Positions 1 to 49,549 of a stretch of 49,549 bases of DNA are shown here, piece by piece. The notes under the pieces are model-generated. The model saw only the letters and a program-made list of their open reading frames with translations. It was not told the origin of the DNA and made no database searches. Made by a program: the position numbers and the translations under genes. The stretch's first letter is position 1, and every line of letters starts with the position of its first letter. Source of the DNA: a virus; the IMG/VR virus record IMGVR_UViG_3300046780_001007, positions 1-49,549 of that record; one strand, 5' to 3'.

Positions 1-269
1 GGGGCAGCCGGGCGCAGCGGTCGGAAGAGAAAAGCGCAGCGCTTTTCTCTTCCGACGCTTACGACAACGCGGGCAGCGTACATGACGAGCCGCGGCGTCA
101 CGCATCCGATGCTCAATGGCATGGTGGATGGACCGCTGAACCCGACGTGGCTCGAGTGGTACATGGGCTTTCCGGCCGGGTGGACCGAGAGCGCATGCTC
201 GGGAACAGCGTCGTGCCGGCGCAAGCGGAAGTCATCGGCTACGTAATCCGCGAGCTGTCCCATGGGTGA
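1..269 (+). CDS. C5 cytosine DNA methyltransferase, C-terminal part (continues from the right end of the window)
   Basis: This is the end of the methyltransferase that starts at 49013; the frame is kept when the 14-base end overlap is collapsed. The frame uses codons at 15, 18, 21 and so on, and stops with TGA at 267-269. It contains the motif X signature GNSVVP just after RVDRERML, as in the C-termini of phage Dcm-type enzymes. The stop overlaps the next gene's ATG (262) by 8 bases, which supports this frame as the translated one. A second frame over the same bases (stop 244-246) also carries typical methyltransferase words such as LNPTWLEWYMGFP; see findings. A 37-bp palindrome lies inside the gene at 20-56. 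The joined protein would be about 263 residues. Confidence 0.8.
   Translation, partial: GSRAQRSEEKSAALFSSDAYDNAGSVHDEPRRHASDAQWHGGWTAEPDVARVVHGLSGRVDRERMLGNSVVPAQAEVIGYVIRELSHG
20..56. repeat. 37-bp perfect palindrome
   Basis: Two 18-base arms (20-37 and 39-56, GTCGGAAGAGAAAAGCGC and its exact complement) flank a single A at 38. It sits inside the methyltransferase coding region, about 20 bases from the contig junction and next to an 11-G run. There is no following T-run, so a terminator is unlikely. It could be a genuine cruciform or an assembly or amplification artefact. Confidence 0.8.
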
Positions 270-804
270 GCCCGCGAAGCTCGCGCCGCCCATCTCGTAT
301 CCCCCCGGCGCGTGGCTCACGGTCGACGAGGCCGCTGCCTACTGCCGCACCACCACGGCAGCGATGCACCAGCGCGTGCGCGCGAAGACGCTGCGCCCCG
401 ATGGCCGGGGGCACAAGAACGCTCTGCTGTTCAAGCAAGCCACGCTCGACGCGCACATGGCCGCGCTCTATACCGGCGCCTGCAAGCATGATGGCGCCGG
501 GGAAAGTGACCGAGATGCGCAAGAGCGCAAAACCGACGCGTTACCGCGGAGTGCACAACCAAGGCGACGGGACCTATCGCGTGCGGGGCAGGACCCGGCA
601 CACGAAGACGGGCGAGGAAATGAACCTCGACCGGATCGTCGTCGCGCCAAACACCTTAGAGGCCAGCCAGCTTCGAGCGAAGCTGCTGACCGAACTCGCC
701 AGCCAGAGCACGCCGACACAGGCGCTCGGCCGGCCGAGACTCGTCGAATACGCGGAGTCCTGGATCGCTTCAAAGCTACCAGGCCTGAAGCCGAGCACGG
801 CTGA
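262..804 (+). CDS. Excisionase-like helix-turn-helix protein (C-terminal extent doubtful)
   Basis: Residues about 15-70 (PGAWLTVDEAAAYCR... then LFKQATLDAHMA) form a MerR/excisionase-type winged HTH as found in HTH_17 DNA-binding proteins. Such proteins act as recombination directionality factors or regulators beside tyrosine integrases. The ATG at 262 overlaps the methyltransferase stop. After about residue 75 the frame has low-complexity Arg/Asp/Pro-rich content and runs for over 300 bases inside the integrase gene. That part may therefore be untranslated in practice, the product of a lost stop, or joined to the integrase by frameshifting. The role as Xis is inferred from the fold and from the neighbouring integrase and attP. 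Confidence 0.6.
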   Translation: MGEPAKLAPPISYPPGAWLTVDEAAAYCRTTTAAMHQRVRAKTLRPDGRGHKNALLFKQATLDAHMAALYTGACKHDGAGESDRDAQERKTDALPRSAQPRRRDLSRAGQDPAHEDGRGNEPRPDRRRAKHLRGQPASSEAADRTRQPEHADTGARPAETRRIRGVLDRFKATRPEAEHG

Positions 805-1738
805 GCTCTACGCGACGCTGCTCGACCGCTACATCCTGCCCGGCGTGACCACGCCTGGCGGCACCGTGCGGCTCGGCGACTTCTACGTCGACGCCATCAC
901 GATCGATGACCTGGTCGGCTGGCGCGACGTGCAAGCGTCGACGCCTACCAAGTATAAGCGGTTGCCCTCGCCGGCATCGGTGAACGGGCGCATCCGGCTG
1001 CTCAAGGAAATTTTGGGCGCCGCCGTCGAAGAGCTGAAGCTCGAGCGAGACCCGACGTTGCGGCTCGAGATGCTGCGCGAGGGCAAGAAACGCCGCAACA
1101 GCCTGGCCGCTGAAGAGCTGCGTCGGTTCCTGGCCGCCGCGCTGCAGCACACGCCCGACTGGTACGGCTTCTTCTACGCGCTCGCCTTCACGGGGCTCCG
1201 CTTCGGCGAGCTCACCGGCCTGCGCTGGCGCGACGTCGACGAAGTGGCGATGGCCATCCGCGTCGACGGTGGCCAGTGGAAGGGACACGAAGACACCACC
1301 AAGACCGACGACGTGCGCACCGTGCCGCTCTTCGCCGAGTTCCTGGCCGTGCTCAAGGCGCACCGCGAGAGGCAGCTTGCAGCGCTCCTGAAGCGCGCCA
1401 AACGCCAGCGCGTGCCCAACATCGACGCTTGCCTCATCGGACCCGATGACCTCGTCTTCCGGGCGCCCAGGAGCCGCAAGCACATGCACAACACGGCGCC
1501 CCGGCGGGCGCTACTCAAGTGCCTGGAGAAAGCGGGCATCGAGCGGCGCTTCACGGTGCACGGCTCGCGGCACACGTTCAATAACCTGCTTCGGCAGTCG
1601 ACCAAGGATGGGACGCTGGTGCGCTCCATGACCGGGCACGCGACCGAAGAAATGACCGAGCACTACAGCGATGTGCAGCTCGACGAGAAGCGTCAGGCCG
1701 TGGTGGGCTTGACGCTCATCGTCGGGGGCAAATCGTAG
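488..1738 (+). CDS. int: Tyrosine-family site-specific integrase
   Basis: Catalyses integration and excision between attP and a host tRNA gene. From the ATG at 488 (others at 491 and 515) the protein is about 416 residues. An N-terminal arm-binding-type domain (RYRGVHNQGDGTYRVR) comes first, then a SAM-like core-binding domain (about 85-190). The catalytic domain has Arg238 (FTGLRFGELTGLRW), Lys272, His358 and Arg361 (HGSRHTF), His384 (MTGHATEEM) and nucleophile Tyr393 (EHYSDV). All conserved catalytic positions are present, so it should be active. The gene ends 82 bases before a tRNA-like attP core flanked by repeated arm sites. An open frame upstream of 488 in the same phase has no sensible protein content, so I start at the first Met after it. 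Confidence 0.93.
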   Translation: MMAPGKVTEMRKSAKPTRYRGVHNQGDGTYRVRGRTRHTKTGEEMNLDRIVVAPNTLEASQLRAKLLTELASQSTPTQALGRPRLVEYAESWIASKLPGLKPSTAELYATLLDRYILPGVTTPGGTVRLGDFYVDAITIDDLVGWRDVQASTPTKYKRLPSPASVNGRIRLLKEILGAAVEELKLERDPTLRLEMLREGKKRRNSLAAEELRRFLAAALQHTPDWYGFFYALAFTGLRFGELTGLRWRDVDEVAMAIRVDGGQWKGHEDTTKTDDVRTVPLFAEFLAVLKAHRERQLAALLKRAKRQRVPNIDACLIGPDDLVFRAPRSRKHMHNTAPRRALLKCLEKAGIERRFTVHGSRHTFNNLLRQSTKDGTLVRSMTGHATEEMTEHYSDVQLDEKRQAVVGLTLIVGGKS

Positions 1739-1748
1739 CCCCTATTTC

Positions 1749-1769
1749 GTTGGGAACCGCGTTGGGAAC
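1749..1769 (+). repeat. attP left-arm direct repeats (GTTGGGAAC x2)
   Basis: GTTGGGAAC occurs at 1749-1757 and 1761-1769, 12 bases apart and in the same orientation, directly after the integrase stop. A matching pair lies on the other side of the tRNA-like core. This is the arrangement expected of integrase arm-type sites. Confidence 0.7.
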
Positions 1770-1819
1770 TTGGCAAGGAACACAGCGCGCGGTACCGAGA
1801 AAAACCGAATGATATCTAG

Positions 1820-1861
1820 TCGGGGTGGACGGATTCGAACCGCCGACATCTAGCTCCCAAA
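1820..1861 (-). other. attP: attP core: 3' half of tRNA-Pro(UGG)
   Basis: On the minus strand this stretch reads as the 3' half of a tRNA. It has anticodon loop TTTGGGA (1861-1855, anticodon UGG), the anticodon stem 3' strand, a variable loop, T stem-loop GGCGG-TTCGAAT-CCGTC, acceptor strand CACCCCG and discriminator A at 1820. The acceptor sequence and anticodon fit bacterial tRNA-Pro. Bases beyond 1862 do not form a 5' half, so this is not a tRNA gene. It is the identity segment by which an integrating phage would restore the host tRNA. Integration into tRNA-Pro is inferred. Confidence 0.8.
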
Positions 1862-1969
1862 CGTCCAGCACACAACCGAAATCGCTTCGTAAGCCACCGC
1901 CATCGCACGGCTATTTCTATTCTGGCCCTATCGTGCTTGCATCGTGGATGGTGGTGGCTGAAGGGTTTG

Positions 1970-1989
1970 GTTGGGAACGAGTTGGGAAC
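1970..1989 (+). repeat. attP right-arm direct repeats (GTTGGGAAC x2)
   Basis: GTTGGGAAC occurs at 1970-1978 and 1981-1989, 11 bases apart and in the same orientation as the left-arm pair. The whole attP, from 1749 to 1989, is about 240 bp, similar in size to the lambda attP. Confidence 0.7.
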
Positions 1990-2006
1990 GTGCCAGGCTC
2001 CACGCC

Positions 2007-2162
2007 GTGAGGCGGAAGCGAGCCGACCCAGAAGCGATCGAGCGGGCCAAGCGTCACGCCGAGCAAGCTCGCGTCGACGCCGGGCTGCCGGCGGTCGACC
2101 CTGAAGACGAAGCGGCCGAAGCGCGGCGCCAGGCGCCTAAGGTGAAGCTGCCCAAGCGCTAA
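2007..2162 (+). CDS. Small charged hypothetical protein
   Basis: A GTG at 2007 opens a 51-residue frame rich in Arg, Lys, Ala and Glu (RKRADPEAIERAKRHAEQARVDAG), probably helical. The same frame is open back to a TTG at 1971, but that would overlap the attP arm repeats. Its TAA overlaps the stop of the convergent endolysin gene. I do not recognise a family. It may be a small post-integrase gene or a chance open frame. Confidence 0.35.
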   Translation: MRRKRADPEAIERAKRHAEQARVDAGLPAVDPEDEAAEARRQAPKVKLPKR

Positions 2163-2629
2163 GCCGCCGGCCGGCGGACAGCCACCACGCGCGCGCGCGC
2201 GAACGGCTTGACCTTCACCCGGTTGTCCTGGTTCCCGCCGATGCAGTCGAGCTCGCTCTTGGCGTCGTCGGTCCATTTCTCGAAGATGGCCACGTGCCCC
2301 GATAGGCCCGCGTCGGCCACGGCCGGGCTGAAGACGACGATGTCGCCCGCCTGGATGTGCTCCAGGTCGACGGCGCGCCCGAAGTTCTTGAAGTCGGCGG
2401 CTCGCGCGGTGCGGGGCGAGCGGATGCCGGCACGCTCAAGGCAGGCGCACACGAAGGCGGCGCACCAGGCCGTGGTGATAGTGATCAGGGTGGCGGGGTA
2501 TTTCGTGAACTTGAAGTACGCGCGCACTTTCGGATTGAGCTCTCCGCCAGTGCCGTCGGGCTTGGCGTTGACGCGCTCTTTGATGCCGAGGTCTAGTCGC
2601 GCCTCGACGAGATGCTTGGGAACGGTCAT
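2159..2629 (-). CDS. Endolysin, CHAP/NlpC-P60-like peptidase (TIGR02594 type)
   Basis: A 156-residue cysteine peptidase predicted to cut cell-wall peptides during lysis. The catalytic Cys56 lies in WCAAFVCACLERAGI and His112 in LSGHVAIF. A GGNQDN motif (131-136) and a C-terminal ARVVAVRRP strand match the single-domain TIGR02594 family. The order Cys, GDIVVF, GHV, GGNQ is that of the family. There is no signal peptide, so release to the periplasm would depend on a holin. It is the last gene of the late operon and directly follows small membrane proteins that fit holin or spanin roles. It is convergent with the integrase side. Confidence 0.8.
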   Translation of the reverse strand: MTVPKHLVEARLDLGIKERVNAKPDGTGGELNPKVRAYFKFTKYPATLITITTAWCAAFVCACLERAGIRSPRTARAADFKNFGRAVDLEHIQAGDIVVFSPAVADAGLSGHVAIFEKWTDDAKSELDCIGGNQDNRVKVKPFARARVVAVRRPAA

Positions 2630-2632
2630 CGC

Positions 2633-3022
2633 CTAGCCTTTCGAATTCGCCGCAGCCGGCGAGCCATGCTCGGTCGCATCACCCGTCACCGCTTTCTTGA
2701 TGGTGTCGCCGTAGACGGCCCACACAGCCCCGAGCGCCAGCAGCGCCGCGGCGTAGGCCGTGTTGATGACCACGAGCTTTCGTTCGAGCGTGGCGAGTCG
2801 ATGGCTGGCCGCTTTGACCTCGCCATCGAGCGCATCAGTCTTCTCGTCGCGGTAGTCGCAGCTCTGCTTCGTGAGCGCGTTCGCCTTCATCGCCTCGCCG
2901 TGGTACTGGGCCACGATCAAGTGCAACTCGGATACGCTGACGGCTAGCGCCTGCTGTCCTTCGAGCACGTGCTCGATCAGCCGGCGGTCGCTCGGCGTGG
3001 CTTTCCCGCTGTCGCCGCTCAT
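2633..3022 (-). CDS. Lysis-cassette membrane protein, XhlA/holin-accessory-like
   Basis: A 129-residue protein with an N-terminal helical, probably coiled-coil region (RRLIEHVLEGQQALAVSVSE to about residue 85). One hydrophobic segment follows near the C-terminus (VINTAYAAALLALGAVWAVYG, about 85-105), then a short hydrophilic tail. The architecture of soluble helices followed by one C-terminal membrane span is that of haemolysin XhlA-type lysis proteins. It overlaps the preceding gene by 4 bases (ATGA) and lies just before the endolysin. A role as holin or holin accessory is inferred from context; a spanin subunit is the alternative. Confidence 0.5.
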   Translation of the reverse strand: MSGDSGKATPSDRRLIEHVLEGQQALAVSVSELHLIVAQYHGEAMKANALTKQSCDYRDEKTDALDGEVKAASHRLATLERKLVVINTAYAAALLALGAVWAVYGDTIKKAVTGDATEHGSPAAANSKG

Positions 3023-3783
3023 CGCGCCACCACCAACGGGACAATGACGGCGGCGGCCCCTATCACGAGGCCAAGCGGGACAAGGAACTTCGGCGAACGA
3101 TACCAGCGCGCAGCGCGCTCGAGCTTCAGGTCGGCTGCGTCGAGCTTCACTTGCGTGAGGTTCGCTAGCGCCTGCTCCATCTCGACTTGCTGACGTAGCG
3201 CTGAGACCTCGCGCTCACGCGCGGCGATGGTGGCTTGGTAGCCGACTAGAGCTTTCTGCAGCAGCTCGAGTTCGGCGGCGTCTGCGAGAGCGGCGCGCCA
3301 CACATCGTCTGGAATCCACCAGCCCGCGAGGCCTTCGTACTCTGCCTCGATCGGCTTGCCCTGCGCGGATGCGTTCAGCGGGAAGCTCAGCGCGCACAGA
3401 AACGCGAGCAGTACGCTGCCTCCGTTACGCGCGCGCACCTTGCGCACGTACTCTTCCGACTCCCGCAGCACTTCGCTCGGTGACATCTTCTTGATCAGCT
3501 CGCTCTTTGCCTTGGCTTCCTGAATGCGCTGCTCGGCAAAGGCCTTATGCTCTTCGGCTTCCTTGCGCGCTGCTGCCGCCCGCTTCTCGAGGCCAGGTCT
3601 CAGCGCATCGGCCAAATGCTCATCGTCGCGCGTAGGCGCCTTCGACGGTCGAGCACGACGCCGCAGCAGGCCGGCAGTCACCAGCGCGAGCAGCACGGGT
3701 CCTGCCCACATCAGCCATGGTCGAACGCGCAGCCATAGGCGCAAGGCCTTGATTCGAAGGGCATTGAACACAAGCCACCTCAT
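3019..3783 (-). CDS. Membrane protein with coiled coil, spanin-like, possibly two fused or nested genes
   Basis: 254 residues with three hydrophobic stretches: about 23-40 (WLMWAGPVLLALVTAGLL), about 122-140 (a signal-peptide-like VLLAFLCALSFPLNASA) and about 233-252 at the C-terminus. Long Glu/Lys/Ala-rich coiled coils lie at about 55-115 and 165-225. The second hydrophobic stretch followed by QGKPIEAEYEGLAGWWIPDDVW resembles an exported protein's start. GTG codons near 3447 with a purine-rich upstream stretch could start a second, nested protein. The position between a holin-like gene and the endolysin suggests an outer-membrane disruption (spanin) role. Confidence 0.45.
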   Translation of the reverse strand: MRWLVFNALRIKALRLWLRVRPWLMWAGPVLLALVTAGLLRRRARPSKAPTRDDEHLADALRPGLEKRAAAARKEAEEHKAFAEQRIQEAKAKSELIKKMSPSEVLRESEEYVRKVRARNGGSVLLAFLCALSFPLNASAQGKPIEAEYEGLAGWWIPDDVWRAALADAAELELLQKALVGYQATIAAREREVSALRQQVEMEQALANLTQVKLDAADLKLERAARWYRSPKFLVPLGLVIGAAAVIVPLVVAR

Positions 3784-4157
3784 TGCTGTTTAGGACGGTG
3801 CTTCAGCCAGGTCCTGAAGAGATCGTGCGCATAGGCCGCGAGCACGCCGCTCGCGCCGAAGTAGATCGCCGCTGCGATGCGGCCATGGCCCGCCGATTCC
3901 GGCAGCATGTGCGACCACGTGAAGCCGATGAATGCGCCCGCTGCAACGGGGTGCCATGGCAGCGTGCGTCGGAACAGCTTCCACAGCGGCGTGGTCGGTG
4001 CGGGCGCGAGCGAAGTCACAGCCCTGCCGATTCCCCATAAGACGGCGGCATTCGTGAAGAATAGGAGATTAGAGCCCAGCAGAGCGAGCAGGTCAGTCGA
4101 CTCGACCATGCATCCGCCGATGAGCGCCAGCGCAAGAACCGCCACGAGCTTTGGCAT
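3780..4157 (-). CDS. Small multi-span membrane protein, holin candidate
   Basis: 125 residues with about four hydrophobic segments (3-16, 25-48, 70-82, 92-108) and a basic C-terminus (RTWLKHRPKQQ), the usual look of a holin. The N-terminus MPKLVAVLALALIGGC also resembles a lipoprotein signal (C16), so a lipoprotein is possible. It is the first gene of the lysis cluster and has its own promoter-like element with a near-leaderless start. The next gene overlaps it by 4 bases. Function is inferred from position and hydrophobicity only. Confidence 0.5.
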   Translation of the reverse strand: MPKLVAVLALALIGGCMVESTDLLALLGSNLLFFTNAAVLWGIGRAVTSLAPAPTTPLWKLFRRTLPWHPVAAGAFIGFTWSHMLPESAGHGRIAAAIYFGASGVLAAYAHDLFRTWLKHRPKQQ

Positions 4158-4165
4158 CGGATTCG

Positions 4166-4194
4166 CGTCTAAACGAATGCGAAAGCGGTTGCAA
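4166..4194 (-). promoter_or_regulatory. Promoter-like element upstream of the lysis cluster
   Basis: On the minus strand, TTGCAA (4194-4189), a 17-bp spacer, TAGACG (4171-4166), then 8 bases to the ATG at 4157. The element matches four others in the late region exactly in its two hexamers and spacing. It would start mRNA within about two bases of the start codon. Confidence 0.65.
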
Positions 4195-4221
4195 AAACCC
4201 GACTACAGTCTGGCCGGAGGG

Positions 4222-5328
4222 CTAGCGCGTGAGGAACTGAGAGAACGAGAGGTCGCACGCCTCGATCGAGGTGATCGAGGAATCCGCGCCATTGTTGACC
4301 GTCCAGCCAGCCACGTTGCATGAGGTGGTGGTAGGGACGCGCGTGGTGAACGTTCCGCTCAACTCAAGTCCCGTGGTCGCATTGCGTACGTTGTATGCCC
4401 ACAGCGCGGCGGTGAACATGGCGATGTCGAACTCATACAACGTGTCGACGGTATTCGAACTCATCCCAGTAAGCGTCGTGCTCACAGCGCCTGCTGTGCT
4501 GTCGTTACGGAAAAGACAAAGGTCTCCAGCAACGGAGCGCCCTATAAAGAAGCACTGCAGAGCCGCGGCCGGGTCGGTGTTAGCCCCAAAGTCGGTGTTG
4601 TTGCCGACGCCCATCGCCCATCGGAAGTTGGTGGAGACTGCAGAGATCGCGCCTCGAATCTTGAGGCGGTATGGCGCAATGAATAGCCCCACACTTGTCC
4701 GCAGTCCTGCCGCAGCGCCTAGGCTTGCTGCTGTCGCTATGCCGCTGCGGTACGTCTCCGACGCGAGCGTGCCAAGCGCAGCCGTTCGCCCTGTTTGTGT
4801 TCCGGCAGAAGTCAGCGCTAAGCCGAACGCGCCGTTGCTTGAGCCAAGCGCTACCGCGCCGATCGGCGAATTGGCAAAATGGGCAGGTGCGCATAGCGGG
4901 TCTGGCAGCTGCGCCAATACGAGAGAACCGGTTAGCCCGACGACTACCTCATAACGCAAGCGGATGTCTGTCTGATACCCGCGCTGTCCGAAGTCGGCTG
5001 CGGTCAGCGTCGCTGCTGTTGCAAGCCGCGCCGTTGCGTTCGCCCACACCCACTTATACGGGATGGAAGAAACAAGAGCGTCGAGCGCAGCGCCGTCTAC
5101 AGACACGTCTCGACCGTCCAAGGTGGCCAACGCAGGAAGCGACACGTTGCCGGTGTCACCGATAGTCACCAGCGAGTTCTGCACGAGTTTGCCCGTGGCC
5201 AGGTCGAAGCGCGCGACGGCGTTGTCGGTTGCCGATGCGGGACCAGTCACCTTCGCGGCGAGCGAAGCGGCGTCGCCGGCCGAGTAGTCGACGTTGTCTT
5301 CGCCAAGCTTCACGCTTTTGAAAGACAT
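4222..5328 (-). CDS. Tail fibre / receptor-binding-type protein
   Basis: 368 residues from the ATG at 5328, chosen because GGGGAG lies 8 bases upstream and the earlier open frame is arginine-rich shadow sequence. An N-terminal helper segment (VTGPASATDNAVARFD, then GKLVQNSLVTIGDTGNVS) is a motif I know from many phage and prophage tail fibres. The rest is Thr/Ser/Ala/Gly-rich and predicted to be beta-structured. It follows a small tail protein and lies just before the lysis genes, the usual place for fibres. The receptor is unknown. Confidence 0.6.
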   Translation of the reverse strand: MSFKSVKLGEDNVDYSAGDAASLAAKVTGPASATDNAVARFDLATGKLVQNSLVTIGDTGNVSLPALATLDGRDVSVDGAALDALVSSIPYKWVWANATARLATAATLTAADFGQRGYQTDIRLRYEVVVGLTGSLVLAQLPDPLCAPAHFANSPIGAVALGSSNGAFGLALTSAGTQTGRTAALGTLASETYRSGIATAASLGAAAGLRTSVGLFIAPYRLKIRGAISAVSTNFRWAMGVGNNTDFGANTDPAAALQCFFIGRSVAGDLCLFRNDSTAGAVSTTLTGMSSNTVDTLYEFDIAMFTAALWAYNVRNATTGLELSGTFTTRVPTTTSCNVAGWTVNNGADSSITSIEACDLSFSQFLTR

Positions 5329-5330
5329 GG

Positions 5331-5666
5331 TCAGCTCCCCTTCTTCCCGATGACCACCGCCTTGAGCTTGCCCGTGCCGCTCGCGTGCACGTAGCAAACG
5401 CGGTAGTAGCGCGAGCGCGCATTCGACACCTCGATCACCTGCTTGCCCGCACCTGCAAGCGCGTCGAATGAAATCTCGCTGACGGTCTCGGGCGCCATGT
5501 CGACGTCGTCCACGTCGTTAGTGACCTCGACGTGAAGCACGCCCGTGATCGCGCCGTAAGCGGCGTGAACGGAAAACGAGTCCATGTCGAGCATGTCGAG
5601 CCAGTCGCTGTTGACCGTGGCCGCGACGCTCTGATTGATGACCTTGCCGAAGTCTTTGCCGCTCAT
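5331..5666 (-). CDS. Small tail-associated protein
   Basis: 111 residues, acidic in the middle (NDVDDVDMAPETVSEISFDALAG), with a beta-rich C-terminus. GGCGAGGG precedes the ATG. It sits between the tail spike and the fibre gene with only 2 bases to the latter, so it is probably co-translated and a tail or fibre accessory. I do not recognise a family. Confidence 0.5.
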   Translation of the reverse strand: MSGKDFGKVINQSVAATVNSDWLDMLDMDSFSVHAAYGAITGVLHVEVTNDVDDVDMAPETVSEISFDALAGAGKQVIEVSNARSRYYRVCYVHASGTGKLKAVVIGKKGS

Positions 5667-5679
5667 CTTGCCCTCGCCT

Positions 5680-7620
5680 TCACGTGGTCATCCAACCTGT
5701 CCAACGAGACACGTGCCAGTTACTTCCAACGTTGTGGATCTCGAGTTCCGCCCGCGCGCCGTTGGCGGCTCCAGTGTTGTCCAGAGCCCCAGCGCCAAGC
5801 GCGGTCCTGATCGTTCCTGAAGTTTCGATCGTGAACGTGCCGGTGTTTCGAAACGAGTACCTGACGCGATCTCCGACCTTGGTATTGGAAGGAACCTGGA
5901 CGGTCACGTTACCGGTCACCGCATAGTCCGCCTCGTCGCCGTCGTTTCCACAATCGTGCGCGAGGCTTCCCGTCGCGTTGGCGCCGGACCCGTATGAGTT
6001 GGATGGCCTGGCTAGACGGGATACCGTGTTCTGCGTAATCGCAGTGAACCCGCCTTTGTGGTCGCCGCCGATTAGCGCGACACTTGCGTTTGCTCCCAAC
6101 GACAGCGCTCCACCCGTGACGCATGAGTCGAACTGCACGACAGCAGCGCCGGGAACAGATATCTGCCGGGCAGTGCCGCCGCCGATGCCCGTCAGCGTCA
6201 TCTGCCTGAAGTACAAGTTTGTGATGTTCGCGCCTGGCGCTGTCGCGGCGTACATCGTGATGTGCTTGCCCGACACGTAGTAAGCGTTGTCGGTGCCATT
6301 TTGCTCGCCGTATGGATTGTCGAACGTACACGTCGACACGCGGTGCGTTCCGCCAGACTCGCCGATGATGATGCCGTCCTGGTTGGCTTGGCAGTTCAGA
6401 CCAGCAAACGTCACGGACTTCGCATTGAGCAGCGTCAGGCCGCGTTCGTTGAACAGCACTTGTAGACCTGACACCTCGGCTTCAACGCATTCGGCCGTTC
6501 CTCCCGCCATGCCAACGATGCAGCCATCGGCGTTGCCGTAGCACTTCACGCGCTCGATAGCGTGTATTTGCACCGAGCCGCGCAGGTGGAGCCCCGTGGC
6601 GAAGCCGACGCATTGCACGTCCTTCACCGCGCAGTGCTCAGAGAAGTACCAAGTGTCTAGACCGATGCCTGTGGTCAGGTGCGATCCAGGCCCGAGAAAG
6701 CCAATCCTCTCGACGTCGACGAACGGATACGTCGCCACGTCTGGGTAGCGGGATAGGCCATCGACATCGATGTCGCAGACGAAGACAGGGCCCGCGCGAT
6801 CAGTCGTCGACGTCGCTGTGCCGAAGCCGACCGAGTTGATGCGCGCCGGAGACTCGCCTCGAATTTTCGAGAAGATTTGATCGGGCGGCTCGACACGCGT
6901 GGAAAGCTTGTAACCATAGGGGGACACGCGCAGGATCTTCGCGCCTGGGCTTGACGTCGCGTTCGCGCTCATGGTGACGGTCGAGCCAACGATGTTTGTG
7001 ATTCTCGTGTTCGCGGGTATACCGACGCCGCATATGCGGGCGCCGATCCATAGCCCCGAAGTCGGGGATACGCCTGTGACCGTTGGCGAGCCATTCGTGG
7101 TGTTGCCCCGGTGCCGGCTGAATTGGATATCCGGGACGAAGAGCGTGACGCTTGAAGCGATCCCGTGGTCTGCCTTCCACTGCGTCAAAAACGCGTTGAT
7201 CAGCACTCCGCAGTCAACGGTTCCGTTCCACTTGCAACCGAACCAACAGATATTGACGGCGTTGCCGTCCGCGGCTTGGCGCCTCCATACACCGCCCGTC
7301 GCAGCAACGACTCCCCACCCGTTATCTTCATAGAGCAGGTTGCCATCTTCTACCCAGTAGAAGGGCCCGCCGCCGCCATCGTCGGGCTTGTCGCGTCCGA
7401 TGCAGTTGCGAACTTCGCCATCTTCGTTGCCCGGCGTGGTCGCCAAATCGGAGACGAGCAGCCCGATGGTGCTGATGGCCGTGATCGTTAGCCGCGTCTT
7501 CTTCGTAACCGGATCGTCCGAGACGTTCACACCGACCATCTCGATGTCGTCCCGAGCCGGCTGGGCCGCGCCGATGGCGTTCAAAAAGCGTGCGCGCCTG
7601 ATGCTGAAGGAACCCGGCAT
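5680..7620 (-). CDS. Tail spike, pectate-lyase-like beta-helix
   Basis: 646 residues. After a short head-binding-type segment comes a region rich in Asn, Gly, Val and Thr with the regular short-strand pattern of a right-handed beta-helix (about 90-560; for example VTFAGLNCQANQDGIIIGESGG). Near 165-215 is the repeat-like motif GSPTVTGVSPTSGLWIG that I know from many phage spikes. A C-terminal beta domain (about 565-646) follows. Such spikes bind or cut surface polysaccharide. Base composition is less GC-rich than in the virion genes, which suggests exchange. The gene has its own promoter-like element and no evident ribosome-binding site. Confidence 0.7.
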   Translation of the reverse strand: MPGSFSIRRARFLNAIGAAQPARDDIEMVGVNVSDDPVTKKTRLTITAISTIGLLVSDLATTPGNEDGEVRNCIGRDKPDDGGGGPFYWVEDGNLLYEDNGWGVVAATGGVWRRQAADGNAVNICWFGCKWNGTVDCGVLINAFLTQWKADHGIASSVTLFVPDIQFSRHRGNTTNGSPTVTGVSPTSGLWIGARICGVGIPANTRITNIVGSTVTMSANATSSPGAKILRVSPYGYKLSTRVEPPDQIFSKIRGESPARINSVGFGTATSTTDRAGPVFVCDIDVDGLSRYPDVATYPFVDVERIGFLGPGSHLTTGIGLDTWYFSEHCAVKDVQCVGFATGLHLRGSVQIHAIERVKCYGNADGCIVGMAGGTAECVEAEVSGLQVLFNERGLTLLNAKSVTFAGLNCQANQDGIIIGESGGTHRVSTCTFDNPYGEQNGTDNAYYVSGKHITMYAATAPGANITNLYFRQMTLTGIGGGTARQISVPGAAVVQFDSCVTGGALSLGANASVALIGGDHKGGFTAITQNTVSRLARPSNSYGSGANATGSLAHDCGNDGDEADYAVTGNVTVQVPSNTKVGDRVRYSFRNTGTFTIETSGTIRTALGAGALDNTGAANGARAELEIHNVGSNWHVSRWTGWMTT

Positions 7621-7628
7621 AGCCGCGG

Positions 7629-7657
7629 CGTCTAACAGGCTACCTGGCAGGTTGCAA
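7629..7657 (-). promoter_or_regulatory. Promoter-like element of the tail spike
   Basis: TTGCAA (7657-7652), 17 bp, TAGACG (7634-7629), 8 bp, then the ATG at 7620. No purine-rich ribosome-binding site fits between the -10-like hexamer and the start, so the message would be essentially leaderless. Confidence 0.65.
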
Positions 7658-7729
7658 AAACGGCACTAGCGACAGAAGTGTATCCGTCCGCTCTTAATAA
7701 GTCGCAGCGCTTACCCCATTAATCCAAGC

Positions 7730-8254
7730 ATGAAACGCGTGCTGACTGTCGTTGCGCTGATGCTCTCTGCCTGCCACTACACGCTGCCTTGGGAGGCTGC
7801 TCCTGCCCCGCTGGACGTCTACATCTCGAGCGAGCTGAGTGACGAGCACGCGCTCGGCGTGGCCGATGGCGCGGCGTGGTGGAACGAGCACGTGAACGGC
7901 GTGCTGAAGGGCGTGACGGCCTCGGATAGCCCGCCGTGCGGAACCGTCGTGGTGACCTACGGGTGCGTCGACCACGCTGCCGAAACGCTCTCTTACGACG
8001 GTTGCCACACGCACTTGCGGCTAAGTCGCACGCTTGAACCGGAGCGCGCGTGGCGCGCCGTGGCGCACGAGCTGGGTCACGCGCTGCTCGGCGAAGAGCA
8101 CGACGCGCACGAAGGCAACGTGCTCGAGCGCGCGTGCACGAAGGCAGAGCGCGAGCTGAAGCTTCCCGAGTGCACGCCCTTCAAAGGATGGTCGGTTGAG
8201 CCGACGCTGACAGGCGAGCAGGTCGAGCGCATCCGCGCGCGCATGGCGCCTTAG
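7730..8254 (+). CDS. Lipoprotein with metzincin-type zinc protease motif (moron)
   Basis: 174 residues on the strand opposite to the surrounding tail genes. A lipoprotein signal ends in LSAC (Cys15). Residues 113-124 read HELGHALLGEEH, an exact HExxHxxGxxH zinc-binding motif of metzincin/matrixin-like proteases, with Glu114 as the general base. The usual Met-turn is not evident (NVLER follows). Six Cys follow Cys15, which fits an exported, disulfide-bonded protein. It is flanked by convergent and divergent late genes, the classic position of an autonomously expressed lysogenic-conversion gene. An AT-rich TTAATAAG just upstream (near 7694) could be a -10 region. Substrate unknown. Confidence 0.75.
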   Translation: MKRVLTVVALMLSACHYTLPWEAAPAPLDVYISSELSDEHALGVADGAAWWNEHVNGVLKGVTASDSPPCGTVVVTYGCVDHAAETLSYDGCHTHLRLSRTLEPERAWRAVAHELGHALLGEEHDAHEGNVLERACTKAERELKLPECTPFKGWSVEPTLTGEQVERIRARMAP

Positions 8255-9090
8255 CGGTCGAGCAAGTAGGTGTCCGCGCAGTTCGCGCGCACGTTGTAGA
8301 TGCGGTCTGGAGCGACCGCAGCATTGTCGCCTAGCTGCAAGAAGATGTAGTATTGGTTCGTCGAGATGTCGACGGTGTGCTCGCTGCCAGGGTTGGCGGT
8401 CAGCGTCAGTGATTGATTGTTCGTGGTGGTGTCTGACACGTCGGCCGGGTAGTCCGTGCTCAGATCGTGGACGACTCCAAACGTGTCGGTGTAGCCAAGC
8501 GCTGCGATCATTGCGTGACCAAGTCCCGACGTTCCCGGCTTGACGCGCACGGTCGCGAACTTCAGCTGCGCCAGATTCTTGAGCAAGCCGTTCAGGGCGA
8601 TGATGACGTACGCGCCGTTCGTCTGGCCTGCCATGTAGACCGGCCCGCCGGGCAAGCTGTTGGCCTGGACCGCGACGTCTCCTGTCGAGAAGAATCGTCC
8701 GTTCATTTCGACGGCGCCCATGGAGCGGTCGAACGTGAACTCCGACGCTGCGCGCAGTGAAGCAGGCGTCAGGAACGTGTGAGTCCCGCCCCAGTTCTTA
8801 TCGGAGGCAAGGAAGTCTAGGCCCCACAACACGAAGGCATCCGTGAGCGTGAGCGCGCCGATGTCGCCGGGCACGGGCGCCGTGACGTCAGCCAGCGCTC
8901 CGATGAAGGTCGCTATCTGGTCGGTGAACAAGTGACGCGTCCATTGCCCGAGCTTGCGCAGCTGCCAGTTGAAGCCAGCCGACGTGGGCACTTCGTCGAG
9001 CACGAAGCCGTCCGACTTCTGGCCAGCGCTCGGCTCGACGATGTGGGTTCCGTTCGTATCCCAGTCTGGGAATTTGTCAGGCAGTGACAT
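8251..9090 (-). CDS. Tail fibre/collar-type protein at the end of the baseplate cluster
   Basis: 279 residues. The N-terminus (LPDKFPDWDTNGTHIVEPSAGQK then NWQLRKLGQWTRHL) resembles the baseplate-attachment part of tail proteins that follow DUF2612 genes. The remaining 200 residues are beta-rich. AGGAG precedes the ATG, and it overlaps the preceding baseplate gene by 14 bases. It probably links the spike or fibre to the baseplate; this comes from order rather than a defined domain. Confidence 0.5.
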   Translation of the reverse strand: MSLPDKFPDWDTNGTHIVEPSAGQKSDGFVLDEVPTSAGFNWQLRKLGQWTRHLFTDQIATFIGALADVTAPVPGDIGALTLTDAFVLWGLDFLASDKNWGGTHTFLTPASLRAASEFTFDRSMGAVEMNGRFFSTGDVAVQANSLPGGPVYMAGQTNGAYVIIALNGLLKNLAQLKFATVRVKPGTSGLGHAMIAALGYTDTFGVVHDLSTDYPADVSDTTTNNQSLTLTANPGSEHTVDISTNQYYIFLQLGDNAAVAPDRIYNVRANCADTYLLDR

Positions 9091-9706
9091 CGAGGACTCC
9101 TGCTAGGTGGCCTTCGTCAAGGCCGGGGCCAGTGTCGAAACGGAACACTTCGGTGATGGGGCGCGTTGAGTGAACAAGCAGCGACCGCACGCCGGCTGCA
9201 GTCGAGAGCGTGAGCAACTCGCGCATGTCTTCTAAGTAGAGCGGCAGCTCGAGCATGCGCACAACGAAGCAAGCTGGCGGCGTGTTGAAATAGTCGATGT
9301 CAGGGCCGACGCCGGCAGCGAGACGCAGCACTTGCAGTACATCGATCGGCCGGCCATGCCCGCGACGCAGGCGCACGCGAGCCTTCAGCCACACGCGATA
9401 GAGCACGTCATCTCGATCGTCTCGTCGCTGGCCAACGAGCTTGCCGATGATGTCGAGTTGGTAGCCTTCGCTGGCGTCGATGCTGAGCAGCAACTTGAGC
9501 TGCATCAGCACAACTTCGATCTCTTGCGCTTCCAGGCTGCGCGAGCGCACGAGCGCGCGCATGTTCGGCTTCTCGCGGAACTGCACCGGCAAGCGACGGT
9601 AGGCCGTGGCTTCGTGGTCGACGAGCGCAATGCCCATCGGCAGCGGCGTCGACGCATCGTCTTCCGGCGGGAGAAGAGCCGGCTCGAAGATGACTTCCAC
9701 CGGCAT
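9077..9706 (-). CDS. Baseplate protein, DUF2612 / gpI-like
   Basis: 209 residues. The order of elements ALVRSRSLEAQEIEVVLMQL, then DASEGYQLDIIGKLVGQRR, then DDVLYRVWLKARVRLRRGHGRP is that of DUF2612, the functional equivalent of P2 gpI in myovirus baseplates. It completes the baseplate wedge after gpJ. Its ATG shares one base with the gpJ stop. Confidence 0.75.
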   Translation of the reverse strand: MPVEVIFEPALLPPEDDASTPLPMGIALVDHEATAYRRLPVQFREKPNMRALVRSRSLEAQEIEVVLMQLKLLLSIDASEGYQLDIIGKLVGQRRDDRDDVLYRVWLKARVRLRRGHGRPIDVLQVLRLAAGVGPDIDYFNTPPACFVVRMLELPLYLEDMRELLTLSTAAGVRSLLVHSTRPITEVFRFDTGPGLDEGHLAGVLDVTA

Positions 9707-10866
9707 CAGGAATTCACGACGATGCGCGAGGTGTCGAACCGCGCGATCTCTCGTGCCCCTACAACGAAGTTGGCCGTGCTGACCGGCGACGGCGAGGTGC
9801 CGATGCGAATCGTCGTCACGTCGGCCACGCCGCCCACTCCGAAGATGCTCGCGTAGAAGCGAGACAGGATGACGTCATCGCTGATGTCGAAGACATCGTT
9901 GCCGTAGAGAGCGACCGCTTGCTTCACAGCCGCATCGCCACCGTAGCCGATGACGTCGGTCACGTCGATGCGCAGGTACATCAGAAGCTCGGTCGGGCGC
10001 GTGAACTTCACAGGCTGCACGATGCCTTCAGGGTCGATGGCCGTGAGCGTCTCGGTGCCGTGAAAGCCGATGCCCGCGGCGACCGAATCGAAGACCACTT
10101 GCGCGACCTCGTCATCGTCGCCGCCCATCACAACGCACTCGACCGAGTTGCGCGGAATGCCGTCGACGGTCGCGTCGGTGCGATTGTTGTAGACAATGGC
10201 CTGAAGCACGCCGTCGATGTTCAGTAGCTTGGTCTTGATAGCCGCCAAGACAGCGCCCGCGGCGTTCCCTGCTTCGTCTTCCTGGCGAAGACGGTAGGCG
10301 TCGTCTTGCTCGACGTGCCTGCCGATGATGGCATCTTCGCCATTCACCACCGAGTTGACGCCTGCGAGGGGCGAGTCGATGACGGTAAGCGTGCCGTTGT
10401 TCGCGACCGTAGGGCCGGTGTCGACGGCTTCCCACGTCACGTCGATATCGTCTGCGCTGCCGCCTGGGTTCGTGAACGCGTAGCGGTTGCGGAAGCGGGC
10501 GGCCGGATTGCTGGCTACGCTGACGATGAGCGCCTGCGCGGATACCGAGATGCCGGCGCCAATGTTAGCCGTGCCTGGCACGATGGAGCGGGTCGCCTTC
10601 AGACGCGGGATGCCGCGCAGCGCGCCGATGATATCGAGCGACCCGCCCGTAGCCTTGTCTGGGTCGACGCTCGCGTGCGCGCCTTCGAGTCCCTGCCAGA
10701 GCTCGTCTTTCTGGCTGGCGTCGATACCATTCATCACGCCGTCAGGAGCGGTCGGCTCGACGTCCCACGTGTCACCGAACACTTCGCGCTGACGCTGCTC
10801 GGTGTCGGTCTTGATCTCGTCGAGCGTCTTCCGGACGAAGCCGCCGTCGGTTACGCCGTACGGCAT
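9706..10866 (-). CDS. Baseplate wedge protein, gpJ-like
   Basis: 386 residues. It has the N-terminal segment FVRKTLDEIKTDTEQRQREVFGDTWD, the GSLDIIGALRGIPR step and a later RHVEQDDAYRLRQEDEAGNAAGAVLAAI segment. All belong to the baseplate J (Mu gp47/P2 J) family that forms the contractile-tail wedge. The start overlaps the gp25-like gene's stop by one base. Length is normal for the family. Confidence 0.88.
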   Translation of the reverse strand: MPYGVTDGGFVRKTLDEIKTDTEQRQREVFGDTWDVEPTAPDGVMNGIDASQKDELWQGLEGAHASVDPDKATGGSLDIIGALRGIPRLKATRSIVPGTANIGAGISVSAQALIVSVASNPAARFRNRYAFTNPGGSADDIDVTWEAVDTGPTVANNGTLTVIDSPLAGVNSVVNGEDAIIGRHVEQDDAYRLRQEDEAGNAAGAVLAAIKTKLLNIDGVLQAIVYNNRTDATVDGIPRNSVECVVMGGDDDEVAQVVFDSVAAGIGFHGTETLTAIDPEGIVQPVKFTRPTELLMYLRIDVTDVIGYGGDAAVKQAVALYGNDVFDISDDVILSRFYASIFGVGGVADVTTIRIGTSPSPVSTANFVVGAREIARFDTSRIVVNS

Positions 10867-11237
10867 CAGACGTCTCCGATCTGAATCGACGGGTCGTACA
10901 CCTGGAAGCGCACGGTGTCGCCGTTCTCAAAGCGCGCGAGCACGCTGCCCGAGAGCGTGTAGCCGTTCACTTCGAGGTGAACCGACAGCACCTCGACGAT
11001 GCCCGGAATCTTGAGCGCCATCTCGTGCAACTTCGCGCGGATGGTCAGCAGGCTAGGGCGCTCGACGAAAACGACCTGCGTCCACGGAAAGCCCGCTGCT
11101 CGGTTCAGGTGCCACTCGCCACGAAACAGGCGCATCGCGATCTGCCAGGCCTGGCGCGACGCTTCGATGCCAGTGATGAAGCGACGTCGGCCCGTGCTGA
11201 CGTCGATGTCACCGGTGGTGGCGAGGGCAAGCTGCAC
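10866..11237 (-). CDS. Baseplate wedge protein, gp25-like
   Basis: 123 residues from the GTG at 11237. The core GDIDVSTGRRRFITGIEASRQAWQ and MRLFRGEWHLNRAAGFPW are hallmarks of gp25-like baseplate proteins. The frame is open further upstream but contains no ATG/GTG that makes sense. The GTG lies 7 bases after a TAGACG element with TTGAAA 17 bases before it, which decides the start and implies a near-leaderless message. The preceding spike gene ends at 11282. Confidence 0.8.
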   Translation of the reverse strand: MQLALATTGDIDVSTGRRRFITGIEASRQAWQIAMRLFRGEWHLNRAAGFPWTQVVFVERPSLLTIRAKLHEMALKIPGIVEVLSVHLEVNGYTLSGSVLARFENGDTVRFQVYDPSIQIGDV

Positions 11238-11244
11238 CGGTCCG

Positions 11245-11273
11245 CGTCTAACGGAACCGGGCGGCGGTTTCAA
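11245..11273 (-). promoter_or_regulatory. Promoter-like element of the gp25-like gene
   Basis: TTGAAA (11273-11268), 17 bp, TAGACG (11250-11245), then 7 bases to the GTG start at 11237. It differs from the main class by one base in the upstream hexamer and one base in the start distance. Confidence 0.5.
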
Positions 11274-11281
11274 GAATGGCG

Positions 11282-12001
11282 CTACTCGTCGATCTTGTGC
11301 TTGGTGCTGACCGTGTTGGCCAGGTTTGTGGGCAGCGTAAGCGCTGACGTCGCTGCTATCAGGGCCGCCTGGAAAGCCGAGGGCGCTCCGCTGCCAGGCT
11401 CGTTGATGGGCACGTTCAGGGTGCCGTCGATGGCCGTGATGAAGGCGAGTATCTTTTCCAGCTCGGTGCGCTGGATGGTACCCAGCGGGATCGCCTGTGC
11501 CGCCGTCGACGCGCCAAGCTTTACGCCCGTGCTGTCGACCACGATATGCTTGCCGCCGACGCGCCCCAGCACCAAGGCGTTCGCCACGGCGTCGCTCGGC
11601 GGGCCGCTCACGTCGTACACGGGCAGCGCGTAGCCGAAGCTCAAATCGTGCAAGCGCTGGTCGGCCGGCTCTGTGACACGCGCCTTGCCCCGGTACGAGT
11701 CGAAGCTGCGCTCGCTGAACATGACCCACACGAAGTCGCCTGCAGCGACCGGCATGTGCACGAAGTAGCCGCCGCCGGCTGGCTGGCCCACCGGGACATT
11801 GGGCAGCAGCGGGAAGCTCTTGGCGACACGCGATCCATCGCGCTTGCGGGATATGCGCTTGACCTGCAGCTCGATCGTCGCCGTCTTCGCCGTGGCGTTG
11901 TAGCTGCGCACCCGCCCTGGCAGCGAGGTGTGCAGCTCCTCGCGGTCGACCTTGACCGCGTGCGCGACGATCTCTGCCCAACGCGGAATGCTCTCGCTCA
12001 T
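11282..12001 (-). CDS. Membrane-puncturing spike, Gp138-type OB-fold
   Basis: 239 residues from the ATG at 12001, which overlaps the hub gene's stop as ATGA. The N-terminal domain (LPGRVRSYNATAKTATIELQVKRI, LLPNVPVGQPAGGGYFVHMPVAAGDFVWVMFSERSFDSY) is the Phage_Gp138_N OB-like domain of baseplate spikes. A C-terminal segment (GGKHIVVDSTGVKLG) suggests a short beta-helical needle. It sits at the tip of the tail tube and pierces the envelope. Confidence 0.8.
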   Translation of the reverse strand: MSESIPRWAEIVAHAVKVDREELHTSLPGRVRSYNATAKTATIELQVKRISRKRDGSRVAKSFPLLPNVPVGQPAGGGYFVHMPVAAGDFVWVMFSERSFDSYRGKARVTEPADQRLHDLSFGYALPVYDVSGPPSDAVANALVLGRVGGKHIVVDSTGVKLGASTAAQAIPLGTIQRTELEKILAFITAIDGTLNVPINEPGSGAPSAFQAALIAATSALTLPTNLANTVSTKHKIDE

Positions 12002-12843
12002 AGCGCCTTGCCCTTGCCGTCGACGTACCAATCGTTCGCCGCGGTGTCGCCGATGTAGACCGCCTCCGCCACGCGCATGCGCGCGGTCAGGTTCTTCGCC
12101 TCGATCTTCACGCTCACGCCGGGGCGGATGTCTGGGTGCAGCTGGCTGCGGAATGTGACCACGTTCTTCGTGTCGATGCGCGCGCTCAGGAGCCCCGTGT
12201 CTGGAGTAAGCAGCACATCTTGCCCGCGGATAGGCTGGCCGCGCTCGAGCACCTGAAGCTCGTTGTCCTGCACCGACCACTCGAGCCCGGCAGACTCGAG
12301 CAAATCGTCGAGCACATCCGCCGCGGCGCCCGACAGCACAGCGCTCTGCAAGAATGTGTTGCTGCCGTCGATGAAGCGCCCCTTGGCGGCCATCAGTGTC
12401 GCGTTCCCGATGCCGACACGCATGGCCTTGGCTACCGCTTCAATCGCCTCAGAGAGGCGCACGCGGCCATCGTAGACTTGGTCGATGCGCGCCACGCGCG
12501 CGGCATACTCGCCATCGCCAGATCGCACCACGGTGCGCCACTCGGGCGGGACCCACGTGCTCTCGATGATGCGCAGCTCGCCGAGAAAGATGGTTGCGAT
12601 CTGGTCTCGGTACCCGGCTTCGAGCTTGACCGGCACGCGCTTCAGCGCTTGCAGCTGGCGACGCGTCTCGTCGGCCAGGTTCAGCACCTGAATCTCTGCC
12701 GTGTTCGGCGTCTTCGTCTTGGTCCGCTCAATGCGGAAGCTCACGCTCAAGCCGGGATTCACGGTGCCGCGGTCGCGCGATAGCCCGCGCACCTCGAACG
12801 TGCCCACGGTAAGCCGGCACTCACGCTGAAAGAACCGAGCCAC
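11998..12843 (-). CDS. Baseplate hub protein (gpD/gp44-like)
   Basis: 281 residues from a GTG at 12843. The pattern NPGLSVSFRIERTKTKTPNTAEIQVLNL followed by VPVKLEAGYRDQIATIFLGEL is typical of baseplate hub proteins in myoviruses with DUF3383 sheaths. The C-terminal GVSVKIEAKNLTARMRVAEAVYIGD is the closing barrel. It lies between the baseplate plug and the spike, as expected for the tail-tube-capping hub. Confidence 0.8.
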   Translation of the reverse strand: MARFFQRECRLTVGTFEVRGLSRDRGTVNPGLSVSFRIERTKTKTPNTAEIQVLNLADETRRQLQALKRVPVKLEAGYRDQIATIFLGELRIIESTWVPPEWRTVVRSGDGEYAARVARIDQVYDGRVRLSEAIEAVAKAMRVGIGNATLMAAKGRFIDGSNTFLQSAVLSGAAADVLDDLLESAGLEWSVQDNELQVLERGQPIRGQDVLLTPDTGLLSARIDTKNVVTFRSQLHPDIRPGVSVKIEAKNLTARMRVAEAVYIGDTAANDWYVDGKGKAL

Positions 12844-12844
12844 G

Positions 12845-13186
12845 TCAGACGGTCCCGCGCAGCTCGGCCACGCTGGCGGCGTCGAAGTACTTCAGCACCA
12901 CGCGCGAGCCGAGGTCATCGCGGCCAGGGTCGCCGCCGCCCGTCGTGTCAACGGCCATGATCTCGCCGGCCGGGCGCCCCGCATGCGTCACCCGGCGAAG
13001 CAGTGGCCACGAGACCACGATGCGCACGCCTAGCACGATGGCTTCGCCACCTGCGTCAAACACGTCGAGGAACCAGCCAGCGGCGCGCGGGTTCCAGCGG
13101 AAGCGCAGCTCGAAGCTCGCGCCATCGAGCGACGTCAGCTGCGTGAAGCTGTCTACATCGGACGGGGTAGGGATGACCAAGATCAT
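12845..13186 (-). CDS. Baseplate plug-family protein (DUF6983-like)
   Basis: 113 residues. Features are LDGASFELRFRWNPRAAGWFLDVFDAGGE, then VVSWPLLRRV, then GRDDLGSRVVLKYFDA, the small beta-barrel baseplate plug pattern. It overlaps the preceding Dit-like gene as ATGA. Probably part of the central baseplate. Confidence 0.75.
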   Translation of the reverse strand: MILVIPTPSDVDSFTQLTSLDGASFELRFRWNPRAAGWFLDVFDAGGEAIVLGVRIVVSWPLLRRVTHAGRPAGEIMAVDTTGGGDPGRDDLGSRVVLKYFDAASVAELRGTV

Positions 13187-13896
13187 CGCGGCAACACTCC
13201 CGCCTTGTCGGCTGCCTTGAAGAGCGCGCTCGACCGCTCGGGCTCCGGGTCAGGCGTCGTGTTCTGCCTGCCCTTCGGCGTGGCCTTCTTGGGAATCTCG
13301 GGCGCCTCGACGAGCTTGCTCTCGGAGACGGCGATGCGCTTGAGCGTGATGACCGCCTCGAGTGAGCGCCCGTTGCTGACGGTGCACTCGGTGTTGACCT
13401 CCTCGATCACCATGTTCGTGTATTCCTCGAGCGAGGTGACCACGGTCATAATCTCGCCGGCTTCCTTCATGCGGCGCAGCTCGCGCCATACGTCTTGTCG
13501 GCGCTCGAAGGGCGGGTCGAATCCCTTCGTGGTGGCACTCGCTGAGAAGACATTGTCGATGACGCTGTCGCCGTGAGGCAAAAGGCTGAGCAACGGGCCC
13601 GCGTAGGACGGGCGCAAGCGCGGGTCGCCTACGCCAACGACGGTGCCTTGCACGGTCACTTCTTGCGTGCCGCGCGCCTGCGTCTTCGGGGCGTGCACGG
13701 GCGTGTCGCTGGCAATGCACTCGAGCACGAGCATATCGCCCATCTGCATCACGTGGTCGGTGCGCGCCTGGCCGTTGCCTTCGATCGCGTGCTCGGTCGC
13801 CTTGGCGGATAGCGTATGCTGCTCGCGCACGACTGCATCGAACTCGATGGTGCCCACCAAGTTATCGAACTCAGTCACTAGCGCGGTCATCGCCAT
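13183..13896 (-). CDS. Dit-like baseplate protein
   Basis: 237 residues. The N-terminal half contains LVGTIEFDAVVREQHTLSAKATEHAIEGN and later DVWRELRRMKEAGEIMTVVTSLEEYTNMVIEEV, the arrangement of the Dit-like N-terminal domain found after tape measures in this type of myovirus. The C-terminus is a charged, Pro-rich tail. It starts on the last base of the tape-measure stop (TAATG). It likely forms the ring joining tail tube and hub. Confidence 0.7.
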   Translation of the reverse strand: MAMTALVTEFDNLVGTIEFDAVVREQHTLSAKATEHAIEGNGQARTDHVMQMGDMLVLECIASDTPVHAPKTQARGTQEVTVQGTVVGVGDPRLRPSYAGPLLSLLPHGDSVIDNVFSASATTKGFDPPFERRQDVWRELRRMKEAGEIMTVVTSLEEYTNMVIEEVNTECTVSNGRSLEAVITLKRIAVSESKLVEAPEIPKKATPKGRQNTTPDPEPERSSALFKAADKAGVLPR

Positions 13897-15569
13897 TAGT
13901 CGTCATCCTCTTCGGTGCGGTCGAGCGCCTCGTAAGCGTCTTCGCGCGCGCGCTCGTCGTGCTCGCGCAGGCGCCGCGCCACTTCATCGCCTACCGCCGC
14001 CGGGTCCTTCGCGCCGTTGACGTTGACCGTCACCGGGGCGCGCACGCTAACCCGCGCGCCCGCGCGCGCCCGCGGCGCGCTCGTAGCCGACGCCTGGAGC
14101 GCCTGGTTGCGGGCGGCGTTCGCCTGGCCAGCACTCGGCCCGGCCAGCAGTGGCGCGTTTACTCCTGGCCCCGTTGTGCGCTGGCGCGTGCGCATCTCGT
14201 TGAAGGTCGAGCCTTCGAGCGCGCGCGATAGGTCCTGCGCGTCGAAGCCAAACAGCTTGCCGAGCAACTCGCCCGCTTTCTCGAACGGGTAGAGAAGCGC
14301 CTGCATCGCATCGCGGCCCGCCTGGCGCAGCGTGTCGACAAAGCCTACGCCGAAGGTGTCTTCGAGCCACAGCATCAGCCCTTCGCCAGCTTCCTGGATT
14401 TGGCTGAAGGTCTCACCGAACCATTGCGTGGCCTGCGTGGCCCAGTCGGCCACGACACCGATGCTGTCGGCGATGCCGTTGATGAGCATCTCCCAGCCAG
14501 CAGTGAACGAATCGACCACGAGCTGCGCGGTGCCGATGCCGAACAGCTCATCGAGCCAAGCCCCGATGAAAGACTTCCCGCCTGTGAAGAGCGCGTGCAG
14601 ATCGTCGACGGCTGCCACAAGCGCGAGCACCAACGTCACGGGCCAGGCGATGCGCGCGAGCAAGGGGAGGATGATGCGCAGCGCACCAACTGCCTTGTAC
14701 AGGCCGGCAGCAACGAGCAGCCATGCAGCGGCCTTGCTCTGCAGCAAGTCGCGAACAAGCTCGAGCCCCGCGCGCAGCAGCTTGTTGTTAGCCACGTAGT
14801 TGCGCACGGCCTTGACGCTGTCGGTGAACCACTCGAGTAGGCGCGTCGCCGTCGGCATGATCGACAGGGCGATGGTGTTGCGCAGCCCCTGCATCGTCTT
14901 GCGCACGCGGACCATCTGATCGTCGTACTGGTCCGACGCCTCGATGAGTTCCTTCGACATCACGGCGCCGAGTTCGTGCGCCTCGTCGCGCATCTTGCGG
15001 ATGCCGTCGCCGCCCTCGCGCAAGAGCGGGATGAGCTGCGCGCCCGCGCGCCCGAAGATTTTCATGGCCAGCCCAACGCGCTTCGTCGGGTCATCCATCG
15101 AGCGGATGGCGTCGGCTACGTCGGCCATCACGTCGCCAGCCGGGCGCGTCTCTCCGCTGGCCTCGCTGATGGCGACGCCGATCTCCTTGAACGCCTTGGC
15201 CTGCTCTTTTCCGCCCGACTTCGCCTCAGCCATCGAGCGCGACAGCTTGGTCAGCGAGCTGTCCATCAGCTCGATGGAGCCGCCGCTCAGCTCTGCTGCA
15301 TAGCGCAGCTCCTGCAGCTCGTCGGTCGCCACGCCGAGCTTGTTGCTGACGTCGAGAATGTTGGCGCCCATCTCGGCCGTGTGGTCGAGAAAGCTCTTCA
15401 CTCCGGCCAGGCCAAGGCCTGTGGCGAAGCCGCCGATGGCGGTCTTGATGACGGGGCCGAGCGCCGAGAACTTGCCGATGAGACCGTCGACTCGAGCGTC
15501 GACGAGCTTGCCGCCCTTGTCGTCGAACTCGATGCCGAAGCTCGTCAGTAGCTCTCGAACCGTGGTCAC
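13896..15569 (-). CDS. Tape measure protein
   Basis: 557 residues, starting with a GTG that overlaps the stop of the chaperone extension frame (GTGA). It is mostly helical, with Lambda-tape-measure-like segments (TELQELRYAAELSG, SSLTKLSRSMAEA, RVGLAMKIFGRAGAQLIPLLREGG). Hydrophobic membrane-like stretches lie in the middle (about 290-330), and the C-terminus is Ala/Arg-rich. Its length predicts a tail near 80 nm if the usual rise of about 0.15 nm per residue applies. The position after the frameshifted chaperone pair is diagnostic. Confidence 0.88.
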   Translation of the reverse strand: MTTVRELLTSFGIEFDDKGGKLVDARVDGLIGKFSALGPVIKTAIGGFATGLGLAGVKSFLDHTAEMGANILDVSNKLGVATDELQELRYAAELSGGSIELMDSSLTKLSRSMAEAKSGGKEQAKAFKEIGVAISEASGETRPAGDVMADVADAIRSMDDPTKRVGLAMKIFGRAGAQLIPLLREGGDGIRKMRDEAHELGAVMSKELIEASDQYDDQMVRVRKTMQGLRNTIALSIMPTATRLLEWFTDSVKAVRNYVANNKLLRAGLELVRDLLQSKAAAWLLVAAGLYKAVGALRIILPLLARIAWPVTLVLALVAAVDDLHALFTGGKSFIGAWLDELFGIGTAQLVVDSFTAGWEMLINGIADSIGVVADWATQATQWFGETFSQIQEAGEGLMLWLEDTFGVGFVDTLRQAGRDAMQALLYPFEKAGELLGKLFGFDAQDLSRALEGSTFNEMRTRQRTTGPGVNAPLLAGPSAGQANAARNQALQASATSAPRARAGARVSVRAPVTVNVNGAKDPAAVGDEVARRLREHDERAREDAYEALDRTEEDDD

Positions 15570-15795
15570 TTGCGGCGATCCCTTCTCTTCTCAGCTTCCT
15601 TCTCGGCGGCGTCTTCTAGGTCCTCGTAGAAGTCGAGCGTGTCGAGCGCGAGCGCGAGCTGGGGATACGTCCAAGACGTGAGCACCTCATGCAGTCCGCC
15701 CGACAGGTCGCTCTTGCCCACCATGACGAACAGCCACCTGCCCGCGAGGTGCTGCGGGACCGGCCTGCTTACTCGCCCGCTTCCGCCTCCCCCTT
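15566..15795 (-). CDS. Tail assembly chaperone, frameshift extension (GT-type)
   Basis: In the -1 frame relative to the upstream chaperone, this stretch encodes GGGSGRVSRPVPQHLAGRW then VMVGKSDLSGGLHEVLTSWTYPQLALALDTLDFYED and a basic tail. There is no convincing independent start and ribosome-binding site. A run AAGGGGG (minus strand, 15795-15789) near the end of the upstream gene offers a slip site. The tape measure start overlaps this frame's stop. Together these indicate a gpG/gpGT-like programmed -1 frameshift; the site itself is inferred. Confidence 0.6.
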
Positions 15796-16293
15796 GACTG
15801 CGCTTTTCACGGCGGCCAGCCCGTTTAGAATGCCGCCGCCGCCACCGAAAAAATCGGCGAAGTTCTCCATCAAACACCAGACCAGCCAGTCGCGCAGCGC
15901 GCCATACTTGCCGGCGAAGTGCACGTCATAAACGGTCTCGAGTTCTTGCGCGCTCTTGCCCCGGCCAACCTTCGTGAGCGGCTTGAAGACGCCTGCGAAG
16001 TAGCTCAAGTCGTTGCGCTGCAGTCGACCGATGACGCCCCGTGCCGCCTCCGCCAGAGGCGCTGCCACTTCGACCATGAAGTCGCCATCAATGTTCCGGT
16101 CTGCGCGCGCTGCGTCGGCGATGAGCCCGAGCACCTGCTTGCTCGAGATGGTGTCGACGAACGCCGGGCCGAGCAGCTCGATGAGGCGCACGAGCGGCTC
16201 TTCACCCGCCTCGGTGTTGAGCAGCGTCATAGAGTATTGCTCGCCGCGGATCTCTTTGGTCCGCACGAGCCGGTTGACTACAGACTCAGCCAT
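15769..16293 (-). CDS. Tail assembly chaperone (G-type)
   Basis: 174 residues with AAGGGG before the ATG. The content (LVRLIELLGPAFVDTISSKQVLGLIADAARA, then AGVFKPLTKVG, then YDVHFAGKYGALRDWLVWCLMENFADFF) resembles the chaperone between tail tube and tape measure in sheath-DUF3383 phages. It ends in a Gly-rich segment and KGEAEAGE just past the AAGGGGG slip candidate. It would hold the tape measure during tail assembly. Confidence 0.7.
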   Translation of the reverse strand: MAESVVNRLVRTKEIRGEQYSMTLLNTEAGEEPLVRLIELLGPAFVDTISSKQVLGLIADAARADRNIDGDFMVEVAAPLAEAARGVIGRLQRNDLSYFAGVFKPLTKVGRGKSAQELETVYDVHFAGKYGALRDWLVWCLMENFADFFGGGGGILNGLAAVKSAVKGEAEAGE

Positions 16294-16316
16294 TGTGTCC
16301 CCTTGCTATGCGCGCC

Positions 16317-16748
16317 TCAGCGGCCCGCGAACACGTCGGTCATCGCTTCGCAGTCGAAGACCCAGTCGATCTCGCCGACCTCTTTGGCCCACTCGAAGTC
16401 AGGCGTCTCGGCGATCCACATCGACTCGGCCGCGTGGAGCTCCGCCTTGTTCAACGAATCGAAGATGGTGCCCGGCGCGATGCCGCTGCCGTTGCCGGCA
16501 AGGATATCTGCCGCGTGCGCTGCCATCAGCAGCTTGTTCTCCCGCGACGTGTACATCAGCGTCACGGTCACCTGCGCGCCAGCGTTGTTCGACTGGTTGC
16601 GCGTTGCGCGACCCTTGACGCCGACCTTCTTCGTGAAGCGAGCTTCGTCGCGCTCGATCTTGATGAAGACGTCTTCGCCCGGCTCGCGCGTGACGTCGAT
16701 GCCGCCCCAAGCGAACCCTACCTTGCCTGCGTTGTACGTATGAGCCAT
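16317..16748 (-). CDS. Tail tube protein (DUF3277-like)
   Basis: 143 residues. The pattern is a short N-terminal strand, then GEDVFIKIERDEARFTKKVGVKG, then NNAGAQVTVTLMYTSRENKLLMAA and a final IDWVFDCEAM. It is that of DUF3277/KPLE-type tail tube proteins. It directly follows the sheath gene, as expected for the inner tube of a contractile tail. Confidence 0.82.
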   Translation of the reverse strand: MAHTYNAGKVGFAWGGIDVTREPGEDVFIKIERDEARFTKKVGVKGRATRNQSNNAGAQVTVTLMYTSRENKLLMAAHAADILAGNGSGIAPGTIFDSLNKAELHAAESMWIAETPDFEWAKEVGEIDWVFDCEAMTDVFAGR

Positions 16749-16755
16749 GGGCGCC

Positions 16756-18081
16756 TCAGAGGGTCAGGGTGAAAATCATCGGGTTGACCTTGTCGATCGA
16801 CACCGCGAGTCTGTGGCGCGCGCGGAAGCCGCTCGCCGTGTTGGCTGCCAGGTCTGCGAGGGGAATCTCGTCGACCTCGGGAATGTCGAAGATGGTCTCG
16901 AAGTCGGGCGAGAGACCGCCGACGCGCACGCCTTCCTTGAACTGGGCACGCATCTCGTTCGCGATCAGCTGGATGCCAACCGACGTCGCGCCGATTTTCT
17001 CGGCGTTGACGAAGAGCAGGAAGAGCCGCTCTTGCATGCGCACGCGCATCCAATCGGAGAACGTGGTGACATCGATCTTCACGCCGCTCGACGCCTTGCC
17101 ATAGAGCAGCACGCCGTAGCCTTGTCCCGCGAAGTCGGTGTAGTGATTGCAGTTGGCCGTGTCGAGGATGGTCAACTCGCCATCGGTCAGCGTCGAATAG
17201 TCGACGCCAGCGAACGCTGCCTGCCATGCCTCGTTGGTCGAGCCCGGCTGCTTCGGAAGCTGGCGCCCGAGAATGGCTGCGGCGAAATACTGCATCGGCT
17301 TGTGGTGCCACTGCAGCGTGGTGCGCGCGTAGCCCGCCGTCTGCAGCTGCAGCGCGACGTTGCTGGCCGTGCCAGCCTTGACTGTGCCGTCCGCCGTCGT
17401 GGCGCAAAAGCGCTTCTTGGCAGTCTCGACCGCGGGCGCGAGCGCGAGAATCTCTGCCTTGCTCTGCGAGTCGAGCAGTACGCCGTACCAGCTCGAATTG
17501 ACCGCGAGCACCGCGGCGAAGTCAGCGGCCACGCCGCCGCTGCCAGGGTCAGCAGTGACGTCTTCGACGGTCATGTTGACGAGGTCGGTGTAGCTGTGCA
17601 GCACGCCCGATGCGCCCGTCAGACGAAGGTCTGTAAACGGCGCCGACGGGTTGCCCGCGATCGTGAGCCCCGAGATGGTGCCCGCGTCGACGATCAAGCC
17701 GTCGATGACGTCGTCGATGGTGTTGCCGCCGGTCGCCACGTATTCGACCACCGTGCCATCGACGGTGAACGAGTAGCGCTTGCCGGTCTCGACCGCTGCC
17801 GGCACGAGCGACATGACCTGCGTGAACGGGCGCGTGCGGCGCCCGATGCCGACGATGGGCGGCGAAGGCTCTTGCGCCTTGACCGCCTGGAACATCAGAT
17901 AGACCGGGTCGCTGACGGCGACGCCAGCCGTGACGAGCTCCGTGGCTTCGCCGAACTCGCGGTAGAGGTCGACCCAGGGAAGGTCGTACGCGAGCAGGAG
18001 CGGCTTCGCGAAGCTGCGCGCGCGAAGCGGACGGGCCACGGCCGAAACTTGAACGTTCAATACGCCGTCTAAGTAGCTCAT
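16756..18081 (-). CDS. Tail sheath protein (DUF3383-like)
   Basis: 441 residues, preceded by AAGAGG. It contains a Rossmann-like central part (SSWYGVLLDSQSKAEILALAPAVET) and a C-terminal region (GVLLYGKASSGVKIDVTTFSDWMRVRMQERLFLLF, then IQLIANEM). Both are typical of DUF3383 sheath proteins. The presence of a sheath establishes a contractile tail. An inserted beta-rich segment at about 100-150 may be surface exposed. Confidence 0.87.
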   Translation of the reverse strand: MSYLDGVLNVQVSAVARPLRARSFAKPLLLAYDLPWVDLYREFGEATELVTAGVAVSDPVYLMFQAVKAQEPSPPIVGIGRRTRPFTQVMSLVPAAVETGKRYSFTVDGTVVEYVATGGNTIDDVIDGLIVDAGTISGLTIAGNPSAPFTDLRLTGASGVLHSYTDLVNMTVEDVTADPGSGGVAADFAAVLAVNSSWYGVLLDSQSKAEILALAPAVETAKKRFCATTADGTVKAGTASNVALQLQTAGYARTTLQWHHKPMQYFAAAILGRQLPKQPGSTNEAWQAAFAGVDYSTLTDGELTILDTANCNHYTDFAGQGYGVLLYGKASSGVKIDVTTFSDWMRVRMQERLFLLFVNAEKIGATSVGIQLIANEMRAQFKEGVRVGGLSPDFETIFDIPEVDEIPLADLAANTASGFRARHRLAVSIDKVNPMIFTLTL

Positions 18082-18713
18082 GGTCCATCCTCTTCCGGCA
18101 GCCCGTAGCTCTCAGGGCCCACCACGATCTCGTCTTCGCCGTGCTCGTATGTGGTCTCGAGCGCCGCGCGCTCGAAGAATCCTGTCCGCCCTTCGGCGGC
18201 ATTGTCGACCTCGCGTATAACCGTGCCGAACCGGATATCCAGAACGCAGCGAGACTCTTGACGGTCATCGACAAGGCCGCTGATGTCTTGCGTCGGCGCT
18301 GCGCGAACGAAGGCCAGGTTCAACGCCTTGAGCATTGCGACCGAGCGTGGCCACACGATGCGGTTGCGCAGGCGCTCGGCGTACACATCGGCGCGGTTGG
18401 CGTGCTGCTGGTCGAGCGACCTAAACTCGACGCTGAGCGTGAAGAGCCGGTTGCCAAAAGTCTCGGGCACGAGATAGGAGACCTCGTCGCCTTCTTCTGC
18501 CGGCGTGCCGTCGTCCTTCGTCGCCGTGTAGCGCACGCCGTCGGAGCCCTTCGATCCGGTGGCGTAGGTCTGCAGCAGCGCGTACACGGGCGGCCGGTGA
18601 GCTTCGGGCTGGTCGCGCCAGTACACCATCGGCTTCGACGTCTTGGCGCTCGTGAGCCCCGTCATCACAGCGACCCATGCGAGCAGCCCCGGCTTGATGG
18701 TTGCCCAGTCCAT
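18078..18713 (-). CDS. Tail terminator / neck completion protein (gp12-like)
   Basis: 211 residues. The core GNRLFTLSVEFRSLDQQHANRADVYAERLRNRIVWP and a later ESRCVLDIRFG have the layout of tail-completion proteins (LIC_12616/gp12-like) that cap the tail. It starts on the last base of the preceding stop and overlaps the sheath start by 4 bases. Assigned from motif layout plus position between head-completion and sheath genes. Confidence 0.6.
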   Translation of the reverse strand: MDWATIKPGLLAWVAVMTGLTSAKTSKPMVYWRDQPEAHRPPVYALLQTYATGSKGSDGVRYTATKDDGTPAEEGDEVSYLVPETFGNRLFTLSVEFRSLDQQHANRADVYAERLRNRIVWPRSVAMLKALNLAFVRAAPTQDISGLVDDRQESRCVLDIRFGTVIREVDNAAEGRTGFFERAALETTYEHGEDEIVVGPESYGLPEEDGP

Positions 18714-19228
18714 CAGGCCTCCCGCTCGCGCACGATGTGCTGCACGGACTGCACGAGCTGCGCCGTGTCGATGAGCGGCTTCGAGCTGCCCTTGCGTGCG
18801 ATCGTGCTCGGGGCATTCGGGGGCGGCAGACCGACGCGGATGCGCTTCACCACCTGGCCCACCATGTCCACGCCGAAGATGTTCAGCGCTTTGTCCAGCT
18901 CGATGCGTCCCTCGAGCACGGCCGTGGCCAGCACGCGCAGCTTCTTGACGTTCGCGTCGCGCTGCTCATCCATCGTCGTGCGCAGGGGGGCGCGCGCGGG
19001 AATGACGATGGTGCCGTTCGTCGTCTCTATCTCGGCGCCGTACTCGTGCACCGCGGCGAGCTGCGCGACGGTCAGCCCATCGGCTGCGTCATGGTCCTCG
19101 CCGCCCTTGCCGTCATCGAGCCAGCCGACCACCACAACCTTGCGGCGCATCTGCGCCTGCCGCAGGACGCTGCGGATACGCTTCATACCGCGGTCTTTGT
19201 CGCGGATGCGCACGCCGCCCTTGGCCAT
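18713..19228 (-). CDS. Virion morphogenesis / neck protein (HK97 gp10-like)
   Basis: 171 residues from the ATG at 19228, which overlaps the preceding gene's TGA; the longer open frame is Arg-rich shadow. VTVAQLAAVHEYGAEI followed by IPARAPLRTTMDE is the signature of the gp10/Mu gpG-like virion morphogenesis family. It would work at the head-tail joint. Confidence 0.72.
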   Translation of the reverse strand: MAKGGVRIRDKDRGMKRIRSVLRQAQMRRKVVVVGWLDDGKGGEDHDAADGLTVAQLAAVHEYGAEIETTNGTIVIPARAPLRTTMDEQRDANVKKLRVLATAVLEGRIELDKALNIFGVDMVGQVVKRIRVGLPPPNAPSTIARKGSSKPLIDTAQLVQSVQHIVREREA

Positions 19229-19509
19229 CAGATGAGCCGATCGCCGACTTGCACTTCGCCGCACAGGCGGTCGAATGCCTTGCCGTATGTGGTCGAGCCA
19301 TCCTTCGCGATGAGGCGCGCGAACTGCCCGCCGGGGTCTTGCGCGATGGTGTGCGCGGCGAGCTGCATGACAGCCTCGTCTGCGCGGTCACCGAAGTAGC
19401 GCGGGTTCACGCGCAGCTTGGCCGACGCGATGGCCTCATCGACGGTGGCGTCAGGCGCCTCTTCGAAGTGCGGCCAGCGGGCCAGGAAGCGCGTGGAGTC
19501 GACGGCCAC
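19228..19509 (-). CDS. Head-completion connector protein (DUF4054-like)
   Basis: 93 residues. FLARWPHFEEAPDATVDEAIASAKLRVNPRYFGD, then AVMQLAAHTIAQDPG, then YGKAFDRLCGEV follow the DUF4054 pattern, a small helical connector added under the portal. Position between the capsid and neck genes agrees. Confidence 0.65.
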   Translation of the reverse strand: MAVDSTRFLARWPHFEEAPDATVDEAIASAKLRVNPRYFGDRADEAVMQLAAHTIAQDPGGQFARLIAKDGSTTYGKAFDRLCGEVQVGDRLI

Positions 19510-19515
19510 GGCGCA

Positions 19516-19917
19516 TTACTCCGGCGTGGTCTCGCCGCCGCCTTCGGGCGCAGGGGCGGGCGCAGCGGCTTCTGCCTGCGCAGCGGCCTTGCGGGCCGCC
19601 TTGCGCTCGGCGCGGGACATCGCAGGCGCCGTGAGCGACTGCGTGGGCGCATCGCTCGGGTCCTGCTCATCGCCTTCCGGCGTGGTCTCGCCGCCGCCTT
19701 CGGGCGCAGGGGCGGGCGCAACGCCGCGGGCGCGCGGGTCGCGCACGCCGACGTAGCCGAGCTTGCACCACTGCAGCCACACCGCGGTATCCTTGAACTC
19801 GTCGTACAAGGCAGCGTCGACTTCGGTCATCGACTTCTCGCGCAGCGCGCAGCGCGGGTGCGGGCGCAGTGGCCCCATCCGGCTGTTGCTGATTCTGACC
19901 TTCACCGCTTCGCTCAT
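19516..19917 (-). CDS. Hypothetical head-region protein with duplicated Pro/Glu-rich linker
   Basis: 133 residues. The first 70 (VKVRISNSRMGPLRPHP, DEFKDTAVWLQWCKLGYVG) look like a small structural domain. The rest is two copies of a 15-residue APAPAPEGGGETTPE unit around a basic helical stretch (RAERKAARKAAAQAEAA). The units come from an exact 45-bp direct repeat. AGGAG precedes the ATG. It lies between the major capsid and connector genes. No family recognised. Confidence 0.6.
   Translation of the reverse strand: MSEAVKVRISNSRMGPLRPHPRCALREKSMTEVDAALYDEFKDTAVWLQWCKLGYVGVRDPRARGVAPAPAPEGGGETTPEGDEQDPSDAPTQSLTAPAMSRAERKAARKAAAQAEAAAPAPAPEGGGETTPE
19520..19564 (+). repeat. 45-bp direct repeat, copy 1
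   Basis: Identical to 19676-19720. It encodes the second 15-residue Pro/Glu/Gly/Thr unit at the C-terminus of the protein on the minus strand. Confidence 0.9.
19676..19720 (+). repeat. 45-bp direct repeat, copy 2
   Basis: Identical to 19520-19564. In-frame duplication (45 bp is 15 codons), so it lengthens a linker without changing frame. Confidence 0.9.
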
Positions 19918-19979
19918 TGGCGCTCTCCTGGTTTACCGTCGGCGCGCCGTCAGGCGCAGGGTGCGAGACCGGTCAGCGC

Positions 19980-20969
19980 TCAGTTCGCGCCGTCCATGTA
20001 CTTCACGCACTTGTGCTTGTAGATGTGCGTGCCCGCGGTGCGCATGAAGCCGTTGACCACGAAGGCCAGGTTCTTCGCCTGTGGCGGCATCGTGCGGTAG
20101 GCCATCGCCAGCTTGTGCTGAAGGACGGTGGGCGCCTTCTTGTAGGCGACGATGCGGCCACCGGTGCCGCCAGCGTTGGCCGCGTTCAGACGGCCACGGC
20201 TCGCGAACGTGACGCCCGGGTGCACGCCCTTGATCCAGTCGAGCAGCGTCTTGTCGCTGTTGCCCTGGAAGCGCGTGTTCTTCAACAGGTTGAAGAGCGG
20301 GGTGGGCAGCAGGCAGTCGGTCACCGAGTGCATCTCGTTCGTATCCTCGAAGACGCTGTCGATGAGGTCGGCAATGTCCTTCGCCACCGAGAGGATGCCG
20401 CTGTCGCCGTTGGCGATCTTGGCCGCCCACAGCGTGTCGCCGCCGTCGATGTTCGGCGTGAGAATCTCGACGCGCTCGTCGGTCAGCAGACCGCGAATCT
20501 TGAAGGGCGCGTACCCGAGATACGCCGTGCGGTCGGTGTGCTCTTCCGACACCTCGCGGTTGGCGAGCGCGCGCTGAAGGTCGAGATTGAAGGCACCGGG
20601 CGCCTGCGCGCGCTGGATGTCTTCGATCGAGTACATGTAGCTGCCGCCCCATGCCTTGACCGGAATCTCTTCCTCGGCGAGCACCACGTCGGAGCGCGGC
20701 AGGTCATCCGCGAAGTTGGCGATGGGCTCGAGCTTGCCCACCTGGTCGAGCACGGTGTAGTGCACCGTCTGCGCCCACTCCGGCACGCGAGTGTCGAGCG
20801 GGATGTCCTTCGCGCTCGTCAGCTCGCCGTACTCGATCTTCTGCACTTCCGCTTCGGTGTAGCGGAAGGCGCGGTCGAGGTTGGCGGTCTCGTTCGCGTC
20901 GAGGCGCAGGCCGGGCATCAAGCCCTGCTCGAACGCCGCTTGGATGATGTGTCGATAGCTCAGTGCCAT
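19980..20969 (-). CDS. Major capsid protein (DUF2184 family)
   Basis: 329 residues. The sequence runs YGELTSAKDIPLDTRVPEWAQTVHYTVLDQVGKLEPIANFADDLPRSDV, WGGSYMYSIEDIQRAQAPG, HTDRTAYLGYAPFKIRGLLTDERV. That is the DUF2184 HK97-fold capsid family of myoviruses with DUF1073 portals. AAGGGAG precedes the ATG. It follows the cement gene and protease/scaffold gene in the normal capsid order. Confidence 0.88.
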   Translation of the reverse strand: MALSYRHIIQAAFEQGLMPGLRLDANETANLDRAFRYTEAEVQKIEYGELTSAKDIPLDTRVPEWAQTVHYTVLDQVGKLEPIANFADDLPRSDVVLAEEEIPVKAWGGSYMYSIEDIQRAQAPGAFNLDLQRALANREVSEEHTDRTAYLGYAPFKIRGLLTDERVEILTPNIDGGDTLWAAKIANGDSGILSVAKDIADLIDSVFEDTNEMHSVTDCLLPTPLFNLLKNTRFQGNSDKTLLDWIKGVHPGVTFASRGRLNAANAGGTGGRIVAYKKAPTVLQHKLAMAYRTMPPQAKNLAFVVNGFMRTAGTHIYKHKCVKYMDGAN

Positions 20970-21021
20970 GGTCAGGACTCCCTTGTGCGACGCGACTGAC
21001 GGGTGAGGGTCAGGGTTGAAA

Positions 21022-21798
21022 TCAGGTCTGAGGCGAGAACTCGGCCAGGAAGATGCCTGCCGCGCTCACGCCCGTGATGGCGATGAGCCCCTTTGGCTGC
21101 ACCGCTTCCGAACTGCCCGCGGTGTTGCCGAAGATGCCGAGCTGCCCGCCCGCGGCGAACCGGCAGTAGGGGTTCGAGCCTTCGACGATGGCCGTCTCGC
21201 TGCGGCACCAGATTGCGCCGCGGCGCAAGATGCTCACCGAGCTGCGCGTCGGCCAGCCGCCTGCGTTCTTGGCTCGCGACGTATCCGCCGCGGCGATGCC
21301 CAGGAAGGTCGGAGCGCTGATCTCGCCCGTAAGGCGAGGCAGGCGGCACTGGCGGCCGCTTGCGGATGCGCGCGGGTCCATGACCACACCGCAGCCGAAC
21401 GGAATCTCCTGGCCTTGCGGAACGAGCAAGGTGGTCACGAACGTCGAGCCCGTGGTCGACGTGGTAACGACGGGGTCACCGTCGTCGTACTCTTCCTTCT
21501 CGATCAGGATCGTATCGGTGCTCGACGCCTCGGCGTGCATGGTGCCGTCGGCCACCAGGTCGGCGAGCAGGTTGTCGCGGATATCCGCGAGCGAGCTCGT
21601 CGAAGCGGTGAAGGTCGCCTTCTCCACGCCGTCGATGAAGATCTTGTAGATGCCGTCGGCATGCGCCCCGAGCACCACCTGATACAGCTTGCGCGTCGAG
21701 TTGATGCGCGAGATGACGCGCTCGGCGCTCTCGACAAGACCCGCGAAAGCTGCGTCGCGCGAGTAGCCGAACGTATTCTGATAGGGACCTTGCGTCAT
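21022..21798 (-). CDS. Capsid cement/decoration protein (DUF2190 / Gp24-like)
   Basis: 258 residues after AGGAGAG. An N-terminal QNTFGYSRDAAFAGLVESAERVIS and a C-terminal beta barrel (EIPFGCGVVMDP, APTFLGIAAADTS, RGAIWCRSETAIVEGSNPYCRFAAGGQLGIFGNTAG) match structural cement proteins that stabilise DUF2184 capsids. A middle insertion (about 35-125) looks like an extra beta domain, unusual for the family's smaller members. Confidence 0.72.
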   Translation of the reverse strand: MTQGPYQNTFGYSRDAAFAGLVESAERVISRINSTRKLYQVVLGAHADGIYKIFIDGVEKATFTASTSSLADIRDNLLADLVADGTMHAEASSTDTILIEKEEYDDGDPVVTTSTTGSTFVTTLLVPQGQEIPFGCGVVMDPRASASGRQCRLPRLTGEISAPTFLGIAAADTSRAKNAGGWPTRSSVSILRRGAIWCRSETAIVEGSNPYCRFAAGGQLGIFGNTAGSSEAVQPKGLIAITGVSAAGIFLAEFSPQT

Positions 21799-21854
21799 GG
21801 CGGACTCTCCTGCGTTCCTTGGATCGAGCTGAGACGTTCAGACCGACAGCGCGG

Positions 21855-23330
21855 TCACTTCTTCTGCCAGGCCTCGCCTTGGGTCTTGAGGCGCGCTTTG
21901 CGCGCTGCCTCCGGGTCTGGGTCCTCGTCGGTGCTGCCGCCGTCGACACGCACCTCGGTTGAGGTCGGCGTCGCAGCAACCTGCGTCAGCTTCGCGAGGC
22001 CAGGGTTGGTCTCGGCGGCGGCAGCCGCCCCGCCCGTGCCCGCGTCTTCGACGGCGCTGTCGAAGCGCGCGTTGATGTACGCCTCGTCCTTGCCCGTCAG
22101 GTCGGCCTTGGGCTTGAGCTTCAGGATGACTGCCTGCTTGATGGCGGTCTCCGTGGTCAGACCATCGAGCTTCACGCCGAAGCGCTGCGCCGTGGCTTCG
22201 AGCTTCACTCGGCTCTCGACTTCCGCGCGCACCTTCGCGGGCGCCTCGGTCAGCGCCTTCTCGGCGAGCGTGAGCTTCTCGGTCACGCCGTCGAGCTTCG
22301 CCTGCAGCGCGCTCTTCTCGCCGGTGAGAGAGACGATCTGCTTGTCGCGCTCGTCGATGGCCTTGCGCACCACATCGTGGTCACGCTGCTCGAGCTCCAC
22401 CGTGAGACCGTCGAGCTTCAGTTCGGATTTGGCAGCCATGCGCTTGCTCCGTGTTGCGGGTGCGTGTGAGTGACCATCGAAACGCCGCTCACCATCTGGA
22501 AGCAGGCGTATAAGGTCGTCGATTTCCAACTGCAAAACTTTCGCGAGCGACTCGAGCTGCGCGTCAGTCGGGCGCGGCGTCCAGCCGTCGATGATGCTCT
22601 CGAGAATCCACGTCTGCGTGGTGCTGCCGCTGAACTTCAACGGGTCGCCGTGGATGGGTTCGATGATGTTCGTGCGCTGCGCGACCTCGAGCAGCGTCAG
22701 ACCGCTGTTCGCGATCTTCATCCGCAGGTATTCGCCCAGCTCGCTCTGGTCGAGCCGCATGATGCCGACGTGTCCCGCGTCGCTGCCATCGAGCTTGACC
22801 TCGACTTCGCGCCCCTGGCGGCCCCAGCCTCGCGGACCAAAGCCAACGTGGTTGCCGATGATGCCGCGCTGGATGCAGTCGTACGCGCCATACAGCTCGT
22901 GCACGCCCGGCTTCATCTCCATCTCGACGCAGCGGTAGCCAGGCGACAGCTCGCGCAGTTTGCCGGCTACGGTCTCTTGCACGCGCGCGTCGTCCTTCAC
23001 GGTCACCACGCCGCCCATGAAATCGCCGTCGAGGCGCTTCACCGTGTCGCCGATGGACCCGATCTCGTAGTCACGCCACGACTTGCGCGTGAGCCACGCT
23101 TCGGTCACAGGCGGATGCAGATACGTGAGAGGCGCGCCCGCGAAGGACTCCATCGACTCGGCGCTGAATACTTCTTCGGGCAAGCGCAGCTCGCGCACCA
23201 CCTTGCCGTCGCGTGTGTAGCGGTTCACGCCGCAGCGACCGAGCACGCCGTCGAGCTTCAGGAAGCCTTGCGACGTCACGCGCGGGCCCGAGCGCACGCC
23301 GCCGAAGTCGAGCCGTAGGTGCTGCTTCAC
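21855..23330 (-). CDS. Capsid maturation protease/scaffold (DUF2213) with inserted XRE-like HTH
   Basis: 491 residues from the GTG at 23330, which overlaps the previous gene's stop as GTGA. Residues 1-170 carry the DUF2213 pattern (RELRLPEEVFSAESMESFAGAPLTYLHPP, YEIGSIGDTV, LRELSPGYRC), the self-cleaving prohead protease type. Residues about 190-280 contain an XRE-like HTH (LGEYLRMKIANSGLTLLEVAQRTN then PTDAQLESLAKVLQLEIDDLIRLL). The rest is a coiled-coil scaffold (EKSALQAKLDGVTEKLTLAEKA) with a charged C-terminus. The HTH-protease combination is unusual but has parallels in HK97-type proteases. Confidence 0.75.
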   Translation of the reverse strand: MKQHLRLDFGGVRSGPRVTSQGFLKLDGVLGRCGVNRYTRDGKVVRELRLPEEVFSAESMESFAGAPLTYLHPPVTEAWLTRKSWRDYEIGSIGDTVKRLDGDFMGGVVTVKDDARVQETVAGKLRELSPGYRCVEMEMKPGVHELYGAYDCIQRGIIGNHVGFGPRGWGRQGREVEVKLDGSDAGHVGIMRLDQSELGEYLRMKIANSGLTLLEVAQRTNIIEPIHGDPLKFSGSTTQTWILESIIDGWTPRPTDAQLESLAKVLQLEIDDLIRLLPDGERRFDGHSHAPATRSKRMAAKSELKLDGLTVELEQRDHDVVRKAIDERDKQIVSLTGEKSALQAKLDGVTEKLTLAEKALTEAPAKVRAEVESRVKLEATAQRFGVKLDGLTTETAIKQAVILKLKPKADLTGKDEAYINARFDSAVEDAGTGGAAAAAETNPGLAKLTQVAATPTSTEVRVDGGSTDEDPDPEAARKARLKTQGEAWQKK

Positions 23331-23662
23331 TTGAACAGCACCGCGCGCACGGCGCAGTCCTTCGCCTCGAGCAGCAAGCGCAGCGCGCCGCCTTTGCCCA
23401 TGCCGCCCGCTTCGGTCCCGTAGCCACGCGCGAACGAGCGCACCGCGCGCATCTTGCGCAACGCCTCTTCGCGCTCGGTGTTGCCCGGCAATGCCTCGAC
23501 GAACGAGTAGAGCCCTTCGAAAAAGGGCAGCACGTCGGCCGTGATGCAAGGGCCAGGGCAGTCGTCGATGCGGCCCGCTTCGACCGCGAAGGCCTGGCTG
23601 ACAGCCTTCAGCCGCGGAGGCAAGTGCTCATACGTGAAGAACTGCAGAAGCGGGTGTGCCAT
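23327..23662 (-). CDS. Small conserved phage protein (HLPPRL...LLEAKD family) with internal insertion
   Basis: 111 residues. The start (HPLLQFFTYEHLPPRLKAVSQAFAVEAGRI) and the end (LLLEAKDCAVRAVL) match a small phage family I know mainly from phages of GC-rich bacteria. In that family EREEALRK is normally followed at once by LLEAKD. Here about 25 residues (MRAVRSFARGYGTEAGGMGKGG and ALR) separate them. Function of the family is unknown. It has its own promoter-like element and is coupled to the protease gene by a GTGA overlap. Confidence 0.65.
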   Translation of the reverse strand: MAHPLLQFFTYEHLPPRLKAVSQAFAVEAGRIDDCPGPCITADVLPFFEGLYSFVEALPGNTEREEALRKMRAVRSFARGYGTEAGGMGKGGALRLLLEAKDCAVRAVLFK

Positions 23663-23670
23663 CGGGGCCG

Positions 23671-23699
23671 CGTCTAACCGCGCGGCGACGGCGTTGCAA
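23671..23699 (-). promoter_or_regulatory. Promoter-like element before the small conserved gene
   Basis: TTGCAA (23699-23694), 17 bp, TAGACG (23676-23671), 8 bp, ATG at 23662. It could also drive the downstream protease, cement and capsid genes. Confidence 0.65.
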
Positions 23700-23707
23700 G
23701 AACGGGG

Positions 23708-24406
23708 TCAGAGGCAGGTGTGCGCGATGTACAGGTCCTCGCCGCCGGCCGACCCGGAGGCAGCGGTGTATGGGACATACGTGTACGTTGGGAAGCCAGG
23801 ACCGTAGTCAGCCCAGTACGCTAGCAGAAACGTCTTCCACCCATTTGCGGGCCATGGGTCACCGTCAAACTCCTGCGTCGCTCCGCGCGGGTCGTGAGTC
23901 GATACGCAGCGCGGCCACTGCGTGCCTGCTTCGATGCAGACGTATATCGTGCAGCGACCCTCGTTGCATGGGCTTCCAGCGGGGAAATGAATCCACCAGT
24001 TGAGCGCTCCGCTGGACGAGTTTTGCCACAGGGCACGCGCCACGTGTCTGTTTTGAATCTGGAACCGAGTCGTGCCCTCTCCAGGATCGCCGTACTGCGT
24101 TCCGAAGTTGGTCGACTGGCTCGCCGACGCCCGGAACAGGCAGTTGTTCTGTCGCCACGGCGCGACACCCCACCCGTACTCGTCGACACCGAAGAACGGC
24201 TCTGTCGTAATGGCTTGCGAGCGCTCACTCACCGCGCTCTCGTCGAACGCCATCGTCTCGCCGTCGACCACGGGCAGACCATTAGGTGCGTAGCCGACGA
24301 TACGGCTTTCGTCTGGCGACTGTTCGCCTGACTCGTGTGTCTCGACCGGGTCTGCCGCGCACGCGGCGAGAGCCAGCCCGATTACAAACAGCATGGTTTT
24401 TCGCAT
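23708..24406 (-). CDS. Exported lipoprotein cargo gene (moron)
   Basis: 232 residues with a lipoprotein signal ending LALAAC (Cys16), then a Ser/Glu/Asp-rich linker (ADPVETHESGEQSPDESRIVG). A globular region follows, rich in Trp, Tyr and Cys (NWWIHFPAGSPCNEGRCTIYVCIEAGTQWPRC), implying disulfides in the periplasm or outer membrane. I do not recognise a family. It is inserted between the Mu-F-like head gene and the small conserved gene, has its own promoter-like element, and does not look like a virion gene. A lysogenic conversion or superinfection-exclusion role is possible but unproven. Confidence 0.65.
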   Translation of the reverse strand: MRKTMLFVIGLALAACAADPVETHESGEQSPDESRIVGYAPNGLPVVDGETMAFDESAVSERSQAITTEPFFGVDEYGWGVAPWRQNNCLFRASASQSTNFGTQYGDPGEGTTRFQIQNRHVARALWQNSSSGALNWWIHFPAGSPCNEGRCTIYVCIEAGTQWPRCVSTHDPRGATQEFDGDPWPANGWKTFLLAYWADYGPGFPTYTYVPYTAASGSAGGEDLYIAHTCL

Positions 24407-24414
24407 GCCCGCGG

Positions 24415-24443
24415 CGTCTAACGAGACGCGAGTGCCATTGCAA
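24415..24443 (-). promoter_or_regulatory. Promoter-like element of the lipoprotein gene
   Basis: TTGCAA (24443-24438), 17 bp, TAGACG (24420-24415), 8 bp, ATG at 24406. Confidence 0.65.
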
Positions 24444-24451
24444 CTCCGTCT

Positions 24452-25357
24452 CTAGAGCGACCCGCCTGCAGCTAGGTTCGCGTAGATGTCGTCGAGATAG
24501 GGGATGGCCGAGCACCTGCAACTGATAGGCTCGCCTGGGTGCTGATGCTCGCCGTCGACGCCGCTCTCGGGCGGGTCGTCCCAGCTGAAAACCTGCTCGT
24601 TCAGCAGGTAGTGAGAGGGGTCAGACTTCGGGTACAGGCCAGACGGATTGCCTCGCACGCGCTCGTCGTCGCTGGTCTGCCACGTGTACTTGTCGACGCC
24701 GGCAGCTTCTTGTCGAGCCTGCGTGAGCTGCGCATTGGCCGTGCCGATCTGGTCGCGCGCGATGAGCGCGGCCCTACGCTCGCTGATGTCGAAGCGCTCG
24801 GTCAGTTCCTTGGCCACGGTCTCATGCCGCCGGCCTCGCTCGACCGCGTCTCGCGCGATGCCTTCGACTTCGCCGATCTGGTCGGTGGCCAGGCTCTGAA
24901 TCAGCTGCACGTTCTCTTCGACGAAGCTGTTCAGCGTGGCCCGTAGGTCGGGCTCTGCCGTGAACACGTTGACGCCTAGCCTTGACGTCGACTGCGCGCG
25001 CAGCTGGTTCTGTACGAAGGTGTCCGTGCGCCGCAGCGTGCGCGCGGCAAGCGTCGCCGCGTCTTCGGTCACCTTGGTCGATGCGTTGCGCGCGCGACGC
25101 GAGAGCTTCTTGATGTCGTCAGCCGCGTCGAGCCGCAGTCCATCGGTGCGCGTGAGCAGGCTCGCCAGCGCGGGCATGTAGGCGCTGCGCAGCTCGCGCG
25201 AGACCACGGCGGCGATGGCCTTGAGCTCGCGCGCGTACTCAAGCGCGACGGCGTCAGGGAAGGCCATGCGCGGTGCGCGCGCGAGGCGCGGGCGCAGAGG
25301 GGCGCGCAAGGGGAGTAGGGGGCGCTTGGCGAGTAGGGGGCGCTTGGCGAGAGCCAT
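24452..25357 (-). CDS. Head morphogenesis protein, Mu gpF / SPP1 gp7-like
   Basis: 301 residues. The C-terminal half has ERRAALIARDQIGTANAQLTQARQEAAGV, WQTSDDERVRGNPSG, and a terminal HQHPGEPISCRCSAIPY. This is the Phage_Mu_F signature with its zinc-binding-like HPG...CRC end. It is a minor head protein packaged with the portal. The start overlaps the portal stop by one base. The first 30 residues are Arg/Leu/Pro-rich and contain a perfect AKRPLL duplication, so a start at Met31 (25267) is possible. Confidence 0.8.
   Translation of the reverse strand: MALAKRPLLAKRPLLPLRAPLRPRLARAPRMAFPDAVALEYARELKAIAAVVSRELRSAYMPALASLLTRTDGLRLDAADDIKKLSRRARNASTKVTEDAATLAARTLRRTDTFVQNQLRAQSTSRLGVNVFTAEPDLRATLNSFVEENVQLIQSLATDQIGEVEGIARDAVERGRRHETVAKELTERFDISERRAALIARDQIGTANAQLTQARQEAAGVDKYTWQTSDDERVRGNPSGLYPKSDPSHYLLNEQVFSWDDPPESGVDGEHQHPGEPISCRCSAIPYLDDIYANLAAGGSL
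25313..25348 (+). repeat. 18-bp tandem duplication in the Mu-F-like gene
   Basis: Two exact adjacent copies (25313-25330 and 25331-25348). In the minus-strand gene they encode AKRPLL twice near the N-terminus, in frame. Confidence 0.85.
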
Positions 25358-27129
25358 CAGACGTCTTCAGGCTTCGGCGGCTCGGTCTCTTCCTCGGGCT
25401 CCGGCTTTTCTTCACCGGGCTTGGGCGGCGGCGCCTGGCCCGGCTTGGGCGGTGCACCGAACGCGGGCGGCGGCTCCGGCTTCTCGACGAAGAACGTGCG
25501 GCCCACCGAACCCATGATGCCCTCGGCCTGCTCGGGCGAGAGCGGGAACGCCGCCGTGAGCATGGCCACGCCGGTGTCACGCGGCAGGTCTTTGTTCGCC
25601 ACGGCCTGGACGATCTCCTGCATCGACTTGACCTGCGCGCCATTGAGCGCGGTCGACGGGTCGACTGCATTCGGGTCGGTCGGCGCGCCTTCCTGGCCAG
25701 GCACAGTCTGCTCGGTATCTTCGCCCGGCTTCGCTGCCGGGTCGGCGTTCGGGTCGCCTTGCTGCTGCTTGAGCGCGGTCTCATCAGCGCTCTCGATCTG
25801 CGTGCGCCAGCTCCATCCCTCGGGGCGATGGCGACTCTTGCGCACCACCTCGGGTGAGAGCACGCCCCACTGCATCTCGAGCGCATCGGTCTGCGCCTGC
25901 TTGTTGCGCAGGTCGGCCTGTTCGAGGTCGGTGAGGCGCACGAAGTCGGGGAAGGACAGGTCCCACTCTTCGGGCTCTTTGCCGCTGGTCGGCCCTTCCT
26001 TGCTCAGGAAGATGAGCTTCGTGACGTACTCGAGCGCCGGCTTCACCTTCTCGCAACGCTCGACGTCGTTGCTGTCGTACCACCACTGCATGTCGCGCTC
26101 ACCCGTCGCGCTCAGCCCGCTCGGGCTCTGCCCGTACAGCACCATGACCGGCGTGCTGAACGCGCCCGACACGAGCAGCATCAGCACTTTCATCGAGTCG
26201 GGGATGCCTGCGAACTGAGAGGGCAGGCGCTCGAAGCTCTCGCCGTCCGAGTCCAGCATGATGCCGCGGTTCACCCCCATCGTGCTCTGCGTGTAGGCCA
26301 TGCGCGTCGCGAAGAACTCGCGCATCTTGTCGCTCGACCGCATGCTCTTCAGGAAGTCCTTGAACTTCCACACCGGCAGGTTGGCGCTCTGAATCATGTG
26401 CGACAACGCCGTCCAGCTCATGTCGTGATCGGCGATGATCTGGTGCACGATGTTCAGCACCGACTGGCCCCAGCCGTTGCGCGCCATGCGCTCTTCAGCG
26501 GTGACGAGGCCGCCTTCGAAGATGAGCAGCCGGCTCTCGTGCACGAGCACGCGCGAGCCGGCCTTGTTTCCGTTGACCGGGTGGATGTACCAGTGCGACG
26601 GCTTGCCGTTCTTCGGCCCGCCCTCGTAGTACGACGCCGCGCTGCAGCGCTCGCGCTCGATGACGGTCAACCCGTCGATGCGCCGCACGTTGTTCAGGTT
26701 GACCGGCAAGCTCTGATCTTCGATGCCGTCATCGACCGCGATGAGCACGGCGCACCCACCGTGCACGCGCTCCCACGTCATCGCCTCCTTGATGCGGATG
26801 GAGGTGCGCAGCTCGTCGTGCTTCATGCGCACGGCCGTGGCCGTCTCAGGGTCGCCGCACGTCAGCTCGTAGCCGGGGCGCAGCAGCTCGCCGGGCACCG
26901 CCGCGCAGCCACGGCGAGCCAGCCAGTTCTCATTGAACAGGCTGGTCAGGTACGCCGGATTGAGTTCGCCGCAAGGGGCGTGCACAGCGTTGCGCGTCTT
27001 GTCCGACATCGCCGAGCCAAGCCCCGTCATCAGGTTCACGAAGCCGTCCAGCTTCATGGCGATCGACTCGAACAGGCTCGGCTCGTGGATGGCTTCGATT
27101 ACGGGCGGATTGGCCAAGTCGTCGGACAT
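25357..27129 (-). CDS. Portal protein (DUF1073 type)
   Basis: 590 residues. Signature segments are NWLARRGCAAVPGELLRPGYEL, HGGCAVLIAVDDG, VLNIVHQIIADHDMSWTALSHMIQSANLPVWK, then VLYGQSPSGLSATGERDMQWWYDSNDVERCEKVKPALEYVTKLIFL. These are diagnostic of DUF1073 portals. About 100 C-terminal residues are Pro/Glu/Lys-rich and probably disordered. The portal forms the packaging vertex. It has no ribosome-binding site but lies 8 bases after a promoter-like hexamer. Confidence 0.9.
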   Translation of the reverse strand: MSDDLANPPVIEAIHEPSLFESIAMKLDGFVNLMTGLGSAMSDKTRNAVHAPCGELNPAYLTSLFNENWLARRGCAAVPGELLRPGYELTCGDPETATAVRMKHDELRTSIRIKEAMTWERVHGGCAVLIAVDDGIEDQSLPVNLNNVRRIDGLTVIERERCSAASYYEGGPKNGKPSHWYIHPVNGNKAGSRVLVHESRLLIFEGGLVTAEERMARNGWGQSVLNIVHQIIADHDMSWTALSHMIQSANLPVWKFKDFLKSMRSSDKMREFFATRMAYTQSTMGVNRGIMLDSDGESFERLPSQFAGIPDSMKVLMLLVSGAFSTPVMVLYGQSPSGLSATGERDMQWWYDSNDVERCEKVKPALEYVTKLIFLSKEGPTSGKEPEEWDLSFPDFVRLTDLEQADLRNKQAQTDALEMQWGVLSPEVVRKSRHRPEGWSWRTQIESADETALKQQQGDPNADPAAKPGEDTEQTVPGQEGAPTDPNAVDPSTALNGAQVKSMQEIVQAVANKDLPRDTGVAMLTAAFPLSPEQAEGIMGSVGRTFFVEKPEPPPAFGAPPKPGQAPPPKPGEEKPEPEEETEPPKPEDV

Positions 27130-27137
27130 GGCCCCGG

Positions 27138-27166
27138 CGTATAAAGGGGGCGCCAGTCGATTGCCA
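27138..27166 (-). promoter_or_regulatory. Promoter-like element of the portal gene
   Basis: TGGCAA (27166-27161), 17 bp, TATACG (27143-27138), 8 bp, ATG at 27129. It is a variant of the late-region class, with a -10 hexamer closer to TATAAT and the same spacing. Confidence 0.6.
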
Positions 27167-27174
27167 GAGCGCCT

Positions 27175-28647
27175 TCAGCCGCCGCCCATGGCCGCCCGCA
27201 TGGTGTCGAGGATGGACTCCACGTCGCTCGGCTCGAGCCCGCCATCGAACATGGCCATCGCGCACGTGTCCGCGTCATCGGGGCTCGGCAGCCCCCGCTT
27301 CTTCATTTCCTTCTTGCTCTCGATGAGGATTCGCCCCTGCGAATTCACGCCCCACTTCAGCGTACCCAGCTGCGCGATGAGGTCCTCGTCGCTCTCGTCG
27401 ATGTCGATCTTCCCCTGCTCGAAGCGCTCGCGCAGGTGCCAGTAAATCTCGGCACGCTTGTTGACGAAGCGCTCGCCGTCTTCGGGTGAGCTGCCGAAGT
27501 TGACATCGACCACCGGCTTCCCGAGCTCGCCCAAGCGGTCGACCACGCCGCCGCCTACGCCCCCCACGTCGACGCGCACCTCGCTGGCCTTCGTCTCGAC
27601 GAGCGTACGCACGATGTGCCCGCTCGTCTCCATCGTATCGATCTGGCCCCAGCGACGCTTGCCGATGCGGAAGCGCTCGTCGAGCCTGTGGCCCACGATG
27701 GTGTTGTCGCTGCCGAAGCGGGCCACGTCGCACGCGAGCAGGTTGCGCGGGCGCTCGCTCGGCACGCACTCGCGGCGCTGCGCTGCCTCGATCCACTTGT
27801 GCTTGATGAGCTGGTCCTCCCCGCTCTCGGGGAACCTGCCCAGGATACGCGACTGCACGTGCGGGCTACTTTCGCCCCAGCGATGCCAGCGCGAGGCGAC
27901 CCACGCCGGCGTCACCAGGTAAGGCCTCGGCAGCGGGCGCCCCGCTATCTTGTCGAGCCAAGGCCCCTCGCTCGCGGTGCCCTTGCGGATGTCATCCTCG
28001 GTGATCCCGAACTCGGTGAAGTTCGGCGTGTCGAAGGCGCTGAAGCCGAGCTTGCTCACGCCAGCCGTCTTGAAGCTCTTGGCGAACTCGCACGATGGGT
28101 CAGTCGGGTTGCCTATCTCGAGCAGGCGCGCGAACCCGCTCGTGAGGCAGCCTGCGATGCCGAGGCGTATCTCCGACCCGATGCCCGCGGCCTCGTCGAG
28201 GATCGCTAGGATGTGCTCCTCGTGCCAGCCCTGGAACTTGTCGGGGTCACCGCTCGGCGCCGTGAAACCGATAGCGCGCTGCTTCAGGTCGATCATCAAC
28301 TCTTGCTGCAGCAAGCGCCCGCCGAGCGGCATGCGCGCCGCCGCGTGCGCCTTGCCCAACTCGGCCCACAGGATGTGACGCACCTGGCGGTCAGTCGGCC
28401 CTGTGGTCAGCACGAGGCTAGGGCGATGGCATGCCCAGAACCAGAGCGCTATGCCCGCGGCTGTCCAGTCTTTGCCGATGCCGTGGCAGCTGCGCACGGC
28501 CGTCTCGGCGTTGTCGCGCACGCTCTCTGCTATCGCCACCTGGCCGTCCCAGGGGTCGCGCCCGAGGATGTGGCGGAAGAACCAAGCAGGGTCGCGCCGG
28601 CCCTTCTCCATGGCGCGCATGACCGCCTGCCGCTCGAGTGCGCTCAC
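27175..28647 (-). CDS. terL: Terminase large subunit
   Basis: 490 residues. The ATPase half has a Walker-A-like CHGIGKD at 54-60 (the usual Thr/Ser after GK is Asp), Walker B LAILDEA (147-153, Asp151/Glu152) and an EIGNPT coupling motif (177-182). The RNase-H-like nuclease half has Asp307 (LLACDVARFGSD), Asp360 (VRVDVGG) and Asp458/Asp460 (PDDADTCAMA). It packages DNA through the portal. The ATG overlaps the small-subunit stop by 4 bases. Confidence 0.9.
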   Translation of the reverse strand: MSALERQAVMRAMEKGRRDPAWFFRHILGRDPWDGQVAIAESVRDNAETAVRSCHGIGKDWTAAGIALWFWACHRPSLVLTTGPTDRQVRHILWAELGKAHAAARMPLGGRLLQQELMIDLKQRAIGFTAPSGDPDKFQGWHEEHILAILDEAAGIGSEIRLGIAGCLTSGFARLLEIGNPTDPSCEFAKSFKTAGVSKLGFSAFDTPNFTEFGITEDDIRKGTASEGPWLDKIAGRPLPRPYLVTPAWVASRWHRWGESSPHVQSRILGRFPESGEDQLIKHKWIEAAQRRECVPSERPRNLLACDVARFGSDNTIVGHRLDERFRIGKRRWGQIDTMETSGHIVRTLVETKASEVRVDVGGVGGGVVDRLGELGKPVVDVNFGSSPEDGERFVNKRAEIYWHLRERFEQGKIDIDESDEDLIAQLGTLKWGVNSQGRILIESKKEMKKRGLPSPDDADTCAMAMFDGGLEPSDVESILDTMRAAMGGG

Positions 28648-29237
28648 GCCCCGTTCGACTCCTGCTCGACCATGAAGTCAGCCCAGCTGCGCATGGTGTG
28701 CTCGTGCTTCTTCGGCGCCTCGAGACCCAGATGCTTGGTCAGCATGCCGAGAGCAGCCACCTTGCTGTGCAGCTTGACCGACAGCTGCACGCGCTCGACG
28801 GTGCCCCCCTCGCCGTCAGGGATCTCGGTGGTCACCTGCTTGATGCTCTCGATGCATCGCCTGACGCGCGGCGGCAGCTCGTCGAGCGTGTTCACCAGGA
28901 TGCGCCCGTACACGTCGACGCGCAGGCTCTCGGACAGGTCGCTGAACGCGATGAGCGCGAGCTCTTGCAGCACGCGGTCGGCGGTAATCTCGAGCCGCTC
29001 GCCCCTGTCAGCTTTTCCAGCAGCAACAGCTTCGGCGACCTTAGCGTTTGCTAACAGACGGGCAGCCTGCTCGCACGCGGTCTTGCGGCTGTAGCCCGCC
29101 CGGATAGCCGCCTGCGTGCCGTTCAGGTCGATGAGATACTCGGCCACGAAGCGCTGTTGCTTCGGGCTGAGCGCCCCCGGTTTGCGATCTGCCTTCGGTT
29201 TTGGCTTCCCGCCCGTTTTCTTTGAACTTCCAGCCAT
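28644..29237 (-). CDS. terS: Terminase small subunit (Terminase_2 type)
   Basis: 197 residues. After a Lys-rich N-terminus comes LSPKQQRFVAEYLIDLNGTQAAIRAGYSRKTACEQAARLLANAKV, the diagnostic HTH of Terminase_2 small subunits. A helical oligomerisation region and a C-terminus (KKHEHTMRSWADFM) follow. It recognises packaging sites. AGGTGGGG precedes the ATG. It opens the late gene block, about 80 bases after the early block ends. Confidence 0.88.
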   Translation of the reverse strand: MAGSSKKTGGKPKPKADRKPGALSPKQQRFVAEYLIDLNGTQAAIRAGYSRKTACEQAARLLANAKVAEAVAAGKADRGERLEITADRVLQELALIAFSDLSESLRVDVYGRILVNTLDELPPRVRRCIESIKQVTTEIPDGEGGTVERVQLSVKLHSKVAALGMLTKHLGLEAPKKHEHTMRSWADFMVEQESNGA

Positions 29238-29316
29238 GACCCCACCTAACCTACTTGCAACGTTCTGGACAAAGCCACCGAGCGGCGAGCCTTCTGAGGG
29301 TCTCGCGTGTGCGTAC

Positions 29317-29625
29317 TCACCTAGCTTCGACGGTCTCGGCTTCGCTCTCTTCGACCTCGACCGACTCGCTCTCTCTCCTACGTGCCGACTCTTCGACGTA
29401 GTTGCGACGTCCGATTACGCATCCCTTGCATGTGCCATAGGGGGTCTCGAGATAGTCGCCTGCGCTGTGTGGCTTGTCGGCCTTGGCCCATCGGAGAGCG
29501 CAAGCAGAGACGGTGAGCTTCGCTCGAAGCGGGATGCAGTGTTGTACTGCTCGCTCGGTGTTGTCTTCGGACAGGATGCGTAGACGCTTGGGCGCGAACG
29601 TTGCCCAGTTCTTCGGGCCGCTCAT
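29317..29625 (-). CDS. Small cysteine-containing protein, unknown
   Basis: 102 residues. It is basic at first (PKNWATFAPKRLRILSEDNTERA), then has SACALRW and TCKGCVIGRRNYVEE, which could bind zinc (CxxC plus further Cys), and an acidic Glu/Ser tail. It overlaps the upstream gene by 4 bases and is the last early leftward gene. No family recognised. Confidence 0.55.
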   Translation of the reverse strand: MSGPKNWATFAPKRLRILSEDNTERAVQHCIPLRAKLTVSACALRWAKADKPHSAGDYLETPYGTCKGCVIGRRNYVEESARRRESESVEVEESEAETVEAR

Positions 29626-29924
29626 TTGAACATCGCCGTGGTGTTGAAGCCGTTGAACACGGGGATGCCGAGCCTGCGTCGGTGCTTGCCTACGGTAACC
29701 TCGTGGCAGCCCAGAATCCGTGCGAGCTTCATGTCGCTCATCGTGCCTAGGCGAGGGTCATTGGCGGCGAGACCGTGCTCGCTATGGTTCACCTCGCTCC
29801 TGCCGGCGGCGACGCGGCGCGTGACCACCGTTCTCTTGCACACGCATAGCTCTGCGGCGATGGCTACGTTCGACCGGTCCCAGTCGACGTTCTCCCAGTC
29901 GATGTCGTCTCTCTTAGCGGCCAT
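29622..29924 (-). CDS. Double helix-turn-helix DNA-binding protein
   Basis: 100 residues from the ATG at 29924 (a TTG two codons earlier is possible). Two similar HTH units are visible: DRSNVAIAAELCVCKRTVVTRRVAAG (about 17-42) and SDMKLARILGCHEVTVGKHRRRLGIP (about 63-89). I have seen such tandem HTH proteins in phage early regions, but their targets are not known to me. It overlaps the downstream gene by 4 bases. Confidence 0.6.
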   Translation of the reverse strand: MAAKRDDIDWENVDWDRSNVAIAAELCVCKRTVVTRRVAAGRSEVNHSEHGLAANDPRLGTMSDMKLARILGCHEVTVGKHRRRLGIPVFNGFNTTAMFK

Positions 29925-29926
29925 GT

Positions 29927-30370
29927 TCAAGCTCTCACTTCGGTTGATGGTTGTGCAGGCTGGTTCGCGAAGCACTGCGTGCAGCGCGGGACGTGGGGGG
30001 CGGGCTCGCTGAAGGCTGGGCAGGGCTCGCGGTGAGGACAGCGGTGGCCCCAGGCGAGCGGCCAGTCTTTGTCGCGGTCCTGCTGCGCTGGCGCGCGTAG
30101 GCCGCATGCTGGGCAGCAGGGGCGGCGCTCTTCGACGTGGGAGCGCAGGCGACGCGCGATCTCCGGGTCGATCTGGTTCTGCCGCTTCAGGCCGTTCTCA
30201 CGGCGCTTACGCTGGACGTCGGCATAGTTCTTGGCGGCATCGGCAGCGACTTTCTTGCCGCGGCACTCGATGCATGACGCGCGGTAGTTGCCGCTGGCGA
30301 CGAGCTGCGCGAAGCAGTCGAGCGGCTTGAGCTCTTCGCAGGTGGCGCAGCGCTTGACGTTCGGGCTCAC
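29927..30370 (-). CDS. Zinc-ribbon protein, degenerate HNH-like
   Basis: 147 residues from a GTG overlapping the previous stop. An N-terminal CATCEELKPLDCFAQ...SCIECRGKK zinc knuckle is shared with the HNH-like proteins at 42714 and 46727. Further pairs follow (CPACG, CPHREPC, CTQCF), so up to three zinc sites are possible. The HNH catalytic histidines seen in the other two are not evident, so nucleic-acid binding rather than cleavage is likely. Confidence 0.55.
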   Translation of the reverse strand: MSPNVKRCATCEELKPLDCFAQLVASGNYRASCIECRGKKVAADAAKNYADVQRKRRENGLKRQNQIDPEIARRLRSHVEERRPCCPACGLRAPAQQDRDKDWPLAWGHRCPHREPCPAFSEPAPHVPRCTQCFANQPAQPSTEVRA

Positions 30371-30459
30371 TTGCTGCCCCGCTTGCTTGCGCTGACGAGC
30401 GCGAGCGCTCCCGTGCCGATGAGGCCGCCGATGGCGAGTCCAATGAAGAACAGGGTCAT
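30367..30459 (-). CDS. Tiny single-span membrane protein
   Basis: 30 residues: a hydrophobic stretch (LFFIGLAIGGLIGTGALALVSA) followed by a basic tail (SKRGSK). The ATG at 30459 overlaps the resolvase stop as ATGA, and its own stop overlaps the next GTG. This tight coupling supports translation. Similar tiny DUF3789-type proteins occur in phages; the role is unknown. Confidence 0.6.
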   Translation of the reverse strand: MTLFFIGLAIGGLIGTGALALVSASKRGSK

Positions 30460-30914
30460 ACAGCCTCCTTGAGCGTCACGCGGACCATGGGCCTGGGGCC
30501 TTGCTCCCAGGCGAACGAGAGAGAGAGCACGCCGTCCCAGCCGTCTGTGGGCAGCACGTGGCACTTCACGAGACCGTCGAGCACCAGCTTCGAGACGCCG
30601 CTGCAGAGGTTGTCAGGGTCCCTGCGACGGGTTGGCTCGACGATGGTGAACGCGAGGTGTGCGCCCGCTGGAAAGGGCAGGATGTGCTGCTCGAGCACGT
30701 GCGCGAAGATGCGCGTGGCCCACTGCGCCTTGACCTCGGTGTACATATCGCGCCCGCCGTTCATTCGGCCGGGCACAGGCTTCTTGCGCAGCACCTTGGC
30801 GCGATAGCGGGCTGCGCCGCGACGCGAGCTGGCATCGTTGGTGGCCCGGATGAGGTCGTTCAGGTTGGGCGCCAGATAGGGCAGCACGAGCGTCTGACTG
30901 CGTGGCTCGGTCAT
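30456..30914 (-). CDS. RusA-like Holliday junction resolvase
   Basis: 152 residues from the ATG at 30914 (overlaps the upstream stop as ATGA). The segment FTIVEPTRRRDPDNLCSGVSKLVLDGLVKCHVLPTDGWDGV holds the conserved Asp residues of RusA (RRRDPDN, VLDGL, PTDGWD). RusA nucleases cut four-way junctions made during phage recombination and replication. The N-terminal half is longer than in E. coli RusA. Confidence 0.78.
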   Translation of the reverse strand: MTEPRSQTLVLPYLAPNLNDLIRATNDASSRRGAARYRAKVLRKKPVPGRMNGGRDMYTEVKAQWATRIFAHVLEQHILPFPAGAHLAFTIVEPTRRRDPDNLCSGVSKLVLDGLVKCHVLPTDGWDGVLSLSFAWEQGPRPMVRVTLKEAV

Positions 30915-31387
30915 GATGCTTTCCTTTGGGTTCGACGCGTGATGGGCTGCGCGAAGCGCTCTGTGCGCTCGGCGTAGGTCTCCCTGCGCATGTCGCTGAG
31001 CATCTCGACGAGCGCTCTCGCTTCGCGACACCAGCGGGCTTGAGCGCGCAGCTTCTTCAGCGCGCTCTTCTCGAGCTGCTCGATGTACTGGTGGCTCACG
31101 TCCCAGCAGCGCGCGATCTGTTCCTGCTCGCACTCGCCGCCGCACACGAGACGCGCGACGCGGCACTCGATGTCGTGCTCGTACCGCACGCTGTCATCGC
31201 GCATCGGGGGCTCGATGGGGTCCATACGTGGCCGCGCCTCGATGCGCTTGTCGCTGTCGAGCGGGTTGCCCTGACGAAGACGCGTGTAGACGCTGCACAG
31301 CTTCAACCCGGTTGCGGACGCGATCTCGCGCGCCGTGGCTGTGCCACCACGAAACGGATAGCGCTTCGACGAGCCGGGGTGTGGCAT
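30911..31387 (-). CDS. HTH protein resembling sigma-70 region 4
   Basis: 158 residues. An N-terminal HTH (TAREIASATGLKLCSVYTRLRQG, about 17-40) resembles a replication-type or AraC-small HTH. A second region (ECEQEQIARCWDVSHQYIEQLEKSALKKLRAQ, about 85-116) follows the sigma-70 region 4 pattern, in which a recognition helix is followed by IEQLEKSALKKLR. It could be a transcription activator for late genes or simply a DNA-binding protein. It lies between the initiator-like and resolvase genes. Confidence 0.55.
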   Translation of the reverse strand: MPHPGSSKRYPFRGGTATAREIASATGLKLCSVYTRLRQGNPLDSDKRIEARPRMDPIEPPMRDDSVRYEHDIECRVARLVCGGECEQEQIARCWDVSHQYIEQLEKSALKKLRAQARWCREARALVEMLSDMRRETYAERTERFAQPITRRTQRKAS

Positions 31388-32439
31388 CAGTTGCCCCCCC
31401 GCTGCTTGAGCGCGCGCATTTCGGCGCGTACGCCTTCGAGCTGCAGCTCGAACTTGGTTCGCTTGGCGACGTCGCCGTCGTTGTCGGCGTTGACGATCAG
31501 CCCCTTGAGCTCCTCGTGCTTGGCGTTCAGCTCAGCGAGGCGCTCTATCGGGTCGACCTGCTGTGCGGTCTTGGGCGCCTGACGCGGCGCGAAATACTTC
31601 TGCGGATAGCGCGCAAGGTGCCGAACCGGGAAATGCTGCGACGCTGCCCACTGGTCAGCGAAGAAGGCGTCCAGGAGCCTCGTGACGGTCTCCGACGTCT
31701 CGCCCGGCATCGAGCATGCCCAAGCGGCGAGCGTCGCCAGGGCGGGGTCACCGTGAAGCGTCCAAAGGCCTTGCCCGGTCTGCTCGAACCGACGAGCGAA
31801 CTCCACACGCACAAGAGACTCAGCTTCGCGGTGCGCGCGCTCCCGGTCTGACTCGAGCGAAGCGAGAGAGGGGGCTGGGGAAGGGAGATGGGGAGAGGGG
31901 AGAGGGAGAGTGCGCGCGCCCGCCCGATCGCGCGCCGCGCGCGCGCCCGAGTCTACCGTAGACGTTTGTGTAGACGGTCCTGTAGACGCCGGTGTAGACG
32001 CTTGACCGTCTACACGTGTAGACGCCAATGTAGACGGTCTGTAGACGTCTACATGTAGACGCGCGAGCGACTCGGCTTTCTTGTTCTGACGCCACCTGCG
32101 CTGGCGCTCGGTCTTGAGATTCTTCTCTGCCTTCGACTCTTCAGCACTCGGCTGGTAGTCGTCCCAGTCGTGAAACTGCCAGCCGTCCGCCGCGATTTCC
32201 CACAGCTGCAAAGGCTCAACGAGTGCCGCGGCAGCCTTGTCGCGGGCCTTGGCCGGCCAGAACGCGAGTACCTTGGCGAAGCGTGCCTTGCTGACGAAGC
32301 CGCCCGTGTGACGGCCTGCGCAGTCGGCGCCCAGCAGGGTCCAAGCCGCCACGCAGAGCGCGTGCAGGATGTAGTCGTGCTCGAGCTCTTCGAGCTTCGG
32401 ATGGTGTGGAAAACCATCGTCGACGGCGTACCAAGGCAT
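31387..32439 (-). CDS. Replication initiator-like protein (lambda O analogue)
   Basis: 350 residues. The N-terminus (MPWYAVDDGFPHHPKLEELEHDYILHALCVAAWTLLGADC, FVSKARFAKVLAF, LQLWEIAADGWQFHDWDDYQPSAEE) is the form seen in phage replication proteins whose genes contain the origin. The middle (about 125-165) is a repetitive Ser/Thr/Pro segment encoded by iterons, followed by a charged C-terminus that could recruit helicase. It starts on the previous stop's last base. The initiator role is inferred from N-terminal similarity and the iterons. Confidence 0.6.
   Translation of the reverse strand: MPWYAVDDGFPHHPKLEELEHDYILHALCVAAWTLLGADCAGRHTGGFVSKARFAKVLAFWPAKARDKAAAALVEPLQLWEIAADGWQFHDWDDYQPSAEESKAEKNLKTERQRRWRQNKKAESLARLHVDVYRPSTLASTRVDGQASTPASTGPSTQTSTVDSGARAARDRAGARTLPLPSPHLPSPAPSLASLESDRERAHREAESLVRVEFARRFEQTGQGLWTLHGDPALATLAAWACSMPGETSETVTRLLDAFFADQWAASQHFPVRHLARYPQKYFAPRQAPKTAQQVDPIERLAELNAKHEELKGLIVNADNDGDVAKRTKFELQLEGVRAEMRALKQRGGN
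31951..32061. repeat. ori: Iteron array, probable replication origin
   Basis: GTAGACG occurs at 31958, 31970, 31982, 31994, 32018, 32030, 32041 and 32055, mostly at 12-bp spacing. Inverted copies lie at about 31951, 32008 and 32046. The array lies inside the initiator-like gene, as in lambda O. Eight-plus copies in 110 bp on one helical face (12 bp, not exact 10.5) fit an initiator-binding array. The 12-bp period equals four codons, giving the protein its Ser/Thr repeats. Confidence 0.75.
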
Positions 32440-32942
32440 CAGCGCAGGGCTCCCTTCATGCTCAGAACCGCGTCGACGAGACCGTTCAGCGGGCAGCCTT
32501 CGAGCTGCGAAGCGGTCAGCAGAGCGTCTCGAGCAGGCGTCTTTCGGCTGTGGATAACCTTCGCGAAGCGCACCGCGGCTTGCGTTGCGGCGTCGCCAGC
32601 GGGCGGTCCGTAGACCAGTCGCAGCGACCTGCCGGCCAAGCTCAGACGCTCAAGGTCGACGCCTGCAAGCGGGTCAGGCTTCGGTGCGCGCGGCGTCTTA
32701 GCGGGCCGAGCGAGCGCCTTCTTGGCTGCCTTGAGCACGCGCTTCGCGGTAGCTTGGTCAGCTGCCTGCGCTGCCACCATCAAGCGCAGCGAAGCTCGTG
32801 CTGCACGCTTCCGCTCAGCTTCCGCTTCGGCACGCTCATATTCCGTGCTGTAGGGCGCCGCGCTAGCCTTGAAAGCTTGCAGTCGCCGCAAGTGCTTCGA
32901 ATGCCTTGCTAGGCTGGCCCATTTATCGCGCTGGCCGGTCAT
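32439..32942 (-). CDS. Basic helical protein, unknown
   Basis: 167 residues, very rich in Ala, Arg and Lys. It has long predicted helices (SLARHSKHLRRLQAFKASAA, EYERAEAEAERKRAARASLRLM) and a more globular end (LRLVYGPPAGDAATQAAVRFAKVIHSRKTP). Overlaps on both sides (ATGA) show it belongs to the replication operon. It may bind DNA by charge; no family recognised. Confidence 0.5.
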   Translation of the reverse strand: MTGQRDKWASLARHSKHLRRLQAFKASAAPYSTEYERAEAEAERKRAARASLRLMVAAQAADQATAKRVLKAAKKALARPAKTPRAPKPDPLAGVDLERLSLAGRSLRLVYGPPAGDAATQAAVRFAKVIHSRKTPARDALLTASQLEGCPLNGLVDAVLSMKGALR

Positions 32943-33415
32943 GATGCGCTCGCTTCCAGCGCCGCCGGCTCACGGCACGCGCGGGGCGCCCAGCGCTCGC
33001 CTTTCAGGATGCGTTGCACCTGACGCCGGCTGAGCTTCTTCTTGTCCGCGATCTCGACCACCGACGCGCCTGACGCGCGAGCCCGGCGGATGGCATTGGC
33101 CTCGCGCAGGCTCTTCAGCTTGCGTGGCCCGTGCACGCGCCCCTGACGGCCCTTGGCGCACTTGTCGCGCACGTTCTCCAGGTTCGTGCCTGGCGCCAGG
33201 TGGTCAGGCGCGCAGCACGCGCGCACGTCGCACGAGTGCAACGCCTGCTCGCTGCGCAGCAAGGGCCGCTTGAGCTTCTCGGCGAGCACGACACGGTGAG
33301 CCCGGCGGTTGCCCACCATGGGATAGCCGCTGTCGTTCAGCCGACCCGTGAAGAGCCAGCACCCGGTATCCGGGATCGGCTCGCACTTGTCTTCGATGCG
33401 CTCGACGAGGGACAC
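32939..33415 (-). CDS. HNH endonuclease-like protein with C-terminal HTH
   Basis: 158 residues from a GTG at 33415. CWLFTGRLNDSGYPMVGNRRAHRVVLAEKLKRPLLRSEQALHSCDVRACCAPDHLAPGTNLENVRDKCAKGR follows the HNH_3 homing-endonuclease pattern (H of LHSCD, CxxP, HL.GT..DN). A small HTH (ASVVEIADKKKLSRRQVQRILKGERW) follows, as in group-I-type homing enzymes. It is free-standing between replication genes, so a selfish or host-DNA-degrading role is possible. Confidence 0.75.
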   Translation of the reverse strand: MSLVERIEDKCEPIPDTGCWLFTGRLNDSGYPMVGNRRAHRVVLAEKLKRPLLRSEQALHSCDVRACCAPDHLAPGTNLENVRDKCAKGRQGRVHGPRKLKSLREANAIRRARASGASVVEIADKKKLSRRQVQRILKGERWAPRACREPAALEASAS

Positions 33416-33418
33416 CGG

Positions 33419-33670
33419 TTAGCCTCCCAGCACGTCAATGAGCTGCTGGATGACGCGGGCCTTCCAAGGGAAGGTGGTGATGAGCCGGTCACGCGAGGCG
33501 CGCAGTTCGTCGAGCACCACCGCGCGATCGTCGGTGTCGCACGGCATCGACGCCATGACGTTGAGTGCGCTGCCGTGGTCATCGGTGACCGCGTACGGCT
33601 TGAAGCACTCATGGTTCGGATTGTCAGATGGACGCGTTTTGACGAGATGAAAGATCACAGCACACCTCAC
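33419..33670 (-). CDS. Small hypothetical protein
   Basis: 83 residues with an N-terminal strand (MRCAVIFHLVKTRP) and a helical C-terminal half (DDRAVVLDELRASRDRLITTFPWKARVIQQLIDVL). It overlaps the beta-clamp stop by 4 bases. No family recognised; position suggests a replication or clamp-associated function. Confidence 0.5.
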   Translation of the reverse strand: MRCAVIFHLVKTRPSDNPNHECFKPYAVTDDHGSALNVMASMPCDTDDRAVVLDELRASRDRLITTFPWKARVIQQLIDVLGG

Positions 33671-34818
33671 AGGTAAGAGAGCATCAGGACAGCCATGCTC
33701 GCGGACTCGTCGGCGGCGCCGACGATGAGCATGGGATCGCGTACGCCGCCCATCTTGAGCAGCACGGTGTCGTCGGCGAAGGTCTGCAGCGCCTCGACGA
33801 AGAACTGAGGGTTCACACCGAAGACAAGGCCGTCGCCTTCGAACGAGTCGAGCGCGACCTCTTCGACCGCCGCGCCCTTCGACGCGGTCTCGCTCGAGAT
33901 GAAGATGGAGCCGGCCGGCAGCAGCTCACAGCGGACCGAAGCGCCGCGCTCTGCGGCCACCAGCGAGACTCGTTTGAGCGCCTCGATCAGCTCTTCGCGT
34001 CCGATGGCCGCGGTGCGCGGCGCGACGTCGACCTTCTTGCCGCCGTCGTATGGCTGCATCAGGTTTTGGTACGGCACGAAGTTCGAGCCGGCGCTCTTCG
34101 AGCTGAGCGTCACGCCGTCCCATTCGAAGTGCATGTAGCCTTCGAGGCCGCCATTCACCGACAGGTCGACAGGGCAGTCGGCGAGCTCCTCGCACAGCTT
34201 CTTGACGTCGGAGATGGCGCGGGCGTGGATGTGGTCGGCGCCCCAGTCGCCGTCGCGCTCGACCTTCGCCGATGCAAACGCCAGCCGCTTCGAATCGGTG
34301 GCCACGCACTTCAGAGCGCCAGCGCTGTGCTCGACGCGCACGCAGGCGATGAAGGCCCGGCTCTCGTCGGCCGACTCGCGTGCGTAGGCAGCGCCGCTGA
34401 TGAGCTTCGCCAGCAGGCCAGACTGGACGCGCAAGCGTGGCGCCGCCTTCTCGGGCTGCGGGATGACCGGATAGTCATCCGCACTGAGACACGGCACTTT
34501 GAAGTGCGACTTGCCTGACTTGATCTCGAGGCGGTTGTCTTTCACCGCGAGCTTGATGGCCACGCCGAGGGGGAGGGCGCGCACGATGTCTGAGAACTGA
34601 CGCGCCGACACGCAGCACACGCCAGGCTTCTTCACCTCGCCCGTTGTCGCCGCCGTGACGCTCAGCGTGAGGTCCGTTCCGAACGCCGTCACCGTGCCGT
34701 TCTTCTCGGCGCTCAGCTTCACGTGCGTGAGAATGGTCATCGGCGACTTCGGCGCGCAGGCCGGAACGGCTCGCGACAACACCTTCGCCAGGTCCTTCTT
34801 TTCGATCGATAACTCCAT
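33667..34818 (-). CDS. dnaN: DNA polymerase III beta sliding clamp
   Basis: 383 residues (ATG at 34818; a GTG one codon earlier is possible). The three-domain DnaN pattern is clear: MELSIEKKDLAKVLSRAVPACAPKSPMTILTHVKLSA, then LSADDYPVIPQPEK at the first domain's end, GAAYARESADESRAFIACVRVEHSAGALKCVATDSKRLAFA in domain 2, and a terminal PMLIVGAADESASMAVLMLSYL. It tethers polymerase and repair proteins to DNA. It is unusual in a phage of this size and suggests clamp replacement. It is coupled to the helicase-methyltransferase gene. Confidence 0.9.
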   Translation of the reverse strand: MELSIEKKDLAKVLSRAVPACAPKSPMTILTHVKLSAEKNGTVTAFGTDLTLSVTAATTGEVKKPGVCCVSARQFSDIVRALPLGVAIKLAVKDNRLEIKSGKSHFKVPCLSADDYPVIPQPEKAAPRLRVQSGLLAKLISGAAYARESADESRAFIACVRVEHSAGALKCVATDSKRLAFASAKVERDGDWGADHIHARAISDVKKLCEELADCPVDLSVNGGLEGYMHFEWDGVTLSSKSAGSNFVPYQNLMQPYDGGKKVDVAPRTAAIGREELIEALKRVSLVAAERGASVRCELLPAGSIFISSETASKGAAVEEVALDSFEGDGLVFGVNPQFFVEALQTFADDTVLLKMGGVRDPMLIVGAADESASMAVLMLSYL

Positions 34819-37103
34819 CACTCTGCCCCTTCCGCAAACGACATGGTCTGTTGGCCCGCGCTGGCGGCCTGGTGCAGGTTCTTCACGGCCTGCTCGTAGT
34901 AAGAGCGCTTCAGCTCAGCGCCGATGAAGCGGCGGCCTTGCTCGAGCGCGACGTGCCCTTCAGAGCCGATGCCGGCGAAGGGCGAGAGCACGGTGTCCTT
35001 CGGGTTGCTCCACAGCTGGATGCAACGCCGGATGACTTCCAGCTGCAGCGGTGCGATGTGCCGCTCGTCGTCGTGCTCGCGCGCGCTGCGATACTGCAGC
35101 GTGTCGCTCGGGTTGATGTCCATCCATACCGGCGATGCGTACCGCTGCCACAGCGACACCGGGAACTCGTCGGCTGTGTGCGCGATCGGCTCTTCGTTCG
35201 GGTCAGGCTTGCGCATCGTGACCACGTAGTCGGCGATGCCCTGACGCGAGATGGAGCTGTCTTTCTTGATCTGCTTGTGCAGCAGGCCGATGGCCTTCGT
35301 ACGCTGCATCGCCGTGACGGGGTCTTTCCAGATGCAGACCTCGCTGTGGTAGATGAAGCCCTTCGCCTGGAACGAGCGAATCAGGTCATCGCGGAAGTTG
35401 CGCAGGCCGATGTAGCCGTCGCGTTCCTTCGACGTGGGCAGCTGCATGCAGTGCGCCGAGACGAGCCGGCCGGGCTTGAGCACGCGCAGCAGCTCGTCGA
35501 CGAGGAACCCGAAGTGCGCGAAGAACTCTTCGTACGAACGCGAGTTGCCCATGTCGCGCGGGCTGTTGCTGTAGGTGTACAGGCTAGAGAAGGGCGGCGA
35601 GAAGACGCTGTAGCCGACGCTCTTGTCAGGCAGCCCCTTGAGCACCTCGACGCAGTCGCCTTGGTACACCGCAAACCTGTCAGCTAGCTCTTGGTCGAGA
35701 ATGCTCACCTTGTTGCCTCCCTTGATCGGACTGCGCATCCGCACACGCGGCGCGTACTCGTTCGTCTCGCGCGTCGAGCCGCGTACGGCAGAGCGCACGG
35801 CCTCGCTGGCCTCGCGTGACAACTCTTCGGCCATGGCCTTAGCGTCACGCTCCTTGCGCTTCAGATTCTCGATGACGGCGCCTTCGAGCTCGCTCGCGAA
35901 GATGTGCACGATGCACTCTCGCAGCTGACCGAATCGCCAGATGCGCCGCACCGCTTGATAGAAGGCCTCGTAGCTGTCCGTGACGCCGACGAAAGCCATG
36001 TGTGCGCAGAACTGGAAGTTCATTCCAAACCCGCAGATCGAACTCTTGCTGACGAGCACGCGCGCTTCGCCGCTGACGAACTGAGCGATGGCCGATTCCT
36101 TCTCCTCGGTGCTCATCGAGCCAGTCACCTCGACTGCTCCGTTGATGGACTTTGTGAGCGCGGTGCTCTCGGCGTTCAGGTCGGTCCATACGATCCAGCG
36201 TTCGGCGCTCGCGTTCACCATGGCGGCGCACTGCTCGACGCGTGCACCCAACGAACCCTTGCGCGCCGCGCGCCGCTCCATCAGCGACTTGGCCGGCATC
36301 GCGAACAGCAGCCCGCTCTCGCGCACCGACTCGGGGTCAGCCTCGATCACGTGATGCTCGACCGACAGCTCGGGAAGCACGTAGGCGCTGGCGTCGTATC
36401 CGAGGTCAGCGGGCGAGCGCACGAGCGCTGCCCAGCTGGCGACGAACTTCCAGAACACTTGGCGCGCGTGGCCTTTGAGACGCCACACCTGCGTCTCGCC
36501 GCCATCGTGGCAGAAGAACTCGGCGAGCATCTCAGCGCGCGTGCAGATGCCAAGGAACTCGGCGTGCGTGCCTAGCTCGGTGTAGTCGTTCGGCGACGGC
36601 GTGGCCGTGCAGCAGAGCTTGAAGGCCGTGTCCGCACAGGCGATGCAGAGCGCCTGGAACGTCTTGGCCTGGTAGTGCTTGATGATGCTGGACTCGTCGA
36701 GCACGACGCCGCCAAAGACGCTCATGTCGAACAGGTGCAGCCGATCGTAGTTCGTGATGTACACGCCAGGCTCGTTCGGCGTGACCTCGCTGCCGTCCTT
36801 CACCACCGTGATGCTGATGAGCACCCTGAGCGCTTCGTCGCGCGTCTGCGTAGCCACAGCGAGCGGCGCGAAGATGAGCACGGGCTTGCCTGTGTGCTTC
36901 GCCACGCGCCAAGCCCACTCGGCTTGCATGCGGCTCTTGCCGAGGCCCGTGTCAGCGAAGATGGCGGCGCGCCCGCGGCGCAGCGCGAAGCTCACGAGGT
37001 CGTTCTGAAACGGAAAGCTCAGCTTCGACTTGCACACGGCATCGGCGATGCCGGTGGGCACCATGTGCACAAGCTTGCCGGCGACGAACGCCTCGTAGCT
37101 CAT
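34818..37103 (-). CDS. SNF2/DEAD-type helicase fused to N4-cytosine/N6-adenine DNA methyltransferase
   Basis: 761 residues from the ATG at 37103 (GGAGG upstream). Residues 1-430 are a superfamily 2 helicase: Walker A DTGLGKS (51-57), motif II DESS (136-139), motif III TATPS (166-170), motif VI QAVRRIWRFGQ (383-393). Residues about 470-750 are a beta-class amino-methyltransferase: SPPF (502-505), then the SAM-binding SPFAGIGSEG near 705. SPPF suggests N4-cytosine specificity. Related fusions occur in other phages. It may modify phage DNA against restriction or act like a restriction remodelling enzyme. Confidence 0.85.
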   Translation of the reverse strand: MSYEAFVAGKLVHMVPTGIADAVCKSKLSFPFQNDLVSFALRRGRAAIFADTGLGKSRMQAEWAWRVAKHTGKPVLIFAPLAVATQTRDEALRVLISITVVKDGSEVTPNEPGVYITNYDRLHLFDMSVFGGVVLDESSIIKHYQAKTFQALCIACADTAFKLCCTATPSPNDYTELGTHAEFLGICTRAEMLAEFFCHDGGETQVWRLKGHARQVFWKFVASWAALVRSPADLGYDASAYVLPELSVEHHVIEADPESVRESGLLFAMPAKSLMERRAARKGSLGARVEQCAAMVNASAERWIVWTDLNAESTALTKSINGAVEVTGSMSTEEKESAIAQFVSGEARVLVSKSSICGFGMNFQFCAHMAFVGVTDSYEAFYQAVRRIWRFGQLRECIVHIFASELEGAVIENLKRKERDAKAMAEELSREASEAVRSAVRGSTRETNEYAPRVRMRSPIKGGNKVSILDQELADRFAVYQGDCVEVLKGLPDKSVGYSVFSPPFSSLYTYSNSPRDMGNSRSYEEFFAHFGFLVDELLRVLKPGRLVSAHCMQLPTSKERDGYIGLRNFRDDLIRSFQAKGFIYHSEVCIWKDPVTAMQRTKAIGLLHKQIKKDSSISRQGIADYVVTMRKPDPNEEPIAHTADEFPVSLWQRYASPVWMDINPSDTLQYRSAREHDDERHIAPLQLEVIRRCIQLWSNPKDTVLSPFAGIGSEGHVALEQGRRFIGAELKRSYYEQAVKNLHQAASAGQQTMSFAEGAE

Positions 37104-37570
37104 GACATCCTCCGACGGATCGCCTTGCGCGTAGCGAGCACCTTGAGCGCTTCTGGGCCAGGGGCACCGCAGCGCCCGCTTCGATACGCCGTAAGAGCGC
37201 GCCCCTCTGAACCGCAGCGCTTGACGTAGAATGCGAACGCCGCGGCACCCGTCCACGACTGCCACCACAGACACTCTTGCGGATTGCCTAGGCAGCGCTT
37301 CAGGAGCTCGCGTCCCCAATACCGCGGGTGCGCCTGGAAGATTCCGAACGCGCCTTCAGCGCTGACCGCGGCTTGGTCGAAGCCGCTCTCGTGCCGCGCC
37401 AGCGCGACCATGGTGACCGGGTCAAGCCCGTGCTCTTCGGCGGTCTGCACGATGACCTCGGCGAGCACGCGAGCGCGCTGCGCGGGATGGTCTGTCATGT
37501 GCGCCGGATAGCGACCCGACGGCAGCAGACTCAGCCACAAGATGATTGCGGCGATCTTGGTAATAATCAC
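37100..37570 (-). CDS. Lytic transglycosylase with N-terminal signal anchor
   Basis: 156 residues from a GTG at 37570 that overlaps the preceding stop (GTGA). A hydrophobic N-terminus (IITKIAAIILWLSLLPSG) comes first. An SLT-type core follows with catalytic Glu61 in ALARHESGFD, GAFGIFQAHPRYWG and a final LTAYRSGRCG. It would cut peptidoglycan from the periplasmic side. Being in the early leftward block rather than with the endolysin, it could help release or modify the wall during lysogeny, or be a signal-arrest-release lysin. Confidence 0.75.
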   Translation of the reverse strand: MIITKIAAIILWLSLLPSGRYPAHMTDHPAQRARVLAEVIVQTAEEHGLDPVTMVALARHESGFDQAAVSAEGAFGIFQAHPRYWGRELLKRCLGNPQECLWWQSWTGAAAFAFYVKRCGSEGRALTAYRSGRCGAPGPEALKVLATRKAIRRRMS

Positions 37571-37851
37571 TGTCCATCCTCCATCTCGAGCAGCTGACCG
37601 AGCAGCGCTCGAAGCGCCGCGCACATGTCGGGCTTGAACGCGACGAGCGCCCAGCCGCCGGGCCACACGGCCACGCCGCGCCACTGATCGAACTCGTCGC
37701 GCGAGACCGTCCACCAGTGCCCCGGTCTGCCCTTGGCGAGACGCACGACGGCGTCGTTGACGTGCTCGTCGATGCGCTTGGGAGCGATGCGACGCACGCC
37801 GGTGGCTTCTTCGCCGAAGTCGGCGACCGTGGTGTAAAGCGGCTGGCTCAT
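37567..37851 (-). CDS. Small hypothetical protein
   Basis: 94 residues: RRIAPKRIDEHVNDAVVRLAKGRPGHWWTVSRDEFDQWRGVAVWPGGWALVAFKPD, Trp-rich and mixed alpha/beta. It overlaps neighbours by 4 bases on both sides. No family recognised. Confidence 0.5.
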   Translation of the reverse strand: MSQPLYTTVADFGEEATGVRRIAPKRIDEHVNDAVVRLAKGRPGHWWTVSRDEFDQWRGVAVWPGGWALVAFKPDMCAALRALLGQLLEMEDGQ

Positions 37852-38288
37852 GGCACCATCGCTAGCGGGTGCTGCTCGCGTTCACGCGCGAGGCGGAAGA
37901 CTTCGACCGCGCCCATGCGGTCATCAGGCGAGACGAAGCTCGCTGCAGCGGTGTAGATGGTGTCCTTCGCGTACTGGCCCGTGACGACGACGGGCATGCC
38001 GATCGCCGCGCCTAGCTCCACGAACGCGCCGTACGAGCGCTTCTCGGGGAACAGCAGCCAGAAGACGTGGCACTTGCGAATCGCGCGCAGGTGGTCGCGC
38101 GCGAGCTTCACCGCTCGGCCGTTTTCATGGTCGGCACGGTCGTTGAAGCCGCCGTCTGCGGCGAGCTCCCACCAACGGTCAGGAAGCTCGATGAGCCCCG
38201 ACGCTTCGAGTAGAAGCGCGGCATGCGCCACGCGCTCGAACTCAGAACTTGCACCAGCGAGAAAGACCTTGAGCATGCAGAACTCCAT
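37848..38288 (-). CDS. Nucleoside 2-deoxyribosyltransferase-like protein
   Basis: 146 residues. MLKVFLAGASSEFERV (a Rossmann-like first strand and turn), DRWWELAADGG, DHLRAIRKCHVFWLLFPEK and SYGAFVELGAAIGMPVVVTGQY follow the deoxyribosyltransferase/TIR-like superfamily layout, with Glu of VELG as candidate catalytic residue. Members act on nucleosides, NAD or nucleotide signals. A start at the second Met (residue 5) is possible. Family assignment is tentative. Confidence 0.5.
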   Translation of the reverse strand: MEFCMLKVFLAGASSEFERVAHAALLLEASGLIELPDRWWELAADGGFNDRADHENGRAVKLARDHLRAIRKCHVFWLLFPEKRSYGAFVELGAAIGMPVVVTGQYAKDTIYTAAASFVSPDDRMGAVEVFRLAREREQHPLAMVP

Positions 38289-38337
38289 CGGCGCGCAGGG
38301 AGACGCGCCGTCGAAAGGACGGGAGACGTTTGGACGT

Positions 38338-38607
38338 TCAGGAAGCTGCGGGGAGACTGGCGTCTGGTTCGACTTCAGCGGCCCGCCTCAGCCGCTTCGG
38401 TCCGGTGCCATCGGCGAGCCAAGGGAAGTGCACGCCGAGCACCTCGGCTGCCTTCCGCACGCGAGCGAGAGTCGGCGCCATCTTGCCGGTCTCCCACTTC
38501 GCATAGGTCACGCTGTGGACGCCGATGTCAGCGGCAGCCGCCGCCTGCGTCATCTTTGCCGCAGCGCGAGCACCCCGAAGCCTCGCTACGAAACCGTCCG
38601 AACTCAT
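38338..38607 (-). CDS. XRE-family regulator (Cro-like)
   Basis: 89 residues. RLRGARAAAKMTQAAAAADIGVHSVTYAKWETGKMAPTLARVRKAAEVLGV is a standard lambda-repressor-type HTH. It is the first gene leftward of the control region. Its ATG lies exactly 8 bases from a -10-like ATAACG, so the message starts at the start codon, and operator-type repeats overlap this promoter. Likely Cro or repressor partner of the gene at 38699. Confidence 0.8.
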   Translation of the reverse strand: MSSDGFVARLRGARAAAKMTQAAAAADIGVHSVTYAKWETGKMAPTLARVRKAAEVLGVHFPWLADGTGPKRLRRAAEVEPDASLPAAS

Positions 38608-38621
38608 AGCGTCAACGTTAT
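38606..38621. promoter_or_regulatory. Operator-like 16-mer (leftward promoter)
   Basis: ATAGCGTCAACGTTAT overlaps the start codon and -10 region of the leftward regulator. The identical 16-mer occurs in the reverse orientation at 39742-39757. A shorter copy (TAGCGTCAACG) lies at 38636-38646, and further half-sites at 38670 and 38691. Confidence 0.7.
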
Positions 38622-38644
38622 CGCCACACCGGCATTAGCGTCAA
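38616..38644 (-). promoter_or_regulatory. Leftward early promoter
   Basis: TTGACG (38644-38639), 17 bp, ATAACG (38621-38616), 8 bp, ATG at 38607. Same geometry as the late-region elements. The -35 itself is part of an operator-like copy. Confidence 0.7.
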
Positions 38645-38682
38645 CGCAAAGTTGCCGCAAGGCTGTGCCTTGACGCGCGCCA

Positions 38683-38688
38683 TATAAG
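38683..38688 (+). promoter_or_regulatory. -10-like element of the rightward regulator
   Basis: TATAAG lies 10 bases before the ATG at 38699, with no good -35 17 bases upstream, which suggests a weak or activated promoter. Operator half-sites (38670, 38691) flank it, consistent with autoregulation. Confidence 0.45.
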
Positions 38689-38698
38689 CGGCAACGCT

Positions 38699-39166
38699 AT
38701 GCGAGCTGTGGCAGACGCTATTGACTACAAGGAGTTCGGTGACCGACTCCGCCTGGAAATAAAAAAGCGAGGGTGGACTCAGCCGCAGTTCGCCCAAGAG
38801 ATCGCTTTGGCGAGCGGCGGGCCGCCGCCGTCTGGTCCCACGGTGAGCAAATGGCTTACAGGGAAGGCTTTCCCGCGCCTCTACATCCAGACCATCAGCG
38901 CGGTTTTGGGCTTGTCCTCAGACGAGCTCGTCAAGCCGTCGCTGGTGTCTGCGCAACCGCTGGATGCGCGCGCAAAGGACATCCTCCAGGCTGCGCGCGA
39001 ACGCGGATACGAAGATGCGCAGGTCGCCAAGATAGAGCTGATTCTTCGGGAGCCGGCCGGGCACTACGGAACCAAGCAGCTAGATTTGCCGGCGAGCGCG
39101 GTGAAGGACTCCGGGGTGCAGCCGAAGCGCAAGGTCGCGCAGCGCAAGCGCCGTCGGGCTATTTAG
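38699..39166 (+). CDS. XRE-family repressor-like protein
   Basis: 155 residues. FGDRLRLEIKKRGWTQPQFAQEIALASGGPPPSGPTVSKWLTGKAFPRLYIQTISAVLGLSSDEL is an HTH_3 with an enlarged loop between helices 2 and 3. A helical C-terminus (AKDILQAARERGYEDAQVAKIELILREP) ends in a Lys/Arg tail. There is no LexA-type peptidase, so induction would not be by RecA-stimulated cleavage. It is divergent from the Cro-like gene, the CI position. Confidence 0.75.
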   Translation: MRAVADAIDYKEFGDRLRLEIKKRGWTQPQFAQEIALASGGPPPSGPTVSKWLTGKAFPRLYIQTISAVLGLSSDELVKPSLVSAQPLDARAKDILQAARERGYEDAQVAKIELILREPAGHYGTKQLDLPASAVKDSGVQPKRKVAQRKRRRAI

Positions 39167-39611
39167 CCAGGTACGCGCGTTCGTCTTTGAAGAAGAACGT
39201 CATCCGCGACAGCCTCAGCGCGTTGAATCCGTTCCGTGCCCTGACGTCGCAGGTCGCTTTCCAGCATGAACGCTCATCGACCAAGGTCGGGTCGCTGCAT
39301 GCCCTGACGTCCACCGAGCCGGGGTCGTGCGCTCGACGGCTCACGTAGACCGTCGCCTCCATCTCGGCATCTGGCCGAGCGCCGCAGCTCTTCAGTAGCC
39401 GTGCCAGTCGAACCGCTTGCTTCGCCGCCTTCGGGCCGAGCGGAACGTCGACCGCGCGCGACGCAGCGGCCGGCCGCGTCGGGGTCGCCTGCGCCGAGAC
39501 AGGCCTGTCTTCCCCTCGGTACGGTCCAGGGCGGCCATTTCGCGCGCTGAACGCCGCCGCCAACACCAACACCGCGATCACCCCAAGCAGCACGCGCCAC
39601 GCACGCCTCAT
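39159..39611 (-). CDS. Exported or anchored protein between the two switch promoters
   Basis: 150 residues from the ATG at 39611 (GGGGG upstream; the longer frame lacks support). An N-terminal signal or anchor (RRAWRVLLGVIAVLVLAAAFSA) is followed by a Pro/Ala-rich linker and a small domain with four Cys (CGARPD, ACSDPT, CWKATC). It overlaps the repressor's 3' end on the opposite strand. It is a candidate superinfection-exclusion or lysogenic-conversion protein; no family recognised. Confidence 0.5.
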   Translation of the reverse strand: MRRAWRVLLGVIAVLVLAAAFSARNGRPGPYRGEDRPVSAQATPTRPAAASRAVDVPLGPKAAKQAVRLARLLKSCGARPDAEMEATVYVSRRAHDPGSVDVRACSDPTLVDERSCWKATCDVRARNGFNALRLSRMTFFFKDERAYLAK

Positions 39612-39696
39612 CAAGGCCCCCTTGTGCAGCCAGGATAAACCCCGGCGACTCCCTACCGCCATCCCTCGTGAAGCCAGTAAGCCGGCTCACGCAATA

Positions 39697-39725
39697 GCGT
39701 CAAAGCTAAATCTTAGCTTTGACGC
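39697..39725. promoter_or_regulatory. Perfect inverted-repeat operator
   Basis: GCGTCAAAGCTAA, ATC, TTAGCTTTGACGC: 13-base arms with a 3-base centre. The right arm contains the -35 TTGACG of the rightward promoter. The outer GCGTCAA is the same word as in the 16-mer operators, so one protein probably binds all of them. Confidence 0.75.
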
Positions 39726-39747
39726 GAATGCCGTAGCAGGCATAACG
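39719..39747 (+). promoter_or_regulatory. Rightward early promoter
   Basis: TTGACG (39719-39724), 17 bp, ATAACG (39742-39747), 8 bp, ATG at 39756. It mirrors the leftward promoter at 38616-38644 in hexamers, spacer and start distance. Confidence 0.7.
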
Positions 39748-39757
39748 TTGACGCTAT
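39742..39757. promoter_or_regulatory. Operator-like 16-mer (rightward promoter)
   Basis: Exact reverse complement of 38606-38621, covering the -10 and start codon of the rightward operon. Confidence 0.7.
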
Positions 39758-40091
39758 GGTTGCCAAGGCGAAGACAGCGCGCGGTCGCGCCACTCTCGAA
39801 AAGAGAGTGGACGCGTTCCGTACCCTGGTCTTTGCCGGCCTGCGCAAGGCCGCCCAGCACGGCCACTCGTTCAAGACCTACGAAGGTGCCGTGCAGCTGC
39901 ACTGGCCGCCGTTCGTGCACGCCCGCTCCGGCACCGGTCGCTACTCGCTGCACCTGAGTTGCTCGGTGCTCGGCGGCGAGACGAACCACTACGCGTGGCG
40001 CGGACGCACGTGGAGCGAGGTCTTTCGCAAGGCGACCAATGACGTCGCGTTCTGGATTTCTGAAATCAACGGGGGAAGTCATGCACCGTAA
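39756..40091 (+). CDS. First rightward early gene, unknown
   Basis: 111 residues, basic N-terminus, then a compact aromatic-rich domain (FKTYEGAVQLHWPPFVHARSGTGRYSLHLSCSVLGGETNHYAWRGRTWSEVFRKATNDVAFWISEI). No family recognised. As the first gene under the rightward operator-controlled promoter it may be a regulator or a takeover protein. It has no ribosome-binding site. Confidence 0.6.
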   Translation: MVAKAKTARGRATLEKRVDAFRTLVFAGLRKAAQHGHSFKTYEGAVQLHWPPFVHARSGTGRYSLHLSCSVLGGETNHYAWRGRTWSEVFRKATNDVAFWISEINGGSHAP

Positions 40092-40206
40092 GAGTAAGGC
40101 CGCCGTTCTCGCCGCCGCCGGCTACACGCCGAAGCCGGTCGCAGTGCGACTCACCACGCGCCCCAGCTACGCGCCGCCCGCGCTGAAGCAGGTGAGCCGT
40201 GGATAG
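40081..40206 (+). CDS. Tiny basic protein
   Basis: 41 residues (MHRKSKAAVLAAAGYTPKP, then LTTRPSYAPPALKQVSRG). The ATG overlaps the previous gene by 11 bases and follows GGGGGAAG. Supported by coupling and a ribosome-binding site only. Confidence 0.45.
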   Translation: MHRKSKAAVLAAAGYTPKPVAVRLTTRPSYAPPALKQVSRG

Positions 40207-40345
40207 CCACCGCCGCAACAGCGAGCGTCTCGCCAACTACCTCGGCAACGAGGAGACCACGCGTCGACTGCGCACCATCGACGAGCACCTCTGCGCGCTC
40301 GCTCTCATCACGTTCCTGTGTCGCCTCGCGGGAGGCGCGCTGTGA
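40199..40345 (+). CDS. Tiny hypothetical protein
   Basis: 48 residues from a GTG overlapping the previous stop (VDSHRRNSERLANYLGNEE, then HLCALALITFLCRLAGGAL). Charged first half and hydrophobic end, possibly membrane associated. Supported by overlaps on both sides. Confidence 0.45.
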   Translation: MDSHRRNSERLANYLGNEETTRRLRTIDEHLCALALITFLCRLAGGAL

Positions 40346-40785
40346 CCTGGCTCTACCTCACGATGGCAGCCGCCATTCTCATCGCGGCGCAAGTCCGTGA
40401 CGCGGCGCACTTGGTCGCACCGCTCTTGGTTGTCTACGTCGCCTCGCTGATCGTTCAGTCGCTGCCGAACTTCCTGCTGCGCTGGGAGTCGACCGACAAG
40501 CTCGCGTTGGAAGCGGTGCGCATCGTGCGCATGCGGCACCACACGCGGCACGAAGAGCTGCGCGAGCTAGAGCGCGAGCTGAACCGCCGGGGCGTGCGCT
40601 TCATCGCGTTGCTCAAAGCTGAGCGGCGGCACGTGCTGCGCGAGAAGCTAGGCCACATCGAAGCGATGGCCAGCATCAGCACCGAGTCCGTGCTCTGCGC
40701 CAACACTCAGGCCGTTCAGGAAGAGCTGAGCGGCGAGCTGCTCGCCATCGATCTCGAGCTGCAAGCGCGGGGCGCCCATGCCTAA
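40342..40785 (+). CDS. Two-span membrane protein with coiled coil
   Basis: 147 residues from a GTG that overlaps the previous TGA. Two hydrophobic spans (about 2-16 and 25-42) are followed by a helical cytoplasmic part (HEELRELERELNRRGVRFIALLKAERRHVLREKLGHIEAMA). No family recognised. An early membrane protein could act in exclusion or host takeover. Confidence 0.55.
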   Translation: MTWLYLTMAAAILIAAQVRDAAHLVAPLLVVYVASLIVQSLPNFLLRWESTDKLALEAVRIVRMRHHTRHEELRELERELNRRGVRFIALLKAERRHVLREKLGHIEAMASISTESVLCANTQAVQEELSGELLAIDLELQARGAHA

Positions 40786-41014
40786 GAGCGCATCTATCGA
40801 TGTCACCTTCGGCTTGCCCACGGGCGGCGAGCACACCGAGCGTCTGCGCATCAACGCATCGATGCTGTACGCAAAGCCGCACGGTTTCATCACGCGCGCC
40901 GTCCAGCGCGCGGCCAAGCGCGGCATCCGGCTCGGCTGCTGCCTGCGCATCGTTCACCGCAAGACTGCGGTGTTTCTCTACACGCTCGACACTACGGCGA
41001 GGTTTGCCCGATGA
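40778..41014 (+). CDS. Small hypothetical protein
   Basis: 78 residues, overlapping the previous gene by 8 bases. GGEHTERLRINASMLYAKPHGFITRAVQRAAKRGIRLGCCLRIVHRKTAVFLYTL looks like a small alpha/beta nucleic-acid-binding fold. No family recognised. Confidence 0.5.
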   Translation: MPKSASIDVTFGLPTGGEHTERLRINASMLYAKPHGFITRAVQRAAKRGIRLGCCLRIVHRKTAVFLYTLDTTARFAR

Positions 41015-41217
41015 AAGCGACGTGGACACGAATCGAGCCATCGCTCGTGCAAGAGACGATGGAGCTGATCGGGATGCTCGCCGACGAGGCAAGCGCTCTC
41101 GCAACCAAGGCCGCACGCGGCGATGACGATGCGCTCGAGATGCTGAAGCTCGTGCGTGACGAAGTGCACACGCTCATCGCAGACGTGAAGACGTCTGCAG
41201 AACAGGAGACCAAGTGA
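41011..41217 (+). CDS. Small helical protein
   Basis: 68 residues, all helix-favouring and acidic (ETMELIGMLADEASALATKAARGDDDALEMLKLVRDEVHTLIADV). It overlaps both neighbours by 4 bases and precedes the annealing-protein candidate, so it may be its partner. Confidence 0.5.
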   Translation: MKATWTRIEPSLVQETMELIGMLADEASALATKAARGDDDALEMLKLVRDEVHTLIADVKTSAEQETK

Positions 41218-42317
41218 CCCAGGCAATCCAACGGCAGTCGGCTGAACTCGCAACGCAAGGGAGCTTCTCCGACGCCCGGCGGGCAACACAGGCGCTCGAA
41301 GAAGCCGGCAAGCGATACAACCTCGTCTCGCCGGCAACGTCGGTCGGCGCGCTTCCCGAGGGCTGCGCCGTTGCACTAACGCTCGTGGCCGTCGACGTCG
41401 ACAACGACACTTACAACGTGACCGGGAAGCGTGGCCTCGGGAAGTCGAAGCTGCAGCAGATCGCGGCGGCACTCGGCGTCTCGTGGGACCCGATCGCGAG
41501 CGGGCGGCTCGATGACGGCAGCGACCCTTACTATGTGCGCTGGCGCGCCGTCGGGACCTATCGTGCATTCGATGGCCAGGTGCAGACGCTCGTGGCCGAG
41601 AAGGAACTCGACCTGCGCCCCGGTTCGCCCACGTGCGTGGGTCTCGAGCAACAGCAAGCCGCGAAGCAGAAGTCGGCCGATGGCCAGATTCGCGAGATGC
41701 GCATGCACATCCAGCAGCACGCCGAGACGAAGGCGCAGCTGCGCGCCATCCGCTCGCTCGGCCTCAAGACGTCCTACACCACCGCCGAGCTGGCGAAGCC
41801 GTTCGTGTGCGCGCGCATCATGTTCACGGGACAGAGCGCCGATCCCGAGCTGCGCAGGGAGTTCGCGCGCTTGACCGCCGAGAGCTTCCTGAGCGGGCAG
41901 AAGGGACTCTACGGGCGCTCGCCGGTCGGCGGCCTGTCCGAACCCGTGCCTGCCCCTGCGCGGCTTGCAGCGCCGCCCCCCGTTGGGCGCGGCACCGACG
42001 ACTCTGGCGAATACGCCTTCGACACGAGCACGCCGTCGGAGCCTGCGCAGCAGCAGACGCAACAACAGCCTAAGACCGAGGCGAAGCCGGCGCAGCCCAC
42101 GCAGTCTGGTGGCCACGCTTCGAGCGGCTTCAAGATTCCTGGCGGCAAGGCCAAGGGCACGCCCCTCGAAGACGCCGAGGATCGCGACCTCGAATACTGG
42201 GCCGAGCGCATCGGCAAAGAGTTGAACGCCGGAACGAGCCGCGACGAAGAGCGCGATGGCGCATTGCACGCGGCGCTCGTGGCCGAGCTGCAAGGCCGCA
42301 AGGATGGCCGCTACTAG
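41214..42317 (+). CDS. Candidate single-strand annealing/recombination protein
   Basis: 367 residues. The middle (TYNVTGKRGLGKSKLQQIAAALGVSWDP, YYVRWRAVGTYRAFDGQVQTLVAEKELDL, IREMRMHIQQHAETKAQLRAIRSLGLKTSYTTAELAKPFVCARIMFTG) resembles phage proteins I associate with recombination modules. The IREMR..HAETKA.LRAIR helix is typical of annealing-protein-like phage families. A Pro/Gln linker (about 245-300) leads to a C-terminal GFKIPGGKAKGTPLEDAEDRDLEYWAERI module like those on DNA-processing enzymes (DUF3820-like). SbcCD follow downstream. Assignment as annealing protein is inferred. Confidence 0.5.
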   Translation: MTQAIQRQSAELATQGSFSDARRATQALEEAGKRYNLVSPATSVGALPEGCAVALTLVAVDVDNDTYNVTGKRGLGKSKLQQIAAALGVSWDPIASGRLDDGSDPYYVRWRAVGTYRAFDGQVQTLVAEKELDLRPGSPTCVGLEQQQAAKQKSADGQIREMRMHIQQHAETKAQLRAIRSLGLKTSYTTAELAKPFVCARIMFTGQSADPELRREFARLTAESFLSGQKGLYGRSPVGGLSEPVPAPARLAAPPPVGRGTDDSGEYAFDTSTPSEPAQQQTQQQPKTEAKPAQPTQSGGHASSGFKIPGGKAKGTPLEDAEDRDLEYWAERIGKELNAGTSRDEERDGALHAALVAELQGRKDGRY

Positions 42318-42444
42318 CCGCAGACCCTGGCCCGGCAGACCTAGCGTTTCAAAGGGAGCATCCGGGCTCCGGAGCCTGACCGGAAGACGGCGCGGGAATC
42401 GCCGCTGACCAACAGGCATCCATTTTCACCTGGGGGAGACCACC

Positions 42445-42714
42445 ATGGCAGACGAACAGACATTCTTGAGCGTGCTCACGGCGTGGCGCGCGGCTGAAGA
42501 GCGGCGCATCGTGGCCGACGAGCGCTACCGCGAAGAGCACGCGCGCGAGTTCAGCGCGCTCGAGAAGGGCACCGACACGGCGCGGAAGGCGCACGCCGAT
42601 GCGAAGACTTCGACGCTGCGGCTCGACCGCAACTTCGCGCAGATGGAAGCGACAGCCTTGCATCATAAGGTTGTGTTTTACAGGGGCTCTGCCGGGGAGG
42701 CCGAGCGCGTCTGA
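42445..42714 (+). CDS. Small coiled-coil protein
   Basis: 89 residues after GGGGGAG. Mostly one long charged helix (WRAAEERRIVADERYREEHAREFSALEKGTDTARKAHADAKTSTLRLDRNFAQ). The 127-base gap upstream holds a GGCTCCGGAGCC palindrome near 42364 and no gene. No family recognised. Confidence 0.5.
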   Translation: MADEQTFLSVLTAWRAAEERRIVADERYREEHAREFSALEKGTDTARKAHADAKTSTLRLDRNFAQMEATALHHKVVFYRGSAGEAERV

Positions 42715-43145
42715 TGGAAAAGACGTGTCCGAAGTGCGAGCTGGTGAAGCCGGCTGACGCTTTCCACCGAAGCAGGTCGAACAAAGATGGCCTGGATCGG
42801 ACGTGCAAGCTGTGCGCGCGCCTGCGCAAGGCAGCGCAGTACGAGCGCGACGGCGAGAAGATGCTGGCGCGCAACCAAGCATGGAAAGATCGCGCGCGCG
42901 GACACATCAGCGAATACAACCGTTCCCACTTCGAACGCAACCGAATCAAGTACAAGGCTCGCCAGGCGGTCAACGCCGCCGTGAAGCGCGGACAGCTGAC
43001 AAGGCCTGCCGTCTGCAACCGATGCCGTGAGACCGCGCTGCTCTACGGACACCATCACAGCTACGCGCCCGAGCACTGGCTCGACGTCGAGTGGCTTTGC
43101 AAGCGCTGCCATCTTCGCCACCACGCACAGGAGAAATCCGCATGA
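42714..43145 (+). CDS. HNH-like zinc protein
   Basis: 143 residues. An N-terminal zinc knuckle (CPKCELVKPADAFHRSRSNKDGLDRTCKLC) is joined by a basic helix to a C-terminal CNRCRETALLYGHHHSYAPEHWLDVEWLCKRCHLRHH, a zinc-coordinated HNH-type core (two CxxC pairs, GHH, H). It may nick or cut DNA, or be a homing-type element. It shares both modules with the gene at 46727, on the other side of sbcDC. It is coupled to SbcD by an ATGA overlap. Confidence 0.65.
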   Translation: MEKTCPKCELVKPADAFHRSRSNKDGLDRTCKLCARLRKAAQYERDGEKMLARNQAWKDRARGHISEYNRSHFERNRIKYKARQAVNAAVKRGQLTRPAVCNRCRETALLYGHHHSYAPEHWLDVEWLCKRCHLRHHAQEKSA

Positions 43146-44329
43146 GACGCGCCGCCATCATCGCAGACAGTCATTTTGACGAGCACAGCAGGTTTGAAGA
43201 ATGCGTGCACGTGCATCGCTGGATCGCCGCGGACATCGCCGCGCGCGGCGTCGACGTCGTTATTCACACAGGAGATGTGTACGAACGCAAGAGCACGCCG
43301 AAGGAGCGCGCTGCAGCAGCAGACTTCTTCGAGCAAGTCGCCAAGGTCGCGCCTGTGGTTATCGTGAAAGGAAATCACGAGGCACGCGGCGACTTGCCGC
43401 TGCTCGCTCGGCTCGAGACCGAGCACCCGGTGTATGTGGTGGAAGGCGCTGAAGTCGTGCTGACCGGCGGCTTCGCGATCGGCTGCCTCGCCTGGCCGTC
43501 GAAGGCTTCCATCCTCGCCATGTCCGGCGCGCAGTCGCAGGCCGAAGGCGAGCTCGTGGCGGCCGATGCCTTGCGCAACGTCATCCGCGGTCTCGGCCAG
43601 GGCATGGCCATCTTCGACGGGCCGCGCATCCTAGCGGCGCACGCGATGGTGCGTGGATCGACGACGAGCGTAGGGCAGCCGCTCGTGGGCTGCGACTTCG
43701 AGGTCGGCGTCGAAGACTTGAACCTTGCCGATGCCAGCTTCGTCGCGCTCGGCCACATCCACAAGGGCCAGCACTGGTCGCCAGGTACGCTCTCGCCATC
43801 GGGTGACCTACCGACGATCGTCTATCCCGGCAGCCCCCGTCGCACCACGTTCGGCGAAGTCGAGCGCAAATGCTACGTGCTCGCTACGTTCGACGGCAAC
43901 GTCTGCACAGAGTGGGAGCTTATCGAGACGCCTTGCGCGCCGATGCTTCTGCTCGAAGACGAGTGGGGCCAGGTGTTCGACGATGACCCGCGCGTAGGCT
44001 GGCGCGTTGGCGACGAGCCTGCTCGCGCGACGCTCGAAGGCGCCGAGGTCCGTTTCCGTTACACCGTTGACGCCGACCGGCGCGATGAGGCGCGCGAAGC
44101 AGCCGACAAGATCGCGCGCGGTCTACTGGCCGCAGGCGCGATCGAAGTGAAGGTCGAGCCTATCGTCAACCCGACGAACTCCGCGCGCGCGCCAGAAGTC
44201 GCGCTTGCGACAACGACTGCCGACAAGCTCGCCGCGTTGTGGAAGGCGCGTGGCACCACTCCCGAGCCCGAGCGCGCGGGCGAGCTCTTCCGCAAGGCCA
44301 ACGAACTGGAGAGCGTCGATGCGCTTTGA
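43142..44329 (+). CDS. sbcD: SbcD/Mre11-like nuclease subunit
   Basis: 395 residues from the ATG at 43142. All five phosphoesterase motifs are present: Asp9/His11 (ADSHFD), Asp45 (HTGDVYE), Asn78/His79 (KGNHEA), His167 (LAAHAM) and His205/His207 (LGHIHKG). With SbcC it forms an ATP-dependent exo/endonuclease that processes DNA ends, hairpins and protein-blocked ends, and supplies single strands for annealing. The stop overlaps sbcC by 11 bases. Confidence 0.9.
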   Translation: MRRAAIIADSHFDEHSRFEECVHVHRWIAADIAARGVDVVIHTGDVYERKSTPKERAAAADFFEQVAKVAPVVIVKGNHEARGDLPLLARLETEHPVYVVEGAEVVLTGGFAIGCLAWPSKASILAMSGAQSQAEGELVAADALRNVIRGLGQGMAIFDGPRILAAHAMVRGSTTSVGQPLVGCDFEVGVEDLNLADASFVALGHIHKGQHWSPGTLSPSGDLPTIVYPGSPRRTTFGEVERKCYVLATFDGNVCTEWELIETPCAPMLLLEDEWGQVFDDDPRVGWRVGDEPARATLEGAEVRFRYTVDADRRDEAREAADKIARGLLAAGAIEVKVEPIVNPTNSARAPEVALATTTADKLAALWKARGTTPEPERAGELFRKANELESVDAL

Positions 44330-46730
44330 ACGGATCAAGCTGCGCGGCATGGCCACGTTCAAGGGTGACGTCGACATCGACCTCACCAAGATCGAAGGTC
44401 AGCTCATCGCGCTCACGGGCCGCAATGGCGAGGGCAAGAGCACGTTGCTCGAGCTGCTGCCCGGCGCGCTCTTCCGCCAGTGCGCCACGCGCGGCAGCTT
44501 GCAAGACAACGCGCTTGCTCGCGACAGCTTCGTCGAGGTCACCGTCTGCAACGGCCAGCGCTACACCGTGCGCCAGCTCGTGGACGGTATCTCGGGTAAG
44601 AGCGAGTGCGCGATCTTGAACGAGGCTGGCGAACCGCTCATCGCCAGCGCCAAGGTACGCGAGGCCGACGCATGGGTCGCCGCGCACTTCCCGCCGGCAT
44701 CTGTTCTCTACACCTCGTCCATCGCTGTGCAGGAACGGCGCGGCTTGCTCGACCTCAAAGAGAGCGAGCGCAAGGCCGTCGTGCTGCGTGCGCTCGGCAT
44801 CGAGCGGCTCGAGACCATGGCGCAGTCGGCGCGCGAGCGGGCCAAAGCGGCGCAAGCTGAAGTCGACCTGACTCGGGCGCGTCTGCGTGACCTGCCCGAG
44901 GTCGATCTCACCGTGCTTCGATGCGATGTCGCTATCGCGGCATCGCAAGCCGGTTTGGCCGAGCTTGCCGCTAAAGAAGCGCGGCGAGCGCTGGAACGGG
45001 CGAAGGCGGCGAGCTCCGACGCAGCCAAGGCCTACGAGCTTGCCGAGCAACGGAAGGCCGCGGCGGCACGCCTGGCGGCAGCAGAGACGGCGCTCGCGGA
45101 CATCGAACGGCGACTCGCGAATAACCGCCAGCTGCTGGGCGAGGCCGACGCGGTGCGGGCTGCTGAAGCGAGCGCCAAGCAGCTCGACGGTATGCTCGAA
45201 GCTGCGCGGGCCAAGGTGGCTGATGCCGACGTCGCGCATCGCGAAGTGAATCTGGCTGTGCATCAGGCGGGCGCGGCCACCGAGCGTTGCTTGCGCGACC
45301 TGGCCAAGGTGCGCGAGCAGTCTGCCGGCGTCGAGCGGCGATTGAAAGACGCGTCCGCGATCAGAGCAGCTGAGTCACGTGTCGGCATGCTGAAGACAGC
45401 GCTGCATAACGTCGAGGAAGCTGTCGTCAAGCTAGAGCAGTCAAAGGCTCGTGACCAGTCGCTGCTAGTGTCTGCGCAAGGCGTGAGAATCGCTGGGCTG
45501 CGCAGCGCTCTTGACGATATCTCAATGGGTGATTCTGACCCGGTCGGCGTTGCCGAAGGCGCGCTCGTAAATGACACCAGGCTTGAGCGTGACCAGCTGG
45601 CCGCGCCAGTGCGCATCGCTGAAGCGCAAACCGCGATAGAGTCCGAACAGCGCGCTGCGGCGCGTCTGCGCGGCGACTTGTCACAAGCCGAGCGCCTCGC
45701 TGCTCGCGCTGGTGACATCGCGCAGGCGGAAGCCGAGCAAGCCAGCTTGGATGCCGAGCGCCTTGTGCTCGAAGCCAAGCACGCTGAGCTCCAGGCGTAC
45801 GAGCAGGCCGAGCGCACGAGCCAGGCGGTTTCCGCCAACGCGGCCAACGCCGCGCGCGCAACGGTCACAGCGCTCGAAGGAGAGCGCGAGGCGCTCAAGC
45901 CGCTGCTCGCCAAGGTGAAGCCGCTCGAGCAGGCCGAAGCGCGCGTTGAAGAACTGACCGCGTCGTACGGCCCGGCAAACGCGACGGTTCAGTCGGCACG
46001 CGTCGAACTGGGCTTGCTTCCCGAAGCCGACTTCCAGGGCATGCCCGACACGCGCGACCTCGATCGCGCTGTGCAGGCTGCTGAAGGCGCTGAGCACACT
46101 GCGCGCGAAGCGCTAGGGCGGGCACGAGACGACGTCGAGCGCGGCGCAAGGACCGCGCATCAACGCGAGCGGCTCGAAGGCGAACTCGTCGGCCTCGAAG
46201 CAACGCTCGCTGACTGGACGCGTCTAGCCCAAGACCTGGGGCGGGACGGTCTGCAAGCGATGGAGATCGACGCGTGCCTTCCCGAGGTCAACGCCATCGC
46301 GAACGACCTGCTGCACAGCTGCAGCGGCCCTCGTTACACCGTCGAGTTGCGCACCGATCGGCTCAGCGCCGATGGCAAGCGCACGCTCGAAGGCTTGCCC
46401 ATCCGTGTCATCGACACGCAGCACGGGCGCGACAGCGACGTCGAAGCGCTCTCACCTGGTCAGCGCTCGATCATCGGCGAGGCTATCGCGCTTGCCTTCA
46501 CCACGCTCGCTTGTCGCCGGGCTGGCACGCAAGGGTGCACGTTAGTGCGTGACGAAGCGGCGGCAGCGATAGACGCTGAAGGGTCAGCGGCGTACGTGGC
46601 AATGCTGAGACGAGCTGCCAAGCAAATCGGTGCCGACAAAATCTTGCTGGTGTCGCACGTTCCAGAGGTTCAGGCGCTCTGCGATGCGCGCATCCACGTC
46701 GAAAACGGCACCGCGAGGGTTGTGTCGTGA
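44319..46730 (+). CDS. sbcC: SbcC/Rad50-like ATPase without zinc hook
   Basis: 803 residues from the ATG at 44319. Walker A is GRNGEGKST (34-42). The C-terminal lobe has the ABC signature LSPGQRS and a Walker B-type LVRDEAAAAID. The 550 residues between are Ala/Glu/Arg-rich coiled coil. The coil apex, where Rad50 proteins carry a CxxC zinc hook, has no CxxC anywhere. The protein is also shorter than bacterial SbcC (about 1,050). Dimerisation must therefore use another interface. Partner of the upstream SbcD. Confidence 0.88.
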   Translation: MRFERIKLRGMATFKGDVDIDLTKIEGQLIALTGRNGEGKSTLLELLPGALFRQCATRGSLQDNALARDSFVEVTVCNGQRYTVRQLVDGISGKSECAILNEAGEPLIASAKVREADAWVAAHFPPASVLYTSSIAVQERRGLLDLKESERKAVVLRALGIERLETMAQSARERAKAAQAEVDLTRARLRDLPEVDLTVLRCDVAIAASQAGLAELAAKEARRALERAKAASSDAAKAYELAEQRKAAAARLAAAETALADIERRLANNRQLLGEADAVRAAEASAKQLDGMLEAARAKVADADVAHREVNLAVHQAGAATERCLRDLAKVREQSAGVERRLKDASAIRAAESRVGMLKTALHNVEEAVVKLEQSKARDQSLLVSAQGVRIAGLRSALDDISMGDSDPVGVAEGALVNDTRLERDQLAAPVRIAEAQTAIESEQRAAARLRGDLSQAERLAARAGDIAQAEAEQASLDAERLVLEAKHAELQAYEQAERTSQAVSANAANAARATVTALEGEREALKPLLAKVKPLEQAEARVEELTASYGPANATVQSARVELGLLPEADFQGMPDTRDLDRAVQAAEGAEHTAREALGRARDDVERGARTAHQRERLEGELVGLEATLADWTRLAQDLGRDGLQAMEIDACLPEVNAIANDLLHSCSGPRYTVELRTDRLSADGKRTLEGLPIRVIDTQHGRDSDVEALSPGQRSIIGEAIALAFTTLACRRAGTQGCTLVRDEAAAAIDAEGSAAYVAMLRRAAKQIGADKILLVSHVPEVQALCDARIHVENGTARVVS

Positions 46731-47296
46731 AGACGTGCACCGCGTGCCGCGTTCCGAAGGCGCTCACGGATTTCTCGCCTGACTCGCAAAACGCGGACGG
46801 GCGCAAAGGTCAGTGCCGAGCGTGCAGGACGCAACGTCAGCGAGAGTTGCGCGCGGCCAACCCTGAACGTGACCGGGCATGGGTTCGCGCGAACGCGGAG
46901 CGCGTGCTCGGCTACAAGCGCGGCTACCGCGTGCGCAACGCCGACAAGCTGCGCGTTGACGCAAGGGAGCGCGGGCGCGCGGCGCGGGCTACCGAAGAAG
47001 GTGCGCAGCGCCTCAGAGAGATCGTCAGCGCATACACGCGGCGGCATAGCAAGAAGCTGAGCGCTGCTGCGAAGGCCCGGCGTAGCGTTGACCCAACGAA
47101 GTTCCGCGCGCGCGAGGCCGTGCACAACGCGCTCAAACGCGGGCGGCTCGTGCGGCCCGACGCGTGCGTCCGTTGCGGGCGGCCCAGCCGCAAAATCCAC
47201 GGCCACCACGAAGACTACTCGAAGCCGCTCGATGTCACGTGGCTCTGCCCTCGCTGCCACAAAACTCGCCATGCCGAAATGGAGGCTGCCCAGTGA
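46727..47296 (+). CDS. HNH-like zinc protein, second copy
   Basis: 189 residues from a GTG overlapping the sbcC stop (GTGA). An N-terminal CTACRVPKALTDFSPDSQNADGRKGQCRACRTQRQR knuckle is followed by a long basic helical region (about 35-135). The C-terminus is CVRCGRPSRKIHGHHEDYSKPLDVTWLCPRCHKTRHAEM, an HNH-type zinc core. Same architecture as the gene at 42714, with a longer linker; duplicated or acquired twice. Confidence 0.65.
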   Translation: MKTCTACRVPKALTDFSPDSQNADGRKGQCRACRTQRQRELRAANPERDRAWVRANAERVLGYKRGYRVRNADKLRVDARERGRAARATEEGAQRLREIVSAYTRRHSKKLSAAAKARRSVDPTKFRAREAVHNALKRGRLVRPDACVRCGRPSRKIHGHHEDYSKPLDVTWLCPRCHKTRHAEMEAAQ

Positions 47297-47589
47297 ACCT
47301 GCTCTATCGCCTGCTCACCTACCTCCGCCACGAAAAGTCCGCCCTGCCTCCCGAGTGGGACATGCTCGAGCTTCACCGCTCGACGCCGTTCGGTACGTTC
47401 ACCGTGACCCTCTATCCAGAGGGCAAAGTCTTCGCGAACCGCTGGCCGATCGATGGCAGCGATGCGCATCCGGTGGGGCCCGAGTTCTCCTCTGTGCCCG
47501 AAGCCGTCGACACCTGCGACAAGGCCATCAAGGCTCTGAACCGCACCCGCCCGAGACGTACCAAGGCGGTCGACACCGATGCTTTCTGA
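47293..47589 (+). CDS. Hypothetical protein
   Basis: 98 residues from a GTG overlapping the previous stop. WDMLELHRSTPFGTFTVTLYPEGKVFANRWPIDGSD is a compact beta-rich domain; the C-terminus is basic (NRTRPRRTKAVDTDAF). No family recognised. Confidence 0.5.
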   Translation: MNLLYRLLTYLRHEKSALPPEWDMLELHRSTPFGTFTVTLYPEGKVFANRWPIDGSDAHPVGPEFSSVPEAVDTCDKAIKALNRTRPRRTKAVDTDAF

Positions 47590-47845
47590 AACTGAACTGT
47601 CAGAGCTGCGTGAGCGCATCGAGCGCATCCGCCAGCACAAACACTTCAGCGTCTTCGTGGCGACGCTCGAAGTAGACCGTGAAGAGTGGGCCGCGCTCGA
47701 TGGCACCGAGGGCGAAGACTACGTCGGCGAAGCTCGCTCACGCGTCGAGGTGTACGACGCGGCGATTTTGCTGCTGACTGGCAAACCGTATCGAAGGCAG
47801 CCGATGCTTCGGCTTGTAACAGGAGACGACGATGAGTCAGCTTGA
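47579..47845 (+). CDS. Small acidic hypothetical protein
   Basis: 88 residues: helical N-terminus (ETELSELRERIERIRQHKHFSVFVATLEVDREEWAAL) and acidic end (VTGDDDESA). It overlaps the previous gene by 11 bases. No family recognised. Confidence 0.5.
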   Translation: MLSETELSELRERIERIRQHKHFSVFVATLEVDREEWAALDGTEGEDYVGEARSRVEVYDAAILLLTGKPYRRQPMLRLVTGDDDESA

Positions 47846-48072
47846 AGAGAAGATTCAGAGCCTGTCTGCGCAAGGCGTTGGCTGCAGACAAGAAGGCCTT
47901 TGGTCTGCAGCAGACGCTAGAGATGGAGCGCGCAGCGCACGCGCGCGAGATCAAGCGGCTCGAGGATGAGCACGCAGGCTACCAGGCGGAGGCGAACGCC
48001 ATCTTCGCGCGCGACGCCAGACGCATCGCGACGCTCGAGACAGCGGCACGCAAACGACGCAAGAGCGCGTAG
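47832..48072 (+). CDS. Coiled-coil protein with probable frameshift
   Basis: A perfect ribosome-binding site (AGGAG, 47821) precedes the ATG at 47832, whose frame begins MSQLEEKIQSL, then turns to low-quality sequence and stops at 47967. The frame +1 to it (open from a TTG at 47842) holds a good coiled coil (KKAFGLQQTLEMERAAHAREIKRLEDEHAGYQAEANAIFARDARRIATLE) and ends at 48072 on the next gene's GTG. The likely intended protein joins the two near 47860. Alternatively the TTG, which overlaps the previous stop as TTGA, is the true start. Confidence 0.5.
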
Positions 48073-48227
48073 TGGCAGGCGAGCTCGACGAGCTGGTCGA
48101 GTACGAAGGCCGGCGCGTGCCGTACTGGTGGGCCGAGCGCGTGGCCATCGCGATGGAAAGCGGCGCCACACAGCAAGAAGCGCAGCGGACAGCGAACGAA
48201 GAACTGAAGCGACGCAAGGAGAAGTAG
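48072..48227 (+). CDS. Tiny charged protein
   Basis: 51 residues from a GTG overlapping the previous stop: LDELVEYEGRRVPYWWAERVAIAMESGATQQEAQRTANEELKRRKEK. Helical and coupled. No family recognised. Confidence 0.5.
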   Translation: MAGELDELVEYEGRRVPYWWAERVAIAMESGATQQEAQRTANEELKRRKEK

Positions 48228-48229
48228 CG

Positions 48230-48652
48230 ATGCCGACGATGCAAGAGCCGAGCAAGCCCGCGGTGTTGATGGTGCTGAGGCGCCGCAGCGATAGCGTCTA
48301 CGTGCGCCTTGACGCGCGCGTCACCGGCGTGCAGCTGCCGCACCACTTGCTCGGGCAAGAAGCGGTCATCTTGCAGGTGGTGGTGCCAGCGAACGCGCCG
48401 TTCCCCATAACCGACCTGCAGCTGACGGCGCACTGCTTGAGCTGCACGCTCTCGTTCCATGGCAAGCCGTTCTTCTGCGTCGTGCCTTGGACAGCCGTCG
48501 AGATCATCGCGGACGGCGAGGGTAAGGGTCAGGCCTGGGAGAAGAGCGCGCAGTCGATCATCGACTCTCAATGGGCGAAGCGCGCTGCGCCGCCCGTGGG
48601 CGGCTCCACGCCGCACCCGTCTGAGCGCTCCTACCTTCGGCGGGTGAAGTGA
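48230..48652 (+). CDS. SspB-like ClpXP adaptor candidate
   Basis: 140 residues. VYVRLDARVTGVQLPHHLLGQEAVILQVVVP, ITDLQLTAHCLSCTLSFHGKPFFCVVPWTAVEIIADGEGKGQ follows the SspB beta-barrel order, including the GVQ.P step, the VP..AV.. strand and the acidic G turn. A flexible linker then ends in SERSYLRRVK, close to the C-terminal ClpX-binding LRVVK motif of bacterial SspB. SspB tethers ssrA- or RseA-tagged substrates to ClpXP. A phage copy could redirect host proteolysis. Assigned by fold-order and tail similarity only. Confidence 0.55.
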   Translation: MPTMQEPSKPAVLMVLRRRSDSVYVRLDARVTGVQLPHHLLGQEAVILQVVVPANAPFPITDLQLTAHCLSCTLSFHGKPFFCVVPWTAVEIIADGEGKGQAWEKSAQSIIDSQWAKRAAPPVGGSTPHPSERSYLRRVK

Positions 48653-48825
48653 TGGAGCCGGGATTCTGCGGCTGGTGCGGATGGCAGCGCACGTGCCCTG
48701 TGTGCACCCGCATATCGTGTGCGCGCCGGCTGATCGGCAGCGCGGCCTGCCTCGCCGTCTTCTACCTCGGGCCGGCGAGGTATGAGGTCGAAGCTCGCGC
48801 GGAAGCGGAGCGGCTATGGCGGTAG
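48652..48825 (+). CDS. Small zinc-finger-like membrane protein
   Basis: 57 residues. MEPGFCGWCGWQRTCPVCTR carries two CxxC pairs; a short hydrophobic stretch (LIGSAACLAVFYLGPA) and a charged helix follow. The ATG overlaps the previous TGA. No family recognised. Confidence 0.45.
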   Translation: MEPGFCGWCGWQRTCPVCTRISCARRLIGSAACLAVFYLGPARYEVEARAEAERLWR

Positions 48826-49016
48826 CCGAGAAGTGGTACCGCGTGGAGAACACGCGCGCCTTCATGGAAGCGCGCGGCGTGCGCTCGGTCGGCGTTCACT
48901 CGCCTAAGCACATCAAGCGCATCCCTTGGCCGGTGTGCTCCCGCTGCGGACTGCTCTACCTGAAGAACGAGGCGACCGCGCGCGAGGTGCGCAAGGCCTG
49001 CGTGGTGGAAGAATGA
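48816..49016 (+). CDS. Small protein with Cys pair, unknown
   Basis: 66 residues: WYRVENTRAFMEARGVRSVGVHSPKHIKRIPWPVCSRCGLLYLKNEATAREVRKACVVEE. One CxxC and another Cys near the end could form a zinc ribbon. It overlaps the methyltransferase start. Confidence 0.5.
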   Translation: MAVAEKWYRVENTRAFMEARGVRSVGVHSPKHIKRIPWPVCSRCGLLYLKNEATAREVRKACVVEE

Positions 49017-49549
49017 TGTCAATCGGCTCGCTCTTCAGCGGCATCGGGGGGCTTGAGCTCGGGCTAGAGCAGTCGGGCATCGGCCGCACGGTTTGGCAGG
49101 TGGAGAAGTGCGCGAAGTGTCGCGCCGTTCTTGCGGCGCACTGGCCGCATGTTGAAAGGTTCGAAAATGTCTGCACCGTCGGGCGAGAGTCTCTTCGAGC
49201 TGTCGACCTCATTTGCGGCGGCTTCCCTTGCCAAGACGTCAGCAGCGCGGGCAAGCGAGCTGGCCTCGCTGGTGCTCGAAGCGGCCTTTGGTTTGAGTTC
49301 CGGCGCGTTGTCGACGAACTCCGGCCTTCATGGGTTGTGGTCGAGAATGTGGCGAGCGGGGCGAGTCGATGGGTGGATGCTGTGCGCGAGTCGCTGGAAC
49401 AGCTCGGCTACGCAACTCTACCGATCCCGCTTAGCGCAGGCGATTGCGGCGCGCCCCACGAGCGCGCACGCGTTTTCATCGTCGGGCATGCTGCCCACGC
49501 TGACGGCGTCGAGCTACGGCAGCAACATGGGGGGGGGGGCAGCCGGGCG
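49013..49549 (+). CDS. C5 cytosine DNA methyltransferase, N-terminal part (continues at window start)
   Basis: Begins ATGATG overlapping the previous stop. Motif I is SLFSGIGGLELGLEQ, motif IV is GGFPCQDVSS with the catalytic Cys of PCQ, motif VI is VVVENV, motif VIII is GAPHERARVFIVG. The frame runs to the last base of the window and continues at position 15, ending at 269 with motif X. It methylates cytosine in host-like recognition sites, probably against restriction. An 11-G run at 49529-49539 lies in the variable region. Confidence 0.88.
   Translation, partial: MMSIGSLFSGIGGLELGLEQSGIGRTVWQVEKCAKCRAVLAAHWPHVERFENVCTVGRESLRAVDLICGGFPCQDVSSAGKRAGLAGARSGLWFEFRRVVDELRPSWVVVENVASGASRWVDAVRESLEQLGYATLPIPLSAGDCGAPHERARVFIVGHAAHADGVELRQQHGGGGSRA
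49536..49549. repeat. 14-base overlap with the window start
   Basis: GGGGCAGCCGGGCG is identical to positions 1-14. Joining through it keeps the methyltransferase frame open, so it reflects a circular assembly rather than a biological terminal repeat. Confidence 0.85.

Follow-up and report, generated by a model that had tools for sequence, protein, structure and literature searches.

The window analyzed here, a stretch of 49,549 nucleotides that covers the whole of the IMG/VR virus record IMGVR_UViG_3300046780_001007, carries on its plus strand, at 48230..48652, a gene of the SspB family that we call P0001. Its product counts 140 residues, and the protein described in a first-pass annotation of this DNA is the exact translation of that interval. 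A ribosome-binding site, AAGGAG (48216..48221, plus strand), stands 8 nt before the ATG and the preceding gene has its stop at 48227, two features that support the start at 48230. The alternative longer in-frame reading frame, from 47966, would run into this preceding gene. By codon usage, P0001 reads as coding.

The surrounding phage genome, about 49.5 kb in length, encodes Major_capside and Phage_portal_3 proteins as well as an integrase, and its tail genes look contractile from their lengths and order. We found that positions 1-14 of the contig are identical to positions 49536-49549, and that a C5 DNA methylase gene starting at 49013 reads across the end junction in frame to position 269. 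Once rejoined across the contig ends, the methylase comprises 263 residues with a C-terminal motif that we take to be the usual one, and the integrase (488-1738) lies after it. The map of this contig is probably closed and the genome complete and circularly permuted. Given the 14-bp overlap and the methylase restored in frame, the computed placement of P0001 is inside the phage genome and not at a junction with the host.

Upstream of P0001 and on the same strand are found a putative repressor with a helix-turn-helix (HTH) motif (38708-39166), an SbcD-like gene (43142-44329), an SbcC-like gene (44319-46730), an HNH-type gene named by eye from its sequence (46727-47296) and further small genes; other small genes follow P0001 (48649-49016, plus strand). 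No sspA adjoins P0001 among these neighbouring genes, whereas housekeeping sspB loci such as L189 and L115 display an adjacent sspA together with cytochrome or ribosomal-protein genes. Elsewhere in the window, the minus-strand gene at 34818-37103 encodes a 761-residue fusion of a helicase (Helicase_C, with weak SNF2/ResIII matches) and an N6/N4 DNA methylase domain, and is adjoined by a gene for a phage-encoded DnaN sliding clamp (33667-34818).

One would nevertheless wonder whether P0001 is host DNA caught at the edge of the contig, or even an artefact of annotation. The contig ends 0.9 kb away from the gene, and several IMG/VR contigs bearing sspB are, or resemble, host flanks: L189 has cytochrome genes and sspA beside sspB, and L190-L192 are similar by position. 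However, the overlapping ends, the split methylase that regains its normal C-terminus and is followed by the integrase, and a neighbourhood made of small phage-type genes, SbcC/SbcD and HNH but devoid of sspA all speak against such an origin, which we regard as hardly credible.

The assignment to the SspB family comes from several comparisons. Against the Pfam SspB family (PF04386), P0001 scored 29.4 bits, above the gathering cut-off of 27, and a six-frame search with Pfam SspB gave 28.3 bits. Profiles were also built from 70 bacterial SspBs, P0001 being left out, for three groups designated group III, gamma/beta and alpha. They scored P0001 at 43.7, 32.1 and 14.7 bits, respectively, while the maxima reached by 5000 shuffles of the protein were 11.7, 7.0 and 9.2 bits and the next-highest unrelated reading frame of the window obtained 2.2, 2.8 and 6.1 bits. 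We then defined as conserved the 17 positions that are each shared by at least 75% of the gamma/beta and group III SspBs; P0001 keeps 13 of them, including three in its tail, and the invariant residues P37, F76, G78, P86 and L136 are all present. The NCBIfam SspB models matched weakly, two of them up to the last residue (P0001 25-140 with 27-143 of 143 positions, and 24-140 with 26-144 of 144), and the cut-off of the equivalog for the ClpXP specificity-enhancing factor (PRK11798) was missed, with 26 bits at best versus 191. By these computed measures of homology, P0001 is a member of the SspB family, and not an ortholog at the level of the NCBIfam equivalog.

The protein can be divided into four parts, all encoded on the plus strand. 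A short N-terminal helix (residues 9-18, 48254..48283), the element by which SspBs pair into homodimers, is predicted by the AlphaFold2 model, and the alignments place it 4 residues short of that of E. coli SspB. It precedes a beta-rich SspB core with six predicted strands (residues 23-103, 48296..48538), in which the conserved residues D28, A29, V34, P37, L48, F76, G78, P86, A89 and G100 are located. Then come a linker predicted from the pLDDT values to be disordered (residues 104-133, 48539..48628) and a ClpX-docking-type tail, SYLRRVK (residues 134-140, 48629..48649), matching the bacterial L-R-x-V-K. The first-pass annotation had pointed to GVQLPHHLL, FFCVVPWTAVEII and the C-terminal SYLRRVK, which are all found in the translation. 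Its description of these elements as following the SspB strand order is fair for the predicted beta core, but the acidic turn that it added corresponds just to ADGEG and is weak.

The AlphaFold2 model has a mean pLDDT of 58, with blocks of the core at 58-80, and the C-terminal 42 residues (99-140) fall under 50; these residues are thus predicted to be disordered, in keeping with the flexible linker proposed at the outset. A structure search with this model returned every solved SspB at ranks 1-19, and the next fold appeared at an E-value of 0.2. The structures of the E. coli/H. influenzae type were matched at E-values of 5e-6 to 9e-5, and the alpha-proteobacterial structures 2qas, 2qaz and 2nys were also within these ranks. 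The alignment underlying the model contained six SspB relatives, so this computed fold class is not independent of the sequence evidence. A model built from the single sequence reached a pLDDT of 38, was uninformative and was discarded. Altogether, the Pfam score above its cut-off, the profiles that exceed the shuffles, the 13 conserved positions out of 17 and the retrieval of the SspB fold in first place by a model of moderate quality agree with the SspB-like identity put forward in the first-pass annotation; its reading of the protein as an SspB with a ClpX-binding-like tail is supported at the level of the sequence.

The tail deserves particular attention. In bacterial SspB, it docks on the zinc-binding domain of ClpX (PMC8138137; PMC12373786). 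The 41 gamma/beta and group III tails that we sampled follow the motif L-[RKT]-[VLIF]-[VIL]-K, in which the last residue is in some cases D, E, S or T. P0001, which terminates with YLRRVK, keeps the L, R, V and K of bacterial SspB tails, as the near-match first noticed had implied, and differs by an arginine in the third-last place, which is occupied by V, L, I or F in the gamma/beta and group III bacteria. An arginine is also found there in the bacterial-type SspBs of L190-L192, whose tails read LTRIK; this residue is thus tolerated in other SspBs, but in P0001 it could lower the affinity for ClpX. An ending of the form L[RKT]x[VI]K is observed for P0001 alone among the 71 called genes and the 717 six-frame reading frames, while the composition leads one to expect about 0.006 in 71 genes. 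The L, V and K of this computed motif have been retained despite a strongly diverged core, and docking on ClpX is the likely function of such a tail.

No relative of P0001 was detected by tblastn among 50,697 phage records, by a search of plasmids or, as a confirmed match, by a pattern scan of viral contigs, and no PHROG matched at E-values up to 10, PHROG 8945 included. The sole match of a scan with the group III alignment, L187, turned out to be a spurious frame opposite another gene. The relatives of the phage by terminase do not exceed 53% (L003) and belong to unrelated hosts, and no SspB was found in the 29 related virus records that were checked.

By sequence, P0001 looks most similar to the bacterial group III SspBs (L163-L185). 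It shares with them a four-residue gap in the N-terminal helix relative to E. coli SspB, the C of FFCVVP, the W of GQAW (G-x-x-W) and a comparable tail (LR[VLI][VI]K in group III, LRRVK in P0001), with an identity of 23-30% over the full alignment. It is set apart from them by its shorter linker, by insertions around residues 46-65 and by the arginine in the third-last place. Identity to the set of gamma/beta type amounts to 21-26%, and to about 25% in the structural alignment with the E. coli/H. influenzae SspBs (1ox9, 1ou8, 1yfn, 8et3). P0001 has in common with the latter the fold, the D, V, P, L, F, G, P, A and G positions, the disordered linker and L-R-x-V-K, but its N-terminal helix and its linker are shorter and it has no sspA neighbour. 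In the phylogenetic analysis P0001 forms a long branch that the best tree sets beside the gamma/beta SspBs without firm support; neither a clade with group III (p-AU 0.35) nor a clade with the other phage SspBs (p-AU 0.22) is rejected, and the trees leave its placement unsettled.

These data bear on the idea that P0001 would be a spare housekeeping adaptor, namely a host sspB captured by the phage and devoid of any phage-specific role. The SspB family is widespread in Pseudomonadota, with a match in 190 of 200 genomes, and other phages carry copies that are near to those of hosts, as illustrated by phage pf16, whose SspB is 53% identical to that of E. coli. On the other hand, no close relative of P0001 was found, either bacterial or phage, and an identity of 23-30% to the most similar group together with the long branch indicates that no recent capture took place from the sampled lineages. 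We consider this origin quite improbable.

It had also been stated that no well-described phage counterpart was known to the annotator. This does not hold as far as the genes are concerned: gp18 of pf16 was modelled as an SspB in 2017 (PMC5587285), a 2023 study placed gp039 of Erwinia phage RAY in the cytoplasm (PMC10299810), PHROG 8945 bears the name SspB-like, several viral models are named SspB in BFVD, and we found SspB in phiKZ gp232 and its relatives, LucasX, SNUABM_54, Phabio and SH-Ab 15599, in all dozens of large phages. The statement is right in that the searchable literature yielded no demonstrated function, biochemical or otherwise, and no substrate for any phage SspB. The known proteins (pf16, RAY, phiKZ, LucasX, SNUABM_54; PHROG 8945 and 25970) share with P0001 the Pfam family, or are placed by PHROG, and most of them, like P0001, retain a ClpX-docking-like tail: LRVVK in pf16, LTVVK in RAY and L193, LTIVK in SNUABM_54. 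In phiKZ gp232 (L112:1471-2379), the docking-like KLTVIK is extended by GGKK and by a long additional region, and the LucasX protein (L113:1453-2019) ends with DFRARRKPSS, which recalls the alpha-proteobacterial DAFRKK. By sequence search they are not the closest relatives of P0001, which is distant from every phage SspB found. Among the matches listed, the genuine phage carriers have genomes of 143 kb or larger, whereas the P0001 phage has 49.5 kb and encodes an integrase. P0001 is thus a divergent new case of a system that large phages were known to carry, rather than a system of a new kind.

Several records were set aside as sources of phage SspB: AGRM01000002 is bacterial DNA or mislabelled, as are the Acinetobacter MD-2021a contigs, where the order rpsI-sspA-sspB is seen, and the S.Kent record of 2.7 kb probably falls in the same category. 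L115, AGRM01000002 and OR851148 are filed as phage with an apparently bacterial chromosomal sspB, and such entries inflate the counts of phage SspBs.

Judging from its sequence, P0001 is a divergent phage SspB that most likely delivers chosen substrates to the host ClpXP, a reading that we hold with good, though not full, confidence. The folded beta core would grip a peptide on the substrate, the flexible linker would bridge the distance between core and tail, and the C-terminal LRRVK would dock on the zinc-binding N-domain of the host ClpX; the substrates picked in this way would be handed to ClpXP and degraded. Binding to ClpX and delivery are what we infer here, and the same is true of the substrates and of the timing. 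P0001 is probably expressed early or from the lysogen, since it shares a same-strand arm with the HTH regulator, SbcCD, the DNA methylase and the integrase, and it would redirect the host ClpXP to host or phage proteins.

A parallel can be drawn with SPO1 Gp53 and phage ClpS, phage proteins that, like P0001 in our proposal, steer a Clp protease of the host; these target ClpC or ClpA, whereas P0001 is proposed for ClpX, and we know of no kinship between them and SspB. The main rival to delivery is a decoy or inhibitor: P0001 would dock on ClpX, deliver nothing useful, displace the host SspB and other clients of the N-domain, and thereby shield phage proteins. Supporting this idea, the tail is retained while the substrate-binding core is strongly diverged, SPO1 Gp53 provides the precedent of an adaptor-like phage protein that dysregulates ClpCP (PMC6873191), and a competitive role has been suggested for the SspB of pf16 (PMC5587285). 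However, most of the conserved positions are kept (the 13 of 17 that include the tail), which would be needless for a decoy acting purely through its tail. We therefore judge such a role rather unlikely, and favour delivery.

As for the proteins that P0001 may deliver, type I restriction subunits are degraded by ClpXP (PMC12707154) and are one plausible class of targets among many. No phage tmRNA was found, and a search of the phage proteins for motifs like ssrA, the type of peptide that SspB binds, gave AAND matches at chance level and nothing more. The HTH protein at 38708-39166 (plus strand) ends with RKRRRAI, which closely resembles the MuA degron for ClpX, RRKKAI (PMC8138137). Four basic residues followed by AI at a C-terminus are expected from composition about 8e-5 times in 71 genes, for a pattern that was picked post hoc, and the HTH protein is a possible substrate of ClpXP on the basis of this ending. 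MuA-type tags, however, are read by ClpX itself. A further hypothesis would be that P0001 takes part in the lysis-lysogeny decision by bringing ClpXP to a phage regulator such as this HTH protein. Though we find this very improbable, the stability of a phage repressor would, if it were true, hinge on an adaptor made by the phage.

With P0001, phage-encoded SspB now reaches a small, integrase-encoding phage, and does so with a divergent type of SspB. The ClpX-docking tail endures while the SspB core changes, so that the question of which proteins phages send to ClpXP arises for temperate phages too. P0001 probably gives this phage a means to influence the choice of the proteins that its host destroys by ClpXP.
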